Assembly (NCBI RefSeq): GCF_017498525.1
Contig: NZ_CP071796.1
Coordinates: forward strand, 3,658,001-3,722,000
Origin: Ottowia testudinis
Lineage (GTDB): Bacteria; Pseudomonadota; Gammaproteobacteria; Burkholderiales; Burkholderiaceae_C
DNA length: 64,000 nucleotides
Reading direction: 5' to 3'
In this document: piece by piece, positions 1 to 64,000 of the stretch
How the letters are laid out: each line of letters starts with the position of its first letter
Numbering within the stretch: the stretch's first letter is position 1
Notes under the pieces: generated by a model
Told to the model about the DNA's origin: nothing
Seen by the model: the letters and a program-made list of their open reading frames with translations, nothing else
Database searches by the model: none
Position numbers and translations under genes: made by a program

Positions 1-1403
<1,403 letters not shown>

Positions 1404-1615
1404 TATAACTTTGACGTTTCTGACGAAACTAAAATTATCTCAAGGACTGATGTCAGGTCTTTCACCTGACGCGTTATGCCGCAATTGAGCTTTCGCTCTA
1501 ATTACTCGAATTTCAGACAAGCTGATATTCGTTTTGACGCAATCAAAAAATGTTGCCAACGGCACGGTGAGCCATGACGCTCTTTCCGCTGACAACGCTG
1601 ATTCGACTCTATGAA

Positions 1616-1628
1616 TTTTTAAAGAACA
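1616..1628 (-). promoter_or_regulatory. boxA-like antitermination element in the rRNA spacer
   Basis: On the minus strand the spacer between tRNA-Ala and 23S carries TGTTCTTTAAAAA, close to the boxA consensus (TGCTCTTTA). In beta- and gammaproteobacteria boxA before 23S recruits NusB/S10 for rRNA antitermination. Assigned by motif and position only. Confidence 0.6.
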
Positions 1629-1706
1629 GCCGTTAGTCTTGCGACTCATTATTGGCAATGCCAATATCAAAACGACCAACTTGGCCGCTTTGATATGGAC
1701 AATGAA

Positions 1707-1782
1707 TGGTGGAGGATGACGGGATCGAACCGACGACCCCCTGCTTGCAAAGCAGGTGCTCTCCCAGCTGAGCTAATCCCCC
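1707..1782 (-). tRNA. tRNA-Ala(TGC)
   Basis: 76-nt cloverleaf on the minus strand beginning GGGGGATTAGCTC, anticodon TGC in loop TTTGCAA, encoded CCA end. It is one of the two usual spacer tRNAs of a proteobacterial rrn operon. It is intact, unlike the second tRNA-Ala(TGC) in the array at 22.5 kb. Confidence 0.98.
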
Positions 1783-1802
1783 AGGTAATCTTGCTGAGGG
1801 AA

Positions 1803-1879
1803 TGGTGGGTCTGGTTGGTCTCGAACCAACGACCCCCGCCTTATCAAGACGGTGCTCTAACCAACTGAGCTACAGACCC
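1803..1879 (-). tRNA. tRNA-Ile(GAT)
   Basis: 77-nt cloverleaf on the minus strand beginning GGGTCTGTAGCTCAG, anticodon GAT in loop TTGATAA, encoded CCA. Standard partner of tRNA-Ala in the 16S-23S spacer. Confidence 0.98.
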
Positions 1880-1976
1880 AAGTCGGTCGAAAGCAAGCCA
1901 TGCAGGCCCAGACCGCTGGCGACACCTTCCAACAACCGATAAGTGTGGACGTTTGAATTGAACTGCTGTTTTCCAG

Positions 1977-3509
<1,533 letters not shown>

Positions 3510-3717
3510 GATCTTGATAAATTTATACTCTTTCGAGTCACTCATTAAACGGAATTGAAGTGAACTTCACTTCTATTTCATGAGCGCTTGATAGTCTGAA
3601 AGACTTTGGCAATTCGCCATCAAACGCCCACGCTTATCGGCTGTATGTTTTTAATGAACCTGCGCTAAAATTTGCTGTCTTTCTGCGCCGCCTCAGTTGC
3701 GATCAACTGAGCCCTCA

Positions 3718-3747
3718 ATTATGACACTGTTTTTAATAACCTGTCAA
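3718..3747 (-). promoter_or_regulatory. rrn promoter, proximal (P1)
   Basis: Minus-strand TTGACA (3742-3747), 18-bp spacer, CATAAT (3718-3723). It lies about 210 bp upstream of 16S. About 20 bp of the -35 and spacer is repeated almost identically in the next upstream promoter, so the two arose by duplication. Confidence 0.7.
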
Positions 3748-3822
3748 CCTTCGGGGTTTTTAACTGCGATCGTTTCCGATCCTTTCCCACTTTCTTCCCG
3801 GTTGAGTTCCGCGAAGCCTTTG

Positions 3823-3852
3823 ATTGTCACACAGTTTTTAATAACCTGTCAA
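3823..3852 (-). promoter_or_regulatory. rrn promoter, middle (P2)
   Basis: Minus-strand TTGACA (3847-3852), 18-bp spacer, GACAAT (3823-3828). It shares GGTTGACAGGTTATTAAAAA with the proximal promoter. The weaker -10 suggests lower activity. Confidence 0.6.
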
Positions 3853-3957
3853 CCTCCGGGGGCTTTGCACTTTCGAGCTTTGCTCCCTCGAAGTTAGGCA
3901 TCGCCTTGACTCCGACTTCGTTGGCCGCTGCGTGAGCAGTGATCAGCGAAGCCCTAG

Positions 3958-3987
3958 ACTATAGCACTGTTTTTTCCGGGCACGCAA
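3958..3987 (-). promoter_or_regulatory. rrn promoter, distal (P3), with A/T-rich UP-like sequence
   Basis: Minus-strand TTGCGT (3982-3987), 18-bp spacer, TATAGT (3958-3963). The spacer end AAAAAACAGTGCTATAGT resembles the other two copies. An A/T run (complement of about 3994-4007) sits just upstream of the -35, like an UP element. The 3510-4060 stretch holds only this promoter and leader region; no gene is seen. Confidence 0.55.
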
Positions 3988-4060
3988 GTGAGCTGAAAAA
4001 AATTTTGCAGCCTCCGCACCGGCATCCTAAAGCGCGGTGCTCCTCCGCCCCCTCACCACC

Positions 4061-5944
4061 ATGTCATTGCTCACTCTTATCAACGCCCAACTCGCCTTCG
4101 GCCACGTGCCGCTACTGGATCACGCGGACTTCGCGCTGGAAGCGGGCGAGCGTGTTGGATTGATCGGCCGCAATGGCGCGGGCAAGTCCTCGCTGCTGCG
4201 CATCTTGGGAGGGATGGAGCGCCCTGACGATGGTGAGCTTCAGTTGCAGGGTGGCGTGCGCGTCGCCTTTGTAGCGCAGGAGCCGTTGTTGCAGGCGGAA
4301 GCCCGGGTGTTCGATGTGGTGGCCGTGGGCTTGCAAACTGTTCAGGCATGGATCGATGCCTATTCGTCGGGAATGGGTGATCTCGATGCATTGCAGATTC
4401 AGATCGAAGCCCAGGACGGCTGGAATTGGCGCCAGCGTGTGCAAGAAACGCTGCAGCGCTTGCGGCTTGACGCCGATGACCGCGTGGCCAATCTGTCTGG
4501 CGGTACGCGCAAGCGCGTGGCCTTGGCGCAGGCCTTGGTGACGCGTCCCGATGTCTTGTTACTGGACGAACCCACCAACCACCTTGATCTGGACGCCATC
4601 CAATGGCTGGAGGAACTGCTGATTGAATTCAAGGGCAGTGTGGTGGTGATCACCCACGACCGCGCTTTTTTGGATCGGGTGGCCACGCGCATCGTGGAGC
4701 TCGATCGCGGCAAGCTGCTCTCTTATCCTGGCAACTTCAGCCTTCATCAACAACAGAAGCAAGAGCAACTGGCGCAGGAAGCGGCCCTGAACGCCCGGGC
4801 CGACAAACTGCTGGCGCAAGAAGAGGTCTGGATACGCAAGGGCGTGGAAGCGCGCCGCACCCGCGCGCAAGGGCGGGTCAAGCGCCTGCAAGCGCTGCGG
4901 TCGACGCGCGCAGCACGGCGTGACGTAGTCGGGCAGGTCAAGCTGGACGTCGATGCCGCGGTGGCCGGCTACCAGGGCAAGCTGGTGGCCGAGTTGCAAA
5001 ACGTCGGTCTGGCGTTTGGCGACAAGCCCATCGTCAAGAACCTGACCACCACCGTGCTGCGCGGCGACAAGATCGGCCTGATCGGGCCCAACGGCGCGGG
5101 CAAGACCACCTTGCTCAAGCTGATCCTGGGCGAGATCGAGCCCGGCAGCGGGGTGGTTCGCCGCGGCGCCAACCTGCAGGTGGCGTATTTCGACCAGATG
5201 CGCGCGGCGCTGCAGCTCGACGCCACGCTGGAAGACTTCATCAGCCCGGGCAGCGAATGGATCGAGATCGGCGGCAAACGCCAGCATGTCAAAAGCTATT
5301 TGGGCGACTTTCTGTTCAGCCCGGCGCGCGCGGCCTCGCCCGTGCGCAGCTTGAGCGGCGGCGAGCGCAACCGCCTGCTGCTCGCGCGCCTGTTTGCGCG
5401 CCCAGCCAACGTCCTGGTGCTGGACGAGCCCACCAACGACCTGGACATCGACACGCTCGATCTGCTGGAAGACCTGTTGCACGCCTACGAAGGCACGGTG
5501 TTCCTGGTCAGCCACGACCGCGCATTTCTCGACAACGTGGTCACCAGCACGTTGGCCTGGGACGGGCCTGGCCAATGGCGTGAATATGAAGGCGGCGTGC
5601 AGGACTGGTTGGCGCAAAGCGCGCGCTGGCAAGCCGTGCGCGCCGCCGAGACGGCCGTTACCTCCACACCCATTTCAAAAGAAATCGAGCCCCCGCGCTT
5701 GTCAGCAAATCGCGAGCAGCTATCAAAAACGAAGTTGAGCTACAAAGACCAGCGCGAGCTGGATGCCCTGCCCGCGCGCATCGAGGCACTGGAAACCGAG
5801 CAGGCGGACATTCGCGCCCGCCTGGCCGACGGCACGCTGTATCAGTCCGATCTGCCGCAGGCGGTGGCGTTGCAGGCGCGCGACAACGCCATCGAGGATG
5901 CGTTGATGGCGGCGCTGGAGCGCTGGGAAACGCTGAGCCGGTAG
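4061..5944 (+). CDS. uup: ABC-F family ATPase Uup
   Basis: Cytosolic ABC-F protein of 627 residues with two ATP-binding cassettes and no membrane segments. Domain 1: Walker A GRNGAGKSS near residue 35, signature LSGGTRKRVALA near 145, Walker B LLLDEPTNHLDLD. Domain 2: Walker A GPNGAGKTT near 342, signature LSGGERNRLLLA near 430, LVLDEPTNDLD. A charged coiled-coil C-terminal region (about 540-627) is the Uup hallmark, separating it from EttA and YheS. The family acts on the ribosome and affects precise transposon excision and replication. I chose ATG 4061 (MSLLTLINAQ), since an upstream in-frame ATG at 4037 adds eight atypical residues. The linker near residues 540-560 contains a degenerate copy of the genome's small palindromic repeat. 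Convergent with the next gene. Confidence 0.9.
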   Translation: MSLLTLINAQLAFGHVPLLDHADFALEAGERVGLIGRNGAGKSSLLRILGGMERPDDGELQLQGGVRVAFVAQEPLLQAEARVFDVVAVGLQTVQAWIDAYSSGMGDLDALQIQIEAQDGWNWRQRVQETLQRLRLDADDRVANLSGGTRKRVALAQALVTRPDVLLLDEPTNHLDLDAIQWLEELLIEFKGSVVVITHDRAFLDRVATRIVELDRGKLLSYPGNFSLHQQQKQEQLAQEAALNARADKLLAQEEVWIRKGVEARRTRAQGRVKRLQALRSTRAARRDVVGQVKLDVDAAVAGYQGKLVAELQNVGLAFGDKPIVKNLTTTVLRGDKIGLIGPNGAGKTTLLKLILGEIEPGSGVVRRGANLQVAYFDQMRAALQLDATLEDFISPGSEWIEIGGKRQHVKSYLGDFLFSPARAASPVRSLSGGERNRLLLARLFARPANVLVLDEPTNDLDIDTLDLLEDLLHAYEGTVFLVSHDRAFLDNVVTSTLAWDGPGQWREYEGGVQDWLAQSARWQAVRAAETAVTSTPISKEIEPPRLSANREQLSKTKLSYKDQRELDALPARIEALETEQADIRARLADGTLYQSDLPQAVALQARDNAIEDALMAALERWETLSR

Positions 5945-5983
5945 GCATGCGCTGACCGCCCCGCGCTGCCGGCGAGGTCAGTG

Positions 5984-6334
5984 CTACGGCGCCGTGAACC
6001 AGATCGTCGCGATCACGATGGCCAGAAAAATCAACGCAAAAAATGCCGTCATCCGCTGCGGCTGGTTGTCATTGACCTCAAAGTGCAGGATCGCGCTCAA
6101 GGCGTCGCCCACCAAATCCGCCGCCGTGCTGCCCAACACAAAGCCCAGGGCCGCAAACGCGCTGACCGAACCCACCAGCCAGTGGCGCAGCACCGGGTCC
6201 ATGCCCGGGCCGCTGTAATTCATCGAGTGCCCCAGGCCATACAGAAACCAGCCGAGCCAGCCCAGCAGTGCGCCAAAGACCCCGGCAATGACGGCGTACA
6301 CCAGCCGGTCCCACAGCGTCATCTTCTCTGGCAC
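5984..6334 (-). CDS. small inner-membrane protein of unknown function
   Basis: A 116-residue hydrophobic protein with about three predicted membrane segments: near residues 11-33 (AVIAGVFGALLGWLGWFLYG), 52-75 and 94-112 (FFALIFLAIVIATIWF). I do not recognise a named family. The start is GTG at 6334, or ATG at 6322 four codons in. It begins 10 bp after the glmU stop on the same strand, so it is probably co-transcribed with glmU. Convergent with uup. Confidence 0.7.
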   Translation of the reverse strand: MPEKMTLWDRLVYAVIAGVFGALLGWLGWFLYGLGHSMNYSGPGMDPVLRHWLVGSVSAFAALGFVLGSTAADLVGDALSAILHFEVNDNQPQRMTAFFALIFLAIVIATIWFTAP

Positions 6335-6344
6335 GCCACCCGCC

Positions 6345-7772
6345 TCACTTCTTCACCGGCCGCGCCCAGCCCGCGATGCTCACCTGCTTGCCGCGCGCCA
6401 CGCTCAAAGCACCCGGCGGCGTATTTTTGGTGATGGTCGAGCCGCCGCCCACCGTGCCGCCGGCGCCAATGGTGACGGGCGCCACCAGCACGCAGTTGCT
6501 GCCGACGTGCGCGTCGGCCTCGATCACGGTGCGGTGCTTGTGGGCGCCGTCGTAGTTGGCGGTGATGCTGCCGGCGCCGTAGTTCACGCGCTCGCCCACC
6601 GTGGCATCGCCCAGGTAGGCCAGGTGGTTGGCCTTGGCGCCGGCGGCCAGCGTCGAATTCTTCACCTCCACGAAGTTGCCGATGTGCACTTCAGGCCCCA
6701 GCTCGGCGCCCGGGCGCAGCCGGGCATACGGGCCGACCAGCGCGCCGGGCCCGACCACCACACCTTCCTTGCCACCGTCGATGTGCGTGAAGGGGTGGAT
6801 CACCGCGCCCGCCTCGATCTTCGCGTTGGCGATCACGCAGTGCGCACCGATGCGCACGCCGTCGCCCAGCGACACCGCGCCCTCGAAGATGCAGCCGACG
6901 TCGATTTCCACGTCCTGCCCGCAATCGAGCTGGCCACGCAGGTCGAAGCGCGCCGGGTCGGCCAGGCGCACGCCATCTGTCATCAAACGGCGCGCCTGCG
7001 CTTGCTGTACCTGCCGCTCCAGCTCTGCAAGTTGTAGCGGGCTGTTGACGCCGGCCACCTCCACCGCGTCGTCGATCTTCAGCGCCAGCACGGGCGTGCC
7101 GTCCGCCACGGCGTGTTTGACGACGTCGGTCAGGTAGAACTCCTTCTGCGCGTTGTCGTCGGTCAGCAGCGCCAGGTATTTTTTGAGCAGGCGCGTCGGC
7201 GCGGCCATGACGCCGCTGTACCACTCGGTGACGGCCAGCTCGTCGGGCGAGGCGTCCTTGGCTTCGACGATGGCGCGCACCGGGATGTCGCCATCGGGCT
7301 CGGCCGCGCCGCGCAGGATGCGGCCATAGGCGCCGGCGTCGTCGCCCGTGTCCACCGTAAGCAGCGCGATCGCATCATCGGCAGCCAGCGCCAGCAGGCG
7401 GCGCAGGGTGTCTGGCCGCACCAGCGGCACGTCGCCGTTCAGCACCAGGGTTACGCCGTCGCCCGGCAACTGGGGCGCGGCCTGCTGCACCGCGTGGCCG
7501 GTGCCCAGCTGCGGCTCCTGGCGCGCGTGGCGCAGCGCGATTTCCGGGTGATTCTGGCCGCTGGCGCCCGCCCAGCTTGCGCAAAACGCTTCAACTTCCG
7601 TAGCACCATGGCCCGTCACCACGACCGCCGAGCGCGCCCCCAGCGCCGCCGCGCTGGCCAGCACGTGCGCCAGCAGCGGGCGCCCGGCCAGCCGGTGCAG
7701 CACCTTGGGCAGGCGGCTTTTCATGCGCGTGCCCTTGCCCGCGGCCATGATGACGACGTCGATGGCGCTCAT
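6345..7772 (-). CDS. glmU: bifunctional UDP-GlcNAc pyrophosphorylase / glucosamine-1-phosphate acetyltransferase GlmU
   Basis: Makes UDP-N-acetylglucosamine, precursor of peptidoglycan and LPS, in the cytosol. It acetylates glucosamine-1-phosphate with its C-terminal domain, then uridylylates it with the N-terminal domain. The 475-residue product opens with the nucleotidyltransferase signature MAAGKGTRMKSRLPKVLH. The C-terminal half, from about residue 255, is a left-handed beta helix of hexapeptide repeats ending in the acetyl-CoA site (NYDGAHKHRT, SITKNTPPGA). It is slightly longer than the usual 450-460 residues. Pathway partner glmS lies at 60.9 kb, so the two are not an operon here. Confidence 0.96.
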   Translation of the reverse strand: MSAIDVVIMAAGKGTRMKSRLPKVLHRLAGRPLLAHVLASAAALGARSAVVVTGHGATEVEAFCASWAGASGQNHPEIALRHARQEPQLGTGHAVQQAAPQLPGDGVTLVLNGDVPLVRPDTLRRLLALAADDAIALLTVDTGDDAGAYGRILRGAAEPDGDIPVRAIVEAKDASPDELAVTEWYSGVMAAPTRLLKKYLALLTDDNAQKEFYLTDVVKHAVADGTPVLALKIDDAVEVAGVNSPLQLAELERQVQQAQARRLMTDGVRLADPARFDLRGQLDCGQDVEIDVGCIFEGAVSLGDGVRIGAHCVIANAKIEAGAVIHPFTHIDGGKEGVVVGPGALVGPYARLRPGAELGPEVHIGNFVEVKNSTLAAGAKANHLAYLGDATVGERVNYGAGSITANYDGAHKHRTVIEADAHVGSNCVLVAPVTIGAGGTVGGGSTITKNTPPGALSVARGKQVSIAGWARPVKK

Positions 7773-7818
7773 TGCCCAACCTTTGCGTGAAGAAAACTGG
7801 GCGCGATTATCGGCGGCC

Positions 7819-8958
7819 TCAATCCAGCGTCTGCCGATAGCGCAGCAGCGCCACGCCGCTGACCACGGCGGTGAAAGCCAGCAGTGCCCACAGCTCGGGC
7901 AGCAGCTCGCCCAGCGTGCTGCCCTTGAGCATGATGCCGCGCACGATGCGCAGGAAATGCGTCAGCGGCAGCACCTCGCCGATCCACTGGGCCCAGCGCG
8001 GCATGCCGCGAAACGGAAACATGAAGCCCGACAGCAGGATGGAGGGCAGAAAGAAGAACAGCGTCATCTGCACCGCCTGCAGCTGGTTGCGCGCCAGCGT
8101 GCTGAAGGTGAAGCCGACCGCCAGGTTGGCGACGATGAAGACGCCGATCATCGCCAGCAGCAGCGCAAAGCTGCCCACCATCGGCACGCTGAACAGCAGC
8201 CACGCCGCGCCCAGGATCACCACCAGCTGCCCATAGCCGATCACCACGTAGGGCAGGATCTTGCCAAGCATCACCTCGGCGGGGCGCACCGGCGTGGCCA
8301 GCAGGTTTTCCATGGTGCCGCGTTCGCGCTCGCGCGTCATCGCCAGGGCGGTGAACATGATCATCGTCATCGTCAGGATGGTGCCGATCAGGCCCGGCAC
8401 GATGTTGACGCGCGAGAGCCCCTCAGGGTTGTAGCGGCGGTGGACGCGCACCTCGAACGGCGCCGGCGTGCCGCGCAGCGCGGCCAGCGGCCCCTGCAGG
8501 TCGTGCCGCAGCGCCTGCGCCGCCACCAGATTGAGCGCGGCGATGGCGTTGCCGGCGGCGGCCGGGTCGGTGGCGTCGGCCGCCACGTACAGCACCGGCC
8601 GCTGGCCGCGCAGCAGATCGCGCTCGAATCGGGGCGGCACGGCGATGATGAACTGCACCTGGCCGCGCTGCATGGCCTCGTCGGCCGCCGCCTCGCTGCC
8701 GCCGGTCTGCACGACGTCGAAATAGCCGGTGTTCTGCAGCGCGGTGGTCAGGCTGCGCACCAGCGGCCCCTGGCCGGCGGCGACGATGGCCGTGGGCAGG
8801 TGCTTGGGGTCGGTGTTGATGGCGTAGCCGAACAGCACCAGCTGCATCACCGGAATCATCACCGCCATGGCAAAAGTGAGGCGGTCGCGCAGGATCTGCT
8901 GAAATTCCTTGAAGAAAATCGCCGCCGTGCGCCCGGCTGACAAGCGCGGCCAGCTCAT
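7819..8958 (-). CDS. ABC-2 type transporter permease (YbhR/YbhS-like)
   Basis: A 379-residue permease with one N-terminal membrane segment (MAVMIPVMQLVLFGYAI), a large periplasmic loop and five C-terminal membrane segments, the layout of ABC-2 drug and membrane-component exporters. The motif ERERGTMENLLATPVRPAEVMLGKI is typical, shown here as ERERGTMENLL. ATG 8958 overlaps the stop of the ATPase gene in an ATGA tetramer, so translation is coupled. It is the last gene of tetR-hlyD-ATPase-permease. Related E. coli operons have two permeases, so a homodimer is inferred. Confidence 0.9.
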   Translation of the reverse strand: MSWPRLSAGRTAAIFFKEFQQILRDRLTFAMAVMIPVMQLVLFGYAINTDPKHLPTAIVAAGQGPLVRSLTTALQNTGYFDVVQTGGSEAAADEAMQRGQVQFIIAVPPRFERDLLRGQRPVLYVAADATDPAAAGNAIAALNLVAAQALRHDLQGPLAALRGTPAPFEVRVHRRYNPEGLSRVNIVPGLIGTILTMTMIMFTALAMTRERERGTMENLLATPVRPAEVMLGKILPYVVIGYGQLVVILGAAWLLFSVPMVGSFALLLAMIGVFIVANLAVGFTFSTLARNQLQAVQMTLFFFLPSILLSGFMFPFRGMPRWAQWIGEVLPLTHFLRIVRGIMLKGSTLGELLPELWALLAFTAVVSGVALLRYRQTLD

Positions 8959-9926
8959 GATTTTGTAGCGCCCGGGGCACTGGCGAAGTTGTCCTGCGCC
9001 TGCCCGATCAGGCTGATGAAGACGTCCTCCAGGTTGGCCGAGGCGCGCCGCACGGTGATGCCCGGCAGCGCCGCCAGCGGCGCCACCGCCTGCTGGATCA
9101 ACGCGCCATCGCGGCCGGCCACGTGCACGGCGTTGCCGAAGGCGGCCACGCTCTGCACGCCGGGCGCGGCCTTGAGGGCATCGGTGCGCACCGCCTCCAG
9201 CGGGCCGGCCACCTCGAACACCGTCAACCCGGCGGCGGCCACGATCTCGGCCTCGGTGCCGCGCGCCAGCACGCGGCCGTAGGCGATGTAGACCAGCTCG
9301 TGGCAGCGCTCGGCCTCGTCCATGTAGTGGGTCGACACCAGCACCGTGATGCCCTGCGCAGCCAGCTGGTGGATCTGGTCCCAGAAGTCGCGCCGCGCCT
9401 TCGGGTCGACGCCGGCCGTCGGCTCGTCCAGCAGCAGCAGGCGCGGCTGGTGGATCAGGCAGGCGGCCAGCGCCAGGCGCTGCTTCCAGCCGCCCGAGAG
9501 CGCGCCGGCCAGCTGGTGCTGGCGCTCGGCCAGGCCCAGCCGCGCCAGCGCGTCGTCCACGGCCCGCCCGCGATCGGGCAGCGCGAACAGGCGGGCGATG
9601 AAGGTCAGGTTCTGGCGGATCGACAAATCCTCGTACAGGCCGAACTTCTGCGTCATGTAGCCGACCTGGCGGCGAATCGCCAGCGCGTCGCGCCGCACGT
9701 CCAGCCCCAGCACCGTGCCGGCGCCGCCATCGGGCGTGAGCAGGCCGCACAGCATGCGGATGGTGGTCGTCTTGCCGCTGCCGTTGGGGCCGAGAAAGCC
9801 GCAGATGCGGCCGGCGCGCACCTGCAGCGCGACGTCGTCCACCACCACGCGCGGGCCGTAGCGCTTGGTCAGGCCGCGCACGTCAATCGCCAGCGGCACC
9901 TCGGGCGGCATCGAGATCGCTATCAT
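8955..9926 (-). CDS. ABC transporter ATP-binding protein (YbhF-like)
   Basis: A 323-residue nucleotide-binding subunit of an exporter: Walker A GPNGSGKTT near residue 46, signature LSGGWKQRLALA, Walker B LLLLDEPTAGVDPKA, H-loop STHYMDEAE. The C-terminal ~90 residues match the accessory domain of ABC-2 exporters. The start may be ATG 9926 or the internal ATG 9911 (MPPEVPLAI). A small palindromic repeat (9930-9964) separates it from the upstream fusion-protein gene. Partners are the overlapping permease and the HlyD-type lipoprotein. Confidence 0.92.
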   Translation of the reverse strand: MIAISMPPEVPLAIDVRGLTKRYGPRVVVDDVALQVRAGRICGFLGPNGSGKTTTIRMLCGLLTPDGGAGTVLGLDVRRDALAIRRQVGYMTQKFGLYEDLSIRQNLTFIARLFALPDRGRAVDDALARLGLAERQHQLAGALSGGWKQRLALAACLIHQPRLLLLDEPTAGVDPKARRDFWDQIHQLAAQGITVLVSTHYMDEAERCHELVYIAYGRVLARGTEAEIVAAAGLTVFEVAGPLEAVRTDALKAAPGVQSVAAFGNAVHVAGRDGALIQQAVAPLAALPGITVRRASANLEDVFISLIGQAQDNFASAPGATKS

Positions 9927-9929
9927 TTC

Positions 9930-9964
9930 AATAGCTGCTTGCGCTTGATGGACAAGCGCTGGCG
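9930..9964 (+). repeat. dispersed small palindrome, TAGCTGCTTGCGCTTG family
   Basis: AATAGCTGCTTGCGCTTG, short loop, then CAAGCGC forms a foldback. About a dozen variants of the same element occur in the window, almost all between genes. This copy sits between hlyD and the ATPase gene. Confidence 0.7.
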
Positions 9965-9974
9965 CCCGATTTGC

Positions 9975-10952
9975 TCATGATCCCGGCGCCGGCCGCACAT
10001 CCAGCGGCAGGCCGGGCTTCAGGCGCGCGGCGTCGGCGGCTTCAGGTTGCGCCTCGACCCTGAAGACCAGCTTGGCGCGCTGCGCGTTCGAATAGATCAC
10101 CGGCGGCGTGTACTCGGCCTCGCTGGCCATGTGCGTGATGCGCGCGGCAATCGGCGCGCCGCAGCCGTCGCACGCCAGCTGCACGCGCTGGCCCGGCCGC
10201 AGCCCGGCCAGCGCCGGCTCGGGCACGAAAAAAAGCGCCTTGATGCGATCGGGCGGCAGCAGCGCCACCACCGGCTGGCCGGCGCCCACCCATTCGCCGG
10301 GGCGAAAGTAGGTGTCGGTAACCTGGCCGGCGGCGGGCGCGGGCTGCGCCGTCTGCCCCTCGCGCCAGCGCTGCTGCGCCAGCGCGCTTTCGGCGGCGCG
10401 CGCCTGCGCCCGGGCGGCGGCGCGCTCGTGCTCGCGCGCGGGCTGGCGCGCGCTGCGCAGCGCGGCCTGCAGTTCGCCCACGCGCTGGCGCCCCTGCTCG
10501 GCCGCCGTGCGCGCGGCGTCGGCCTCGCTGCGCGTCACCGCGCCGGATGCCACCAGCGCCTGCTTGCGCTGCGCGTCGGCCTGCGTCAGCGCGGCCTGGG
10601 CCTCGGCTTGCGCCAGCTGTGCCGCGATCTGCGCGATCTCGTCGGGGCGCCGCCCGGTTTGCAGATTGGCGGCCTGGGCCTGGGCCGCATCCAGCTGGGC
10701 CTGCGCGGCGGCGGTGGCGTCGCGCTCGGGCTGGCCGTCCAGCGCGAACAGCGGCGCCCCGGCCGCCACCGTGTCGCCCGCGCGCACCGCCAGCTGCCGC
10801 AGGCGGCCGGCCACGGGCGCGGCAACGTAAAGATGTTCGCCCTCGGCATAGCCGCTCCAGCCAGCCGCGGGCGGCTCGCCGCAGCCGGCCAGCACGGCGG
10901 CCGCGGCCAGCGTGGCCAGCCGCGCCGCCCGGCGGGCGACGGGCGCGCTCAC
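9975..10952 (-). CDS. HlyD-family periplasmic adaptor (membrane fusion) lipoprotein
   Basis: A 325-residue periplasmic adaptor linking the ABC exporter to an outer-membrane channel. The N-terminus is a lipoprotein signal with lipobox LAGC (residues about 20-24). A biotinyl-lipoyl-like half (YVAAPVAGRLRQLAVRAGDTV) follows, then a long Ala/Gln-rich coiled coil (about 75-190), the second lipoyl half (QVTDTYFRPGEWVGAGQPV) and a beta barrel. Its GTG start overlaps the stop of the TetR gene (GTGA), indicating coupled translation. Resembles E. coli YbhG. Confidence 0.9.
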   Translation of the reverse strand: MSAPVARRAARLATLAAAAVLAGCGEPPAAGWSGYAEGEHLYVAAPVAGRLRQLAVRAGDTVAAGAPLFALDGQPERDATAAAQAQLDAAQAQAANLQTGRRPDEIAQIAAQLAQAEAQAALTQADAQRKQALVASGAVTRSEADAARTAAEQGRQRVGELQAALRSARQPAREHERAAARAQARAAESALAQQRWREGQTAQPAPAAGQVTDTYFRPGEWVGAGQPVVALLPPDRIKALFFVPEPALAGLRPGQRVQLACDGCGAPIAARITHMASEAEYTPPVIYSNAQRAKLVFRVEAQPEAADAARLKPGLPLDVRPAPGS

Positions 10953-11584
10953 GCGGGCCCCTTCGCGGCCAGCGCACGCAGCGCCAGCTCGGCGCGCAAG
11001 GCAATGGCCTCGTCCGACAGCACCTGGGGCGCGACCTGCGCGCGCGCCGGCGCGGGCAGAAAACCCGCCTGCTGCACCACCGAGCCGACCAGCACCGGCG
11101 CCACCACCGCGCCCAGCACGAAGGTCATGCGCAAGAGCGGCGGCTGCGCGCCGATCTGGCCGGCGGCTTCGGCCTCGGCCAGCAGGCCGAGCAGCAGCCG
11201 CAAGTGGCGCGGCATGTTGCGGCGCAGGAAGTCACGCGCCACCGCCTCACCGGCCTCGGCATCGGCCAGCACGCGGCGCAGCTCGGCGGCGTGCTGGCGC
11301 AAGAAGCGGGCCATGGCGCACAGCGCGGCGTGCAGGCGATCGAGCGGCGCCCCCGGCTGCGCGGTGGGCACCTCAAGCTGGCTGAACAGATCTTCATAGA
11401 AGCGCTGCAGCAGCTGGCGCAGAAAGTCCTGCTTGCTCTCGAAGTGGTAGTGGAACATGCCGGGCGCGACGCCCGCGTGCGCCGCCACGGCGCGCACCGA
11501 CAGGCCGGCGCAGCCCAGCCGCGGGTACAGCGCTGCGCCGCTGGCCAGCAGCGCCTCGTCGATCTGGCGGGATGGGCGAACCAT
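10949..11584 (-). CDS. TetR/AcrR family regulator of the adjacent ABC efflux operon
   Basis: A 211-residue repressor with an N-terminal TetR helix-turn-helix (SVRAVAAHAGVAPGMFHYHFESK, residues about 28-50) and a variable helical ligand domain. It is the first gene of a four-gene overlapping operon with HlyD, ATPase and permease genes. The E. coli cecR-ybhGFSR operon is arranged likewise, so it probably represses its own operon and responds to an exported compound. A candidate promoter lies immediately upstream. The ligand is unknown. Confidence 0.88.
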   Translation of the reverse strand: MVRPSRQIDEALLASGAALYPRLGCAGLSVRAVAAHAGVAPGMFHYHFESKQDFLRQLLQRFYEDLFSQLEVPTAQPGAPLDRLHAALCAMARFLRQHAAELRRVLADAEAGEAVARDFLRRNMPRHLRLLLGLLAEAEAAGQIGAQPPLLRMTFVLGAVVAPVLVGSVVQQAGFLPAPARAQVAPQVLSDEAIALRAELALRALAAKGPA

Positions 11585-11591
11585 GGGGCGC

Positions 11592-11621
11592 AGTATGCGC
11601 CGTTACTGGTCATCTGTCCAA
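11592..11621 (-). promoter_or_regulatory. candidate promoter of the tetR-hlyD-ABC operon, possibly giving a leaderless mRNA
   Basis: Minus-strand TTGGAC (11616-11621), 18-bp spacer, CATACT (11592-11597). Transcription would start within a few bases of the tetR ATG at 11584, so the mRNA would have almost no leader. Motif-based only. Confidence 0.35.
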
Positions 11622-11728
11622 TAAAAGACCCATCGCCTGCGGAGGGTGACGGTTTCAACCTAGAAACGGCAGTTGAATGCGCCCGGGCCTGCCGCTGCGG
11701 CCGTGCCATGCGGCGTGGCTCGTCCTTG

Positions 11729-11769
11729 CAGGCATTGCCATTGGCAAGGATTGCAACGCCGCAGACCGC
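11729..11769 (+). repeat. partial copy of the palindromic-element core
   Basis: Contains GGCAAGGATTGCAACGCCGC followed by AGACCGC, the core shared with the ~160-bp elements at 23.0, 23.6 and 41.2 kb and with the 34.7-kb element. No terminal repeats are obvious, so it looks like a truncated copy between the tetR and crp-type genes. Confidence 0.5.
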
Positions 11770-11813
11770 CCGATCCGCGCTCACACGACCATGGCGAGAT
11801 CGTAGACAGGCTC

Positions 11814-12569
11814 TCAGATCAGCGGCACCTGCCGCATCGGCCGGGCGTGATAGTCCGCCATGCGTTCCAACGCCTTGAGTTCCAGCAGGCGCAGCCGCCC
11901 GGCCTTGATCTCGTGCAGGCCGATGCGCTCCAGCTTGCGCAAGGTCTTGTTGGTGTGCACCAGCGACAGGCCCAGCGCGTCGGCGATGTGTTGTTGCGTG
12001 AGCGGAAAATCCACCGCACCCTGCGCGTCGACGTGGCCCAGCCGCTCGGCGCGGCGCCACAGGTGGATCAGCAGCATGGCGATGCGCTCGGCCGCCGCCC
12101 GCCGGCCGACGGTGACCAGGTTGTCGTCCACCAGTTGTTCCTCGCGGGCGCACAGCCAGGTCACGTTGTAGCCCAGGCGCGGCTGCTGGCTGAAAATGTC
12201 CCACAGCCGGTCGTGGCCGAATACGCACAGCTGCGTGTCGGTCAGCGCCTCGACGCCGTGCGTGGCATCGTCGGTGAACTCGCCCTGCAGCCCGATGAAG
12301 TCGCCCGGCAGCAGAAAGTTGAGGATCTGGCGCCGCCCGTCGGCCAGCGTCTTATAGCGAAACGCCCAGCCGGCGTACAGCGTGTACAGCCGCGGCGACA
12401 CATGGTGTTCGGCAATGATGGCGCGGCCGGCGGCCACCGCTTGCACCGTTTGCCGGCACGACTGGATGAAGCCCAGCTCGTCGAGCGTGACGGGCAGAAA
12501 ACAGGGCAACTGGCGCAGCCGGCAGTCGGCGCAGGCCCTGGGCGGTGGGGTGGAGGCATCGGTTTTCAT
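11814..12569 (-). CDS. Crp/Fnr family transcription regulator, FNR-like cysteines
   Basis: A 251-residue regulator: N-terminal cysteine cluster, cyclic-nucleotide-binding-like beta roll (about 40-130), dimer helix and C-terminal HTH (LTQQHIADALGLSLVHTNKTL). Cys13, Cys16 and Cys23 (C-x2-C-x6-C), with Cys115 in TDTQLCVFG, are placed like the four [4Fe-4S] ligands of FNR (C-x2-C-x5-C plus one in the beta roll). An oxygen- or redox-sensing role is therefore possible, though the spacing differs by one residue. Flanked by TetR genes on the same strand with no overlap, so probably its own transcript. Confidence 0.88.
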   Translation of the reverse strand: MKTDASTPPPRACADCRLRQLPCFLPVTLDELGFIQSCRQTVQAVAAGRAIIAEHHVSPRLYTLYAGWAFRYKTLADGRRQILNFLLPGDFIGLQGEFTDDATHGVEALTDTQLCVFGHDRLWDIFSQQPRLGYNVTWLCAREEQLVDDNLVTVGRRAAAERIAMLLIHLWRRAERLGHVDAQGAVDFPLTQQHIADALGLSLVHTNKTLRKLERIGLHEIKAGRLRLLELKALERMADYHARPMRQVPLI

Positions 12570-12605
12570 GGCGCCTGGGCTTCTATCACAGCGGCACGGG
12601 CCGGC

Positions 12606-13211
12606 CTATGCCACGCGACCCAGGCCGCCGTCGAGCAACCCGATCACCTCTTCGGCGAACGCGGCATAACTCAAGGGGCCCGCGGGGCGCAGCCAGGTGA
12701 ACGTCCAGTTGATCATGCCGAACAGCGTCATGGCGACGGCGGTCTGGTTGCGCGCATTGAGCCGATCGGGGTAGGCGCGGCACAGAAAGCGCGTGACGGC
12801 GGCGACGATGTCGCGCTGGCGGTCCAGGATCACCTCGCGCTGCTGCTCGCCCAAAAAATGGGTGCTGCCGAGCAGGGCGGCGTGGCGCGTGGCCGAGGTT
12901 TCATATTCGTGCAAGAACGCGCGAATCAGCTCGTGCAGCGTGGCGCGCTCGTCCAGCGCGCGCCGCTGCGCCCGCGCCTCGACCTGGCCGATGATGACCA
13001 GCAGCTTTTGCGTGTAACGATCGAGCAGGTCGAACAGCATGGCCTCCTTGCTCTCGTAATAGTGGTAGAGCCGCGCCTTCGAGGTGCCGCATTCGGCAGC
13101 GATGTGGTTCATGCTGGTGGCGGGGTAGCTTTGCCGCGCAAAGCAGGCGGCCGCGACGTTCAGGATTTCGTCGCGCCGCAGATCGTGTGAAGCCGAGATG
13201 GGGCGGGCCAT
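12606..13211 (-). CDS. TetR/AcrR family regulator
   Basis: A 201-residue protein with HTH PATSMNHIAAECGTSKARLYHYYESK (key residues about 29-54) and a helical ligand domain. The C-terminal region (FGMINWTFTWLRPAGPLSY) resembles regulators of fatty-acid or aromatic-CoA catabolism, but no such genes are adjacent, so the target is unknown. The start ATG 13211 follows an A/T-rich region containing a small palindromic repeat. Confidence 0.85.
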   Translation of the reverse strand: MARPISASHDLRRDEILNVAAACFARQSYPATSMNHIAAECGTSKARLYHYYESKEAMLFDLLDRYTQKLLVIIGQVEARAQRRALDERATLHELIRAFLHEYETSATRHAALLGSTHFLGEQQREVILDRQRDIVAAVTRFLCRAYPDRLNARNQTAVAMTLFGMINWTFTWLRPAGPLSYAAFAEEVIGLLDGGLGRVA

Positions 13212-13265
13212 GGGCGGATTATCGGCCCCCGGCGCCGCATGCCCCGATTTGCATCAAATCGGCCT

Positions 13266-13303
13266 GTGGCGCTTGACTGACAAGCGCAAACAGCTATTCT
13301 TTT
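13266..13303 (+). repeat. dispersed small palindrome, TAGCTG..GCGCTTG family
   Basis: GGCGCTTGACTGACAAGCGC is a perfect hairpin followed by AAACAGCTATT, a variant of the element at 9930-9964. Located between the TetR gene and cca. Confidence 0.65.
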
Positions 13304-13336
13304 GAGAGCAAAATGGGGCTGCCGCCGGCGCCACGA

Positions 13337-14611
13337 TCAGGCGGCCGGCGCGCCGTCTTCGAGCCATGCGCGCACCGCCCGAACGCGCGCTTCGGTCACC
13401 GCTTGGCCGATGGCCGCACCGCGCGCGCCGCGCGCCATCACCGCCTGCGCCACGCTGGCCGTGTCCACGCCCTGCGCGGCAGCCAGCGCGGCAGCCAGCC
13501 GCGGGCGCTGCGGGTAGGCGTCTTCTTCCATCCCCAGGCGGCCGCGCGCGTCGCACTCGCAGGCCAGCAGCGCATCGGCAAACCGCGCCGGCTTGCGAAA
13601 GGCGTCGCAGCGTGTCAGCAGGCGCACCAGCGCCGCGGCGTTCAGCTCGCCGCTGCGGTGGATGTGACCGTGCTCGCGCGCCACCACGCCGGCCAGCTCG
13701 GTGCAGTCGGTGGGCACGCGCAGGCGTTCGCCCACGGCTTGCAGCAACTCGGCGCTGCGCGTTTCGTGGTCGTGGTGGCGCGGCAGCAGATCGGGCGGCG
13801 TGGTGCCCTTGCCCAGGTCGTGCATCAGGCAGGCCCAGCGCACCGGCAGCGGTGCATACAGGCGCGCGGCCATTTGCAACACCATCATCACGTGCACGCC
13901 GGTGTCCACCTCGGGGTGGTATTCGGCGCGCTGGGGCACGCCCCACAGGCGGTCCAGCTCGGGCAGCACCACGCGCAGGGCGCCACTGTCGCGCAGCACG
14001 TCGAACATGCGCGCCGGGTGTGATTCCATCAGGCCGCGCGACAGCTCTTGCCACACGCGCTCAGGCACCAGGTGGCCGGCTTCGCCGCCGGCCACCATCT
14101 CGCGCAGCAGCGCCATGGTTTCGGGCGCGACGGAAAAGTCGTGAAAGCGCGCCGCGAATCGCGCCAGGCGCAGGATGCGCACCGGGTCTTCACGGAAGGC
14201 GCCGGTAACGTGGCGCAGCACCTTGGCTTGCAGGTCGCGCTGACCGCCGAAGGGGTCGATCAGACCTTCTTTTGAATCAAATTGCCCACCAGCGCTTACC
14301 CAGTCAGCGCGAGCAGCTATTGAATTGATAGTTAAGTCACGCCGCGCCAGATCTTCCTCGATCGTCACGCAGGGGCTGGTGAAGACGGTGAAACCCTTGT
14401 AGCCGCGGCCGCTTTTGCGTTCGGTGCGCGCCAGGGCGTATTCCTCGCGCGTGCCGGGGTGCAGGAACACCGGGAAGTCCTTGCCTACCGGCAGATACCC
14501 CGCAGCCACCATTTGCTCGGGCGTGGCGCCCACCACCACCCAGTCGCGATCCTGCACGGCCAGCCCCAGCAGCCTGTCGCGCACCGCGCCACCCACCATG
14601 AAAACTTGCAT
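13337..14611 (-). CDS. cca: CCA tRNA nucleotidyltransferase with HD domain
   Basis: Adds or repairs the 3'-CCA of tRNAs. The 424-residue protein has the class II nucleotidyltransferase signature [10 protein letters not shown] (about 7-16), metal-binding aspartates in QDRDWVVVG, template-binding [21 protein letters not shown], and a C-terminal HD phosphohydrolase domain ([11 protein letters not shown]). ATG 14611 gives [12 protein letters not shown], the typical start. Between TINSIA and GLIDPFGG, about residues 93-112, the sequence is longer than usual. The DNA there (14276-14335) is a copy of the genome's small palindromic repeat inserted in frame. Confidence 0.95.
14276..14335 (-). repeat. 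small palindromic repeat inserted in frame within cca
   Basis: On the minus strand CAATAGCTGCTCGCGCTGAC..GTAAGCGCTGG matches the dispersed intergenic palindrome family. It encodes about 15 extra residues (around [11 protein letters not shown]) without breaking the cca frame. Confidence 0.7.
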
Positions 14612-14706
14612 CGGCGCAGTGTAGAGGCGGCGCGGCGCAAAAACAGCGTTTGAGCGCGGCCGGGCGTGCCGTGGCCAGGCTCGAAGATCCAAAGCCGTTT
14701 GCAGGC

Positions 14707-15906
14707 TCAGATGACGTTTTTTTCCAGCAACGGCTCGCCGCGCAGGATGCGGTCGAAGCCCACCGGCCCCAGGTCGAGCGTTTGCCACGCGCCGGTCAAG
14801 ATCAACTCCGCCAGCCCGCGCCCCACGGCGGGGCATTGCTGCAGGCCGTGCCCCGAGAACCCGTTGGCAAAGTACAGGTTGTCGCACGCCGGGTGCAGGC
14901 CCACGATGGCGTTGTGGTCGAAGGTGTTCATCTCGTAGTAGCCGGCCCAGGCGCTTTGCACGCGCAGCGCCTCGAAGGCAGGAATGCGCTCGGCCAGCGT
15001 GGGCCAGACGAAATCCTCGAACGCGGCGTGGTCCGGCTCCAACGGGGCGAAGTCGGCGTCCTGATCCTCAGGCGGCGCAAAACCGGTGATGAAGCCCTGG
15101 CCTTCGGGCCGCAGCCAGATGCCCGAAGGGTCGATCAGCAGCGGGCAGTGCGGCAGCGGCGTGGGGCAGCTGACGCAGAACACGGTGCGTGCCTTGCCCA
15201 CCACCGGCAGATCGATGCCCGCCCAGCCGGCGACGGCGCGCGCCCACGGGCCGGCGGCATTGACCACATGCGTGCAGGCCAGCGCGCTGCCGTCGGCCAG
15301 ACGCACCGCGTGCACATGGCCCACGCCGCCGCTGGCGTGGCTGTCGAGCCCCACCGCTTCGGCGGCCATGTAACGCACGCCCTGACCGATGGCTTTTTTG
15401 CGCAGCGCCTGCAGCAGCGTGTAGCCATCGAACCAGCCCTCGCCCGACAGGCCCAGCGAGCCCAGCACCACGCCTTCGGTGTTCAGCCAATCAAAGCGCT
15501 GGCGCAATTCGTCAGGGCTGAGCAAGGCCACGTCGGCCCCCATCGACTTTTGCAGCACATGGTTATCGCGCAGCACGGCCTCGCCCTGCGGTGTGGCCAG
15601 GTACAGGTAACCGCCCTCGTGGAAATCGATGGTGGGCGCCTCGCCATTCACTGTCAGGCGCGGGCCGAATTCGCGCAGAAACTGCAAGCCAAAGCGCGAC
15701 AGCTCGATGTTGATGGCGGTCGAAAACTGCTGGCGGATCGAACTGGCCGACAAGGCCGATGACGCCTGCGCATAAGCTGGGTCGCGCTCGACCACCGTGA
15801 CGGCGCAGCCGGGCGCCTGCAGCTTCAAAAAATGCGCAACGGCGCTGCCGACGGCGCCGCCGCCAATGATGACGATGTGGCGCGTGGCCGCAGAGGGAGA
15901 AGGCAC
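14707..15906 (-). CDS. FAD-dependent oxidoreductase of the D-amino-acid oxidase (DAO) family
   Basis: A 399-residue flavoenzyme. The N-terminal dinucleotide-binding motif [18 protein letters not shown] and C-terminal [20 protein letters not shown] are characteristic of DAO-type amine and amino-acid oxidoreductases. It starts 9 bp after the stop of an aldehyde dehydrogenase, so the pair is an operon. A pipecolate- or glycine-betaine-type oxidase acting before the dehydrogenase is plausible by analogy with AmaA-AmaB, but the substrate cannot be read from sequence. Confidence 0.88.
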
Positions 15907-15915
15907 GAATTCACC

Positions 15916-17448
15916 TCACACGTCAAACCGCACGCCCTGCGCCAGCGGCAGCGCGCCGCTGTAGTTGATGGTGTTGGTGGCACGGCGCATGTAGCCCTTC
16001 CAGGCGTCGGAGCCGCTTTCGCGCCCACCGCCGGTTTCCTTCTCGCCGCCAAAGGCGCCGCCGATCTCGGCGCCCGAGGTGCCGATGTTGACGTTGGCGA
16101 TGCCGCAATCGCTGCCACTGGCGGCCAGAAAGCGCTCGGCCTCGCGCAGGTCGTTGGTGAAGATGGCGGACGACAAGCCCTGCGGCACGCCGTTTTGCAG
16201 CGCGATGGCTTCATCCAGATCGCCGCCGTAGGTGATGGCGTAGAGGATGGGGGCAAAGGTCTCGTGCTGCATCACCGCGCTTTGAGCGGGCATGCGCACC
16301 AGCGCCGGCCGCACGTAATAGGCGCCGTCGCCCAAATCCTGCCGCTCGCGCGTGCCGCCGCTCACCTGGCCGCCTTCGGCGCGGGCTTGATCCAGTGCGC
16401 GCTGCATGGCGTCAAACGCATCCTGGTCGATCAGCGGGCCCACCAGCGTGCCATCGGCCAGCGGGTCGCCCACGGCGATGCTGGCGTAGATGCCCTGCAG
16501 GCGCGCCAGCAGTTTTTCGGCCACGCTCGCATGCACGATCAGGCGGCGCAGCGTGGTGCAGCGCTGGCCGGCGGTGCCGACGGCGGCGAAGGTGATGGCG
16601 CGCGCGGCCAGCTCCAGGTCGGCGCTGGGGGTGACGATCATGGCGTTGTTGCCGCCCAGCTCGAGAATGCTGCGGCCAAAGCGGGCCGCCACCTTGGCGC
16701 CCACGTCGCGCCCCATGCGGGTGGAGCCGGTGGCGCTGAGCAGCGCCACGCGCGGGTGTTCGGCCAGCAGCTCGCCCAGCTCACGTCCGCCCAGCAGCAG
16801 TTGGCTGATGCCTTCGGGCACGCTGCCAGGCTGCTCGGCGTTGAAGGCGGCGATGGTTTGCTCAAGCACATGCTGGCAGGCCAGGGCCGTGAGCGGGGTT
16901 TTTTCGGACGGCTTCCAGACCACGGCATTGCCGCAAACCAGCGCCAGCGCGCTGTTCCAGGCCCACACGGCCACGGGGAAGTTAAAGGCGCTGATCACGC
17001 CCACCACGCCCAGCGGGTGCCAGGTTTCCATCATGCGGTGGCCGGGGCGTTCGCTGGCGATGGTCAGGCCGTGCAGCTGGCGCGACAGGCCGACGGCGAA
17101 GTCGCAGATGTCGATCATCTCCTGCACTTCGCCCAGGCCTTCGCTGGTGATCTTGCCGGCTTCCAGGCTCACCAGTTCGCCCAGCGCGGCCTTGTGCTGG
17201 CGCAGCGCCTGGCCAAAGCGGCGCACCAGTTCGCCGCGCTGCGGCGCGGGCACGTCGCGCCAGGCCACGTATGCCTGGTACGCGGCATCGATCAGCGCGC
17301 CCGCTTCGCCGCTGCCGTGCGCAGGCAAGGCGGCAAAGTGGCTGCCGTCGCGCGGCGCGCGCACGGCCAAGCCCGCGCCGCTGGCCTTGGGCAGCGTCAA
17401 CTTGAGTTGTTGGAGAACATGGGTGTAGCGATCGGCGGAAGACGTCAT
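15916..17448 (-). CDS. aldehyde dehydrogenase, ALDH7 / piperidine-6-carboxylate dehydrogenase type
   Basis: A 510-residue NAD(P)-dependent aldehyde dehydrogenase. Catalytic Cys lies in VGTAGQRCTTLRR, the general-base Glu in LELGGNNAMIV, the nucleotide loop in SATGSTRMGRDV. The motif set and GTSGAEIGGAFGGEKETGGG fit the ALDH7 (antiquitin/AmaB) clade, which oxidises piperidine-6-carboxylate to 2-aminoadipate in lysine catabolism. ATG 17448 (MTSSADRY) is chosen, since the longer frame runs into the spacer repeat. Likely operon with the downstream FAD oxidoreductase. Upstream lies a solute-binding protein gene on the same strand. Confidence 0.9.
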   Translation of the reverse strand: MTSSADRYTHVLQQLKLTLPKASGAGLAVRAPRDGSHFAALPAHGSGEAGALIDAAYQAYVAWRDVPAPQRGELVRRFGQALRQHKAALGELVSLEAGKITSEGLGEVQEMIDICDFAVGLSRQLHGLTIASERPGHRMMETWHPLGVVGVISAFNFPVAVWAWNSALALVCGNAVVWKPSEKTPLTALACQHVLEQTIAAFNAEQPGSVPEGISQLLLGGRELGELLAEHPRVALLSATGSTRMGRDVGAKVAARFGRSILELGGNNAMIVTPSADLELAARAITFAAVGTAGQRCTTLRRLIVHASVAEKLLARLQGIYASIAVGDPLADGTLVGPLIDQDAFDAMQRALDQARAEGGQVSGGTRERQDLGDGAYYVRPALVRMPAQSAVMQHETFAPILYAITYGGDLDEAIALQNGVPQGLSSAIFTNDLREAERFLAASGSDCGIANVNIGTSGAEIGGAFGGEKETGGGRESGSDAWKGYMRRATNTINYSGALPLAQGVRFDV

Positions 17449-17527
17449 GAATGCAATTGCTATGTAAGTAAGAGCTGGTGCCGCTTGCCCGTGGCGGACA
17501 AGTGGCCTAAGAGACTGGTATTTTGCG

Positions 17528-17566
17528 CAAAAAACACCCACGCGGCCGGCCAGCGGCCGCGCGTGG
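17528..17566 (-). terminator. rho-independent terminator after the solute-binding protein gene
   Basis: On the minus strand a GC-rich hairpin (CCACGCGCGG..CCGCGTGG) is followed by GTGTTTTTTG just after the stop at 17576. Confidence 0.6.
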
Positions 17567-17575
17567 CGGGCGCGT

Positions 17576-18730
17576 TTACTTGCCCACCACCTGCTGACGC
17601 TTGCCGTCCTTGTAGAAGTAGGCCGTCACGGTGGGGTTCTTCAGGTTGCCTTTGTCGTCGAAGCTGAAGGTGTTGGTCACGCCTTCGTGGTTGATGCCAC
17701 GCAGCAGGGCAGTGTATTTCTTCGGGTCGGTCGAATCGGCTTTTTTCATCGTCTGCGCGATCAGCATCATGGCGTCGTACAGGAAGGGGCCGTAGGTCAG
17801 CACGTCGGCGTTGAAGCGTGCCTTGTAGCGGCGCGCGAAGTCGGCGCCGCGCGGGCGCTGCTCCAGCGCCTGGCCGCCGCGCGTGCAGTACAGCACGCCG
17901 CTGACCGCGCCCTGGCTGATCTTGACGATCTCGTCGGTGCACAGGCCGTCGCTGCCCAGCAGCTTGGCACCGATGCCGAGCTGCTGCATTTGGCGCGCCA
18001 CCAAGCCGCCCTGAGCGTCCATGCCGCCGTAGAAGATGACGTCGGGCTTCTTGCCGCGCAGCGAGGTCAGCACGGCGGTGAAGTCGGTGCTTTTGTCGGT
18101 GCCGAACTCATGCGCCACGATTTCACCGCCCAGCGCCTTGATGTGCTCGCCAAAGTCCTCGGCCGACCCCTTGCCGTAGGCGGTGCGGTCGTCTATCAGC
18201 GCGACACGCTTGGCTTTCAGCTCGTTCATGGCGTATTTCGACAGCACGGCGCCCACGTCGGCGTCGCTGGCCAACACGCGGAACACGTTGTTGTAGCCCT
18301 GTTTGGTGAAGCCCGGATTGGTGGCGGTGGACAGGTTCGCGATGCCGGCGCGGTGGTAGATGGCCGAGGCCGGAATCGCCGCCCCGGAATTGAAGTGGCC
18401 CAGCATGCCCGCGATGCCAGCATCCACCAGCCGGTTGGCCACGTTGACGGCCACCTTGGGGTCGGCCTGGTCGTCCTCGCTCATCAACTCGAACTGGATG
18501 GTCTTGCCGCCGATCACCAGCTTTTGCTGGTTCAGCTCTTCCATCGCCAAGCGGGCGCCGTTTTCGTTGTCTTTTCCCCAGTGCGCCGCGCCGCCCGACA
18601 AGGGGGCCGCATGCCCGATCTTGACGACCTGCACCGGCTGCGCCCACGCCATGGTGGCCGAGGCCGCGCCAACCACCACACCCGCACGCAAAGACCAACG
18701 GCCCCACCGGCCCACAAAGGAAATGCTCAT
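17576..18730 (-). CDS. ABC transporter substrate-binding protein, branched-chain amino-acid (LivJ) type
   Basis: A 384-residue periplasmic binding protein with a Sec signal peptide (about residues 1-35, cleaved near AWAQP) and Peripla_BP_6 features (VKIGHAAPLSGGAAHWGKDNENGARLA, GMDAQGGLVARQMQQLG). ATG 18730 is preceded by AGGAGA at good spacing, so it is preferred over the upstream GTG-type start of the longer frame. No permease or ATPase genes are adjacent, so it is an orphan component, probably using a transporter encoded elsewhere. A clear promoter and a divergent LysR suggest regulation by that LysR. Confidence 0.92.
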   Translation of the reverse strand: MSISFVGRWGRWSLRAGVVVGAASATMAWAQPVQVVKIGHAAPLSGGAAHWGKDNENGARLAMEELNQQKLVIGGKTIQFELMSEDDQADPKVAVNVANRLVDAGIAGMLGHFNSGAAIPASAIYHRAGIANLSTATNPGFTKQGYNNVFRVLASDADVGAVLSKYAMNELKAKRVALIDDRTAYGKGSAEDFGEHIKALGGEIVAHEFGTDKSTDFTAVLTSLRGKKPDVIFYGGMDAQGGLVARQMQQLGIGAKLLGSDGLCTDEIVKISQGAVSGVLYCTRGGQALEQRPRGADFARRYKARFNADVLTYGPFLYDAMMLIAQTMKKADSTDPKKYTALLRGINHEGVTNTFSFDDKGNLKNPTVTAYFYKDGKRQQVVGK

Positions 18731-18792
18731 CGACTTGTCTCCTGATTGTTCTGCTGCCGCCCGCACGAACCCTTCGGCGGGGGTGCAAAACC

Positions 18793-18820
18793 ATTATGTG
18801 CGGCCAAAAATACATTGCAA
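18793..18820 (-). promoter_or_regulatory. promoter of the solute-binding protein gene
   Basis: Minus-strand TTGCAA (18815-18820), 16-bp spacer, CATAAT (18793-18798), about 60 bp upstream of ATG 18730, in the divergent intergenic region shared with the LysR gene. Confidence 0.5.
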
Positions 18821-18883
18821 GTTCTATATTCTCTTGAGTTGATTCGTTTTTTGAACAACCTTTGCTTCTGACCCCACCTCACC

Positions 18884-19855
18884 ATGCGCAAGGACATTCC
18901 CAGTCTGGGCATGCTGCAAGCCTTCGAGACGTCGGCCCGCTGTCTGAGCTTTTCGCGCGCGGCGGACGAATTGCTGCTCACACCCAGCGCCGTCAGCCGC
19001 CACGTCGCCGCGCTGGAGCAGCGCCTGGGCGTGGCCCTGTTCGTTCGACACCGCAAGCGCCTGACGCTGACCGACGCGGGCAGCAGCTATGCCGCCCGCG
19101 TCCGTCAGCGACTGGACGAGTTGGAGCGCGACACGCAAGAAATCCGGGTCGGGCAAGAGCAAGGCTTTGTGCTGCGGCTGGCCGTGGTGCCGACGTTTTG
19201 TACCGAGTGGCTGATTCCCCGGCTACCCGACTTTGCCGCCCGGCACCCAGACATCACCATCCACCTGGCCGCGCGCACCGAGGCGTTTGCCTTCGAGCAA
19301 AGCGGCTTTGATGCCGCCATCTACCACGGCGACCGGCTGTGGCCGCAAACCCAGGGCGAGATGATCCTGCCCGAAGGCGACAGCATCGCCCTGGCCGCCC
19401 CCGCGCTGCTGGCGGCGCACGACTTGCACACGCCCGCGGGCTGGCTCGGCTGCCCCCACCTGACGCTGATCAGCCGGGCCACCGCCTGGGCCGATTGGTA
19501 CGCCAGCCAAGGTTGGCACTACACGCTGCACGCCTCGCGCGGGCCGCGGCATGAGCTGTTCTCGATGCAGCTGGCGGCCGCCAGCGCCGGCCTGGGCGTG
19601 TGCCTGGTGCCGCGGCTGCTGGCGCAAACCCATCTGGCCGTCGGCACGCTGGTGCAAGCGCACCCACACGGGTTGCCCGGGCGCGACGGTTACTGGTTCG
19701 TCTCGCCGCCGCGCCGCAGCCTGCCAGCACCGCTGCAAACTTTTCAGCGCTGGCTGCAGCAACAAAGCCAGCGCACGGATTCACCCGGGTTCAGCGCTCA
19801 GCCAACGCCAGCCGCGCCGCCAGCGCCACAAACACCAATGCCGCCGCACGGTTGA
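18884..19855 (+). CDS. LysR-family regulator, GcvA-like
   Basis: A 323-residue LTTR: N-terminal wHTH (LSFSRAADELLLTPSAVSRHV, about residues 21-41) and a periplasmic-binding-like effector domain (LRLAVVPTFCTEWLIPRLPDF is typical of the GcvA group). Divergent from the solute-binding protein gene with a 150-bp shared promoter region, the classical arrangement for a local activator. The last 65 bp overlap the convergent LysE-family gene, and the Pro-rich C-terminal tail (SAQPTPAAPPAPQTP) is unusual for the family. Confidence 0.9.
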   Translation: MRKDIPSLGMLQAFETSARCLSFSRAADELLLTPSAVSRHVAALEQRLGVALFVRHRKRLTLTDAGSSYAARVRQRLDELERDTQEIRVGQEQGFVLRLAVVPTFCTEWLIPRLPDFAARHPDITIHLAARTEAFAFEQSGFDAAIYHGDRLWPQTQGEMILPEGDSIALAAPALLAAHDLHTPAGWLGCPHLTLISRATAWADWYASQGWHYTLHASRGPRHELFSMQLAAASAGLGVCLVPRLLAQTHLAVGTLVQAHPHGLPGRDGYWFVSPPRRSLPAPLQTFQRWLQQQSQRTDSPGFSAQPTPAAPPAPQTPMPPHG

Positions 19856-20426
19856 GCCCGCGCTGCGCCCGTGCCGAACGCGCCAGCCGGCCGCGCAAGG
19901 CATCGGCCGCCAGCACCACGGCGCCGAAGACCAGCGTGGCGGCGGCGATGAACAGCAGCCCGAACCACAACATCTGCAGCGCCACCGGCCCGCGGCCCGG
20001 CTGCACGAACTGCGGCAGAAGCGCCAGAAAGAACAGCACCACCTTGGGGTTGGTCAAGTTCATGACGACGCCACGCGCCATCAGGCGCGGCCAGGACTGT
20101 GTCTTGGCCGGCGCCGCCTCGCCTTCGGCCACCAGTGCAGGAGGTGCGCGCCAGGCACCCCAGGCCAGGTACAGCAGGTAGGCCGCGCCCAGCAGCTTGA
20201 GCACGGTGAACGCCGCTGCCGATGCCGCGAACACCGCCGCCAGCCCCAGCGCCACCGCCAGCGTGTGCACCATCACACCGAGCATCAGTCCGGCCACCAC
20301 GGCAAAACCGGCGCGCCGGCCGCCGGTGGCCGACTGCATCAGCACGAACAAGTTGTCCGGCCCCGGAGCCAGCGCCAGCAGCGCGGCGACCGAAAAGAAA
20401 GCGAGTGAGGTTTGCAACGTGGGCAT
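19791..20426 (-). CDS. LysE/RhtB family amino-acid exporter
   Basis: A 211-residue inner-membrane exporter with about six membrane segments and the family motif LALAPGPDNLFVLMQSATGG at the N-terminus. It exports amino acids or homoserine lactone-like compounds; the substrate is not predictable. Its 3' end overlaps the convergent LysR gene by 65 bp. Possibly relevant to the neighbouring amino-acid catabolic genes. Confidence 0.92.
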   Translation of the reverse strand: MPTLQTSLAFFSVAALLALAPGPDNLFVLMQSATGGRRAGFAVVAGLMLGVMVHTLAVALGLAAVFAASAAAFTVLKLLGAAYLLYLAWGAWRAPPALVAEGEAAPAKTQSWPRLMARGVVMNLTNPKVVLFFLALLPQFVQPGRGPVALQMLWFGLLFIAAATLVFGAVVLAADALRGRLARSARAQRGLNRAAALVFVALAARLALAER

Positions 20427-20582
20427 GGTGGATCGATGGCGGCCGGGGTTTCAAATCAACCATTGTCGTGCGGGCATGCGCTTTTGGCCGACACCGCATG
20501 CGCCGCTTGGCTGATGCGGCAGCCGCCAAACCCGCCGCATAGTCGCGGCCTGGGCCCACCACACTGAAAGAAAGACCAAGAC

Positions 20583-21191
20583 ATGGGAAGGCGCTGGCGA
20601 ATGATCGCGTTGTGCGTGGCATTGACCGGGCTACCGACCCTGGCGGCGGCCGAATCTTATGGCGCGCCACCGGTCAGGGACGTGGTCGCCGACCAGGACA
20701 TTCGCGTGCAGCGCAAAGGCAGCGCCTTCAGCATCGACGCCGTGATGCACGCGCCGGTGCCTCTGGCCACCGCGTGGGAGGTGCTCACGGATTTCGAGCG
20801 CATGCCGCGCTACCAGCGCAGCCTGAAAAGCAGCGAAGTGCTGGAACGCGGCGCCGAGCGCCTGCTCGTGCATCAAAAGGGCGTTGCGCGCTTCGGCCCC
20901 TTCAGCAGCCCGTTCGAATCGGTGCGTGAGATGCAGTTGGCGTCGCAGCGCAGTATCCGCGCCCAACAGGTAAGCGGTACCACCTTGAAGCAGATGACGA
21001 GCCTGATGACGCTGGAGCCCGAAAACGGCGGCACGCGCCTGACCTACCACGCCGAGATGGAACCCGAAAGCGGCCTGCCGCCGCTGGTCGGGCCCTCGCT
21101 GGTACAGCATGAGACAGCGGCCCAGTTCTCGGCCACGGTGCGCGAAATGGTGCGGCGCCAAAGCGAACGTACCGCCCAGTCCGCCCCATAG
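20583..21191 (+). CDS. SRPBCC/START-like domain protein, exported
   Basis: A 202-residue protein with a cleavable signal peptide (LCVALTGLPTLAAAES) followed by a polyketide-cyclase/START-like fold. VMHAPVPLATAWEVLTDFERMPRYQRSL is the typical first half, here in the form APVPLATAWEVLTDFERMP, and the C-terminal amphipathic helix ends in VREMVRRQSER. Such exported SRPBCC proteins bind hydrophobic ligands, but the role is unknown. Monocistronic between two minus-strand genes. Confidence 0.82.
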   Translation: MGRRWRMIALCVALTGLPTLAAAESYGAPPVRDVVADQDIRVQRKGSAFSIDAVMHAPVPLATAWEVLTDFERMPRYQRSLKSSEVLERGAERLLVHQKGVARFGPFSSPFESVREMQLASQRSIRAQQVSGTTLKQMTSLMTLEPENGGTRLTYHAEMEPESGLPPLVGPSLVQHETAAQFSATVREMVRRQSERTAQSAP

Positions 21192-21233
21192 CGAGCGCTT
21201 TGAAGACATGCTCGCTTCGCCGGCGTGTTGCCT

Positions 21234-21605
21234 TCAATGTGGGGACCCGGCCATCGCCTTGAGCTGCTGGCGCAGCGCGCGGCGCCCGGCGGCGTTGGTG
21301 GCACGCCAAGCGGCCAGGGCCAAATCCAGAAACGCTTGCTCGGCAGCGCTCGGGCCGCTGGCGGAGCGCAACTCATCAAGCCAGCCGGTGGATCGATCGC
21401 AAAGCGCCTCAATCTGCCGCGCCAGCTTGTCACCGATCGGGCGCGATGATTTGATCTGGCTCCACATGCTGGGCGAGATTTGCAGCGTGGCTGCAAACGC
21501 CTGCTCCAGCCCCTTGGGCGGCGCGCCGGCGGCCAGCTGCTTTTCGGCATAGGTTTGGAACAGCGCCAGCACGTTCTGGCGGCGGGTCACGGTGAGGTTG
21601 GACAC
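21234..21605 (-). CDS. lambda-repressor-like HTH regulator, small
   Basis: About 123 residues with a central HTH (LEQAFAATLQISPSMWSQIKS) and the motif SRPIGDKLARQIEALCDRSTGWLD, similar to Xre/CI-type regulators common in Burkholderiales. Two GTG starts are possible (21632 or 21605); neither has a clear ribosome site. I prefer 21605 (VSNLTVTRRQN) because 21632 would leave a leader of only a few bases after the predicted promoter. A promoter and a perfect 15-bp palindrome lie just upstream, consistent with autoregulation. It borders the tRNA-array island. Confidence 0.75.
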   Translation of the reverse strand: MSNLTVTRRQNVLALFQTYAEKQLAAGAPPKGLEQAFAATLQISPSMWSQIKSSRPIGDKLARQIEALCDRSTGWLDELRSASGPSAAEQAFLDLALAAWRATNAAGRRALRQQLKAMAGSPH

Positions 21606-21645
21606 GAAAGTGTTTTGTTGACTCGGCACCACAGCCGAAAAAAAG

Positions 21646-21674
21646 ATTGTCGCCGCGCTTGACCGCGGAGTAAA
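21646..21674 (-). promoter_or_regulatory. promoter of the HTH regulator, overlapping an operator palindrome
   Basis: Minus-strand TTTACT (21669-21674), 17-bp spacer, GACAAT (21646-21651). The -35 overlaps the palindrome at 21670-21684. Confidence 0.5.
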
Positions 21675-21684
21675 GACTCTTTAC
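21670..21684. promoter_or_regulatory. candidate operator, perfect 6-3-6 palindrome
   Basis: GTAAAGACTCTTTAC has two perfect 6-base arms around a 3-base centre, placed across the -35 of the HTH regulator promoter. It could bind the regulator's dimer. Confidence 0.5.
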
Positions 21685-21746
21685 AGTCCATCCCATCGCC
21701 CATTCAGGGCTTTTTGCAACCTCCAAGAAATTTTCAAGGCTTCATC

Positions 21747-21941
21747 GTGAAAACCGCATTCGTCACCACAGCGCGCACCGGCTTCGGCCGGGCGGTGGCG
21801 TGCGTGCGCGGCGGTTTTGCCAAGCCCCATCACGCCATCGGCAGTTGGCAAGCCAGCAAGCGACCCATGGGCTGTGCCCAGGGATATCTGCAGCTTGATC
21901 CGCGCGAGAACACCATTCTTCCGGGGGAGGGCCACACGTAA
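21747..21941 (+). CDS. small protein of unknown function, 64 residues
   Basis: GTG-initiated frame preceded by CAAGG at about -10, with GC-rich third positions like neighbouring genes. The product starts VKTAFVTTARTGFGRAV and ends DPRENTILPGEGHT. No family recognised and no membrane segment. It is divergent from the HTH regulator and is followed by hairpins and a strong terminator, so a short independent transcript is likely. Confidence 0.45.
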   Translation: MKTAFVTTARTGFGRAVACVRGGFAKPHHAIGSWQASKRPMGCAQGYLQLDPRENTILPGEGHT

Positions 21942-21961
21942 AGCGTGCGCCCTCCAAGCCA

Positions 21962-22026
21962 GGCACCTGCGCACAGGTGCCCCAAGGCGGCCCGGAATCC
22001 GAAAGGTTCCGGGCCGTTTTGTTTTT
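21962..22026 (+). terminator. tandem hairpins with a rho-independent terminator
   Basis: First hairpin GGCACCTGCGCACAGGTGCC (21962-21981). The terminator proper is CGGCCCGGAA / TTCCGGGCCG around a 9-base loop (21988-22016), followed by TTTTGTTTTT. It ends the small 21.75-kb transcript. From here to 22358 I see no gene and no convincing promoter. Confidence 0.8.
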
Positions 22027-22358
22027 CAACCTTCAACCTGAGTGGGGTGATCACACCGCACCTGCCTCGCCCGATGGCGCGGCACCGATCTTTAACAAAA
22101 CAGAGCAAGGCTGGCCCGCATCTGGACGGTTCACAGCCTTGCAAAGAAAAAGGCGAAGCGCTGGTACTGCGTGATGAATGCGCGCGGCAAACAGCACTTC
22201 GCCCCACTTCGGGTGTGCCCACGCACTCCGTTTGCCGCATTTGCATGGTGTTGGCGGCGCGGGATGTGCGCGGCGCCGACGGGCGCCACGTGCAGCGATA
22301 CACCGCATCCGACGGGATGCTCGCGCGCGGGCACAGCCGAAGTGGAATTTCGTATTTG

Positions 22359-22435
22359 GCCCCGGTGACGGAACCGGCATACGTCCCTGTCTCAGACACA
22401 GGGTTTTGGGAGTTCGAATCTCCCCTGGGGCACCA
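22359..22435 (+). tRNA. tRNA-Leu(CAG) with a shortened variable arm
   Basis: 77 nt with encoded CCA. Acceptor GCCCCGG/CTGGGGC pairs fully, T arm GGGAG/CTCCC, anticodon loop CTCAGAC (CAG). The D arm (ACG..CGT, loop GAACCGGCATA) is of the leucine type, but the long variable arm required of bacterial tRNA-Leu is missing and only about five bases remain. First gene of the array. Confidence 0.8.
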
Positions 22436-22441
22436 GCTTTT

Positions 22442-22533
22442 GGAGCGTTGGCCGAGTGGCCCAAGGCAACGGTTTGCTAAACCGTGACCGCATCTGACGC
22501 GGTCCGCTGGTTCGAATCCAGCACGCTCCGCCA
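22442..22533 (+). tRNA. tRNA-Ser(GCT)
   Basis: 92 nt, acceptor GGAGCGT/ACGCTCC, loop TTGCTAA (GCT), long variable arm (GACCGCATCTGACGCGGTC), encoded CCA. It looks functional. Confidence 0.92.
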
Positions 22534-22548
22534 GTTTTTTCAGATTTT

Positions 22549-22624
22549 GGGGATGTAGCTCAATCGGGAGAGCGCCTGCCTTGCACGCAGGAGGTTGCGG
22601 GTTCGAAGCCGGCCATTTCCACCA
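22549..22624 (+). tRNA. tRNA-Ala(TGC), degenerate second copy
   Basis: 76 nt, anticodon TGC in CTTGCAC, encoded CCA. Acceptor GGGGATG/CATTTCC has two G-U pairs and the T stem GCGGG/CCGGC contains a G-G mismatch. It differs clearly from the rrn tRNA-Ala at 1707-1782. Confidence 0.85.
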
Positions 22625-22632
22625 GTTTTCGC

Positions 22633-22708
22633 CACGGTTTAGCTCAGTAGGTAGAGCGCTTGCTTTGGGAGCATGAGGCCGAAGGTTCGAGACCTTCAAC
22701 CGTGACCA
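22633..22708 (+). tRNA. tRNA-Pro(TGG)
   Basis: 76 nt, acceptor CACGGTT/AACCGTG (C1-G72, as in bacterial tRNA-Pro), loop TTTGGGA (TGG), encoded CCA. One mismatch in the anticodon stem (position 28-42). Confidence 0.88.
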
Positions 22709-22715
22709 GTTTTTT

Positions 22716-22792
22716 GTCGTGTTCGTCTAGCCGGCCCAGGACAGCGTGTTTTCAACTCGCCAACGGGGGTTCGAATCCCCCACACGACGCCA
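22716..22792 (+). tRNA. tRNA-Glu(TTC)
   Basis: 77 nt, acceptor GTCGTGT/ACACGAC, D region TCGTCTAG typical of tRNA-Glu, loop TTTTCAA (TTC), encoded GCCA. The anticodon stem GCGTG/CTCGC has one T-T mismatch. Confidence 0.88.
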
Positions 22793-22800
22793 GTCCGCCT

Positions 22801-22876
22801 GCTTCGTTAACTCAGCGGTCAGAGTGCCGGCCTGTCTAGCCGGAAGCCGCGGGTTCGAATCCTGCACGGGGCGCCA
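22801..22876 (+). tRNA. tRNA-Asp(GTC)
   Basis: 76 nt, acceptor GCTTCGT/ACGGGGC with two G-U pairs, anticodon stem CCGGC/GCCGG, loop CTGTCTA (GTC), encoded CCA. A second, interrupted tRNA-Asp lies at 23521. Confidence 0.88.
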
Positions 22877-22887
22877 TTTTTTTCAAT

Positions 22888-22963
22888 ATCTCGGTAGCTC
22901 AACCGGCAGAGCAACGGCCTCCAAAGCCGAAGGTTGAGGGTTCGACTCCTTCCCGGGATGCCA
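22888..22963 (+). tRNA. tRNA-Trp(CCA)
   Basis: 76 nt, acceptor ATCTCGG/CCGGGAT, loop CTCCAAA (CCA), G discriminator as in tRNA-Trp, encoded CCA. Anticodon stem position 27-43 is an A-A mismatch. Confidence 0.88.
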
Positions 22964-22973
22964 ATTCTTATAT

Positions 22974-23211
22974 GCCCCGCTGGCGCAATGGATCAGCGCA
23001 CCAGTGTCGCGTTGCGCCTGAGATGTCGGATGGCCGCGCTGTGATCGGCGCGCAGCGCAAGGCGCAGACCGCAGCCAAGGCTGAATGCCTTGGCAAGGAC
23101 TGCAACGCCGCGATGCGTGGCGAGCACAAGCGGACACCGGCAGATCAGGTGCGACGCGACACTCAACTACGAAGTCGGGGGTTGCAGGTTCGAGTCCTGC
23201 GCGGGGCGCCA
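22974..23211 (+). pseudogene. tRNA-Arg(ACG) interrupted in the anticodon arm by a ~161-bp palindromic element
   Basis: The 5' part (22974-23002) gives acceptor GCCCCGC, D stem GCGC/GCGC and the first two bases of the anticodon stem. The 3' part (23164-23211) resumes with loop CTACGAA (ACG), T stem GCAGG/CCTGC, acceptor GCGGGGC and GCCA. Removing 23003-23163 leaves exactly 77 nt with a cloverleaf, though the anticodon stem has two mismatches. Unless the insert is removed from the RNA, the gene is inactive. Confidence 0.75.
23003..23163 (+). mobile_element. MITE-like palindromic element inside tRNA-Arg
   Basis: 161 bp with imperfect 23-bp terminal inverted repeats beginning AGTGTCGCGTTGCGCC on the left and AGTGTCGCGTCGCACC on the right (complement). 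The centre (about 23055-23110) contains the core GCAGCCAAGG..CCTTGGCAAGGA.TGCAACGCCGC shared with the other elements of this window. No ORF. No target duplication is obvious. Confidence 0.65.
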
Positions 23212-23220
23212 CATTCTTAT

Positions 23221-23301
23221 AGCGCGGTAGCCAAGTGGTCGAAGGCAGCGGCTTGCAAAGCCGTTCATTCATCGCGAGTTCGAATCTCGCCCGCGCTTCC
23301 A
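23221..23301 (+). tRNA. tRNA-Cys(GCA)
   Basis: 81 nt, acceptor AGCGCGG/CCGCGCT, loop TTGCAAA (GCA), U discriminator as in tRNA-Cys, encoded CCA. The variable loop is longer than usual (about nine bases). Confidence 0.85.
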
Positions 23302-23333
23302 CTCTTTCACTCACTCACCTCAAGGAGAACCGC

Positions 23334-23513
23334 ATGCGCAAGCAGCAAACCGCCGTGCCGGCGGCTCATCCGGCCGAGCCCAAGGCTCACGCACCTTCCG
23401 CAATTCGCGTGCTGCGAACGACGGCACGGCTGTGGCTGCCCGCCGCGTTGCTGCGGCCCAAGCCGCCAAGCGTGCCGCTCGACGAGCGCGTGCGCCGCGT
23501 CGGCGAATGGTGA
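23334..23513 (+). CDS. small basic protein of unknown function, 59 residues
   Basis: ATG 23334 is preceded by AAGGAGAA at ideal spacing. The product MRKQQTAVPAAHPAEPK.. is Arg/Ala/Pro-rich and ends VRRVGEW. No known family recognised. It sits between tRNA-Cys and the interrupted tRNA-Asp, so it may be co-transcribed with the array. The strong ribosome site argues for expression. Composition matches neighbouring DNA. Confidence 0.5.
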   Translation: MRKQQTAVPAAHPAEPKAHAPSAIRVLRTTARLWLPAALLRPKPPSVPLDERVRRVGEW

Positions 23514-23520
23514 TGTTCAT

Positions 23521-23758
23521 TGCCCGATAGCTCAGTCGGTAGAGCGCCTGGCTGTCGAGGCAACACTGAACAAGTCCTCGCGGCGCTGGCACCTGTTGAT
23601 TTGTGCGGTCTGCGGCGTTGCAAATCCTCGCCATAGCGCGGGCTATGGCTGTGGTTTGCGCCTTGCATCCCATCCCAAACCACAGCGCCAGCATCCACGG
23701 GACTTGCTCAGCGTTGCCTGCAAGGTTGTCGGGGGTTCGATCCCTCCTCAGGCAGCCA
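23521..23758 (+). pseudogene. tRNA-Asp(GTC) interrupted at the anticodon loop by a ~160-bp palindromic element
   Basis: The 5' part (23521-23558) gives acceptor TGCCCGA, D arm GCTC/GAGC, anticodon stem CCTGG and full loop CTGTCGA (GTC). The 3' part resumes at about 23719-23721 with CAAGG, T stem GGGGG/CCTCC, acceptor TCAGGCA and GCCA. The joined RNA would be 76-78 nt. The break falls between positions 38 and 39, right after the loop. One acceptor and one anticodon-stem mismatch. Confidence 0.75.
23559..23718 (+). mobile_element. MITE-like palindromic element inside tRNA-Asp
   Basis: 160 bp with terminal inverted repeats of consensus GGCAACRCTGARCAAGTCC. Nearly the same 160-bp sequence occurs at 41175-41334. 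Its complement contains the core GGCGAGGATTTGCAACGCCG shared with the tRNA-Arg insert. No coding capacity. Confidence 0.8.
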
Positions 23759-23769
23759 TCTCTTTCAAC

Positions 23770-23847
23770 GGTGTCCATGGCGCAGCAGGTCAGCGCGTCG
23801 GGTCGTGACCCCGAAGGTCGCCGGTTCGATCCCGGCTGGACACCCCA
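23770..23847 (+). tRNA. tRNA-His(GTG)
   Basis: Acceptor GTGTCCA/TGGACAC with the extra 5' G (23770) opposite C73, the identity pair of tRNA-His. Anticodon stem TCGGG/CCCGA, loop TCGTGAC (GTG), encoded CCA. Position 33 is C instead of the near-universal U. Confidence 0.85.
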
Positions 23848-23853
23848 TCGTTT

Positions 23854-23928
23854 TGTCCGATAGCTCAGCGGTAGAGCGCTGCCCTCATAAGGCAGGGCGC
23901 GGTGGTTCGAATCCACCTCGGACAACCA
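23854..23928 (+). tRNA. tRNA-Met(CAT), elongator or Ile2 type
   Basis: 75 nt, acceptor TGTCCGA/TCGGACA, anticodon stem CTGCC/GGCAG, loop CTCATAA (CAT), encoded CCA. It is not an initiator: 1-72 is paired and the three G-C pairs of initiator tRNA are absent. Lysidine-modified Ile2 cannot be excluded. Confidence 0.87.
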
Positions 23929-23939
23929 GTTCTTTTCTT

Positions 23940-24016
23940 GCGCGCTTAGCTCAGCAGGCCAGAGCACCCGGCTTTTAACCGGATGGTCCGAGGTTCGAAT
24001 CCTCGAGCGCGCACCA
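23940..24016 (+). tRNA. tRNA-Lys(TTT)
   Basis: 77 nt, acceptor GCGCGCT/AGCGCGC, loop CTTTTAA (TTT), encoded CCA. Anticodon-stem end pair 27-43 is a C-A mismatch. Confidence 0.9.
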
Positions 24017-24023
24017 CATTCAC

Positions 24024-24099
24024 CGGGGCATAGCTCAATTGGTAGAGCAGCGCACTTTGAATGCGCAGGTTGAAGGTTCGAATCCTTCTGCCCTTGCCA
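24024..24099 (+). tRNA. tRNA-Gln(TTG)
   Basis: 76 nt, anticodon stem GCGCA/TGCGC, loop CTTTGAA (TTG), encoded GCCA. The first acceptor pair is C-T, so 1-72 is open. Confidence 0.85.
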
Positions 24100-24138
24100 C
24101 TTCATTTGACCGTCAACGGCCGCGAAAGGAGGCCCGCC

Positions 24139-24717
24139 ATGCCAACCCATTGCTACAGCCAAGTGCTGCAACTCGACATCCAGGGCACGCCGCAGGCGTG
24201 GATCACGCTGGAGCAGGCCGCCACGCACGTGGCCCGCGAGGCCGTGGCCTGGTTCGAGGGCGGCGGCGCGCCATTGGCGGTGTTGCGCGGCGGCTTCAAC
24301 GTGGCGCGCGGGCGGCAGTCGGTGATCGAGGTGCCGCCCATCATCGCGTTGCATGGCGCGGCGCAGGTGAATTTGTTCGACATCGTGCCGGCCGTGACCA
24401 AGCCCAAGCTGCTGCGCCGCGACCGCCACACCTGCGCGTATTGCGGGCTGGTGCATGCCGAGCGCGACTTGCAGTGCGAGCACATCGTGCCCGCCTCGCG
24501 CGGCGGCGCGTGGAACTGGATGAACCTGGTCACCGCCTGCGCGGCGTGCAACGGCCGCAAAGCCAACCGCACGCCGGACGAGGCAGGCATGCCGCTGGTG
24601 TACCTGCCCTACGTGCCCAGCCGCTTCGAGAGCTTTCTGCTCGAAGGCCGCCGCATCCGCGCCGACGTGCACGAGTGGCTGGCCCTGCGGCTGCCAAAGC
24701 ATTCGCGTCTGAATTGA
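24139..24717 (+). CDS. HNH endonuclease
   Basis: A 192-residue protein with a C-terminal HNH domain. Zinc-type pairs CAYC (near residue 98) and CAAC (near 135) flank CEHIVPASRGGAWNWMNLVTA, whose core is CEHIVPASRGG; the His and Asn of the fold are present. ATG 24139 is preceded by AAAGGAGG at good spacing. It lies inside the tRNA array between tRNA-Gln and a tRNA remnant. HNH proteins of this type are widespread single genes in Burkholderiales. A role in mobility of the array or in nucleic-acid defence is speculation. Confidence 0.88.
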   Translation: MPTHCYSQVLQLDIQGTPQAWITLEQAATHVAREAVAWFEGGGAPLAVLRGGFNVARGRQSVIEVPPIIALHGAAQVNLFDIVPAVTKPKLLRRDRHTCAYCGLVHAERDLQCEHIVPASRGGAWNWMNLVTACAACNGRKANRTPDEAGMPLVYLPYVPSRFESFLLEGRRIRADVHEWLALRLPKHSRLN

Positions 24718-24884
24718 CCTTGCCGATTCACGCGCGTCAACGCATCTGCTGCGAAAAGCGGAACGCTCACAGGTCAGGGGTTGGCGGTAAAGCCGCGCCC
24801 CGCCGGTGCGTGGCGCCCCGTTTCTGAACGGGTGGTGGCCACGTGTGCCGCGCCGCTGGAAGCAGTTGATACGGACGATCAATG

Positions 24885-24930
24885 GTTGCACCGCTTGCGG
24901 TGCCGGGTTCGAGTCCCGGGTCGCCCGCCT
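24885..24930 (+). pseudogene. tRNA 3'-half remnant
   Basis: T arm CCGGG TTCGAGT CCCGG followed by an acceptor-like GTCGCCCG and CCT instead of CCA. I cannot find a matching 5' acceptor (expected about GGGCGAC) in 24718-24885, so it is a fragment whose identity cannot be assigned. The rest of 24718-24931 shows no gene. Confidence 0.45.
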
Positions 24931-24931
24931 G

Positions 24932-25006
24932 TTATGGATAGCTCACGGGTAGAGCAGCGAATTCTTAATTCGTCGGTCGCAGGTTCGACTCCTGCTCCAT
25001 AAGCCA
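24932..25006 (+). tRNA. tRNA-Lys(CTT)
   Basis: 75 nt, acceptor TTATGGA/TCCATAA, anticodon stem GCGAA/TTCGT, loop TTCTTAA (CTT), encoded GCCA. Last gene of the array. The following 25007-25371 has no recognisable gene, only a short inverted repeat (GTTGCCAC..GTGGCAAC near 25182-25213) and a small palindromic repeat near 25297-25330. Confidence 0.87.
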
Positions 25007-25371
25007 AACCGGTCGAAAGACCACCCCGCCGAACGCGGCGTGCGCAGTGCGCGTGGTGCGCCATGGCCGGGGCCTTTGTGGCCCCGTGTTGCTGGAAAGC
25101 ACCGCGCGCACCCGCGGCGCCGTCAGCCTGGCCGCTTCGTGCCCGGGCCACTCACGGCGGGCGCACACGGCCAGCGGCGCCGTTGCCACTCGCCCTGAGG
25201 CAGTGGCAACAGCCCCGCGCACCGTGCCCGCCCCCGCCGTGCCACCCGAGCCCGCGGCCAATGCTGTAACGGCAACCCGATTACTCTCAAATCAATAGCT
25301 ACCTGCGCAAACCTGGCAAGCGCAAAACCCTGATTTGGCTTCAAACCACGCTGCAACCCAAGGAGAACAAC

Positions 25372-26508
25372 ATGAAACTCAAGCGTGTCACCGTCAAGAA
25401 AAACGAGCGCGGCCTGCTGCTGCGCAATGGCGATTTCGATCGCGTGTTGCAGCCCGGCACGCATTGGCTTTTCGACGGCTTCGATGCCCTGCGCGTCGAA
25501 ACCTTCGCCATCGAGCAAACCGCCTTCACGCACGGCCTGGCCGACTACCTGATGGCCAAGGAGCCCGAGGTGGTCGCGCGCGAGTTCGTGCGCGTGGACT
25601 TGAGCGAAACGCAAGTAGGCCTGCGCTTTGAAGACGGCGTGCTGGTCGAACTGCTGGCGCCCGCCACGCGCCGCCTGTACTGGAAGGGCCTGCGCGAGGT
25701 GCGTGTGGAAGTGATCGACATCAGCGCCACGCCTGAGCTGCCGCCCGATCTGGTGCAGCGCCTGACGCAAACGCAACTGCGTTCGCGCCCCGTCGCCGGC
25801 CTGGCCGGCGTGCTGCACGTGCAGGTGCCCGAACACGGCGCCGGCGTGCTGTGGATCGACGGCAAGCTGGATCGCCTGCTGCCGCCCGGCAGCCACGCGT
25901 TCTGGAAGTTCGGCCGCAACGTCGTGGTCGACAGCGTCGACCTGCGCCTGCAAGCGCTGGAAGTCACGGGTCAGGAAATCCTGACGCGCGACAAGGTGGC
26001 GCTGCGCCTGAACCTGCTGGCCACCTGGCGCTTTGCCGACGTGCTCGCGGCCTTCACCCAATTGCAAAAACCCGCGGAACACCTGTACCGCGAGCTGCAA
26101 CTGGGCCTGCGCGCGGCGGTGGGCACGCGCTCGCTCGATGAACTGCTGGAGAACAAGGCCGTCATCGACGAGGTGGTGACCGCGCACGTGACGGCCAGGC
26201 TGGCGGCCTTCGGCCTGGTGCTGGAAAGCGTCGGCGTGAAAGACATCGTGCTGCCCGGCGAGATGAAGACCATCCTGGCGCAGGTGGTCGAGGCCGAGAA
26301 AGCCGCGCAAGCCAACGTGATCCGCCGCCGCGAGGAAACGGCGGCCACGCGCTCGCTGCTCAACACGGCGAAGGTGATGGAAGGCTCGCCCCTGGCCTGG
26401 CGCATGAAAGAGCTGGAAACGCTGGAACGCGTGGCCGAGCGCATCGACAAGATCTCGGTGGTCGGCGGGCTGGATCAGGTGCTGAATGGGTTGGTGAAGC
26501 TGCGTTGA
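25372..26508 (+). CDS. slipin family (SPFH/Band 7) protein
   Basis: A 378-residue protein with two SPFH-like modules: residues about 1-120 (VKKNERGLLLRNGDFDRVLQPGTH core ERGLLLRNGDFDRVLQPG) and about 145-340, where EHGAGVLWIDGKLDRLLPPG repeats the same pattern, followed by band-7 sequence and a helical C-terminus. There is no clear transmembrane segment, unlike classical stomatins. Strong ribosome site AAGGAGAA before ATG 25372. Slipins of this long form are, to my knowledge, recurrent neighbours of rtcB/rtcA RNA-repair genes, which fits the RtcB remnant 1 kb downstream. Molecular role unknown. Confidence 0.88.
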   Translation: MKLKRVTVKKNERGLLLRNGDFDRVLQPGTHWLFDGFDALRVETFAIEQTAFTHGLADYLMAKEPEVVAREFVRVDLSETQVGLRFEDGVLVELLAPATRRLYWKGLREVRVEVIDISATPELPPDLVQRLTQTQLRSRPVAGLAGVLHVQVPEHGAGVLWIDGKLDRLLPPGSHAFWKFGRNVVVDSVDLRLQALEVTGQEILTRDKVALRLNLLATWRFADVLAAFTQLQKPAEHLYRELQLGLRAAVGTRSLDELLENKAVIDEVVTAHVTARLAAFGLVLESVGVKDIVLPGEMKTILAQVVEAEKAAQANVIRRREETAATRSLLNTAKVMEGSPLAWRMKELETLERVAERIDKISVVGGLDQVLNGLVKLR

Positions 26509-26518
26509 GCGGCTGTGT

Positions 26519-26617
26519 GCGGTAGGTTGGTGCCCCGCGCAGCGAAACCCAACAAACGCGGTTGATCGTGAGCCGCCGAGTGTTGGGGTTCATTGCATTC
26601 ACCCCAACCTACCGGGC
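26519..26617. repeat. GTAGGTTGGG-type inverted repeat after the slipin gene
   Basis: CGGTAGGTTGGTGCCCCGCG is answered by CCCCAACCTACCGGG about 75 bp later, so the whole stretch can fold back. A shorter relative (GTAGGTTGGGATGAACGCAG) lies at 54458-54490. It may act as the transcription end for the slipin gene. Confidence 0.55.
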
Positions 26618-26665
26618 TTCCATCATGATTGACGCACAGAGCGGCCTCTTCAAAAGCAAAATCGC

Positions 26666-27466
26666 ATGTCGAACGGATGGAACCCCGGCCGTCGCAACCG
26701 CCATGCCGGCACGGCGGCGCACGGCCATGGTCAAGACAACGTCATGGTGATCCCTGATCCGACCCGGGGCCGCTTGGCGTATTTCGAGCAACTGGGCGCG
26801 CCGGTCAACGTGCATCGGCGTATCGCTGGCACGCCGATGCGATTTTTCGTCGAGGAGCCGCTACAGGGTTCGTTTTATCCCTGCACGATCGATGACATCT
26901 GCACCTTGTTGACGCATTGCCCGTTGGACGACTGGAAAACGGTCGATTTCGTGGTGCTGCGCCAACCCACGCGCAAACAACGTACGCTGAGCCCGGTCTG
27001 GGGGCGCGCCATCTTCCATTACGACGGCGTTTGCGCCCCAGGCCCTGCGGTGGTGCTGGAGGCGCAAACGCTGGCGCCGTTCAAATGGCCGCGCGAATTG
27101 TCACCGGACAGCGCGCGCGAACTTGACCGGTTGCGCACCGACGGACACGATGTCCAGTTTGAAAGACGCCACTGGTGCATTACGCCAACGGCCCAATCGC
27201 TGCGGTACACCATGCTTTATCGAACGCTGCTGCATGAGATTGGCCATCACGTTGACTATGCAAACGATCTGGTCAGCGATCTGCCGTGGAGTCGTCATAC
27301 GCATAAGCGCAAGGAAGACTTCGCACACCGCTACGCCCATGATGTTTTTGCTCGCTTGAAGGCACAAGATGTATTGCCATTTCCACGCCAGTTGAACGAA
27401 GCAACTTTGACCGCTGAAGGCTTGTCACCGGAATGGTTTGAGCCGCCGCTCATGTCGCCTTTCTAA
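26666..27466 (+). CDS. zincin-like putative metallopeptidase of unknown family
   Basis: A 266-residue soluble protein whose only clear motif is HEIGHHVD near residue 189, a zincin HExxH with a further acidic residue. It is preceded by LRYTMLYRTLL, and a downstream HRYAHDVFARLK could supply the third ligand. No signal peptide, so presumably cytosolic. The start is uncertain: ATG 26666 or ATG 26744 (MVIPDPTRGR). It lies between the slipin gene and the RtcB remnant, so it is probably part of the same former operon. Activity is inferred from the motif only. Confidence 0.7.
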   Translation: MSNGWNPGRRNRHAGTAAHGHGQDNVMVIPDPTRGRLAYFEQLGAPVNVHRRIAGTPMRFFVEEPLQGSFYPCTIDDICTLLTHCPLDDWKTVDFVVLRQPTRKQRTLSPVWGRAIFHYDGVCAPGPAVVLEAQTLAPFKWPRELSPDSARELDRLRTDGHDVQFERRHWCITPTAQSLRYTMLYRTLLHEIGHHVDYANDLVSDLPWSRHTHKRKEDFAHRYAHDVFARLKAQDVLPFPRQLNEATLTAEGLSPEWFEPPLMSPF

Positions 27467-27502
27467 ATCAATTCTGGAGCAGGAAAATTCAAATTTCATA
27501 GC

Positions 27503-27535
27503 TGTTCGCGCTTGCCAATCAAGCGCCAGCGGCAC
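27503..27535 (+). repeat. dispersed small palindrome, TAGCTG..GCGCTTG family
   Basis: ATAGCTGTTCGCGCTTG, loop, CAAGCGCCAGCGG. Lies directly upstream of the RtcB remnant. Confidence 0.65.
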
Positions 27536-27557
27536 TTTCCATTCAAGGAAGTTTGTC

Positions 27558-27776
27558 ATGGAGCCCAATCACATTCACCACGACATCCCCGGCGCCATGC
27601 TGTTCACCCTGGCCCACCACCGAGCCGCCACCGCAGGCGTGGAGTGCCGCAAGGATGAGGACATGATCGACGAGACGCCCGCCGCCTACACGGACATCAA
27701 CGCCGTGATGGCCGCGCAAAGCGACTTGGTGGAGGTGGTGCACACGCTCAAGCAGATGGTGTGCGTGAAGGGGTGA
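27558..27776 (+). pseudogene. rtcB: RtcB RNA ligase, C-terminal remnant
   Basis: A 72-codon frame. From residue 15 on it reads as the RtcB C-terminus: TAGVECRKDEDMIDETPAAY, then INAVMAAQSDLVEVVHTLKQ, ending MVCVKG. These match the end of E. coli RtcB (VECRKD..IDE..AY.DIDAVMAAQSDL..VVCVKG). RtcB is about 400 residues, so some 350 N-terminal residues, including the metal- and GMP-binding centre, are missing. The first 14 residues (MEPNHIHHDIPGAM) are unrelated. An AAGGAA ribosome site precedes the ATG, so a short peptide might still be made, but ligase activity is impossible. A terminator follows. No rtcA or rtcR is present nearby. Confidence 0.85.
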
Positions 27777-27796
27777 TGCGCCCTACGGCAGCATTC

Positions 27797-27826
27797 AGCG
27801 CCCGTTGAAAGACGGGCGCTTTTTTT
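27797..27826 (+). terminator. rho-independent terminator after the rtcB remnant
   Basis: AGCGCCCGT / ACGGGCGCT stem with a 6-base loop (27797-27820), followed by a run of T. It marks the 3' end of the island's plus-strand transcript. Confidence 0.85.
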
Positions 27827-27852
27827 GTGCTCGTCCAACCATTCAATCAAAA

Positions 27853-27892
27853 ATCATAGCTGCTCGCGCAAGCCGTACAAGCGCTGCAGCCC
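27853..27892 (+). repeat. dispersed small palindrome, TAGCTG..GCGCTTG family
   Basis: ATCATAGCTGCTCGCGCAAG, loop, CAAGCGCTGCAGC. Between the island terminator and the GST gene. Confidence 0.6.
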
Positions 27893-27960
27893 AATTCATG
27901 TGGTAGTTGTGGCGGCCTGAATACCTTTGAACGCAAAGCACGCAGCCGCCGGCAAAACGC

Positions 27961-28647
27961 TCAGGCTGCGGACAAGCGATACGGCTCCTCGAAGTCCAGA
28001 AAGTCCTTCTCGGCCAGCGCGCCGTCAATCCAGGCCTTGACGCCGGGCAGTGCGCACACACGGTCGATGTAGGCCGCCACGGCGGGCGGCACGGGCAGGC
28101 CGTAGGTGCGGATGCGCATGACGACGGGCGCGAAATACGCATCGGCCACCGTGAAGGCGCCAAACAGCAGCGGGCCACCGTGCTGGCGCAGCAGCTCGCT
28201 CCACATGGCGATCAAGCGGTCGAGATCGGCGCGCACGGCGGGCTTGTCGCGCAGCGCCAGTGCGCCCACCTGCGGCAAGCTGGCCTCGATGTTCATCGGG
28301 CAGGCACCGCGCAAGGCGGCGAAGCCTGAGTGCATCTCGGCGCACACGCTGCGCGCACGGGCACGCGATGGGGCGTCTTGCGGCCAGAGATGCTTGTCGG
28401 GGAATTTCTCGGCCACGTACTCGGCGATGGCCAGTGTGTCCCACACGGCCAGATCACCATCGATCAGCAGGGGCACCTTGCCCACCGGAGTCACGGCCCT
28501 CAGCGCGTGCTTGAACTGCGAGCCGGCGCTGAACGAGTCAAAGCGCACCATGACTTCGTCAAACGGGATGCCGGCTTCTTTGAGCAGCACCCACGGGCGC
28601 ATGGACCAGGACGAATAGTTTTTGTTGCCGATGTAGAGCTTGAGCAT
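27961..28647 (-). CDS. glutathione S-transferase family protein
   Basis: A 228-residue cytosolic GST. The N-terminal thioredoxin-like domain (MLKLYIGNKNYSSWSMRPWVLLK, key motif NYSSWSMRPW) contains the Ser of the active site. GKVPLLIDGDLAVWDTLAI carries the cis-Pro and glutathione-binding Asp/Thr. The C-terminal domain is all-alpha. NYSSWS marks a subgroup common in proteobacteria. Monocistronic; substrate unknown. The 28648-28917 gap downstream of the next gene holds no gene I can support. Confidence 0.92.
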   Translation of the reverse strand: MLKLYIGNKNYSSWSMRPWVLLKEAGIPFDEVMVRFDSFSAGSQFKHALRAVTPVGKVPLLIDGDLAVWDTLAIAEYVAEKFPDKHLWPQDAPSRARARSVCAEMHSGFAALRGACPMNIEASLPQVGALALRDKPAVRADLDRLIAMWSELLRQHGGPLLFGAFTVADAYFAPVVMRIRTYGLPVPPAVAAYIDRVCALPGVKAWIDGALAEKDFLDFEEPYRLSAA

Positions 28648-28917
28648 GGGTTTCTCCGTCTGTGGACGGCCATGCTAGCGCGGGAAACGGCGCCGATTGA
28701 TGCCGTTTGCAGCGTTGATTGATGCGGCCGGCGCGAGCCGTTCAGCCGCCCTGGCACCGAACCCAGCAGCAGGCCCAGCGCCTGCGACAGGCGCAGCAAG
28801 ATGCGCAACGCTTCGGCCAGATTGGCACGCCGGAGAATGTGGCGGCCACGGTATGCACCCACGTGCCCAAAGGTCATCGCCCGGCCGTGCCACGGGGCCG
28901 TGGCGGCGTCTGCCGGC

Positions 28918-29886
28918 TCAGCGCCCGGCGCCGCGACGGTATCGGTCCAGTTTTGCCTGCGGGCCGGCCTGGCCCAGGTAGAGCGGGCCGACGGCGGACA
29001 ACGGCGCTGCACGGATGCCCAGCGCATCCAGCCCCGACCCGCGGCCGCTGCATACGTTGTCGACCTTCATCGAGTCGAGGTTGTCGCGGCTCATCAAGGG
29101 CGTGCCCGGCAGCAGCTCCAGCGCCAGCGCCTGCAGGCGGCCCAGCGCGCGCGGCAGGCCGATGACGGGGCGCCCGCGGCCGCGGGCCACGCCAGCCCAC
29201 TGGCCAGCAGCGCTGACCAGCTCGCGCAGCGTCCAGACCTCGGGGCCGCAGGCATCGTAGGTTTGGCCGATGGTGCTCCGGTCTTGCAGGCAAGTGACCA
29301 CCGCCTCGGCCACGTCGCGCACCCACACGGGCTGAAAGCGCGCGCCGGCGCCCGCCAGCGGCAAGACGGGAAAGACTTTCTGCAGGCCAGCGAACAGGTT
29401 GAGAAAGCGGTCTCCGGGGCCAAACATCACGCCGGGACGCAGCACCGTCAGGCCCAAGGTGCCGACCTGGGCGGCCTGGCCCAGCACTGCCTCGCCGCGC
29501 GCCTTGCTGCGCTGGTAGTGCGAGGGGCCATCGGCCGCGGCGCCGAGCGCGCTGATGTGCACCAGCCGCCGCCCACCGGCCTGCGCCGACGCGCCGGCGA
29601 TCAGGCGCGGCAATTCGACGTGCGCGCGCTCGAACTGCGGCTTGCTGCCATGCAAGATACCAACCAAGTTGACGACGGCGTCGTGCCCCGCCACCAGACG
29701 CGCCAGCGTGGCCGGCTCCATGACATCGGCCACGGTGACGTGGACCCGGGGCTGGCTCCACAAGTGACGGGCGGCGGCTAGGCGCCGCGTGGGCACCGTC
29801 ACCTCGGCGCCTTGGCGCTGCAGCCGCTCGACGACGTGCCGGCCGACAAATCCGGAGCCACCAAGAACTAGAACACGCTGGGTCAT
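28918..29886 (-). CDS. complex I NDUFA9 subunit family protein (SDR, NAD(P)-binding)
   Basis: A 322-residue atypical short-chain dehydrogenase. Rossmann motif VLVLGGSGFVGRHVVERL at the N-terminus, then VVNLVGILHG and YQRSKARGEAVL (Tyr-x3-Lys-like) and VLRPGVMFGPGDRFLNLFA, characteristic of the NDUFA9-like/NmrA group. The physiological role in bacteria is unclear, possibly quinone or respiratory-chain assembly. It lies 90 bp downstream, on the same strand, of the lytic transglycosylase stop. A palindromic repeat separates the two genes. Confidence 0.88.
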   Translation of the reverse strand: MTQRVLVLGGSGFVGRHVVERLQRQGAEVTVPTRRLAAARHLWSQPRVHVTVADVMEPATLARLVAGHDAVVNLVGILHGSKPQFERAHVELPRLIAGASAQAGGRRLVHISALGAAADGPSHYQRSKARGEAVLGQAAQVGTLGLTVLRPGVMFGPGDRFLNLFAGLQKVFPVLPLAGAGARFQPVWVRDVAEAVVTCLQDRSTIGQTYDACGPEVWTLRELVSAAGQWAGVARGRGRPVIGLPRALGRLQALALELLPGTPLMSRDNLDSMKVDNVCSGRGSGLDALGIRAAPLSAVGPLYLGQAGPQAKLDRYRRGAGR

Positions 29887-29902
29887 CGAATACTCCTAAA
29901 AA

Positions 29903-29936
29903 TATAGCCTCTCGCGCTGGACAGATAAGCGCAAGC
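29903..29936 (+). repeat. dispersed small palindrome, variant
   Basis: ATATAGCCTCTCGCGCTGG, loop, TAAGCGCAAGCGG; a diverged member of the TAGCTG..GCGCTTG family between the NDUFA9-like and transglycosylase genes. Confidence 0.5.
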
Positions 29937-29975
29937 GGCCCATTTCATACATTGTCCGCACCGCACGGCGCGGGC

Positions 29976-32072
29976 TCAGGGCAGGTCGCGGCTCAGGTCG
30001 GCTTCGCCCGGCGCCAGCGGGCCGACGCTGCCGAGCCGGCTCTTGAGCGACTGCGCCCGGCCCGAGAACAGCCCGGCGTAGTCGGTGGTGTTGGACAGCA
30101 CCTTCTTCACGTAGTCGCGCGTTTCGTTGAACGGGATGTTCTCGGCCCAGATGGCGCCTTCGAGCACCGGCCCGTTGCGCCAGTTGCGCGGGCGCCCCGG
30201 CCCGGCGTTGTAGGCGGCGGCGGCCATGGGCATGGAGCCCTGGAAGTCGTCCAGCGCCAGCTTGAGGTAGTTGGTGCCGATCAGGATGTTGGTGTCGCGG
30301 TCGTTGATCATTGAGGGCACAAAGCCGTCCAGCCCGATCTTGCGCGCCGTCCAGCGCGCGGTGGCAGGCATGACCTGCATCAGGCCCGAGGCGCCGGCGC
30401 CCGAGCGCGCGTCCGTCACGAAGCGGCTTTCCTGCCGGATCAGGCCGTAGACGTAGGCCGGGTCGAGCCCGATGGCCTGCGACTGGCGCACCACCGCATC
30501 GCGGTGCGGGGTAGGAAAGCGCTGGCCGAAGTCCATGAACGATTTGGTGCGCTCGCTGGCGTTGATGCAGCGGTCCCACACCTGGCGCGCGCAGGCAAAG
30601 TCGGCGGCGGCCAGCAGCTCGCGGTCGCCCATGCCGCCGGGCACGTGCAGGTTGGTCCAGTAGTTCCATTCGCGCACGCCGTCGCCGCGCAGGCCGAGCG
30701 CGATGGCGAGCAGCGCGCGGTTCAGGCCGATGTGGCGGCGCGCGCTTTCACGCTCCTCCGCGGTGAGGGGCGCGGGGGGCGGCGGCGGCACGAGGGGCTG
30801 GCCGAGTTCCTCGCGCGCGAGTTTTTCGTAGAAGCCCGAGCTGCCGGCACTGGCCGCCAGCCGCTCCAGGGCGGCCCGCGGCGCGGCGCGGTCGGTGTCG
30901 CCGCGCGCCTGCGCCAGCTGCGCGCGCGCGCGCCAGTAGACCCAGGCGCCGTCGTCGGCCGACGCGTCCTGCATGGCGTCGACGGCGCGCTGCACGCTGC
31001 GCCAGTCGCCGGCGCGCAGGGCGGCGCGCGCCTTCCAGGCCAGCAGATCGTCGCTCAGGTCGGCATCGCGCGTGACCTTGGCGAAGTAGCCATTGGCCTG
31101 GTCGGACAGGGCCAGCGCCGACCACTTGCCGATCACGCCCCAGGCCCAGCTGCGGTCGTCGGGGTTGAGCAGCGCGCTCCATTTGCTGTCGAGCTGCTGC
31201 GCCGCCTGGTCGGCGTTCTGCGTCGCCAGCTTGATGAGCGCCAGCACCACCAGCTCCTGGCTCTTGTGCGTGGCCGCACCGGCGCGGCCCGTCAGGTAGC
31301 GGATCGGGCTTTGCTGGATGGCGGCGACGTCGGGCGCCGCCTGGGGCGCGTCGAGCGCGACGGCGGCGCGCGCCAGCGTGGGGCGGTTGGCCTCCAGCGC
31401 CAGGCGCGCTTTCTTCCACAGCTCTTGGTACGGCAGCACGCCGGCCTGGTGCAGCAGGCCGGCGGCGTACAGGCAGCCGTCGTCCAGCTCGCGTTGCGCA
31501 AACCAGTCGCGCCGCACCTGGGCGGCTGCCTCCTTGCCCGGCTGCTTGCCAGCGGCGATGTCGGCCGCCGCGGCGTAGCAGCGCACCTCGCGGTCGTCGC
31601 GCATGCGAAAGCGCGGGTATTCGGCGCTGAAACTGGCCCAGTCGCGCCGCTTGCCCGCCAGCAGCAGCCAGTCGTTGCGCAGGCGGTCTTCCTGGTAGGT
31701 GCCGGCGTGGCGGGCCAGGAAATCCTGCACCTCCAGCGGGCTGGCTTCTTCGAGCCGGGCCTTGAGTTCCCAATAGGCAGCCCACGGCTCCAGCGCGTGG
31801 CCGCGCGCCAGCGGCAGCAGCGCCGTCAGGCGCGCCTTGTCGCCGCGTCGAAAAGCCTCGCGCATGTCGAGGATCACGCCGTCGCCGGATGCCGCGCCCA
31901 GAGGGGCCGGCAGGGCCAGCGTTGATGGCGTGGCCGGCGCGACGGGCGCCACCGGCAGCGGCATGGCGTCGGCCGCGGAGGGCGCCCCAACCGGCTGTGC
32001 CAGCGCCGCCGCGCCGCCCAGAAACACGGCGCCCAGCACCTGCAACGGTGTCAGAATCATTGAAAAACGCAT
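29976..32072 (-). CDS. soluble lytic murein transglycosylase (Slt70-like)
   Basis: A 698-residue periplasmic enzyme that cleaves the MurNAc-GlcNAc bond with 1,6-anhydro product. A signal peptide (about residues 1-25, ending AALAQ) is followed by a long alpha-superhelical U/L region (about 70-500). The SLT domain begins near residue 535. The catalytic Glu lies in YVYGLIRQESRF, followed by GASGLMQVMPATA and AAAAYNAGPGRPRNW. Start ATG 32072 (MRFSM) or ATG 32060. Only 9 bp separate it from the divergent 5-FCL start codon. Confidence 0.93.
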   Translation of the reverse strand: MRFSMILTPLQVLGAVFLGGAAALAQPVGAPSAADAMPLPVAPVAPATPSTLALPAPLGAASGDGVILDMREAFRRGDKARLTALLPLARGHALEPWAAYWELKARLEEASPLEVQDFLARHAGTYQEDRLRNDWLLLAGKRRDWASFSAEYPRFRMRDDREVRCYAAAADIAAGKQPGKEAAAQVRRDWFAQRELDDGCLYAAGLLHQAGVLPYQELWKKARLALEANRPTLARAAVALDAPQAAPDVAAIQQSPIRYLTGRAGAATHKSQELVVLALIKLATQNADQAAQQLDSKWSALLNPDDRSWAWGVIGKWSALALSDQANGYFAKVTRDADLSDDLLAWKARAALRAGDWRSVQRAVDAMQDASADDGAWVYWRARAQLAQARGDTDRAAPRAALERLAASAGSSGFYEKLAREELGQPLVPPPPPAPLTAEERESARRHIGLNRALLAIALGLRGDGVREWNYWTNLHVPGGMGDRELLAAADFACARQVWDRCINASERTKSFMDFGQRFPTPHRDAVVRQSQAIGLDPAYVYGLIRQESRFVTDARSGAGASGLMQVMPATARWTARKIGLDGFVPSMINDRDTNILIGTNYLKLALDDFQGSMPMAAAAYNAGPGRPRNWRNGPVLEGAIWAENIPFNETRDYVKKVLSNTTDYAGLFSGRAQSLKSRLGSVGPLAPGEADLSRDLP

Positions 32073-32081
32073 CAACCCATT

Positions 32082-32672
32082 ATGAGCAAGTTCGACAAGA
32101 AAGCCCTGCGCGATCGCCTGGTGGAGCAACGCCTGCACTTGGAAGACCGCCTGGCGCGCGCCGATGCGCTGCAAGGCATCTTGCGCGTCTGGCTCATCGA
32201 CCGGCCGGACACCGTGATCGGCGCCTATTGGCCGATCAAGGGCGAGTTCGACCCGCTGCCCGCGCTGCACCGCTGGAAGGAAGACGGCGAGCTGATGGAC
32301 GAGCCGCAGCGCCGCCGCATCGGCCTGCCGGTGATCGACAAGGTGCACAAGACGCTGACCTTTCACGTCTGGTACCCGGGCTGCCCGATGGAGGAAGACG
32401 CCTATGGCATCCCCAAGCCCAAGGACACCGAGCTGATCGTGCCCACGCTGTTGTTCGTGCCCTGCGTGGGCTACGGGCCGGGCGGCTACCGGCTGGGCTA
32501 CGGCGGCGGGTTTTACGACCGCACGCTGGCGGCGCTTCAGCCGCGCCCGTTCACGGTCGGCGTGGGTTTCACCAACGGCTTCATCGACGACTTTCAGCCC
32601 GAGCCGCACGACCAGCCACTGGACGCCATCCTCAACGACAACGGCGTCGTGTGGCCTATCACACCACTGTGA
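32082..32672 (+). CDS. 5-formyltetrahydrofolate cyclo-ligase
   Basis: Converts 5-formyl-THF to 5,10-methenyl-THF with ATP in the cytosol. The 196-residue protein has the family signatures VIGAYWPIKGEFDP and GYGPGGYRLGYGGGFYDRTL, plus a basic N-terminus (KFDKKALRDRLVEQR). No strong ribosome site precedes ATG 32082. The start lies only 9 bp from the divergent transglycosylase start. Confidence 0.93.
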   Translation: MSKFDKKALRDRLVEQRLHLEDRLARADALQGILRVWLIDRPDTVIGAYWPIKGEFDPLPALHRWKEDGELMDEPQRRRIGLPVIDKVHKTLTFHVWYPGCPMEEDAYGIPKPKDTELIVPTLLFVPCVGYGPGGYRLGYGGGFYDRTLAALQPRPFTVGVGFTNGFIDDFQPEPHDQPLDAILNDNGVVWPITPL

Positions 32673-32802
32673 CAGGCGTCACGGCGCGGGCATTGGCGCA
32701 GAGGATTTCTTGATGCGTATCAAGATGGAGGCAATTTGGCAGCCCGATAGTTGAGTGTTCGGGCCGCCGTGCGGCGACGAAGAAAAACGAAGGAACATCA
32801 CC

Positions 32803-33978
32803 ATGGACAAGACCCCCACCCGCAAGACGGCGCCCAAGCGCCCGCCCGCCGCACCCCGCAAGACGGCCCCACTCGACATCAACAACGACGTGCGCGCGGT
32901 CAAGAAGGGCGACACGCCGCCCTCGCTGGCGCCCCGGGCGATCGAAAACTACGTGGTCGAGCGCGCCACCGTGTCGGCGCGCGACAAGCAGCTGGCCGCC
33001 GCCCTGCGCCTGGTCAACGACGAAAGCGCCGGCACGCCAGCGGAGCGCGCCCACGGCCTGCGCGCCATCCTCGACGGCGCCTCGCCCGACGACCGCAAGG
33101 CGCTGCGCAAGGCCCTGCACGAGCACGGCATGCCAGAGCACGACAAGCCGGACCCGGACGACGAGCTGTCGGCCGACTGGCGCGACGGCGGCTACCCCTA
33201 CAAGAACCTGCTGCGCCGCTCGACCTACGAAAAGCAGAAGTTCAAGCTGCAGGTGGAACTGCTCAAGCTGCAAAGCTGGGTCAAGGAAACCGGCGCGCGC
33301 GTGGTCATCATCTTCGAAGGGCGCGACGCCGCCGGCAAGGGCGGCACCATCAAGCGCTTCATGGAACACCTGAACCCGCGCGGCGCACGCACCGTGGCGC
33401 TGGAAAAGCCCAGCGAGGTCGAGCGCGGCCAGTGGTATTTCCAGCGCTATGTGCAGCACCTGCCGAGCTTTGGCGAGATCGTGCTGTTCGACCGCAGCTG
33501 GTACAACCGCGCCGGCGTCGAGCGCGTGATGGGCTTTTGCACCGACAAGGAATACCAGGACTTCATCCGCCAGGCGCCCGAGTTCGAGCGCCACCTGGTC
33601 TCCAGCGGCATGCACGTCATCAAGTTCTGGTTTTCCGTCAGCCAGGCCGAACAGCGCCGCCGCTTCAAGGAGCGCGAAGGCCACCCGCTCAAGCAGTGGA
33701 AGCTGTCGCCCATCGACAAGGCCAGCCTGGACAAGTGGGACGACTACACCCGCGCCAAGGAGCAGATGTTCTTCGAGACCGACACCGCCGACAGCCCCTG
33801 GACGGTGGTGAAAAGCGACTGCAAGAAGCGCGCGCGCCTGAACGCCATGCGCTACGTGCTGCACAAGCTGCCCTACACCGGCAAGGATTTGACGCAGGTC
33901 GGCAAGCTCGACCCGCTGATCGTGGGGCGCGCCCACGTGGTGTACGAGCGGGGTGAAAAGCCGCAGGTGTTGATGTAA
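32803..33978 (+). CDS. ppk2: polyphosphate kinase 2 (PPK2 class I)
   Basis: Transfers phosphate between polyphosphate and nucleoside diphosphates. A 391-residue cytosolic protein with a charged, low-complexity N-terminal extension of about 130 residues, then the P-loop kinase fold: Walker A FEGRDAAGKGGTIKRF near residue 170, and the lid motif DRSWYNRAGVERVMGF near 229. ATG 32803 with GAAGGAA upstream is chosen over an upstream in-frame start at 32755. Probably monocistronic; a repeat element with hairpins follows. Confidence 0.94.
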   Translation: MDKTPTRKTAPKRPPAAPRKTAPLDINNDVRAVKKGDTPPSLAPRAIENYVVERATVSARDKQLAAALRLVNDESAGTPAERAHGLRAILDGASPDDRKALRKALHEHGMPEHDKPDPDDELSADWRDGGYPYKNLLRRSTYEKQKFKLQVELLKLQSWVKETGARVVIIFEGRDAAGKGGTIKRFMEHLNPRGARTVALEKPSEVERGQWYFQRYVQHLPSFGEIVLFDRSWYNRAGVERVMGFCTDKEYQDFIRQAPEFERHLVSSGMHVIKFWFSVSQAEQRRRFKEREGHPLKQWKLSPIDKASLDKWDDYTRAKEQMFFETDTADSPWTVVKSDCKKRARLNAMRYVLHKLPYTGKDLTQVGKLDPLIVGRAHVVYERGEKPQVLM

Positions 33979-34112
33979 CCCCCCTGAGTCGGCCTGCGGC
34001 CGCCTTCCCCCCAGGGGGACAACGCCATCGGCCGGGCCAAGCCCGTTCCGCGGCGTTCCCGTGTGGCCTGCTCCGCGGCCGTCTGAAAGGGCTTGCTGCG
34101 CAGCCCTGAGAG
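33979..34112 (+). repeat. intergenic repeat, CCCCTGAG...GGGGGAC plus GGCCTGCTCCGCGGCC module
   Basis: A composite repeat of two modules: a hairpin CCCCCTGAG..CCAGGGGGAC that could end ppk2 transcription, and CTGCTCCGCGGCC..GGGCTTGCTGCGCAGCCC. Relatives lie at 35608-35735 and 40276-40405, and the hairpin alone at about 41990-42046. Confidence 0.65.
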
Positions 34113-34199
34113 CGTGCAGGCGGCGCTGTCTTTCCCTGCCGGCGATCTCTGGACACAATGGCCGTCCACCAACACAAGATCAAACTGGAGGAGATACCC

Positions 34200-34670
34200 A
34201 TGATCAAACGCCTGTCCCTCGCCGCCGCCACGGCGGCCGCCCTGTTGCTGCAAACCGGCTGCGCCGCGCCTGGGCGCCCGGCGGTCACACACCTCAATTC
34301 GGGCAAGGTATTGCCCACCGGCCTGCCGTTTTCCGAGGCGGTGCGGGTAGGCGACACGGTGTACCTGTCGGGCCAGATCGGCAACGTGCCCGGCCCCGGC
34401 CCGATCAAGCTGGCGCCGGGCGGCATGGCGGGCGAAGCCAAGCAGGTCATGGACAACATCAAGACCGCGCTGGAGGCGCACGGGCTGTCGATGGCCGACG
34501 CCGTCAAATGCACCGTGATGCTCGCCGACATGAAGGAATGGGGCGCCTTCAACGAGGTCTACAAAACCTACTTCAGCGGCAACTATCCGGCCCGCAGCGC
34601 GTTCGGCAGCAACGGGCTGGCCTTCAATGCGCGCGTCGAGGTGGAGTGCATCGCCGTCGCGCGCAAGTGA
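34200..34670 (+). CDS. RidA family protein with lipoprotein signal
   Basis: A 156-residue protein: lipoprotein-type signal (LAAATAAALLLQTGC, lipobox QTGC, Cys about 20), then a YjgF/RidA domain with SGQIGNVPG, AEAKQVMDNIKTALEAHG and the C-terminal FNARVEVECIAVA. RidA proteins deaminate reactive imines or enamines; the export signal is unusual and suggests a periplasmic variant with a different role. The signature Arg is in ARVEVEC. ATG 34200 follows GGAGGAGA. Confidence 0.88.
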   Translation: MIKRLSLAAATAAALLLQTGCAAPGRPAVTHLNSGKVLPTGLPFSEAVRVGDTVYLSGQIGNVPGPGPIKLAPGGMAGEAKQVMDNIKTALEAHGLSMADAVKCTVMLADMKEWGAFNEVYKTYFSGNYPARSAFGSNGLAFNARVEVECIAVARK

Positions 34671-34702
34671 CGCGCAGGCGCTGATGCGCCTGGTGCGGGC
34701 GC

Positions 34703-34974
34703 CTAGGGCCTGTTAACGCTATTTTTCGGCCCGCGTTGCGAGTCAAAAAGGCCACTCGCCAAGGCGCCAGCCGCAGCCAAGGTAGGTACCTTGGCAAGGA
34801 TGGCAACGCCGGCGATGGCCTTTTTGATCGCAACCCGCAGGGAACCTGCTTAAAAAAGCGTCAATCTAGGCGTGCGACGCAGCTCAGACTGGGCGTCTGG
34901 GCAAGGAGCACAACAACGAGTGACGCTTTTTTAAGCAGGTTCGCGGGCCGAAAAATAGCGTTAACAGGCCCTAG
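34703..34974. mobile_element. 272-bp nested inverted-repeat element
   Basis: Outer perfect 33-bp inverted repeats (34703-34735 and 34942-34974), each starting CTAGGGCCTGTTAACGC. Inside are an imperfect foldback (about 34735-34833; GTTGCGA..CAAAAAGGCCA / TGGCCTTTTTGATCGCAAC) carrying the core CCTTGGCAAGGA.GGCAACGCC, and a perfect 22-bp inverted repeat (34842-34863 / 34921-34942; GAACCTGCTTAAAAAAGCG). CTAG at both ends may be a target duplication or part of the repeat. No ORF. It ends 13 bp before the methyltransferase start. Confidence 0.75.
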
Positions 34975-34987
34975 AATCCGCGCCCTC

Positions 34988-35614
34988 ATGAAGCCCATCA
35001 CGCGCCAGAACGTCGAGTACACCTACGGCCACTACGCCCGGTTCTACGACCTGGCATTCGGCGCCGTGCTGCAGGCTGGCCGGCGGCGCCTGTGCGAGGC
35101 GGTGCGCGCCACGGCCCCGGCCACGGTGCTGGAGGTGGGCGTTGGCACCGGGCTGACGCTGGCGCACTACCCGGCCAGCACGGCGGTGACGGGCATCGAC
35201 CTGTCGCCCGAGATGCTGGCCCACGCCCGCCAGCGCGCCGCCGCCCTGCCCGGCCGGCGCATCGTGCTGGATTGCATGGACGCCGAGCAACTGGACTTTG
35301 CCGACGCCAGCTTCGACTGCGTGACGCTGCCCTACGTGCTCTCGGTGACGCCCAACCCGGCGCGGCTGACGGCCGAGTTGCGCCGCGTGTGCAAGCCGGG
35401 CGGCGACATCTTCGTGCTGAACCACTTCAGCGGCGGCGCCGGCGTGTGGGCGCTGCCCGAACGCATGATCAGCGGGCTGGCGGCGCGCATCGGCTTTCGA
35501 TCCGACTTTCCGTTCGACGAGCACATGCGGCACGCGGACTGGACGCTGCAGGCGCGCAGCCGCGTCAATCTGCTGGGGTTGACGACGTTGGCGCATATGA
35601 AGAACACCCCCTGA
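34988..35614 (+). CDS. class I SAM-dependent methyltransferase, PmtA/UbiE-like
   Basis: A 208-residue methyltransferase. SAM motif I VLEVGVGTGLTLAHYP, then GIDLSPEMLAHARQRAA (acidic loop), LDCMDAEQLDFADASFD, and post-motif VCKPGGDIFVLNHF. N-terminal YTYGHYARFYDLAFG is like bacterial phosphatidylethanolamine N-methyltransferase (PmtA), so phospholipid methylation is a reasonable guess. ATG 34988 lies 13 bp after a 272-bp palindromic element, so its native promoter must be within or beyond that element. Confidence 0.88.
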   Translation: MKPITRQNVEYTYGHYARFYDLAFGAVLQAGRRRLCEAVRATAPATVLEVGVGTGLTLAHYPASTAVTGIDLSPEMLAHARQRAAALPGRRIVLDCMDAEQLDFADASFDCVTLPYVLSVTPNPARLTAELRRVCKPGGDIFVLNHFSGGAGVWALPERMISGLAARIGFRSDFPFDEHMRHADWTLQARSRVNLLGLTTLAHMKNTP

Positions 35615-35735
35615 GCCGCTGACGCGGCTTCCCCCTCAAGGGGGACGGCGCTGGCGGCCGGGGGGACCCCGGCCGCGGCGCCCGCGCATGGCCTGCTCCG
35701 CGGCCGTTTGAAAGGGCTTGCTGCGCAGCCCTGAG
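35608..35735 (+). repeat. intergenic repeat, CCCCTGAG / GGCCTGCTCCGCGGCC composite
   Basis: Same two modules as at 33979-34112: a CCCCTGAG..CAAGGGGGAC hairpin right at the methyltransferase stop, then CATGGCCTGCTCCGCGGCC and AAGGGCTTGCTGCGCAGCCC. Its last module leads directly into the 142-bp tandem array. Confidence 0.65.
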
Positions 35736-36370
35736 GATTGGGGTCGAATCGGGCGCCAGCGCTTTTTGGGCAAGCGCGGGCAGCTATTTATTTAGGAGTA
35801 TTTTTCGATCCACGGGGCGGCGAGCCGCCATGGCCTGCTCCACGGCCTCTTGAAAGGGCTTGCTGCGCAGCCCTGGGGATTGGGGTCGAATCGGGCGTCA
35901 GCGCTTTCTGGACAAGCGCGGGCAGCTATTCATTTAGGAGTATTTGTCGATCCACGGGGCAGCGAGCCGCCATGGACTGCTCCGCGGCCGTTTGAAAGGG
36001 CTTGCTGCGCAGCCCTGAGGATTGGGGTCGAATCGGGCGCCAGCGCTTTCTGGACAAGCGCGGGCAGCTATTTATTTAGGAGTATTTTTCGATCCACGGG
36101 GCGGCGAGCCGCCATGGCCTGCTCCACGACCTCTTGAAAGGGCTTGCTGCGCAGCCCTGAGGATTGGGGTCGAATCGGGCGTCAGCGCTTTCTGGACAAG
36201 CGCGGGCAGCTATTTATTTAGGAGTATTTGTCGATCCACGGGGCGGCGAACCGCCATGGCCTGCTGAGGGGCCTTTTGAAAGGGCTTGCTGCGCAGCCGT
36301 GGGGATTGGGGTCAAATCGGGCGCCAGCGCTTTCTGGACAAGCGCGGGCAGCTATTGATTCAGAAGCACC
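35684..36370 (+). repeat. 142-bp tandem repeat array, about 4.5 units
   Basis: GATTGGGGTC recurs at 35736, 35878, 36020, 36162 and 36304, an exact 142-bp period with few substitutions. Each unit joins the small palindrome (CAGCGCTTTCTGGACAAGCG, CAGCTATT) to the CATGGCCTGCTCC..GGGCTTGCTGCGCAGCCC module. It occupies the whole gap between the methyltransferase and LysR genes. No gene seen. Confidence 0.85.
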
Positions 36371-36372
36371 GG

Positions 36373-37356
36373 TCAATCCAGATCGTTGATCAGGTCGGGA
36401 TCGTCGCCCTCGCCCACCACGGCGCGGGTGGCCACGGCCTGGGCCAGCAGCCAGTCGGCGAAGGCTTGCACTTCGGCGCGCGCGGCGCTGCGCGGGGCGG
36501 TGAGCAGCCAGTACGCCATGGGCGAGACCATGCGGGCGTCGGCGAACAGCTCGACCAGTTCGCCGCGCGCCAGGCTTTCGGCCACCAGCGGCGGGCGCGC
36601 CAGCACGATGCCCTGGCCCGAGAGCGCTGCCTGCGTCATCTGATAAGCGTAATTGAAGCTCAGCCAGCGCTTGGGCTGCGCGCGCGCCAGGCCGTGGGTA
36701 TCCAGCCAGCGGCGCCAGGTCAGCCATTCCAGGTGCGGGGTGAAGGCGTCGCTGGCTTCGATCAGGGTGTGCTGCAGCACGTCGGCGTGGCGCTTGAGCG
36801 GCGCGCCGCCCTTGAGCAGCCAGGGGCTGGCCATGGGGGTGACCGATTCGCCAAACAGCCGCCGCGCCGACGGCGGCACGCGCGTGGCCGGGGCGTAGCG
36901 CACGGCGATGTCGACGTCGGCCACGTCCAGGTCGAGCGAGGTGTCGGACGCCTCGACGCGAATGTCGATGTCCGGATGCGCGCGCTGAAACGCCTCCAGC
37001 CGCGGAATCAGCCACATCGACGCAAACGAGGCGAAGGTGGTCACCGTCACGTGGCGCCGCCCCGCGCTTTGCCGAATCTGGCGCACGGTGCTGTCGATGC
37101 GCGGCAGCGCCTGCGCCACCGCCTGCAACAGCTGGGTGCCCGCCACGGTCAGCTCCACGGCGCGCGTGTGGCGCAGAAACAGCGGCACGCCCACTTCTTC
37201 TTCCAGTGCCTGGATCTGTCGGCTGACGGCCGATTGCGTGAGCGCCATCTCCTCGGCCGCCAGGCGGAAATTCAGGTGGCGCGCCACGGCGTCGAAGGCG
37301 CGCAGATACCCGGCCTGGATCGGCCGAGAGCGCAAATGGGTTTGTGAATGCTGCAT
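36373..37356 (-). CDS. LysR-family regulator, GcvA-like
   Basis: A 327-residue LTTR: N-terminal wHTH (NFRLAAEEMALTQSAVSRQI) and effector domain with VTVTTFASFASMWLIPRL, the GcvA-group hallmark. I use ATG 37356 (MQHSQTHLRS); ATG 37401 is also in frame. It is divergent from a DUF2917 gene 117 bp away, which LysR proteins often control. Its 3' end borders the 142-bp tandem array. Confidence 0.88.
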   Translation of the reverse strand: MQHSQTHLRSRPIQAGYLRAFDAVARHLNFRLAAEEMALTQSAVSRQIQALEEEVGVPLFLRHTRAVELTVAGTQLLQAVAQALPRIDSTVRQIRQSAGRRHVTVTTFASFASMWLIPRLEAFQRAHPDIDIRVEASDTSLDLDVADVDIAVRYAPATRVPPSARRLFGESVTPMASPWLLKGGAPLKRHADVLQHTLIEASDAFTPHLEWLTWRRWLDTHGLARAQPKRWLSFNYAYQMTQAALSGQGIVLARPPLVAESLARGELVELFADARMVSPMAYWLLTAPRSAARAEVQAFADWLLAQAVATRAVVGEGDDPDLINDLD

Positions 37357-37473
37357 GACGATTGATGAGACAACGGCATCAATAGGCTGGCGCGATTTCA
37401 TTGGACTGTCAATGCAGGCGGGGGCACGATGGCGCCATCGATTGATGCCGAAACAACAGACGGAGTGCCGCCC

Positions 37474-37848
37474 ATGAACGCCCCTGAAAAAACCCTTTCG
37501 CCGCTGGCCTTGGCGGCGGCCGCGCAAGCCCTGCACACCCTTCGCCCAGGCCAGGCACTGACACTGCGCCCGCGGCGCGCGGGCGAACTGTGCATTGAGC
37601 GCGGCGGCGCCTGGGCCACGTTTGACGTGCCGGCACGCGGTGCGCCCCGCGCGCCGCTGGGCGACTTGCATTTGCCTGCCGGCACGCGCCTGGCACTGGC
37701 GGCCGGCCAGCGCCTGGTGATCGAGCCCATCGCCGATCGCGGCGGCCATGCGCAGCCGCTGGTGTGGTGCTGGCGGCCGTGCGCCCCGGCGCGCGCGCAG
37801 CCCACGCCGCGCTGCGCGCCGGCGCTGGGCGCCGCCGCGCCGGCATGA
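37474..37848 (+). CDS. DUF2917 domain protein
   Basis: A 124-residue protein whose central part (LRPGQALTLRPRRAGELCIE, GAWATFD, LPAGTRLALAAGQRLVIEP) matches the small beta-rich DUF2917 family found in Burkholderiales next to LysR genes. No signal peptide or membrane segment. ATG 37474 (MNAPEKTLS) is preferred. The Pro/Ala C-terminal tail looks disordered. Likely target of the divergent LysR. Function unknown. Confidence 0.8.
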   Translation: MNAPEKTLSPLALAAAAQALHTLRPGQALTLRPRRAGELCIERGGAWATFDVPARGAPRAPLGDLHLPAGTRLALAAGQRLVIEPIADRGGHAQPLVWCWRPCAPARAQPTPRCAPALGAAAPA

Positions 37849-37967
37849 CCCGGGCCCGGCAAGTCCCCCGCCGCGCGCCCAACCCCGCCCGCGCGGCCAG
37901 TTGAGTTAGGCTTGCTGTCCGAACCCCGCTGGCGCTGGATTGCCGCGGCACAAAGACAGGAGACCCC

Positions 37968-40274
<2,307 letters not shown>

Positions 40275-40275
40275 C

Positions 40276-40405
40276 CCCCTGAGGCGCTAGCGCGCCTTCC
40301 CCCAAGGGGGACAACGCTGGCGCTCGGGGGGACCCCGAGCGCGGCGTTCCGGCATGGCCTGCTCCGCGGCCTTTGGGTAGGGCTTGCTGCGCTGCCCTGA
40401 GGGTG
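40276..40405 (+). repeat. intergenic repeat, CCCCTGAG / GGCCTGCTCCGCGGCC composite
   Basis: CCCCCTGAGGCGCTAGCGCG..CCCAAGGGGGAC hairpin directly after the maeB stop, then GCATGGCCTGCTCCGCGGCC and a diverged GGGCTTGCTGCGCTGCCC. Third composite copy in the window. Confidence 0.65.
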
Positions 40406-40456
40406 CAGGGGGCGGGCAGACCCGGGCGAAGGCTCGACACCTTGCGCCGGAAAAGC

Positions 40457-40486
40457 AAAAACCCCGCAGGTGGCCGCGGGGTTTTT
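40457..40486. terminator. bidirectional rho-independent terminator between maeB and yceI
   Basis: AAAAACCCCGC / GCGGGGTTTTT stem with A and T tails on both strands, so it can serve both convergent genes. Confidence 0.8.
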
Positions 40487-40510
40487 CTTGTGTGGTGCAC
40501 GCCGGACGGC

Positions 40511-41086
40511 TTACTGCTTCACCGCCTCCACCGTGGCGAGCACGCGCACGTCCTTGCCGGCGACCATGGGCATGCCGTAGTTCAGGCCCCACAGGGTGCG
40601 GTCGATGATGGCTTCGAAGTCGCCGCCGCACACTTCGCGCTTGAGCATGGGGCTGTCGTAGCAATTGAACTGGTTGGCCTTGAGCGTGACGGGGTGTGTC
40701 TGACCCTTGATGGTGAGCTGGCCGTCGACCGCCGTGACCTTGTCGCCGCTGAAGTGGAACTTGTCGCCCACGAACTTGATGCTGGGGTGCTTCTCGACGT
40801 CGAAGATGTCGCCGCCCTTCAGGTGGCGGTCGAACTGCGGCACGCCGCTGGAGATGCTGGCGGCGTCGATGGTCAGCTCCACCTTGCCGGTCTTGGCGGC
40901 GCGGTCGAACTGCACGGTGCCTTCCTTCTTGTCGAAGCGCGCGCGGTTCTTGGCGGCGCCGAAGTGCGTGATCTCGAACGTGGCGAAGGTGTGCGTCGGC
41001 TCGATCACGTAGTCGGCGGCGTGGGCGGGTGCGGCGAAGGCGGCCAGCGTGGCGCAGGCGGCCAGGGCGGTCAGGGTGTGGCGCAT
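40511..41086 (-). CDS. YceI family periplasmic protein
   Basis: A 191-residue lipocalin-like protein with a Sec signal peptide (cleavage after APAHA). YceI features: DYVIEPTHTFATFEITHFG, RFDKKEGTVQFD, FDVEKHPSIKFVGDKF, GQLTIKGQTHPVTL. The family binds isoprenoid-like lipids such as polyprenyl quinones in the periplasm. ATG 41086 with AAAGGA upstream is chosen. Third gene of a b561-yceI-yceI cluster, but separated from the second by a 160-bp mobile element. Confidence 0.92.
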   Translation of the reverse strand: MRHTLTALAACATLAAFAAPAHAADYVIEPTHTFATFEITHFGAAKNRARFDKKEGTVQFDRAAKTGKVELTIDAASISSGVPQFDRHLKGGDIFDVEKHPSIKFVGDKFHFSGDKVTAVDGQLTIKGQTHPVTLKANQFNCYDSPMLKREVCGGDFEAIIDRTLWGLNYGMPMVAGKDVRVLATVEAVKQ

Positions 41087-41123
41087 CAAAATGGTCCTTT
41101 CAGGATGCTGGTTGGTATCAAAT

Positions 41124-41160
41124 GAATAGCTGCTCGCGCTTGATGGTCAAGCGCTGCAGC
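41124..41160 (+). repeat. dispersed small palindrome, TAGCTG..GCGCTTG family
   Basis: GAATAGCTGCTCGCGCTTG, loop, GTCAAGCGCTGCAGCC, directly upstream of the first yceI gene and next to the 160-bp element. Confidence 0.65.
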
Positions 41161-41174
41161 CGTTTTTGGCGTAA

Positions 41175-41334
41175 GGCAACGCTGAACAAGTCTTCGCGGC
41201 GCTGGCATCTGTGGATCTGGGCGGTCTGCCGCGTTGCAAATCCTCGCCATGGCACCGGCTATGGCTGCGGTTTGCGCCTTGCATTCCATTCCAAACCACA
41301 GCGCCAGCATCCACGGAACTTGCTCAACGTCGCC
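41175..41334 (-). mobile_element. 160-bp MITE-like element, copy of the tRNA-Asp insert
   Basis: Same length as 23559-23718 and nearly the same sequence, with terminal repeats GGCAACGCTGAACAAGTC and the complement of CTTGCTCAACGTCGCC. It abuts the stop codon of the second yceI gene, between the two yceI genes. No ORF; flanks (TAA left, TCA right) show no exact duplication. Confidence 0.8.
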
Positions 41335-41910
41335 TCAAATCTTTCCGACGCCCGTCAGCACCAGCTTGAAGCGCACTTGCACCTCGTCGGCCACCATCGA
41401 GGTGTCGGCCCATTCCTCTTCGCCGATCTTGTACGCCAGCCGCTTGATGACGAACTGCCCGCTGGCCGTGGTCTTGGCGCCGCTTTGCACCAGCTGCACC
41501 GGCACCACCACGCCCTGCGACTGGCCCTTGATGGCCAGTTGCCCCGCCACCTCGAACTTGCCGCCGCCCAGCGCCTTCACGCTTTTGGACTGGAACGTGG
41601 CCTGCGGAAACTTGGGCGTGTTGAACCAGATCGGCTTGGGCAGCTCGGCGTCGGTCTCTTTCACGCCCAGCGTGGCGCTGCCGGTGTCCACGGCGAAGTT
41701 GATCCTGGCGGCCTCGGGCTTGGCGGGGTCGAACGCGACCTGCGCGCTGAATTTGCCGAAGTGCCCCTCCACCGGCACGCCCATCTGGCGGCTGACGAAG
41801 TGGATGCTGCTTTCGGCCGGCACCAGCTGCTGCTGGGCCAGCGCCGGCGCGGCGGCCAGCAAGGCCAGCGACGCGGCAAGCGAAAGACGGGAAAGGGATC
41901 GAATCGACAT
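41335..41910 (-). CDS. YceI family periplasmic protein
   Basis: A 191-residue paralogue with signal peptide (AASLALLAAAPALAQ) and YceI pattern: ESSIHFVSRQMGVPVEGHFG, FAVDTGSATLG, FNTPKFPQATFQSKSVK, GQLAIKGQSQGVVVPV. ATG 41910 follows AGGA. This and the cytochrome b561 gene upstream are a common pairing, suggesting a shared role in quinone handling. The TGA stop directly adjoins the 160-bp element. Confidence 0.92.
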   Translation of the reverse strand: MSIRSLSRLSLAASLALLAAAPALAQQQLVPAESSIHFVSRQMGVPVEGHFGKFSAQVAFDPAKPEAARINFAVDTGSATLGVKETDAELPKPIWFNTPKFPQATFQSKSVKALGGGKFEVAGQLAIKGQSQGVVVPVQLVQSGAKTTASGQFVIKRLAYKIGEEEWADTSMVADEVQVRFKLVLTGVGKI

Positions 41911-42046
41911 GAACGTCCTGAAAGTTTGAAAAGAAGTCAAAAGGCCGCGGAGCCGGCCATGCCAGCGAACGCCGTGCCCGGACCCGTGCCGGGCACTGGC
42001 GTTGTCCCCCTCCAGGGGGAAGACGCGCAGCGGCTCAGGGGGTGCA

Positions 42047-42646
42047 TCATTGCTCCGGCAGCATGCGCCGCGCCAGCCCGTCGCGGTCGATGAGCTGGTG
42101 CTTGACCACCGCCGCCACGTGCAGCACCACCAGCGCCGCCAGCGCAAAGGCCGCCGCCGCGTGCCAGGGCTTGATGGCGTCGGCCAGCGCCTTGTCCTTG
42201 GGCACCCAATCGGGCAGCGGCAGCGCCCCGAACCACACGATGGGAAAGCCCGCCGCCGAGCTGTAGGCCCAGCCCAGCAGCGGCACGGCGAAGAACAGCA
42301 CGTACATCAAATGGTGCGTGGCGTGGTGCGCCACGCGCTGCCAGCCGGGCATGGCTGCCTGCACGCGCGCAGGCAGCGCGGGCGGCCGGTGCGTCAGCCG
42401 CCAGACCAGGCGCAGCGCCGACAGCAGCAGGATGGTGATGCCGGCCCACTTGTGCCAGTTGATCAGCTTGAGCTTTTGCGGCGAAAACGGCAGCCCCGCC
42501 ATGTACACCCCCACGCAGAAAATGCCCACCAGCGCCAGCGCCAGCAGCCAGTGCAGCAGTTGGGCCACGCGGGTGTAGCGCGCTGCAGTCAAAAGGGGGG
42601 CGGAAGCGGCACGCAAGCTACGCGCTGGGGCATTGTTTTTGTTCAT
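42047..42646 (-). CDS. cytochrome b561 family protein
   Basis: A 199-residue inner-membrane di-heme cytochrome with four membrane segments and histidines placed as expected: RVAQLLHWLLALALVG, NWHKWAGI, HHATHHLMYVLFF, ALVVLHVAAVVKHQ. It transfers electrons from quinol, possibly removing superoxide at the membrane. Upstream of the yceI pair on the same strand, with a 136-bp gap holding a hairpin of the CCCCTGAG type. The 42647-42941 gap has no gene. Confidence 0.92.
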   Translation of the reverse strand: MNKNNAPARSLRAASAPLLTAARYTRVAQLLHWLLALALVGIFCVGVYMAGLPFSPQKLKLINWHKWAGITILLLSALRLVWRLTHRPPALPARVQAAMPGWQRVAHHATHHLMYVLFFAVPLLGWAYSSAAGFPIVWFGALPLPDWVPKDKALADAIKPWHAAAAFALAALVVLHVAAVVKHQLIDRDGLARRMLPEQ

Positions 42647-42885
42647 GCAGGTATTCTTGCCAAATCAGTGCCTTTTAGCCGACGAGTCGCCGTGATTACT
42701 GCACAAGTAACTATTGTTTTTGTAGTATTTAAAGGCTCTCGCAGCTCCTGCGTCATGCAGTGGGCCTGACATGGAAAGCAGAATCGGCGCAAAGTTCTCC
42801 GCTCCCCAGCGCTGGCGGCAGAACGGAGCGGGCGCTGGATGCGCCCACCCAACCTCTGGCTGCTCCACATCAACCCGCCGCCCAT

Positions 42886-42920
42886 GAAAAAACGCATTGC
42901 CCTGTGCGGGCAATGCGTTT
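42886..42920 (-). terminator. rho-independent terminator of the adhesin gene
   Basis: Perfect 12-bp stem (42891-42902 / 42908-42919, AACGCATTGCCC) with five-base loop and, on the minus strand, a T run just after it. It lies 22 bp past the adhesin stop. Confidence 0.85.
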
Positions 42921-42941
42921 GTTAAGCACGGAGAACGGGGA

Positions 42942-45900
42942 TCAGATCAGCAAACTGGCCATTGACGGGGCCAGGAGGTGGTCCTCCATCTTGTTGGGGG
43001 CACCCACTGTATAGCTGAATTCTGCGTCCGCCACCAGCATCGTGCTGCCATCGGCCAGGTTGGCAGTGGTGCGGCCATGCTCCACTACGCCGGGCGCGGG
43101 CGACTGCAGAAGCTGATCCGTCGTCAGGTTCAGGCTGACGATGCCCAAATCGGCCAGCGATTTGACTTCGCCAGAGTCAGATTTGCCGTTGTTGTTGGCG
43201 TCCACCCAAACCCTGAATTCGGCAAACTGCCCATCCCGAGCATCAAAGACGCCGTCGCGGTTGGTGTCGAACTTGGCGGCCAAGCCCTGCATGTCGGTGC
43301 TACCCGCCTTGCCGTATTGGCTGAAAATATACTGGCTGCTATCGTGGACCTGGCCGTCGTGGTACTTATCCCACACCAGCACACCATCTTGCGGAGCTGC
43401 CCAGGCTACGTGGCTTATTTGGCCGGTGCCACCCAGATCGATCTGAGACTCACCGTACGACAGCACGCCGTCGTGGTTCATATCCAGCACTACGGGTGTG
43501 AGCGCTTTGGCGCGCAAGGCGACATTATCTACATCAATATCAGGTGTCTGGGATGTGCCAGTTCGTGTAGCGGCATAGCGCGCTGCAAGATAGTAATTTC
43601 CGGTGTCTGCTGATGCGATGAATTGGCTATTGATGCCTGTCCAGGCACCCTCTGTAAGTTGGGTCTGAACCGTAGCCAGTCCAGAAGTCGGGGCATCCCC
43701 GCTGGTACCTTTAGCATAATAAAGATCTGAAATGGTTTGTTTCACATTTCCTGAGGCATCAATCAGAACCCACTCGACGGCCGCGGTCCCAGATAACGTA
43801 TTTGTACTTGTAGCCCTTAAGTCCACTCCAAAACTATATGTCACACCCTTTACAATGCTTATGGCATTATTTGTAACCAATTCATTGTAGAAAGTATTGG
43901 CGCTATAAGTGGCTGTGTTTCTATATAGCTGCACGGAACCTGTAGCACCGCCTCCATAAAAGGTTGAATTTAAAGGGGCTGTGCTAGCGCTGCCCAGATA
44001 AACTGTATGGCCAGATACAAAATCGCCCCTCCATATTCCAACCGCAGCATTGGAACTGCCGCCGCCTGCGCCTGAGCTTACAGCCATATTAGCACTTTGG
44101 AAGCTCGTATCCCCAGTCAATGTAATGGTATTAACGCTATAAGGCGTGGTGTCGCCACTGGGGATGGTATTGACAGGATCACCAACCACCTTGTCACCCA
44201 CCGCGGCAGGATCGCCTACGGTTTCGTCTACAGCCTTGAATACAAGTGAACTGGCTGACATGGACGTCTGTGTGGTGGAATTAGTGGCGTTCACCGGCAC
44301 CCATTTGATTTGTGTATCAGCCTTGACCAATATGGCATTGTCGTCAGAGGCAGAATTCAGGGAAACCCAAGTGCCCGTTGCGTTTTTATATTGCCAACCA
44401 CCAGAGCCAGGCACATCGGGCGCACTGGTTACGGCATAGCCCCACACCGTTTTTTGTGCATCCGTAGAAGCTGAAGCATTCGCTTGAATGTCAATGTCCT
44501 CGTTTGGCGGAGCGATACCTGTTAGCAACGTGGAGACGGACACGCCAGTCGTCAGCTTGCTGCCGCCCCAGTTACCACTGGCCGCATATTGCTCGACTAA
44601 AGATTTGGTGACATTCTCAGCAGTAAATATGCCACCACTGACTGTGCCGATACGTGGGGCATCATTTTCAGGGAGCACATCTATTTTCATGGTGTACGTG
44701 CCACTGGTGTCCTGTCCACCCAAATCCGTTCCGCCATTGTCTTGCACCGCAAAGGTAAAGTTGGTGTAGTTATTGCCGTTCTCGTTGGCGGGTGCCAGAT
44801 ATTTCAGTTTTCCATCGTCCAGATTGACCTTGCTGATGGGTTGGTTAACCGTAACCGCCTCGCCTGAATCAAAGATGCCATCGTTGTTGGCATCAAGAAA
44901 CAGTGTGCCGTTGGTCGGCAGCGACTTAATGATGACGTTTTTCAGTTGCTGCGACAGGAGATCTAATTTAGTACCGTCCTGATCAAAGGTGAACGCCGTA
45001 GTGGGAATGGCGGTTGCCTTGTCTTCCGCGGCAGTTGCGGTTCCGTTGGCGCTGGTCGGAGCGTCGTTGGGGTCAGGCGCTAGGCCGCTGTTTTCTGCGC
45101 TGGTGAGCGTGCCGTCGCTTTCGGTGGCCTTGACGGTGCTGCCGTCTTGTACCGCGTTCTGGTCAAGCTTGACCGCGCCAGTGGCCGGGTCGATCGTGGC
45201 TACCGTCGCGGGCGTGCCCGCCGGCAGCGCCCAGGTGCTGCCGGTCTTGGTGGCCGTCAGAGTCTGGGTCACGCCGCTTTCATCGACGTAGGTGATCGTC
45301 ATCTTGGTGGCCGTCGGGTCGTTGGGCGTGACGCTGACTGAGCCATCGGTGGTGCTGGGGGTGACCACCGGCGGAGCAATCACGTCGGTGGGCGCTAGGC
45401 CGCTGTTTTCTGCGCTGGTGAGCGTGCCGTCGCTTTCGGTGGCCTTGACGGTGCTGCCGTCTTGTACCGCGTTCTGGTCAAGCTTGACCGCGCCAGTGGC
45501 CGGGTCGATCGTGGCTACCGTCGCGGGCGTGCCCGCCGGCAGCGCCCAGGTGCTGCCGGTCTTGGTGGCCGTCAGAGTCTGGGTCACGCCGCTTTCATCG
45601 ACGTAGGTGATCGTCATCTTGGTGGCCGTCGGGTCGTTGGGCGTGACGCTGACTGAGCCATCGGTGGTGCTGGGGGTGACCACCGGCGGAGCAATCACGT
45701 CGGTGGGCGCTAGGCCGCTGTTTTCTGCGCTGGTGAGCGTGCCGTCGCTTTCGGTGGCCTTGACGGTGCTGCCGTCTTGTACCGCGTTCTGGTCAAGCTT
45801 GACCGCGCCAGTGGCCGGGTCGATCGTGGCTACCGTCGCGGGCGTGCCCGCCGGCAGCGCCCAGGTGCTGCCGGTCTTGGTGGCCGTCAGAGTCTGGGTC

Positions 45901-48900
45901 ACGCCGCTTTCATCGACGTAGGTGATCGTCATCTTGGTGGCCGTCGGGTCGTTGGGCGTGACGCTGACTGAGCCATCGGTGGTGCTGGGGGTGACCACCG
46001 GCGGAGCAATCACGTCGGTGGGCGCTAGGCCGCTGTTTTCTGCGCTGGTGAGCGTGCCGTCGCTTTCGGTGGCCTTGACGGTGCTGCCGTCTTGTACCGC
46101 GTTCTGGTCAAGCTTGACCGCGCCAGTGGCCGGGTCGATCGTGGCTACCGTCGCGGGCGTGCCCGCCGGCAGCGCCCAGGTGCTGCCGGTCTTGGTGGCC
46201 GTCAGAGTCTGGGTCACGCCGCTTTCATCGACGTAGGTGATCGTCATCTTGGTGGCCGTCGGGTCGTTGGGCGTGACGCTGACTGAGCCATCGGTGGTGC
46301 TGGGGGTGACCACCGGCGGAGCAATCACGTCGGTGGGCGCTAGGCCGCTGTTTTCTGCGCTGGTGAGCGTGCCGTCGCTTTCGGTGGCCTTGACGGTGCT
46401 GCCGTCTTGTACCGCGTTCTGGTCAAGCTTGACCGCGCCAGTGGCCGGGTCGATCGTGGCTACCGTCGCGGGCGTGCCCGCCGGCAGCGCCCAGGTGCTG
46501 CCGGTCTTGGTGGCCGTCAGAGTCTGGGTCACGCCGCTTTCATCGACGTAGGTGATCGTCATCTTGGTGGCCGTCGGGTCGTTGGGCGTGACGCTGACTG
46601 AGCCATCGGTGGTGCTGGGGGTGACCACCGGCGGAGCAATCACGTCGGTGGGCGCTAGGCCGCTGTTTTCTGCGCTGGTGAGCGTGCCGTCGCTTTCGGT
46701 GGCCTTGACGGTGCTGCCGTCTTGTACCGCGTTCTGGTCAAGCTTGACCGCGCCAGTGGCCGGGTCGATCGTGGCTACCGTCGCGGGCGTGCCCGCCGGC
46801 AGCGCCCAGGTGCTGCCGGTCTTGGTGGCCGTCAGAGTCTGGGTCACGCCGCTTTCATCGACGTAGGTGATCGTCATCTTGGTGGCCGTCGGGTCGTTGG
46901 GCGTGACGCTGACTGAGCCATCGGTGGTGCTGGGGGTGACCACCGGCGGAGCAATCACGTCGGTGGGCGCTAGGCCGCTGTTTTCTGCGCTGGTGAGCGT
47001 GCCGTCGCTTTCGGTGGCCTTGACGGTGCTGCCGTCTTGTACCGCGTTCTGGTCAAGCTTGACCGCGCCAGTGGCCGGGTCGATCGTGGCTACCGTCGCG
47101 GGCGTGCCCGCCGGCAGCGCCCAGGTGCTGCCGGTCTTGGTGGCCGTCAGAGTCTGGGTCACGCCGCTTTCATCGACGTAGGTGATCGTCATCTTGGTGG
47201 CCGTCGGGTCGTTGGGCGTGACGCTGACTGAGCCATCGGTGGTGCTGGGGGTGACCACCGGCGGAGCAATCACGTCGGTGGGCGCTAGGCCGCTGTTTTC
47301 TGCGCTGGTGAGCGTGCCGTCGCTTTCGGTGGCCTTGACGGTGCTGCCGTCTTGTACCGCGTTCTGGTCAAGCTTGACCGCGCCAGTGGCCGGGTCGATC
47401 GTGGCTACCGTCGCGGGCGTGCCCGCCGGCAGCGCCCAGGTGCTGCCGGTCTTGGTGGCCGTCAGAGTCTGGGTCACGCCGCTTTCATCGACGTAGGTGA
47501 TCGTCATCTTGGTGGCCGTCGGGTCGTTGGGCGTGACGCTGACTGAGCCATCGGTGGTGCTGGGGGTGACCACCGGCGGAGCAATCACGTCGGTGGGCGC
47601 TAGGCCGCTGTTTTCTGCGCTGGTGAGCGTGCCGTCGCTTTCGGTGGCCTTGACGGTGCTGCCGTCTTGTACCGCGTTCTGGTCAAGCTTGACCGCGCCA
47701 GTGGCCGGGTCGATCGTGGCTACCGTCGCGGGCGTGCCCGCCGGCAGCGCCCAGGTGCTGCCGGTCTTGGTGGCCGTCAGAGTCTGGGTCACGCCGCTTT
47801 CATCGACGTAGGTGATCGTCATCTTGGTGGCCGTCGGGTCGTTGGGCGTGACGCTGACTGAGCCATCGGTGGTGCTGGGGGTGACCACCGGCGGAGCAAT
47901 CACGTCGGTGGGCGCTAGGCCGCTGTTTTCTGCGCTGGTGAGCGTGCCGTCGCTTTCGGTGGCCTTGACGGTGCTGCCGTCTTGTACCGCGTTCTGGTCA
48001 AGCTTGACCGCGCCAGTGGCCGGGTCGATCGTGGCTACCGTCGCGGGCGTGCCCGCCGGCAGCGCCCAGGTGCTGCCGGTCTTGGTGGCCGTCAGAGTCT
48101 GGGTCACGCCGCTTTCATCGACGTAGGTGATCGTCATCTTGGTGGCCGTCGGGTCGTTGGGCGTGACGCTGACTGAGCCATCGGTGGTGCTGGGGGTGAC
48201 CACCGGCGGAGCAATCACGTCGGTGGGCGCTAGGCCGCTGTTTTCTGCGCTGGTGAGCGTGCCGTCGCTTTCGGTGGCCTTGACGGTGCTGCCGTCTTGT
48301 ACCGCGTTCTGGTCAAGCTTGACCGCGCCAGTGGCCGGGTCGATCGTGGCTACCGTCGCGGGCGTGCCCGCCGGCAGCGCCCAGGTGCTGCCGGTCTTGG
48401 TGGCCGTCAGAGTCTGGGTCACGCCGCTTTCATCGACGTAGGTGATCGTCATCTTGGTGGCCGTCGGGTCGTTGGGCGTGACGCTGACTGAGCCATCGGT
48501 GGTGCTGGGGGTGACCACCGGCGGAGCAATCACGTCGGTGGGCGCTAGGCCGCTGTTTTCTGCGCTGGTGAGCGTGCCGTCGCTTTCGGTGGCCTTGACG
48601 GTGCTGCCGTCTTGTACCGCGTTCTGGTCAAGCTTGACCGCGCCAGTGGCCGGGTCGATCGTGGCTACCGTCGCGGGCGTGCCCGCCGGCAGCGCCCAGG
48701 TGCTGCCGGTCTTGGTGGCCGTCAGAGTCTGGGTCACGCCGCTTTCATCGACGTAGGTGATCGTCATCTTGGTGGCCGTCGGGTCGTTGGGCGTGACGCT
48801 GACTGAGCCATCGGTGGTGCTGGGGGTGACCACCGGCGGAGCAATCACGTCGGTGGGCGCTAGGCCGCTGTTTTCTGCGCTGGTGAGCGTGCCGTCGCTT

Positions 48901-50501
48901 TCGGTGGCCTTGACGGTGCTGCCGTCTTGTACCGCGTTCTGGTCAAGCTTGACCGCGCCAGTGGCCGGGTCGATCGTGGCTACCGTCGCGGGCGTGCCCG
49001 CCGGCAGCGCCCAGGTGCTGCCGGTCTTGGTGGCCGTCAGAGTCTGGGTCACGCCGCTTTCATCGACGTAGGTGATCGTCATCTTGGTGGCCGTCGGGTC
49101 GTTGGGCGTGACGCTGACTGAGCCATCGGTGGTGCTGGGGGTGACCACCGGCGGAGCAATCACGTCGGTGGGCGCTAGGCCGCTGGCGGTGGCTGCGACC
49201 GGTGAACCAGCAACGGTGTCGTTTACGTTGGTGGCTGTAATGGTGCTGCCGTCCTTGATGGCGTTTTGTTCAATGCTCACCACGCCAGAAGTGGCATCGA
49301 CGCTGATACCCGAGGGCAAGGCGCCGCCAGCGTCGTTGGTCAGCGTCCAGGTGGTGCCAGACTTCGTCAGCGTCAGATTGACGGTCTTGCCCTCTTCATC
49401 GGTGTAGCTGATGGTCGTCTTAATGGCGTCATCTTCCGTGCCGCTTGTGCCGCGCGGATCAACGGTAACACTGCCATCGGTCGTGCTGGGGGTGATTTTG
49501 GGAGCCTCCACCGGATCAATCGGCGCGGTGACCGGGGCAGACGGCGCACTGGTGTTGCCCGACATGTCGGCAGCAGTGGCTGTAACGGACGTGCCGTCTT
49601 TAACCGCATCCTCCCCTAAGGTGACCACGCCGGTAGCTGGATCGACAGCAACGCCTGCAGGAGTCTTGTCCAGTGTCCACTGCCCGCCGGGTCCCTTGGT
49701 GGCCGTGAGAGTAACTGCAGCTCCAGTTTCGTCGGTGTAGGTGATGATGGTCTTGCCGGTATCAGCTTCTGCGGGTGGACTGACGGACACAGTGCCATCT
49801 GGGTTGGCCTTGACCTCAGGTACCGCAGGCGGCGTCACGTCAGGATCGGGGCCAGGTGCAGGTGCAGGTGCAGGTGCAGGTGCAGGTGCAGGTGCAGGTG
49901 CAGGCGTTGGTGCAGGTGCAGGTGCAGGTGCAGGCGTTGGTGCAGGCGTTGGTGCAGGTGCAGGTGCAGGCGTTGGTGCAGGTGCAGGTGCAGGTGCAGA
50001 TGACCCACCCCCACCGCCGCCGGCGCCGGCCAGTGCTACACCACCGACCAGCGCGGCCAGCGCGACCGGGCTGACCGCACCGGCGGGCAGCCAGAAGGGC
50101 ACGGCATAAGCTTCACCGCCCAGCACCTGGCCAGTGAGGATGTGGGGATTCAACTGGCTAAGCGCGTGCTCGCGCAGGCCGGTCTCGGGGATGTAGTGGT
50201 AGTACACCGCGTCTTCGGCCTGCCCGATCAGCGCCGACTGGCCCGGGTCCTGGTAGTAGTTGGTGATGACGACGTCGGGTTGGCCGATGCTGGATTTCTC
50301 GAACGCCAGGTGCAGGTCGTTGCCCACGCGCTTGGCACCGATGTTCTCGGGGCCGAACTGGGTTTGCTCGTTGATCAGTTCGTACTTGACGCCTTTGGCC
50401 GCGTCGATGCGCAAGCCCTTGCCCTTGGCGCCGTCGCCAGCGGCGACCTTGTAGTTGGCGATGGTGGATTTGTCGGTGTTGACCTTGATGAGAACTTGCA
50501 T
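42942..50501 (-). CDS. giant BapA-like repeat adhesin
   Basis: A 2519-residue surface protein. The N-terminal ~150 residues (ending LNPHILTGQVLGGEAYAVPF) match BapA-prefix sequence. A hydrophobic Gly-rich stretch (SPVALAALVGGVALAGAGGG) and a Pro-Ala/Thr linker (about 170-225) follow. Next come variant Ig-like modules to about 443, then 13 identical 105-residue modules (about 444-1808), cadherin-like and other modules, and a C-terminus rich in EF-hand-like DxNxDG motifs (DMNHDGVLSYGE, DTNRDGVFDARDGQ, DANNNGKSDSGE). It lacks a Sec signal, so type I secretion is likely, but no transporter is adjacent. The segment 43500-44900 is visibly more A/T-rich than the flanks. Confidence 0.85.
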   Translation of the reverse strand: MQVLIKVNTDKSTIANYKVAAGDGAKGKGLRIDAAKGVKYELINEQTQFGPENIGAKRVGNDLHLAFEKSSIGQPDVVITNYYQDPGQSALIGQAEDAVYYHYIPETGLREHALSQLNPHILTGQVLGGEAYAVPFWLPAGAVSPVALAALVGGVALAGAGGGGGGSSAPAPAPAPTPAPAPAPTPAPTPAPAPAPAPTPAPAPAPAPAPAPAPAPGPDPDVTPPAVPEVKANPDGTVSVSPPAEADTGKTIITYTDETGAAVTLTATKGPGGQWTLDKTPAGVAVDPATGVVTLGEDAVKDGTSVTATAADMSGNTSAPSAPVTAPIDPVEAPKITPSTTDGSVTVDPRGTSGTEDDAIKTTISYTDEEGKTVNLTLTKSGTTWTLTNDAGGALPSGISVDATSGVVSIEQNAIKDGSTITATNVNDTVAGSPVAATASGLAPTDVIAPPVVTPSTTDGSVSVTPNDPTATKMTITYVDESGVTQTLTATKTGSTWALPAGTPATVATIDPATGAVKLDQNAVQDGSTVKATESDGTLTSAENSGLAPTDVIAPPVVTPSTTDGSVSVTPNDPTATKMTITYVDESGVTQTLTATKTGSTWALPAGTPATVATIDPATGAVKLDQNAVQDGSTVKATESDGTLTSAENSGLAPTDVIAPPVVTPSTTDGSVSVTPNDPTATKMTITYVDESGVTQTLTATKTGSTWALPAGTPATVATIDPATGAVKLDQNAVQDGSTVKATESDGTLTSAENSGLAPTDVIAPPVVTPSTTDGSVSVTPNDPTATKMTITYVDESGVTQTLTATKTGSTWALPAGTPATVATIDPATGAVKLDQNAVQDGSTVKATESDGTLTSAENSGLAPTDVIAPPVVTPSTTDGSVSVTPNDPTATKMTITYVDESGVTQTLTATKTGSTWALPAGTPATVATIDPATGAVKLDQNAVQDGSTVKATESDGTLTSAENSGLAPTDVIAPPVVTPSTTDGSVSVTPNDPTATKMTITYVDESGVTQTLTATKTGSTWALPAGTPATVATIDPATGAVKLDQNAVQDGSTVKATESDGTLTSAENSGLAPTDVIAPPVVTPSTTDGSVSVTPNDPTATKMTITYVDESGVTQTLTATKTGSTWALPAGTPATVATIDPATGAVKLDQNAVQDGSTVKATESDGTLTSAENSGLAPTDVIAPPVVTPSTTDGSVSVTPNDPTATKMTITYVDESGVTQTLTATKTGSTWALPAGTPATVATIDPATGAVKLDQNAVQDGSTVKATESDGTLTSAENSGLAPTDVIAPPVVTPSTTDGSVSVTPNDPTATKMTITYVDESGVTQTLTATKTGSTWALPAGTPATVATIDPATGAVKLDQNAVQDGSTVKATESDGTLTSAENSGLAPTDVIAPPVVTPSTTDGSVSVTPNDPTATKMTITYVDESGVTQTLTATKTGSTWALPAGTPATVATIDPATGAVKLDQNAVQDGSTVKATESDGTLTSAENSGLAPTDVIAPPVVTPSTTDGSVSVTPNDPTATKMTITYVDESGVTQTLTATKTGSTWALPAGTPATVATIDPATGAVKLDQNAVQDGSTVKATESDGTLTSAENSGLAPTDVIAPPVVTPSTTDGSVSVTPNDPTATKMTITYVDESGVTQTLTATKTGSTWALPAGTPATVATIDPATGAVKLDQNAVQDGSTVKATESDGTLTSAENSGLAPTDVIAPPVVTPSTTDGSVSVTPNDPTATKMTITYVDESGVTQTLTATKTGSTWALPAGTPATVATIDPATGAVKLDQNAVQDGSTVKATESDGTLTSAENSGLAPDPNDAPTSANGTATAAEDKATAIPTTAFTFDQDGTKLDLLSQQLKNVIIKSLPTNGTLFLDANNDGIFDSGEAVTVNQPISKVNLDDGKLKYLAPANENGNNYTNFTFAVQDNGGTDLGGQDTSGTYTMKIDVLPENDAPRIGTVSGGIFTAENVTKSLVEQYAASGNWGGSKLTTGVSVSTLLTGIAPPNEDIDIQANASASTDAQKTVWGYAVTSAPDVPGSGGWQYKNATGTWVSLNSASDDNAILVKADTQIKWVPVNATNSTTQTSMSASSLVFKAVDETVGDPAAVGDKVVGDPVNTIPSGDTTPYSVNTITLTGDTSFQSANMAVSSGAGGGSSNAAVGIWRGDFVSGHTVYLGSASTAPLNSTFYGGGATGSVQLYRNTATYSANTFYNELVTNNAISIVKGVTYSFGVDLRATSTNTLSGTAAVEWVLIDASGNVKQTISDLYYAKGTSGDAPTSGLATVQTQLTEGAWTGINSQFIASADTGNYYLAARYAATRTGTSQTPDIDVDNVALRAKALTPVVLDMNHDGVLSYGESQIDLGGTGQISHVAWAAPQDGVLVWDKYHDGQVHDSSQYIFSQYGKAGSTDMQGLAAKFDTNRDGVFDARDGQFAEFRVWVDANNNGKSDSGEVKSLADLGIVSLNLTTDQLLQSPAPGVVEHGRTTANLADGSTMLVADAEFSYTVGAPNKMEDHLLAPSMASLLI
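45076..49170 (-). repeat. 13 tandem 315-bp repeats within the adhesin gene
   Basis: The unit, starting GGCGCTAGGCCGCTG on the plus strand, repeats with an exact 315-bp period 13 times (4095 bp). I saw no difference between units when comparing lines. Each encodes one 105-residue Ig-like module (APPVVTPSTTDGSVSVTP.. ESDGTLTSAENSG). Confidence 0.95.
49853..50000 (-). repeat. GGTGCA/GGCGTT hexanucleotide tract encoding the Pro-Ala/Pro-Thr linker
   Basis: Runs of GGTGCA on the plus strand interrupted by GGCGTT, translating on the minus strand into (PA)n with PT steps. Six-base units keep the frame, so copy-number change alters only linker length. Confidence 0.85.
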
Positions 50502-50561
50502 GATGGCCCTGCCCTGAACAAAAGTGGAATTGGATGTTGGAAACGAACGAGCGCGGAAGAC

Positions 50562-51143
50562 TTACTGGCGCGCGCAGCCGCGGTCGACGGCGCGCGAGAC
50601 GGCGTGCGTCTGCAGGCGCTTGACGCCGTCGGCGGCCGCCTTGCCCTGCTCGGCGGGCATGGGCTCCAACCGGGCCAGGCCCTGGGCGTCTTCGGTGACG
50701 AGGAAGTACTGCGCCGGCCCAGCCTTCACGGTGAAGGGCAACACGACGGATTTGGTGTTGTAGTCGCGCTGGTAGTCGCTGTAGGCGGCCACAAAGCTGT
50801 GCTGGCCGGCGCACAGGGGCACTTCGGTGAACACGTTGCCCACCAGCGAGGTCTGGTAGCGACCGTTGATGTAGATGTTGGCCGGCTCGGCGGCGCGCGT
50901 GGGCGCCACCACCTGGCGCACGAAGACGACGGCGGTTTTCTGGTCGGATTTGACCGGGATGGCATCGGCGCCGCGGATGGTGTTGCCGCCACTGCCGGCT
51001 TCGGCCGACTTGCTGAGGTCCCAGCGCTCGATGGCACCGTCTGATGAAGCGCATCCGGCCAGCGCGAGCGCAGCGAACAAGGTGACCCACTGCCCGAGCG
51101 CGCGGGCCCTCCTGGAAAAAATCGACGTATGGGCGTTAGTCAT
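50562..51143 (-). CDS. lipoprotein of unknown function beside the adhesin gene
   Basis: A 193-residue protein with lipobox LAGC (Cys about 31). The rest contains AVVFVRQVVAPTRAAEPANI, YINGRYQTSLVGNVFTEVPL and CAGQHSFVAAYSDYQRDY, reminiscent of DUF2846-type lipoproteins that display a small beta domain in the periplasm. It is 60 bp upstream of the adhesin gene on the same strand, so probably co-transcribed. A role in adhesin display is inferred from position only. The 51144-51644 gap upstream shows no gene; it holds AACCTGTTTAAGACC, similar to a piece of the 34.8-kb element. Confidence 0.8.
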   Translation of the reverse strand: MTNAHTSIFSRRARALGQWVTLFAALALAGCASSDGAIERWDLSKSAEAGSGGNTIRGADAIPVKSDQKTAVVFVRQVVAPTRAAEPANIYINGRYQTSLVGNVFTEVPLCAGQHSFVAAYSDYQRDYNTKSVVLPFTVKAGPAQYFLVTEDAQGLARLEPMPAEQGKAAADGVKRLQTHAVSRAVDRGCARQ

Positions 51144-51644
51144 GTGAGTTCTTTCGTATTCAAAAGTCGTTTTTGCCTTGGCGGCGCCAGCGCTGCTGGA
51201 AAGCGCCTGCGTCCAGAGGGAACAACATACGTGTCGAATTGATCTACTTCAAGCAGAAAAGCGCGTGGGCGCCACGGGTTGGAGCAATGGCGTGATTTGT
51301 TCACGCCGCACGAACTCCCGGCAACAGTTTTGACCGTCCATCAAGGTTGAGCCCACAAAAAAACGCGATGAATGACAAAGGTTTAATCGGCCACTTCCCC
51401 TTCAGCGGTCATGAAGTCTCGCGATTGAAACCAGGCAGCCCGATGGCCGCCCGGTTCCGCCGACAGACTGCGTTCGGCCGCCTTGAGAACCTGTTTAAGA
51501 CCGGCCGCACCGTGAACTGAACCACGCCCGCCACGCATGGGTGGCGCGCACGCCGTCAAACCGACACGCGGACAGGTTACGCTCAGGGTTTACCCGGATG
51601 CATGTGTGCATTGCATCCGGCCCGTTGGATCACACAACCCCGTC

Positions 51645-54326
51645 ATGAGCATTCGCAATCTCGATTCCCTTTTCGACCCCGCCTCCGTCGCCGTCATCGG
51701 CGCCTCCGAGCGGCCTTTTTCCGTCGGCGGCACGCTGTGGCGCAACATGCGCGAAAGCGGCTTTGCCGGCCGCGTGTTCCCCATCAACCCCAAGTACAAG
51801 GAGCTGACGGGGCAGCGCTGCTACGCCCACGTGGCCGACCTGCCCGAGGCGCCCGAGCTGGCCGTGATCTGCACGCCGGCGGACACCGTGGTCGATCTCA
51901 TCAAGCAACTGGCCAAGCGCGGCACCAAGGCGGCGGTGGTCATCAGCGCCGGCCTCACGGCCAAGCAGAAGCAGGCCATGCTGGACGCGGCCAAGCCTTC
52001 GCTGCTGCGCATCCTGGGGCCCAATTGCGTCGGCCTGCTCAGCACCCACGCCAAGCTGAACGCCAGCTTTGCCCATATTCCGGCGCGGCCGGGCGATCTG
52101 GCCTTTGTCTCGCAGTCGGGCGCGCTGGTCACCGCCATGCTGGACTGGGCCGAGGCGCGGCAGATCGGCTTTTCGCACTTTGTCTCGCTGGGCGAGCACG
52201 CCGACGTGGACTTTGGCGACATGCTGGACTATCTGGCCAGCGACCCGCACACGCGCGCCATCCTGCTGTACATCGAATCGATCGACCAGGCGCGCAAGTT
52301 CATGTCGGCCGCGCGCGCGGCGGCGCGCAACAAGCCGGTGATCGTGATCAAGGCCGGGCGCAGCGCGCAGGGGCAGAAAGCCGCCGCCTCGCACACCGGC
52401 GCGCTGGCCGGCGCCGACGACGTGGTCGATGCCGCCATCGCCCGCGCCGGCATGCTGCGCGTGAACAGCCTGGAAGAGCTGTTTCTGGCCGCCGAGATCC
52501 TCACCCGCTTCAAAGCCCCCATTGGCGACCGCATGACGGTGCTGACCAACGGCGGCGGCGTGGGCGTGCTGGCGGCCGACGCCGCTGCTGCCCACGGCGT
52601 GCCGCTGGCCGAGCTGGGCCAGGCCCTCAAGCACGATCTGGACAAGGTGCTGCCCGCCAACTGGTCGCACGGCAACCCGGTGGACATCATTGGCGATGCG
52701 CCCGCGCAGCGCTACGTCGATGCGCTCACCGCGCTGGCCAAGCATCCGCAAGACACGGGCACGCTGCTGTTCATCCAGGCGCCCACGGCCATCGTGCCCT
52801 CGACCGACATCGCGCGCGCGCTGATCCCCGTCATCCGCCCCGAAGGCAAGGCCCCGCTGCCGCTGGTCAGCAGCTGGGTGGGCGGCCCGGCGGTGGCCGA
52901 GGCGCGGGCGCTGTTCACGCAGGCCGGCATTGCCTGCTACGACCTGCCCGAGCAGGCCGTGGCCGCCATCGGCATGCTGCAAGCCTATGGCCGCAACCAG
53001 GCCGAGTTGGCCGAGGCACCGCCCGCTGAGCTGCTGCACAACGGCAGCACGCCCGACGTGGTGCGCGTGCGCGAGATCGTGCGCCAAGTGCTGGCCAGCG
53101 GCCGCGACATGCTGACCGAGCCCGAGGCCAAGGCGGTGTGCGAGGCCTACCACATCCCCGTGGTGGCCACCCGCACCGTGCCCGCCAACGCCGTGGCCGC
53201 GGGCGACGAGGCGGCGCGCATCGGCTTTCCGGTGGTGCTGAAAATCCTCTCCGAAGACATCTCGCACAAGTCCGACGTGGGCGGCGTGGTGCTCAACCTG
53301 AACGACGAGGGCGACGTGCGCGCCGCCGCGCAGGCCATGCTGGTGCGCGTGGGCAAGAGCCACCCCGACGCGCGCGTCGAGGGCTTCACGGTGCAGAAGA
53401 TGGTGAAGATGCCGCAATCGCAGGAGCTGATCATCGGCGCCAGCATCGACCCCACCTTCGGCCCCGTGATCCTGTTTGGCCAGGGCGGCACGGCGGTGGA
53501 GGTGATGAAAGACAGCGCCATGGCGCTGCCGCCGCTCAACGCCCCGCTGGCGCGCGCGCTGATCGAGCGCACCCGCGTGGCCAAGCTGCTGCACGGCTAC
53601 CGCGACGTGCCGCCCACCAACCTGGACGCCGTCGTCGCCACGCTGATGGCGGTGTCGCAGCTGCTGGCCGACGTGCCCGAGATTGCCGAGCTGGACATCA
53701 ACCCGCTCATCGTCAACCACCAGGGCGCCATCGCGCTGGATGCGCGCGTGCGCGTCAGCGCCAAGCAGCCGGCCGGCGCGGCGCGCTTCGCCATCCAGCC
53801 CTACCCGGCCGAGTTGAGCGAAACCATCGACTGGCGCGGCCAGGCGCTGACGATCCGCCCGATCCGCCCCGAGGATGAGGAGCGCCACCGCGCCTTCCTG
53901 GAAAGCCTGGATGTGGAAGACATCCGCATGCGCCTGTTCTACAGCCGCCGCACCATGGAGCGCAGCGAGCTGGCGCGGCTGGTGCAGATCGACTACACGC
54001 GCGAGATGGCCTTCGTCGCCACCGTGCCCGATGGCGCGGGCGGCGAAAAAACCGTGGGCGTGGCGCGCGCGCTGGCCGACCCCGACAACGTGGGCGCCGA
54101 GTTCGGCATCATCGTGCGGCCCGAGCTGAAGGGCTCCGGCCTGGGGCGCCTGCTGATGGACAAGCTGGTGCGCCACCAACGCGCCGCCGGCACGCAGCAG
54201 CTGACGGCGACGGTGTTGACTGAGAACGACCGCATGCGCAAACTGGGCCACGCGCTGGGCATGCGCGAGGCGCCGGTGGCGGGCGACAACAGCACGCTGG
54301 AATTGGTGCTGGATTTACAGGGGTGA
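51645..54326 (+). CDS. patZ: PatZ-like protein acetyltransferase (NDP-forming acyl-CoA synthetase fused to GNAT)
   Basis: An 893-residue fusion. CoA-binding domain (about 8-130, SVAVIGASERPFSVGGTLW), succinyl-CoA-ligase-like domains (to about 460), ATP-grasp domain (about 490-710, YHIPVVATRTVP, GFPVVLKILSEDISHKSDVGG) and C-terminal GNAT (about 730-893, ELKGSGLGRLLMDKL). This order matches E. coli PatZ and Salmonella Pat, which acetylate lysines of metabolic enzymes such as acetyl-CoA synthetase. ATG 51645 (MSIRNLDSLFDPAS) is the conserved start. A catalytic synthetase activity cannot be excluded. Confidence 0.9.
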   Translation: MSIRNLDSLFDPASVAVIGASERPFSVGGTLWRNMRESGFAGRVFPINPKYKELTGQRCYAHVADLPEAPELAVICTPADTVVDLIKQLAKRGTKAAVVISAGLTAKQKQAMLDAAKPSLLRILGPNCVGLLSTHAKLNASFAHIPARPGDLAFVSQSGALVTAMLDWAEARQIGFSHFVSLGEHADVDFGDMLDYLASDPHTRAILLYIESIDQARKFMSAARAAARNKPVIVIKAGRSAQGQKAAASHTGALAGADDVVDAAIARAGMLRVNSLEELFLAAEILTRFKAPIGDRMTVLTNGGGVGVLAADAAAAHGVPLAELGQALKHDLDKVLPANWSHGNPVDIIGDAPAQRYVDALTALAKHPQDTGTLLFIQAPTAIVPSTDIARALIPVIRPEGKAPLPLVSSWVGGPAVAEARALFTQAGIACYDLPEQAVAAIGMLQAYGRNQAELAEAPPAELLHNGSTPDVVRVREIVRQVLASGRDMLTEPEAKAVCEAYHIPVVATRTVPANAVAAGDEAARIGFPVVLKILSEDISHKSDVGGVVLNLNDEGDVRAAAQAMLVRVGKSHPDARVEGFTVQKMVKMPQSQELIIGASIDPTFGPVILFGQGGTAVEVMKDSAMALPPLNAPLARALIERTRVAKLLHGYRDVPPTNLDAVVATLMAVSQLLADVPEIAELDINPLIVNHQGAIALDARVRVSAKQPAGAARFAIQPYPAELSETIDWRGQALTIRPIRPEDEERHRAFLESLDVEDIRMRLFYSRRTMERSELARLVQIDYTREMAFVATVPDGAGGEKTVGVARALADPDNVGAEFGIIVRPELKGSGLGRLLMDKLVRHQRAAGTQQLTATVLTENDRMRKLGHALGMREAPVAGDNSTLELVLDLQG

Positions 54327-54361
54327 TGCCGGGGTGCATGACGGCACCCTACATCCAACAG

Positions 54362-54392
54362 CCGGACGCAGAGGACGCAGAAGAAACAGCCA
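54362..54392 (+). repeat. CCGGACGCAGAGGACGCAG repeat
   Basis: Intergenic repeat CCGGACGCAGAGGACGCAG, also at 56574-56620 and, diverged, at 63467-63500. Each copy lies near the 3' end of a plus-strand gene. Confidence 0.55.
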
Positions 54393-54457
54393 AGTTTTCT
54401 TGATTTTTGATGTGTCTGCGTACTCTGTATCCGGTTGGCGGGGTTTCAGCCAGCCCC

Positions 54458-54490
54458 GTAGGTTGGGATGAACGCAGTGAATCCCAACAT
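54458..54490 (+). repeat. GTAGGTTGGGATGAACGCAG palindrome
   Basis: GTAGGTTGGGAT..GTGAATCCCAAC folds back. It is related to the 26519-26617 repeat, a type often seen between proteobacterial genes. Confidence 0.6.
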
Positions 54491-54599
54491 CGGCGCGGCC
54501 ACCGCCTGTTCAGCCGCCGCATCGGCGTTTGCGTGTGTTTTTATGGTCTTTTTGACCGCTTGTCCACGTCGATCCTGCGCAATACGCTATCATTTTTGA

Positions 54600-55838
54600 A
54601 TGACTCAAAAGGATTGCACCCCTCGCCGCGCCCTGGCCGCGTTGGCCTTGACCACCCTGCTGGGCGCGCCCGCGCTGCACGCGCAGGAGGCGCCGCCCGC
54701 CATCGACCCCGCGCAATTCAGCGCCTGCCTGAGCGAGCTGAAAGGCACGCCCGCCTTTCGCGCCATCAGCGCGGCCACCTTCGCGCAGCACACCGGCAAC
54801 CTGGCGGCCGACCCGTCAGTCCTGCCGCTGCTCAACCGCCAGCCTGAATTCACGATGCCCGTGTGGGACTACATCGCCGTGCTGGTCGATGACGAGCGTG
54901 TGGCCGATGGCCGCGCCGCCTACGCCAAATGGCAGGGCACGCTGCAAAAGATCGAGCAGCAGACGGGCGTGGCGCCCCACGTGGTGATCGGCGTGTGGGG
55001 CGTGGAAAGCAACTTCGGCCAGAACCTGGGCGGGCGGCCGCTGGTGCAGTCGCTGGCCACCCTGTCGTGTTTCGGGCGGCGGCAGGCCTACTTTCGCGGC
55101 GAATTCGCGGCGGCGCTGCGCATTCTGCAAGAGGGCCACATCGCGCCCGACAAACTGGTCGGCTCCTGGGCCGGTGCGTTTGGGCAGACGCAGTTCATGC
55201 CCAGCACCTTCTTCCGCAGCGCGGTCGATTTCGACGGCGACGGGCGACGCGACATCGTCGATTCCGTGCCCGACGCGCTGGCCTCGACCGCCAAGTTTTT
55301 GCAGAACGCCGGCTACCGGCGGGGCGAGCCCTGGGGCTTCGAGGTCAGGCTGCCGCCGGGCCTGGACACCACCGACGCCAGCCGCAAGGCCAAGCGCCCC
55401 ATCGACGCCTGGCGCAGTGCCGGCCTGACGCTGGCCGACGGCTCGCCGCTACCCGCCAGCCTGCCCAGTGCGGGCCTGATGATCCCGGCGCGCGGCGGCC
55501 CGGCCTTTCTGGTCGGGCGCAACTTCGACACGCTGTACAGCTACAACGCCAGCGAGAACTACGCGCTGGCGATTGCCCAGCTGTCCAATCTGGTCGGCGG
55601 CACGGGCGGCAGCGTCGCCTTCGTCACGCCCTGGCCGACCGACGACCCTGGCCTGTCGCGCACGCAGAACCGCGAGCTGCAAACCCTGCTGCTGGCGCGC
55701 GGCCACGACATCGGCAGCGCCGACGGCATGATCGGCGCCAAAACGCGCGAGGCCATCAAGGCCGAGCAGCAGCGGCTGGGCATGAAAGCCGACGGCCGCG
55801 CCGGGCAAAAGCTGCTGGCGGCGCTGCGGCGCGCCTGA
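54600..55838 (+). CDS. lytic murein transglycosylase, MltB family, with peptidoglycan-binding domain
   Basis: A 412-residue periplasmic enzyme. A signal peptide (ALAALALTTLLGAPALHAQ) precedes the SLT_2 domain with catalytic Glu in VVIGVWGVESNFGQNLGG and the AFGQTQFMPSTFFR motif. A C-terminal peptidoglycan-binding domain (about 345-410, QTLLLARGHDIGSADGMIG) ends the protein. No lipobox, so a soluble MltB-like form. Monocistronic between palindromic repeats. Confidence 0.94.
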   Translation: MTQKDCTPRRALAALALTTLLGAPALHAQEAPPAIDPAQFSACLSELKGTPAFRAISAATFAQHTGNLAADPSVLPLLNRQPEFTMPVWDYIAVLVDDERVADGRAAYAKWQGTLQKIEQQTGVAPHVVIGVWGVESNFGQNLGGRPLVQSLATLSCFGRRQAYFRGEFAAALRILQEGHIAPDKLVGSWAGAFGQTQFMPSTFFRSAVDFDGDGRRDIVDSVPDALASTAKFLQNAGYRRGEPWGFEVRLPPGLDTTDASRKAKRPIDAWRSAGLTLADGSPLPASLPSAGLMIPARGGPAFLVGRNFDTLYSYNASENYALAIAQLSNLVGGTGGSVAFVTPWPTDDPGLSRTQNRELQTLLLARGHDIGSADGMIGAKTREAIKAEQQRLGMKADGRAGQKLLAALRRA

Positions 55839-55898
55839 CGGCGCCACGGCGTGGCTATGATTTTGTGGTGACGCCCGCCCAACATTCGCCCCCCTGCC

Positions 55899-56534
55899 TT
55901 GCACGCCACGGCGCAGCCGCGCCCGCGCTGGCGTGCATGGGGCGGCCCGGCGCTGGCAATCGCGTATGCCCTGTGGTGCCTGGCGCTGCTTTGGTGGCAA
56001 CCACGCACGCTGCTGGCCATCGCCAGTTTTTTGCTGCCGTGCTATCTGTTCATCTGCTCATGGCTGTGGCGGCGCGGCTGGCGGCCGCAGGCGGCGCTGC
56101 TGGCGCTTCTATTGCCGTCGCTGCTGGCATGGGCATACCCACGGTACGCGGCGCGCGCGGAGCTGTTCTACGTGGCCGAATATGCGCTGGTCTACGCCAC
56201 GCTGTGCGCGTGGTTCGCCAGTTCATTGGCCGGCACGCCGGTCATCACCCGCGTGGCGCGGCGCGTGCACGCGCTGACGCCCGCCATGCAGGCCTACACC
56301 GTGCGCCTGACGCGCGGCTGGGCGCTGTACTTCGCGCTCATGGCCGCGCTTTCGATCCTCGTCTTCGCGCTGCTTGGCCTGCCGGCCTGGGCCTTCTTCA
56401 CCGTGGTGCTGTCGCCGATCTCGCTGGCGACTTTCCTGATTGGCGAACACGTGATGCGCTACCGCTGGCACCCTGAGTTCGACCGTGCCTCGCTGCGCCA
56501 CACGATCCGCGTCTGGCGAGAGGGCGGCGCCTGA
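55899..56534 (+). CDS. COG4648-like inner-membrane protein
   Basis: A 211-residue protein with about six membrane segments, including LAIAYALWCLALLWW, LLAIASFLLPCYLFICSW and FFTVVLSPISLATFLIGEHV. Pattern and motif LIGEHVMRYRWHPEFDRAS resemble predicted membrane proteins often linked to acyltransferase or aryl-polyene clusters, though none is here. The only upstream start in frame is TTG 55899, so the true start is uncertain. Confidence 0.68.
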   Translation: MHATAQPRPRWRAWGGPALAIAYALWCLALLWWQPRTLLAIASFLLPCYLFICSWLWRRGWRPQAALLALLLPSLLAWAYPRYAARAELFYVAEYALVYATLCAWFASSLAGTPVITRVARRVHALTPAMQAYTVRLTRGWALYFALMAALSILVFALLGLPAWAFFTVVLSPISLATFLIGEHVMRYRWHPEFDRASLRHTIRVWREGGA

Positions 56535-56573
56535 GCTTGACGAAGACAGGACGTCACCCGCGCCATTCGAACC

Positions 56574-56620
56574 GCCGGACGCAGAACACGCAGAGATTTC
56601 GCAGAGGACGCAAAGAATTC
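56574..56620 (+). repeat. CCGGACGCAG repeat, extended copy
   Basis: CCGGACGCAGAACACGCAG, then CGCAGAGGACGCAAAG; relative of 54362-54392. It is followed by a small palindrome (56640-56678, CATCAAGCGCAATCAGCTAT). Confidence 0.55.
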
Positions 56621-56692
56621 AAGAGAAAAAAGCCTCTAGCGCCCGTTCATCAAGCGCAATCAGCTATTCAATTTATAGCAAAAACCGGCTGG

Positions 56693-59600
56693 TCAGGCAC
56701 TGACCACCGCAATGCCCTTGAGCTGTCCCGCCTGCGGCGCGCGCGCAGGCGCTGGGTAACGCGCGGCGTCGAAGCGGTGCAACAGCTCGGCCTCGCGCAC
56801 GCGCGCCAGCACCACGTTGGCCTGCTTGACGTGGCCAAACCCGCGCATCGTCAGCGGCACGGCGGCGATGTCGGTGGCGAGCTTGATGCGCTCGGCCGTC
56901 AATTGCGGCAGCAGTTCGCGCACGCGGGTTTCGTATTGGGTGATCAGTTCGCGCTCCATGCGGCGCTCTTCGGTCTTGCCGAAAACGTCGAACACGCCGC
57001 CGCGCAGCGCCTTGCCCTTGGCCAGCCAGCGCATGGCTGGCAGCATCCAGCCGCCCAGCTCGATCTTGCGCGGCGGCTGGCCGCCCTGGGCGCGGCTGAG
57101 AACGGGCGGCGCCATGTGGAAGCTGAGCTTCAACTCCCCCTCGAACTGCTGCTCAAGCCGTGACCGGAAGGCCGGATCGGTGTAGAGGCGCGCCACTTCG
57201 TATTCGTCCTTGTACGCCATCAGCTTCAGCAGGCTGCGGGCCACGGCGCGGGTGAAGGCTTCGCTGCCGGGCGCCACCTGCTGCTCGCGCGCATGCGCCT
57301 GGCGCACCAGCGCGGCAAAGCGCTCGGCGTAAGCGGCGTTCTGGTAGGCGGTGAGTTGGCCCATGCCGTGGGTGATGAGTTCGTCCACCGACTCGACAGG
57401 CGCCGCCGCCGGCTGCACGGTGCCGCCCAGCAGCGCCGCGCAGGCGCTGGGGTCGGCGGCGGCCAGGCGGCCGAGCGAGAACGCCGCCTGGTTAACGGGC
57501 ACGGCCACGCCGTTGAGCTCGATGGCGCGCTGCATCGCCGCCAGGCTGATGGGCACTAGGCCGCGCTGCCAGGCGTAGCCCATGGCCAGCACGTTGGCGG
57601 TGACGGTGTCGCCCAGAAAATCCTCGGCCAGCGTCTGCGCGTTGAAGGTTTCCACGCGATCGTCGCCGGCGGCAAAGCGCAGCTTGGCCAGCAGGCCGTC
57701 GGTTTTCAGGCTGGCGTCGGGGTTTTTCAGCGATTCGGCCACCGGCGTTTCGTGCACGTTGGCCAGGATGCGCGTGCGGCCATGGCGCACCGTGCCCAGC
57801 GCCTCGGGCTGCGCGGCGACCACGGTGTCGCAGGCCAGCACGGCGTCGGCCTGCTGGGTGTCGATGCGCACCTGGTTCAGGCGCTCGGGCCGGTCGGCCA
57901 GGCGCACGAAGCTCATCACCGCGCCGCCCTTTTGCGCAAAGCCCATGAAGTCCAGCACGGACGCGCTCTTGCCCTCCAGGTGCGCGGCCATGGCGATGAC
58001 GGCGCCGACGGTGACGATGCCGGTGCCGCCCACGCCAGTGACCAGCAGGTCATACGGCCCCGTCCAGGCGTGGGGCGCCGGCTCGGGCAGGCCCGCCACC
58101 AGCCGCGCGAAGGCGGTCTGCCCGCTCTCGCCAATCTGGCTGCTGGACAGCGCACCGGCCTTTTTGCGCAGCCTGCCGCCGGTCACGCCGACAAAGCTGG
58201 GGCAAAAGCCCTTGGCGCACGAATAGTCCTTGTTGCACGCGGTCTGGTCGATCTTGCGCTTGCGGCCCAGCGGCGTCTCGTGCGGCAGCACGGCCACGCA
58301 GTTGCTTTGCACGCTGCAGTCTCCGCAGCCTTCGCACACGGCTTCGTTGATGAACAGGCGCTTGTCCGGATCCGCCATTTCGCCTTTTTTGCGGCGGCGG
58401 CGCTTTTCGGCGGCGCAGGTCTGCTCGTAGATCAGCACGGTGACGCCTTCGATCTCGCGCAGCTCGCGCTGCACGCGGTCCAACTCGGCGCGGTCATGGA
58501 ACTGCGTGCCGGCAGGGAACCGGCCCTGGATGCCCTCGTACTTGCCGATGTCGTCCGACAGCACCACCACCTGCTTGACGCCTTCGCTCTCCACCTGGCG
58601 CGCGATGGCATCGACGCTGATCACGCCATCGACCGGCTGCCCGCCCGTCATCGCCACGGCGTCGTTGAACAGGATCTTGTAGGTGATGCGCGCCTTGGCC
58701 GCCACCGCCTGCCGTATGGCGAGGTAGCCCGAGTGGTAATAGGTGCCATCGCCCAGGTTCTGAAACACGTGCGGCTTGCGCGTGAACATGGCGTGCGACA
58801 CCCAGTCGACGCCTTCGCCGCCCATCTGGATCAGCCCGGCCGTCTCGCGGTCCATCCAGTTGGCCATGAAGTGGCAGCCGATGCCGGCACGCGCGCTGGA
58901 GCCCTCTGGCACGACGGTGGACGTGTTGTGCGGGCAGCCGGCGCAGAAGTAAGGCAGACGCTTGACGCTGTCAGAGTCGTTGCTGAGCAACTCGGGCAAC
59001 GTGAAGTCGCGCACCAGCGCGCGGCGGTCGGCAAAGCGATCCGGAAAGTGGCGGATCAGCCAGTCCGCCGTGATCTCGATCAGGCGCGAGGGGCGCAGCT
59101 CGCCCAGCGCCGACACCAGCGGCTGGCCGTGCGCATCGCGCTTGCCCAGGATGGCGGGGCGCGCCGGCGCGTTGTAGAACAGATCGCGCAACTGGCCTTC
59201 GACCACCGCGCCTTTTTCTTCCACCACCAGAATCTCGCGCAGCCCCTGCGCGAACGCCTGCACGCGCGTGGTCTCGATCGGAAATGACAGCCCCACCTTG
59301 TACAGCCGCACGCCCGCGTCGGCCAGCATCTGGTCGCTGATGTCCAGCCGCCGCAGCACCTCCATCAAGTCGTAATGCGCCTTGCCGCAGGTGACGATGC
59401 CCACCGTGGCGTGGGGCGATTCGATGATGTGGCGGTCGATCGAGTTCACAGCCGAAAAGGCCGCTACCGCTTGCAGCTTGTGCGCAAGCCGCTCTTCAAT
59501 TTGTAGCGAAGGCAGATCGGGCCAGCGGTAATGCAACCCCTGCGCGGGCGGCGCGAAGCCGGTGGCGGCGCGCACCTCGTCCGCGCTCTGCCACGCGGCG

Positions 59601-60292
59601 GCGCGGGCGTTGATGGCGTCCAGATCGACGGTGGCGCCGCACTCCACCACTTCCGACAGCGAGGTCAAGCCCACCCAGTGGCCCGAAAAGCGCGACAGCG
59701 CCCAGCCGTAGAGGCCGAATTCCAGATGCTCGGCCACGTTGGCCGGCGCCACGACGGGCATGTGGTAGGCCTGAAACAGCTGGTCGCTCTGGTGCGGCAT
59801 CGACGAGCTGACGCAGCCGTGGTCGTCGCCCGCCACCACCAGCACGCCGCCGCGCGGCGACGAGCCGTAGGCGTTGCCGTGCTTGAGCGCATCGCCCGCG
59901 CGGTCCACGCCCGGGCCCTTGCCGTACCACATGGCGAACACGGCGTCGGCCGTCTTCTCGGGATCGCTCTCCACCCGCTGCGTGCCCAGCACCTGGGTGG
60001 CGGCCAGCTCCTCGTTGATGGCGGGCACGAAGCGCAGGCCCGCGTCCTGCCACTTCTGGCCGGCTTTCCAGATCTGCTGATCGACCATGCCCAGCGGCGA
60101 GCCGCGGTAGCCGCTGACGAAGCCGCGCGTGTCGAGCCCCGCCGCCTGATCGCGCCAGCGCTGCATCAGCGGCAGGCGCACCAAGGCCTGCGTGCCGGTC
60201 ATGAAGACCTGACCCGAGCGCGCCCACAAGTTGTCGCGCAGCTGGTAATCGGCGCGATACAGCGCTGAATCGGCGGTGGAAAGGGCGGCCAT
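56693..60292 (-). CDS. indolepyruvate ferredoxin oxidoreductase, fused type
   Basis: A 1199-residue single-chain 2-oxoacid:ferredoxin oxidoreductase converting aryl pyruvates to acyl-CoA. Domains: N-terminal POR/pyrimidine part (to about 450); TPP-binding part with GIGCHFMANWMDRETAG near 470; a [4Fe-4S] ligand set CEGCGDCSVQSNC and CNKDYSCAKGFC near 650-697; gamma domain VTGVGGTGIVTVGAV near 754; C-terminal extension. A degenerate copy of the small palindromic repeat seems built into the frame at about 59450-59515. Divergent from an Lrp gene, its likely regulator. Confidence 0.92.
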   Translation of the reverse strand: MAALSTADSALYRADYQLRDNLWARSGQVFMTGTQALVRLPLMQRWRDQAAGLDTRGFVSGYRGSPLGMVDQQIWKAGQKWQDAGLRFVPAINEELAATQVLGTQRVESDPEKTADAVFAMWYGKGPGVDRAGDALKHGNAYGSSPRGGVLVVAGDDHGCVSSSMPHQSDQLFQAYHMPVVAPANVAEHLEFGLYGWALSRFSGHWVGLTSLSEVVECGATVDLDAINARAAAWQSADEVRAATGFAPPAQGLHYRWPDLPSLQIEERLAHKLQAVAAFSAVNSIDRHIIESPHATVGIVTCGKAHYDLMEVLRRLDISDQMLADAGVRLYKVGLSFPIETTRVQAFAQGLREILVVEEKGAVVEGQLRDLFYNAPARPAILGKRDAHGQPLVSALGELRPSRLIEITADWLIRHFPDRFADRRALVRDFTLPELLSNDSDSVKRLPYFCAGCPHNTSTVVPEGSSARAGIGCHFMANWMDRETAGLIQMGGEGVDWVSHAMFTRKPHVFQNLGDGTYYHSGYLAIRQAVAAKARITYKILFNDAVAMTGGQPVDGVISVDAIARQVESEGVKQVVVLSDDIGKYEGIQGRFPAGTQFHDRAELDRVQRELREIEGVTVLIYEQTCAAEKRRRRKKGEMADPDKRLFINEAVCEGCGDCSVQSNCVAVLPHETPLGRKRKIDQTACNKDYSCAKGFCPSFVGVTGGRLRKKAGALSSSQIGESGQTAFARLVAGLPEPAPHAWTGPYDLLVTGVGGTGIVTVGAVIAMAAHLEGKSASVLDFMGFAQKGGAVMSFVRLADRPERLNQVRIDTQQADAVLACDTVVAAQPEALGTVRHGRTRILANVHETPVAESLKNPDASLKTDGLLAKLRFAAGDDRVETFNAQTLAEDFLGDTVTANVLAMGYAWQRGLVPISLAAMQRAIELNGVAVPVNQAAFSLGRLAAADPSACAALLGGTVQPAAAPVESVDELITHGMGQLTAYQNAAYAERFAALVRQAHAREQQVAPGSEAFTRAVARSLLKLMAYKDEYEVARLYTDPAFRSRLEQQFEGELKLSFHMAPPVLSRAQGGQPPRKIELGGWMLPAMRWLAKGKALRGGVFDVFGKTEERRMERELITQYETRVRELLPQLTAERIKLATDIAAVPLTMRGFGHVKQANVVLARVREAELLHRFDAARYPAPARAPQAGQLKGIAVVSA

Positions 60293-60405
60293 GGTGTCTC
60301 CGGGTGTTCGATGTGGACACCGAGCTTAGGCGCCCACGGGTGAAAATTCTTCTTATATTTGCCACCGGCAACTAGGATTCAAGAAAATATTTCCTCAAAT
60401 TAGAT

Positions 60406-60879
60406 ATGAACGAGAAAATTAACCTCGACGCCCCCAGCGTGCGCATTCTTCAGGAACTGCAGCGCGACGCCCGCCAGACGGTGCAGCAGCTCGCCGAGCG
60501 CGTGGGCCTGTCCAGCACACCCTGCTGGAAGCGCATCAAGGAGATGGAGGGCGCGGGCGTCATCCGCGGCTACAGCGCGCTGGTCGATCGCGCCAAGGTC
60601 GGGTTGAACCTGATGGTGGTGGTCGAGGCCAACCTGAGCCAGCACACCGAAGAGGCCGTGCAGCAGTTCGAGCGCGCCGTGGCCGCCACGCCGCAAATCG
60701 TGCGCTGCCTGTCCACCACCGGGCAGGCCGACTACATCCTCACCGTGGTGGTGCCGGGCATCGCCGAATACGAGCAGTTCTTGCACCGCACGCTGTTCAA
60801 GCTGCCCGGCGTGACGCACGTGCGCTCGTCCATCGTGCTGAAGGAAGTCAAGGCGGAAGTGGGCGTGCCGCTGACCTGA
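60406..60879 (+). CDS. Lrp/AsnC family regulator next to the indolepyruvate oxidoreductase
   Basis: A 157-residue regulator with N-terminal HTH (TVQQLAERVGLSSTPCWKRI) and C-terminal RAM effector domain (LMVVVEANLSQHTEEAV, GQADYILTVVVPG). Divergent from the indolepyruvate oxidoreductase gene with an A/T-rich 113-bp spacer. Lrp-type proteins sensing an amino acid often control such catabolic genes, so an aromatic amino-acid effector is likely. Convergent with glmS, 7 bp between stops. Confidence 0.92.
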   Translation: MNEKINLDAPSVRILQELQRDARQTVQQLAERVGLSSTPCWKRIKEMEGAGVIRGYSALVDRAKVGLNLMVVVEANLSQHTEEAVQQFERAVAATPQIVRCLSTTGQADYILTVVVPGIAEYEQFLHRTLFKLPGVTHVRSSIVLKEVKAEVGVPLT

Positions 60880-60886
60880 AGCCGGG

Positions 60887-62800
60887 TCACTCCACCGTCA
60901 CGCTCTTGGCCAGATTCCTGGGCTTGTCCACGTCGGTGCCGCGCGCCACGGCGGTGTGATAGGCCAGCAGCTGCAGCGGCACCACGTGCAGGATGGGCGA
61001 CAGCGGGCCGTAATGGCCGGGCATGCGGATCACGTGCAGGCCGTCGTCCGACTGGATATGCGTGTCGTCGTCGGCCAGCGCGTACAGCACGCCGCCGCGC
61101 GCGCGCACTTCCTGCATGTTGCTTTTGAGTTTTTCCAGCAGCGCGTCGTTGGGCGCCACCGTGACCACCGGCATGCTGCTGGTGACCAATGCCAGCGGGC
61201 CGTGCTTGAGTTCGCCCGCCGCATACGCCTCGGCGTGGATGTAGGTGATCTCTTTCAGCTTGAGCGCGCCCTCTTGCGCCACCGGGTAGTGCAGGCCGCG
61301 GCCGAGAAACAGCGCGTTCTCCTTGGCGGCGAACTGCTCGGCCCAGGTGATGATTTGCGGCTCCAGCGCCAGCACCGCCTGCAGCGCGCTGGGCAGGTGG
61401 CGCATGGCTTTCAGATGCTCGTGCTCTTGCTCTTCAGTCAACAGCCCGCGTGATTTGGCGAGCGCCAGCGTCAGCAAAAACAGCCCCGCCAGTTGCGTGG
61501 TGAAGGCCTTGGTGCTGGCCACGCCGATCTCGATGCCGGCGCGCGTGATGTAGGCCAGCTTGCATTCGCGCACCATGGCGCTGGTGGCGACGTTGCACAC
61601 CGTGAGCGTGTGCCGCATGCCCAGGCTTTGCGCGTGGCGCAGCGCCGACAGCGTGTCGGCGGTCTCGCCCGACTGCGTGATGGTGACCACCAGCGTGGCG
61701 GGGTCGGGCACTGATTCGCGGTAGCGGTATTCACTGGCGATCTCGACCTGGCACGGCAGCTTGGCGATGGCCTCGATCCAGTACTTGGCCACGCAGCCCG
61801 CGTAATAGCTGGTGCCGCAGGCCAGGATCAGCACCTGGCGGATCGACTGAAACGTCGGGTACGCGCCATCGCCCGGCGCGTGCTGGTTGGCGGCCTCGAA
61901 CAGCTCGGGCACGATGGCCTCGACGCCTTCCAGCGTGTCGGCGATGGCGCGCGGCTGCTCAAAAATCTCTTTTTGCATGTAATGGCGGTACGGCCCCAGC
62001 TCGGCCGCGCCGCTCATGGCCTGCACGGTGCGCACCGGGCGCTGCGCACGCTGGCCGGCGCGGTCGAAAATCCAGTGCTTGCCCAGTTGCACGTCGGCCA
62101 CGTCACCCTCTTCCAGGTAGACGATCTGGTCGGTCACGCCGGCCAGCGCCATGGCGTCGCTGGCGAGGAAGTTCTCCTTGCCATCGGCACCGATGCCCAG
62201 CACCAGCGGCGAACCCTCGCGCGCGCCGACGATGCGCTGCGGCTCGTCGCGGTGCAGCACGGCCAGCGAGTAGCTGCCGCGCAGGCGCCGCACCGCCGCC
62301 TGCACCGCGGCCAGCAGATCGCCGTCGTACAGGCTGTCGATCAAATGCACGATGACTTCTGTGTCGGTCTGGCTGGCAAAGAAATAGCCGCGCGCCAGCA
62401 GCTCGGCGCGCAGGGCCTCGTGGTTTTCGATGATGCCGTTGTGCACCAGCGTCACGCGGGCCGGCCGCGCGGCGGCTTCGCCGCCCGCCATGCCTTCAGG
62501 CACCGGGCCGCGGCTGACGTGCGGGTGCGCGTTGCCGACCGCCGGCACGCCGTGCGTGGCCCAGCGCGTGTGGGCGATGCCGGTTTGGCCGGTCAGGTGC
62601 TGGCTGTCAGCCTGCGCCGCCAGATCGGCCACGCGGGCGATGCCGCGCAGCCGTTGCAGGCGCGTGCCAGCACCCGACGGATCGGCCGCGTGCACCGCCA
62701 CGCCGCACGAGTCGTAGCCGCGGTATTCAAGCCGCTGCAGCCCCTGCACCAGGATGGGAACGATGTTGCGCGTGGAGACTGCGCCGACGATGCCGCACAT
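60887..62800 (-). CDS. glmS: glutamine-fructose-6-phosphate aminotransferase GlmS
   Basis: Makes glucosamine-6-phosphate from fructose-6-phosphate and glutamine, first step to UDP-GlcNAc. The 637-residue protein begins MCGIVGAV with the Cys2 nucleophile, then the glutaminase domain ([14 protein letters not shown]). Two SIS domains ([47 protein letters not shown]) and the conserved end [13 protein letters not shown] follow. It is somewhat longer than the usual 609 residues because of an insertion near residue 80 ([15 protein letters not shown]). An Lrp gene is divergent from it. Confidence 0.97.
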
Positions 62801-62957
62801 GGGGAGATTTCCTTTTTTGACCAGCCGCCGCGCTGCGCGGCGAAGCGGCCATGGTACGGAAGTGGATTCAAAATTTCATCATCAAATTCAGCTTCAAAAT
62901 GAAATTTATCAAAATGTCTAAGAGGTTATGAATTTTTAAATCAAAATAAGATTTCAA

Positions 62958-63437
62958 ATGAAACCAGATAACACCGATTGGCAGCTTCTGTCCATGTTGC
63001 AGCGCGACGCGGGACAAAGCAACCAGGCGCTGGCCGAGCAGGCGCGCATCTCGCCACCCACTGCCCTGCGCCGCGTTAGGCGCCTGCACGAGGCGGGCCT
63101 GATCGAGCGCCAGGTGGCGCTGCTGGACGAAGACCGCATCGCCGCGCTGCAGGGCCATGGCCTGACCGCGCTCGTCGAGGTGACGCTGGACCGGCAAGGC
63201 GCCGAGCACCTGGACACCTTCGAGCGCCGCGCGGTGCGCGAGGACGCGGTGCGCCAGTGCTACCGCGTCGCGCCGGGGCCGGATTTCGTGCTGCTGGTGC
63301 GCGTGCCCGACATGCCGGCCTATCTGCAGCTTTCCGAGCGGCTGTTCACGCAGGATGCGAACGTGCGCAATGTGCGCTGCTTTTTTTCGACCAAGCGCGC
63401 CAAGTTCGATACGCAGGTGCCGCTGGCGCGAGGCTGA
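62958..63437 (+). CDS. Lrp/AsnC family regulator divergent from glmS
   Basis: A 159-residue regulator: HTH (NQALAEQARISPPTALRRV) and RAM domain (LTALVEVTLDRQGAEHL, GPDFVLLVRVPDMPAYLQL). The 157-bp divergent spacer with glmS is strongly A/T-rich. Control of glmS by it is possible but not established. The C-terminal RCFFSTKRAKFDTQVPL is typical of the subgroup. Confidence 0.9.
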   Translation: MKPDNTDWQLLSMLQRDAGQSNQALAEQARISPPTALRRVRRLHEAGLIERQVALLDEDRIAALQGHGLTALVEVTLDRQGAEHLDTFERRAVREDAVRQCYRVAPGPDFVLLVRVPDMPAYLQLSERLFTQDANVRNVRCFFSTKRAKFDTQVPLARG

Positions 63438-63466
63438 GGAACGGGGCGCGGCCGAACAGCCAAACA

Positions 63467-63500
63467 GCCGGACGCGAAGGACGCAAAAGAAGAAAAAAAG
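63467..63500 (+). repeat. diverged CCGGACGCAG-type repeat
   Basis: CCGGACGCGAAGGACGCAA is a diverged copy of the 54362 and 56574 repeats. Confidence 0.45.
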
Positions 63501-63599
63501 CAGCGATGTTCGGACTCCCTGGTCAGGTGCGCCGATTTTTTGCGCCGCCCGCAACATGGCGTGGGCAGCTCCGATACCGCGAATCCATGCAAAACAGCC

Positions 63600-63640
63600 G
63601 CTAGCGCTTGCCAGACAAGCGCAAGCAGCTATCGAATCAT
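63600..63640 (+). repeat. dispersed small palindrome, TAGCTG..GCGCTTG family
   Basis: GCTAGCGCTTGCCAGACAAG followed by CGCAAGCAGCTAT; well-preserved copy between the Lrp gene and the convergent DSD1-family gene. Confidence 0.7.
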
Positions 63641-63657
63641 GAGCATACGGCACCCAC

Positions 63658-64000
63658 TCACCACACCCCGCGCGCCTCCACCGTCACCACGGCCTCGACA
63701 CGGCCTGCGGCCAGGCCGCCACGCACGGCCACCAGCACTTCGTGCAAGTTCACCGTGGGATCGCAGTGCCCCGGAATGAGCCACACGGTTTCGCCCAGTT
63801 CGGGCAAGGGCGATAACGCGCCGCCGTAGTCGAGCGGCTTCAGCACGCCGTGTTCGTCGCCGCCGTTGGCAAACGCCAGCCGCGCCTGACCAGGCAAGGT
63901 GTGCACGGCGGGCAGGCCGCTGTCGATGGCGTGGCTCTTGTGCCCCGCGTCGCACACGGCGTGTTGTTCGCTCACGCTGATGACTTGCGTCTTGACGAAC
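63658..64000 (-). CDS. DSD1 family PLP-dependent enzyme (D-serine dehydratase / D-threonine aldolase-like), C-terminal part
   Basis: The last ~114 residues of a gene whose start is beyond the right edge. The metal-binding D-serine-dehydratase-like C-terminal domain is clear: VISVSEQHAVCDAGHKSHAI, ANGGDEHG, and LIPGHCDPTVNLHE with His and Cys zinc ligands. The family degrades D-amino acids, with an alanine-racemase-like N-domain binding PLP, not visible here. Confidence 0.88.
   Translation of the reverse strand, partial: FVKTQVISVSEQHAVCDAGHKSHAIDSGLPAVHTLPGQARLAFANGGDEHGVLKPLDYGGALSPLPELGETVWLIPGHCDPTVNLHEVLVAVRGGLAAGRVEAVVTVEARGVW

Follow-up and report, generated by a model that had tools for sequence, protein, structure and literature searches.

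Dense, redundant clusters of tRNA genes have been described in Mycobacterium, where the arrays represent most amino acids, contain an HNH gene and also occur as plasmid copies; in group G2, an XRE regulator and HNH are found in about 87% (PMC5966550 and PMC12803027, both in part). In Anabaena, TrcR represses a silent array of 26 tRNAs together with rtcB, a slipin gene and an HNH gene, and translational stress raises them (PMC10272220, in part). A further known system is the RNA repair operon of RtcR, RtcB, RtcA, Rsr and Y RNA. Finally, Burroughs and Aravind are said to have described, in 2016, modules in which SPFH/Band-7 proteins, a tRNA-like non-coding RNA and RtcB occur together.

The window analysed here is a stretch of 64,000 nucleotides from Ottowia testudinis, in which the island of interest spans 21234–27826, beginning to the left of the point where the earlier note had started it. 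As far as the parts of the two Mycobacterium sources drawn on here go, the likeness lies in the dense redundant tRNA cluster and the HNH gene. Where they have an XRE protein, the window has a regulator with no Pfam HTH match, whose predicted fold resembles the Cro/C1 type at weak E-values. The relatives of the window differ in having RtcB, which is not named in the main texts of PMC5966550 and PMC12803027; the main text of the latter names neither a slipin nor an RNA ligase. The window HNH protein has relatives on mycobacterial plasmids, and in Mycolicibacterium CBMA 213 there are 24 tRNAs and a helix-turn-helix gene. The Anabaena regulon, as described in part of its source, shares with the island a tRNA array, rtcB, a slipin and an HNH gene (the last likened by description), but its genes are scattered whereas those of the island lie in one locus, and TrcR is an RHH protein whereas the window regulator is predicted to be all-helical and has no Pfam RHH match. 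On three Nostoc plasmids, HNH relatives adjoin 20–23 tRNAs. The RNA repair operon has RtcB in common with the island, and a slipin lies in the rtcB stretch of eight of the nine rtcR-type loci of the family; at the window locus, however, neither RtcR nor RtcA is matched, their place being taken by a sigma70-type promoter and another putative regulator, and there is no intact RtcB, only a 72-codon stub. The Band-7 modules resemble the island in combining a Band-7 protein, a tRNA-like RNA (likened by description) and RtcB, and in the window a Band-7 protein does adjoin a tRNA-like RNA, here called RNA-3. These modules are not known to have the array, the HNH gene, RNA-1 and RNA-2, which the island adds.

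The array stretch (22359–25006) has 13 tRNAs in 2.65 kb according to ARAGORN, and likewise 13 according to Rfam. With two split tRNA genes and one orphan T-arm/acceptor half (about 24873–24929), this gives the total of about 16 genes and fragments that had been counted from the sequence before. All lie on the forward strand. ARAGORN assigns Leu(cag) (22359–22435), Ser(gct) (22442–22533), Ala(tgc) (22549–22624), Pro(tgg) (22633–22708), Glu(ttc) (22716–22792), Asp(gtc) (22801–22876), Trp(cca) (22888–22963), Cys(gca) (23221–23301), His(gtg) (23771–23847), Met(cat) (23854–23928), Lys(ttt) (23940–24016) and Gln(ttg) (24024–24099). tRNA-Arg(acg) (22974–23211) is split by an insert of about 161 nt (23003–23163) with inverted arms that are 81% complementary, its halves being 100% and 95% identical to the intact Arg(acg) of a relative, L025. 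The second split gene (23521–23758) is probably Asn: the 5′ half is 91% identical to Asn of L031, and the 3′ half is weak, its best match being 82% to a Phe tRNA. It is interrupted by a palindromic insert of about 162 nt (23558–23719), of which a second copy, 90% identical, lies at 41174–41335. The array tRNAs are 64–77% identical to housekeeping tRNAs, and the housekeeping set is complete without them, with 42 tRNAs for all 20 amino acids elsewhere in the genome.

Within the array lies a gene for an HNH endonuclease of 192 residues (24139–24717, forward; PF14279, 3.8e-14; PF01844, 7.1e-11), which is present in all ten array relatives. Relatives of this protein adjoin tRNA arrays on plasmids of Variovorax, Methylibium, Nostoc and Mycolicibacterium and in a Salicola phage; the Variovorax plasmid array encloses an RNA ligase gene, and that of Methylibium an AlkB-type gene. 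Downstream on the same strand are the slipin gene (25372–26508; PF01145 Band_7, 9.8e-32) and an open reading frame with a HEIGHH motif (26666–27466), for which no family was assigned: it falls below every family cut-off (PF13678, 13.6 bits against 23.8), and tblastn found no match to it in the stretches of 19 relatives.

The earlier note had seen the slipin, the HEIGHH motif and, in the last frame, a C-terminal remnant of RtcB, and all three are present. The remnant is a forward frame of 72 codons (27558–27776) that joins the first 14 or so and the last 58 or so codons of rtcB in frame. It aligns significantly to positions 372–426 of PF01139 (E = 2.6e-13; 50.4 bits against a cut-off of 27), its start MEPNHIHHDIPGA resembles that of the full RtcB of relatives, and at the DNA level two blocks match rtcB, the junction between them lying near 27600–27603. 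Because RtcB of L025 has 405 residues counted from its MEPQHIH start, 333 codons are missing. The synteny comparison bears out the proposed internal deletion: full-length rtcB lies downstream of the slipin, beside the array, in ten genomes with the array architecture, including one of the same genus (G146). The stub is followed, as the note had said, by a hairpin of 10 pairs (7 G-C) with a T-run (27797–27820, forward). The terminator scan found 8 against 8.7 in shuffled sequence and therefore does not on its own prove this one. Loss of rtcA and rtcR from the same spot, which had also been thought probable, does not hold up: in the 19.9 kb fetched for each array relative, L031 alone of the ten carries both, and across 80 HNH loci rtcR and rtcA are each matched in seven, the rtcR match of L080 being only 38%. 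The 19.9-kb stretch around the window locus has no tblastn match to RtcR, RtcA or Rsr. RNA repair is nevertheless not lost from the genome, since an rtcR-rsr-YrlA-rtcB-rtcA locus with two YrlA RNAs is retained elsewhere; it holds the only intact RtcB (C1:4271628–4272755). Since this copy has lost rtcB, selection for the coupling is not strong here.

A putative regulator of 132 residues (21234–21632, reverse) is divergent from the array, and its orthologues occur at nine of the ten array relatives with 53–72% identity. None of ten family members matches an HTH family in Pfam. The predicted structure is all-helical (pLDDT 85.8), and the PDB matches listed by Foldseek are mostly HTH repressors of the Cro/C1 type, at weak E-values (best 0.038, none reaching 0.001); the fold is predicted to be Cro/C1 (Xre)-like. 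Reading into the array is a sigma70-type promoter, TTGACC-17-TACAGT (21659–21687, forward; one found against 1.0 expected by chance), and within it a perfect palindrome, the putative operator GTAAAGACTCTTTAC (21670–21684), of which 0.01 would be expected in the window. TTGAC lies 11 or 12 nt 5′ of the operator in 40 of 41 loci. Of 73 loci, four of them counted twice, 64 have the palindrome upstream of the regulator when up to three mismatches are allowed, and all 80 scanned loci (1.14 Mb) together contain 71 matches; in its strict form it is absent from 9 of the 50 loci examined. Between the promoter and RNA-1 there is an intrinsic terminator of 17 pairs with a T-run (21983–22021, forward), as in 35 of 41 operator-bearing loci. 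It is followed by a motif match to an antitermination site, CGATCTTTAACAA (22086–22098, forward), labelled boxA-like by the boxA consensus. With up to three mismatches, such a site lies within 400 nt upstream of RNA-1 in 37 of 72 places, against 57 of 1460 random stretches, and is absent from the other 35; where five or more tRNAs are present, 29 of 33 loci have it, and where there are fewer, 8 of 37.

Three structured RNAs accompany these genes. RNA-1 lies 5′ of the array (22205–22345, forward) and scores 142.9 bits with a model built on nine sequences, that of the window among them. A search with RNA-1 alone in 250 genomes of the family gave 39 places in 34 genomes, 38 of them within 5 kb of the regulator. 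It is preceded by a tRNA within 600 nt in 20 of 50 loci and hence does not always come first; in some loci the first element is a tRNA-Gly. RNA-3 (24755–25041, forward) is a multi-helix RNA, whose part 24755–24929 scores 141.9 bits with a model that includes the window sequence and whose remainder was delimited by alignment and structure. Its modules include a D-armless mini-tRNA (about 24873–24929) and, last, a tRNA-Lys(ctt)-like module (24932–25006; 61.6 bits against Rfam tRNA). RNA-3 accompanies the slipin in both array-type and rtcR-type loci. For RNA-1, RNA-2 and RNA-3, covariation exceeds all 500 shuffles and all slid controls, and none is in Rfam except for the last module of RNA-3, which scores as tRNA. 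RNA-2 and RNA-3 are missing at some loci. RNA-3 was also considered as a YrlA Y RNA and rejected: the window scores 25 bits against a gathering score of 69, and other array tRNA pairs 21.5–27. The description of the island as decaying is apt for rtcB and two tRNAs, but the reading frames of the regulator, HNH and slipin are uninterrupted, and the scores of RNA-1 and RNA-3 are on a par with those of other copies.

Elsewhere in Burkholderiales the wider island is found again, made up of the small regulator, the operator within the array promoter, the terminator, RNA-1, an array in which few tRNA isotypes are repeated, the HNH gene, and RNA-3 with the slipin; boxA follows the terminator mostly where the array is big. 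RtcB or slipin lies downstream of HNH in under half (28) of 63 testable loci; the 35 with neither include 17 Variovorax loci that have one or two tRNAs. Among 13 fetched places without HNH, six have the regulator, RNA-1 and rtcB with at most one tRNA, and seven have the regulator and RNA-1 with neither array nor RtcB. Named isolates with an array-type locus are Albitalea terrae (L055, the same locus as L031, counted among the 80 HNH loci), Rhizobacter sp. Root1221 (L104, whose sequence begins after the part where the regulator would lie) and Pelomonas sp. Root1444 (L117).

We lean, if only slightly, towards reading 21234–27826 as one partly decayed copy of an operon that is repressed, is induced by stress and serves to back up tRNAs and to repair RNA. 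In unstressed cells the small protein would bind the palindrome and repress the promoter; failure of translation or of tRNA integrity would lift both repression and early termination, and boxA/Nus antitermination would let the polymerase traverse this long non-coding operon. Array tRNAs may then substitute for damaged ones while RtcB reseals broken RNAs, the slipin and RNA-3 perhaps forming a membrane or scaffold part. Repression, induction and antitermination are here read from sequence features. In this copy, rtcB would have gone by in-frame deletion and two tRNAs by inserts, and the separate rtcR locus could still supply RtcB. Speaking for this reading are the conserved palindrome, promoter, terminator and boxA, the covarying RNAs, the nearness of RNA-1 to the regulator, the 28 HNH loci with RtcB or slipin, the six places that combine regulator, RNA-1 and rtcB, the redundant tRNA set, the rtcB deletion, the predicted fold of the regulator, the analogy with Anabaena TrcR, and the RNA ligase and AlkB-type genes within the Variovorax and Methylibium arrays. 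Against it stand the 35 of 63 HNH loci without RtcB or slipin, the 7 of 13 places without array or RtcB, the loci without strict palindrome (9/50) or boxA (35/72), the variable place of RNA-1, a regulator without Pfam HTH match or Foldseek E below 0.001, and the loss of rtcB here.

The anticodon loops could point to a different use. In the arrays, A37 is missing from at least 37 of 39 copies of tRNA-Asp, all 30 copies of Leu(cag) carry A37 in place of the G37 of the own housekeeping tRNA, and the loops of Glu, His and Gly(gcc) mostly deviate. Such tRNAs might be nuclease-resistant replacements or decoys that escape or soak up anticodon nucleases from phage defence or rival bacteria, RtcB repairing the rest; mutations in the anticodon loop have been proposed to let phage tRNAs escape defences that target tRNAs (PMC10264068, in part), and the mycobacterial arrays have been termed a putative antidefense system (PMC12803027, in part). 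We consider this unlikely, given that the loop equals the housekeeping one in Arg(acg) (45/49), Pro(tgg) (28/34), Trp (15/15) and Asn (14/14), that the reference is the housekeeping set of one genome only, and that common descent of xenologous tRNAs would yield the same pattern. The HNH relatives beside arrays on plasmids of four genera and in a phage, and the two broken tRNAs, would also fit a selfish or drifting element, in which tRNAs, HNH and inserts travel as cargo on DNA that moves horizontally, the repair genes being there by chance. The genes flanking the G000 island are not near the G146 island, which is at another location, and in G230 and G264 the same flanks enclose other genes. 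This appears less likely still, as many genera share the palindrome, promoter, terminator, covarying RNAs and regulator, 38 of 39 RNA-1 places go with the regulator, and RNA-1 also occurs with rtcB where HNH is absent and there is one tRNA at most. That RNA-1 stays with the regulator even without tRNAs and HNH, and RNA-3 with the slipin in both types of locus, could instead mean that RNA-1, or the tRNA-like modules of RNA-3, serve as dedicated substrates and that the regulator or RtcB reads whether they are cleaved or sealed; the Salmonella rtc operon is activated by tRNA fragments (PMC7790460, in part). This is improbable, RNA binding by the regulator being conjecture and RNA-2 and RNA-3 not being at every locus. 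A broader proposal, which we regard as doubtful, is that RNA-1, RNA-2 and RNA-3 represent three new families of RNA that serve a dedicated response to RNA damage. At its core, RNA-1 would act as a cleavable sensor or as a scaffold, which the small Cro/C1-like regulator and RtcB would read; the whole back-up translation kit would then be switched on by the condition of an RNA rather than by a protein ligand.

tRNA arrays with XRE and HNH in Mycobacterium, and the Anabaena TrcR regulon, are already known from the sources cited, each seen in part; as far as searched, the new elements are the control region, the RNAs and the coupling of an array to RtcB within a single locus. Relatives with the whole island make it possible to test what long tRNA arrays are for: a single locus, in named isolates as well, links the array with RtcB, the slipin and a conserved regulator-palindrome pair, which opens an explanation by RNA damage to direct test. 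To this picture the three strongly covarying RNAs outside Rfam add new molecules, and the window adds a natural loss of the ligase of this locus.

The genome of Ottowia testudinis is a single contig of 4.32 Mb, in which the window is C1:3658001-3722000. The tRNA cluster, the slipin, the ORF with a HEIGHH motif and the RtcB C-terminal end that the earlier note had recognised by reading the sequence are all borne out: at 22359-25006 ARAGORN and Rfam each find 13 tRNAs, the slipin 3' of the array has a Band_7 match (9.8e-32), and the RtcB end after the HEIGHH ORF matches PF01139 (2.6e-13). The ORF that follows the slipin does carry HEIGHH, and scores below every family cut-off.

The rtcB stub (27558-27776) encodes 72 residues, of which the first 13 or so resemble the start of RtcB and the last 57 or so its end, and its DNA matches the rtcB genes of relatives in two blocks flanking approximately position 27600. 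In L025, a locus from the same genus, RtcB has 405 residues counted from the matching start, so that 333 codons have gone from the stub with the frame kept. Relatives of the slipin are found in 20 of 250 family genomes, including O. testudinis itself, and the other 19 loci were fetched. Ten of these (L025-L032, L034 and L036) have an array, and all ten have a full-length rtcB downstream of slipin. Together with the two matching blocks, this supports the earlier proposal that rtcB was lost by internal deletion. The interpretation offered with it was, as a whole, partly right, the deletion being the part that the relatives support. In the remaining nine loci rtcR faces slipin and there is no array (rtcR-type loci); eight have rtcB within the stretch. 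O. testudinis keeps a full RtcB elsewhere (C1:4271628-4272755), in a locus that also contains RtcR, Rsr, two YrlA RNAs, an RlaP nucleotidyltransferase and RtcA (PF01137, 3.5e-75). The HEIGHH ORF (26666-27466), between slipin and the stub, is matched nowhere in the 19 stretches compared. Its slot is filled by an unrelated ORF in L025 and by rsr in L031.

Two of the array tRNA genes are split. In an Arg(acg) gene at 22974-23211 both halves match an intact Arg tRNA of the array, and in a second gene at 23521-23758 the 5' half matches Asn and the 3' half matches weakly. ARAGORN in intron mode calls the split Arg as Gly. A reading of the inserts as tRNA introns is ruled out by their inverted arms, which fold as long hairpins; a 90% copy of one insert at 41174-41335, and partial relatives elsewhere, also argue against introns. 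They are listed here as palindromic MITE-like elements of about 162 nt (23003-23163, 23558-23719 and 41174-41335), the first two lying inside array tRNAs. Further split array tRNAs occur in two of the relatives (Tyr and Asn in L026, Ile in L027), with inserts that are palindromic by eye. An orphan T-arm/acceptor half lies directly ahead of the last array tRNA.

The 42 tRNAs outside the array cover all 20 amino acids, and the 13 ARAGORN array tRNAs have identities of 0.64-0.77 to a housekeeping tRNA of the same isotype. In the 38 arrays that have five or more tRNAs, where some of those counted may not belong to the array itself (L027 is an example), the distinct isotypes add up to 393, against 325.7 expected from random draws. 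This is a trend only, and one tRNA per amino acid is not upheld as a rule: 20 of the 38 arrays have no repeated isotype and 18 do, Arg being repeated most often. A37 is absent from at least 37 of 39 array Asp tRNAs and present in all 30 array Leu(cag) tRNAs, and the anticodon loops of array Arg, Pro, Trp and Asn tRNAs are mostly those of the housekeeping tRNAs. By eye, the array tRNA-His of six relatives (L026, L027, L028, L029, L030 and L031) lacks CCA, and its acceptor stem is seemingly lengthened by complementary flanking bases. A small ORF (23334-23513) lies between the Cys and His tRNAs; the same gap in L025 holds an ORF that looks similar by eye, with the LDERVR...GEW end in common, and other arrays contain other small ORFs.

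The HNH gene of the array is present at all ten array relatives (66-86% identity), and across 11 aligned rows the HNH histidine, the asparagine and four cysteines are invariant. Its best named match is an Ottowia sp. MAG (L053, 84%). When named genomes were searched with the HNH alignment, 538 loci were confirmed, and the analysis covered the best 80. These come from Ottowia, Variovorax, Rhizobacter, Piscinibacter, Rubrivivax and other genera, with two from MAGs labelled, as recorded, Planctomycetota (L054) and Methylotenera (L126). Among these 80, and with four loci duplicated under other names excluded, the regulator described below is found in 58 of 64 loci having at least 4 kb of upstream sequence; of the 63 whose downstream sequence extends 4.5 kb or more, 24 have RtcB and 17 have slipin within 8 kb, and 28 have at least one of the two. 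The array-type HNH is distinct from a near-universal paralogue: 29 places have E-values of 2.6e-96 or lower, and the next stands at 1.1e-73; at 1e-40 any HNH match is found in 223 of 250 family genomes. The O. testudinis paralogue is at C1:1314686-1315234, and most family genomes have one.

Upstream of the array, a divergent 132-residue protein is present at nine of the ten array relatives. None of ten members tested matches an HTH family. The structure predicted from the window sequence plus 42 relatives is all-helical (pLDDT 85.8, pTM 0.66), and its Foldseek list is led by Cro/C1-type repressors of phage and other origin (phage Rep, ClgR, lambda cI, C.Esp1396I, SinR), the best E-value being 0.038 and none reaching 0.001. 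Because such repressors lead the list, we label the protein a putative Xre-like regulator.

Of 73 loci, four of them duplicates, 64 have a GTAAAGA-N-TCTTTAC palindrome (up to three mismatches) upstream of the regulator; the 80 scanned loci (1.14 Mb) contain 71 matches in total. The window's copy has no mismatch (0.01 expected) and sits within the sole sigma70-like promoter found in 21200-27900, which is directed at the array; one such promoter is expected by chance. Stricter tests used 50 hand-chosen loci of the 73 with RNA-1, the first of three conserved structured RNAs. The stricter palindrome is present in 41, with TTGAC 11 or 12 nt ahead of it in 40 of these and a terminator between it and RNA-1 in 35. 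A boxA-like site (22086-22098 in the window), called with the boxA consensus at up to three mismatches, occurs in the 400 nt ahead of 37 of 72 RNA-1 places, compared with 57 of 1460 random stretches. Its presence tracks array size: 29 of the 33 loci that have five or more tRNAs carry it, against 8 of the 37 smaller ones (Fisher p 1.7e-8).

RNA-1 (22205-22345; model from nine sequences) has 73 places in 97 sources, modelled sequences included; relaxing the limit brings in antisense shadows of those places and a weak place on both strands of L030. The 600 nt ahead of RNA-1 include a tRNA, usually Gly, in 20 of the 50 loci. RNA-2 (eight sequences; 62 places including modelled ones) adjoins a Glu tRNA in the loci used for its model, and a search with that model finds none in the window. 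RNA-3 (24755-25041; 18 sequences) has 40 places including modelled ones. It is present in all but one of the nine rtcR-type loci, with the match in L040, one of these eight, no better than E = 0.009. For all three RNAs, covariation is stronger by every measure than in any of 500 shuffles or any slid control, in alignments that are model-fitted and so favour them. RNA-3 contains a mini-tRNA without a D-arm, whose acceptor-strand pairing averages 0.872 in 39 of the 40 sequences (one has no T-arm), compared with 0.740 in 2000 shuffles (sd 0.016, highest 0.791). At gathering scores, tRNA is the sole Rfam match in the window's array, including the last module of RNA-3, and weaker searches gave sub-threshold matches only. 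The identification of RNA-3 as YrlA RNA is ruled out, because pairs of tRNAs reach the same scores. The tRNA-like RNA that Burroughs and Aravind reportedly described in 2016 may overlap with RNA-3.

A search with RNA-1 as sole query, and thus independent of HNH, finds 39 places in 34 of the 250 family genomes. A high-scoring regulator lies within 5 kb of 38 of them and an array-type HNH within 8 kb of 22; conversely, 38 of 44 high-scoring regulators have RNA-1 within 5 kb. Thirteen of the 17 places without HNH were fetched: six combine the regulator and RNA-1 with rtcB and carry no more than one tRNA, and seven have the regulator and RNA-1 and lack both array and rtcB. Under strict filters, O. 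testudinis itself is the only one of 369 class genomes with RNA-1. One rtcR-type locus, L033, has RNA-1 (12380-12518) and neither regulator nor array, and is possibly a hybrid of the two architectures.

With HNH as tblastn query, matches occur in 68 plasmid and 46 phage records. Of 18 hand-chosen regions, nine have at least seven tRNAs (three Nostoc, Mycolicibacterium, Acidiphilium, Frondihabitans, a Salicola phage, Methylibium and Variovorax), two have two, and seven have none. The Variovorax RA8 plasmid array encloses an RNA ligase (PF09414, 3.8e-28; L215 3659-4720), and the Methylibium one an AlkB-type oxygenase and an HD protein (L214 3194-4546). In two relatives (L182 in G264, L183 in G230), the island's place between cyclase-like and GST flanks is filled by other genes, by eye an RNA-binding protein and an IF-1-like gene, in intervals mutually 95% identical.

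In the literature searched, consisting mostly of papers available without subscription, no paper was found that describes array, RtcB and slipin together at a single locus. Parts are known: work on Mycobacterium reports XRE and HNH genes in about 87% of G2 tRNA arrays, and terms mycobacterial arrays 'putative antidefense' (PMC5966550, PMC12803027), and in Anabaena a single repressor controls the tRNA operon and rtcB as well as genes for a slipin and an HNH protein (PMC10272220). The island's mode of working is something that we infer. As judged from sequence comparison, the O. testudinis locus is one copy, in partial decay, of an island that recurs, seems to be repressible and joins a tRNA array to RNA repair.
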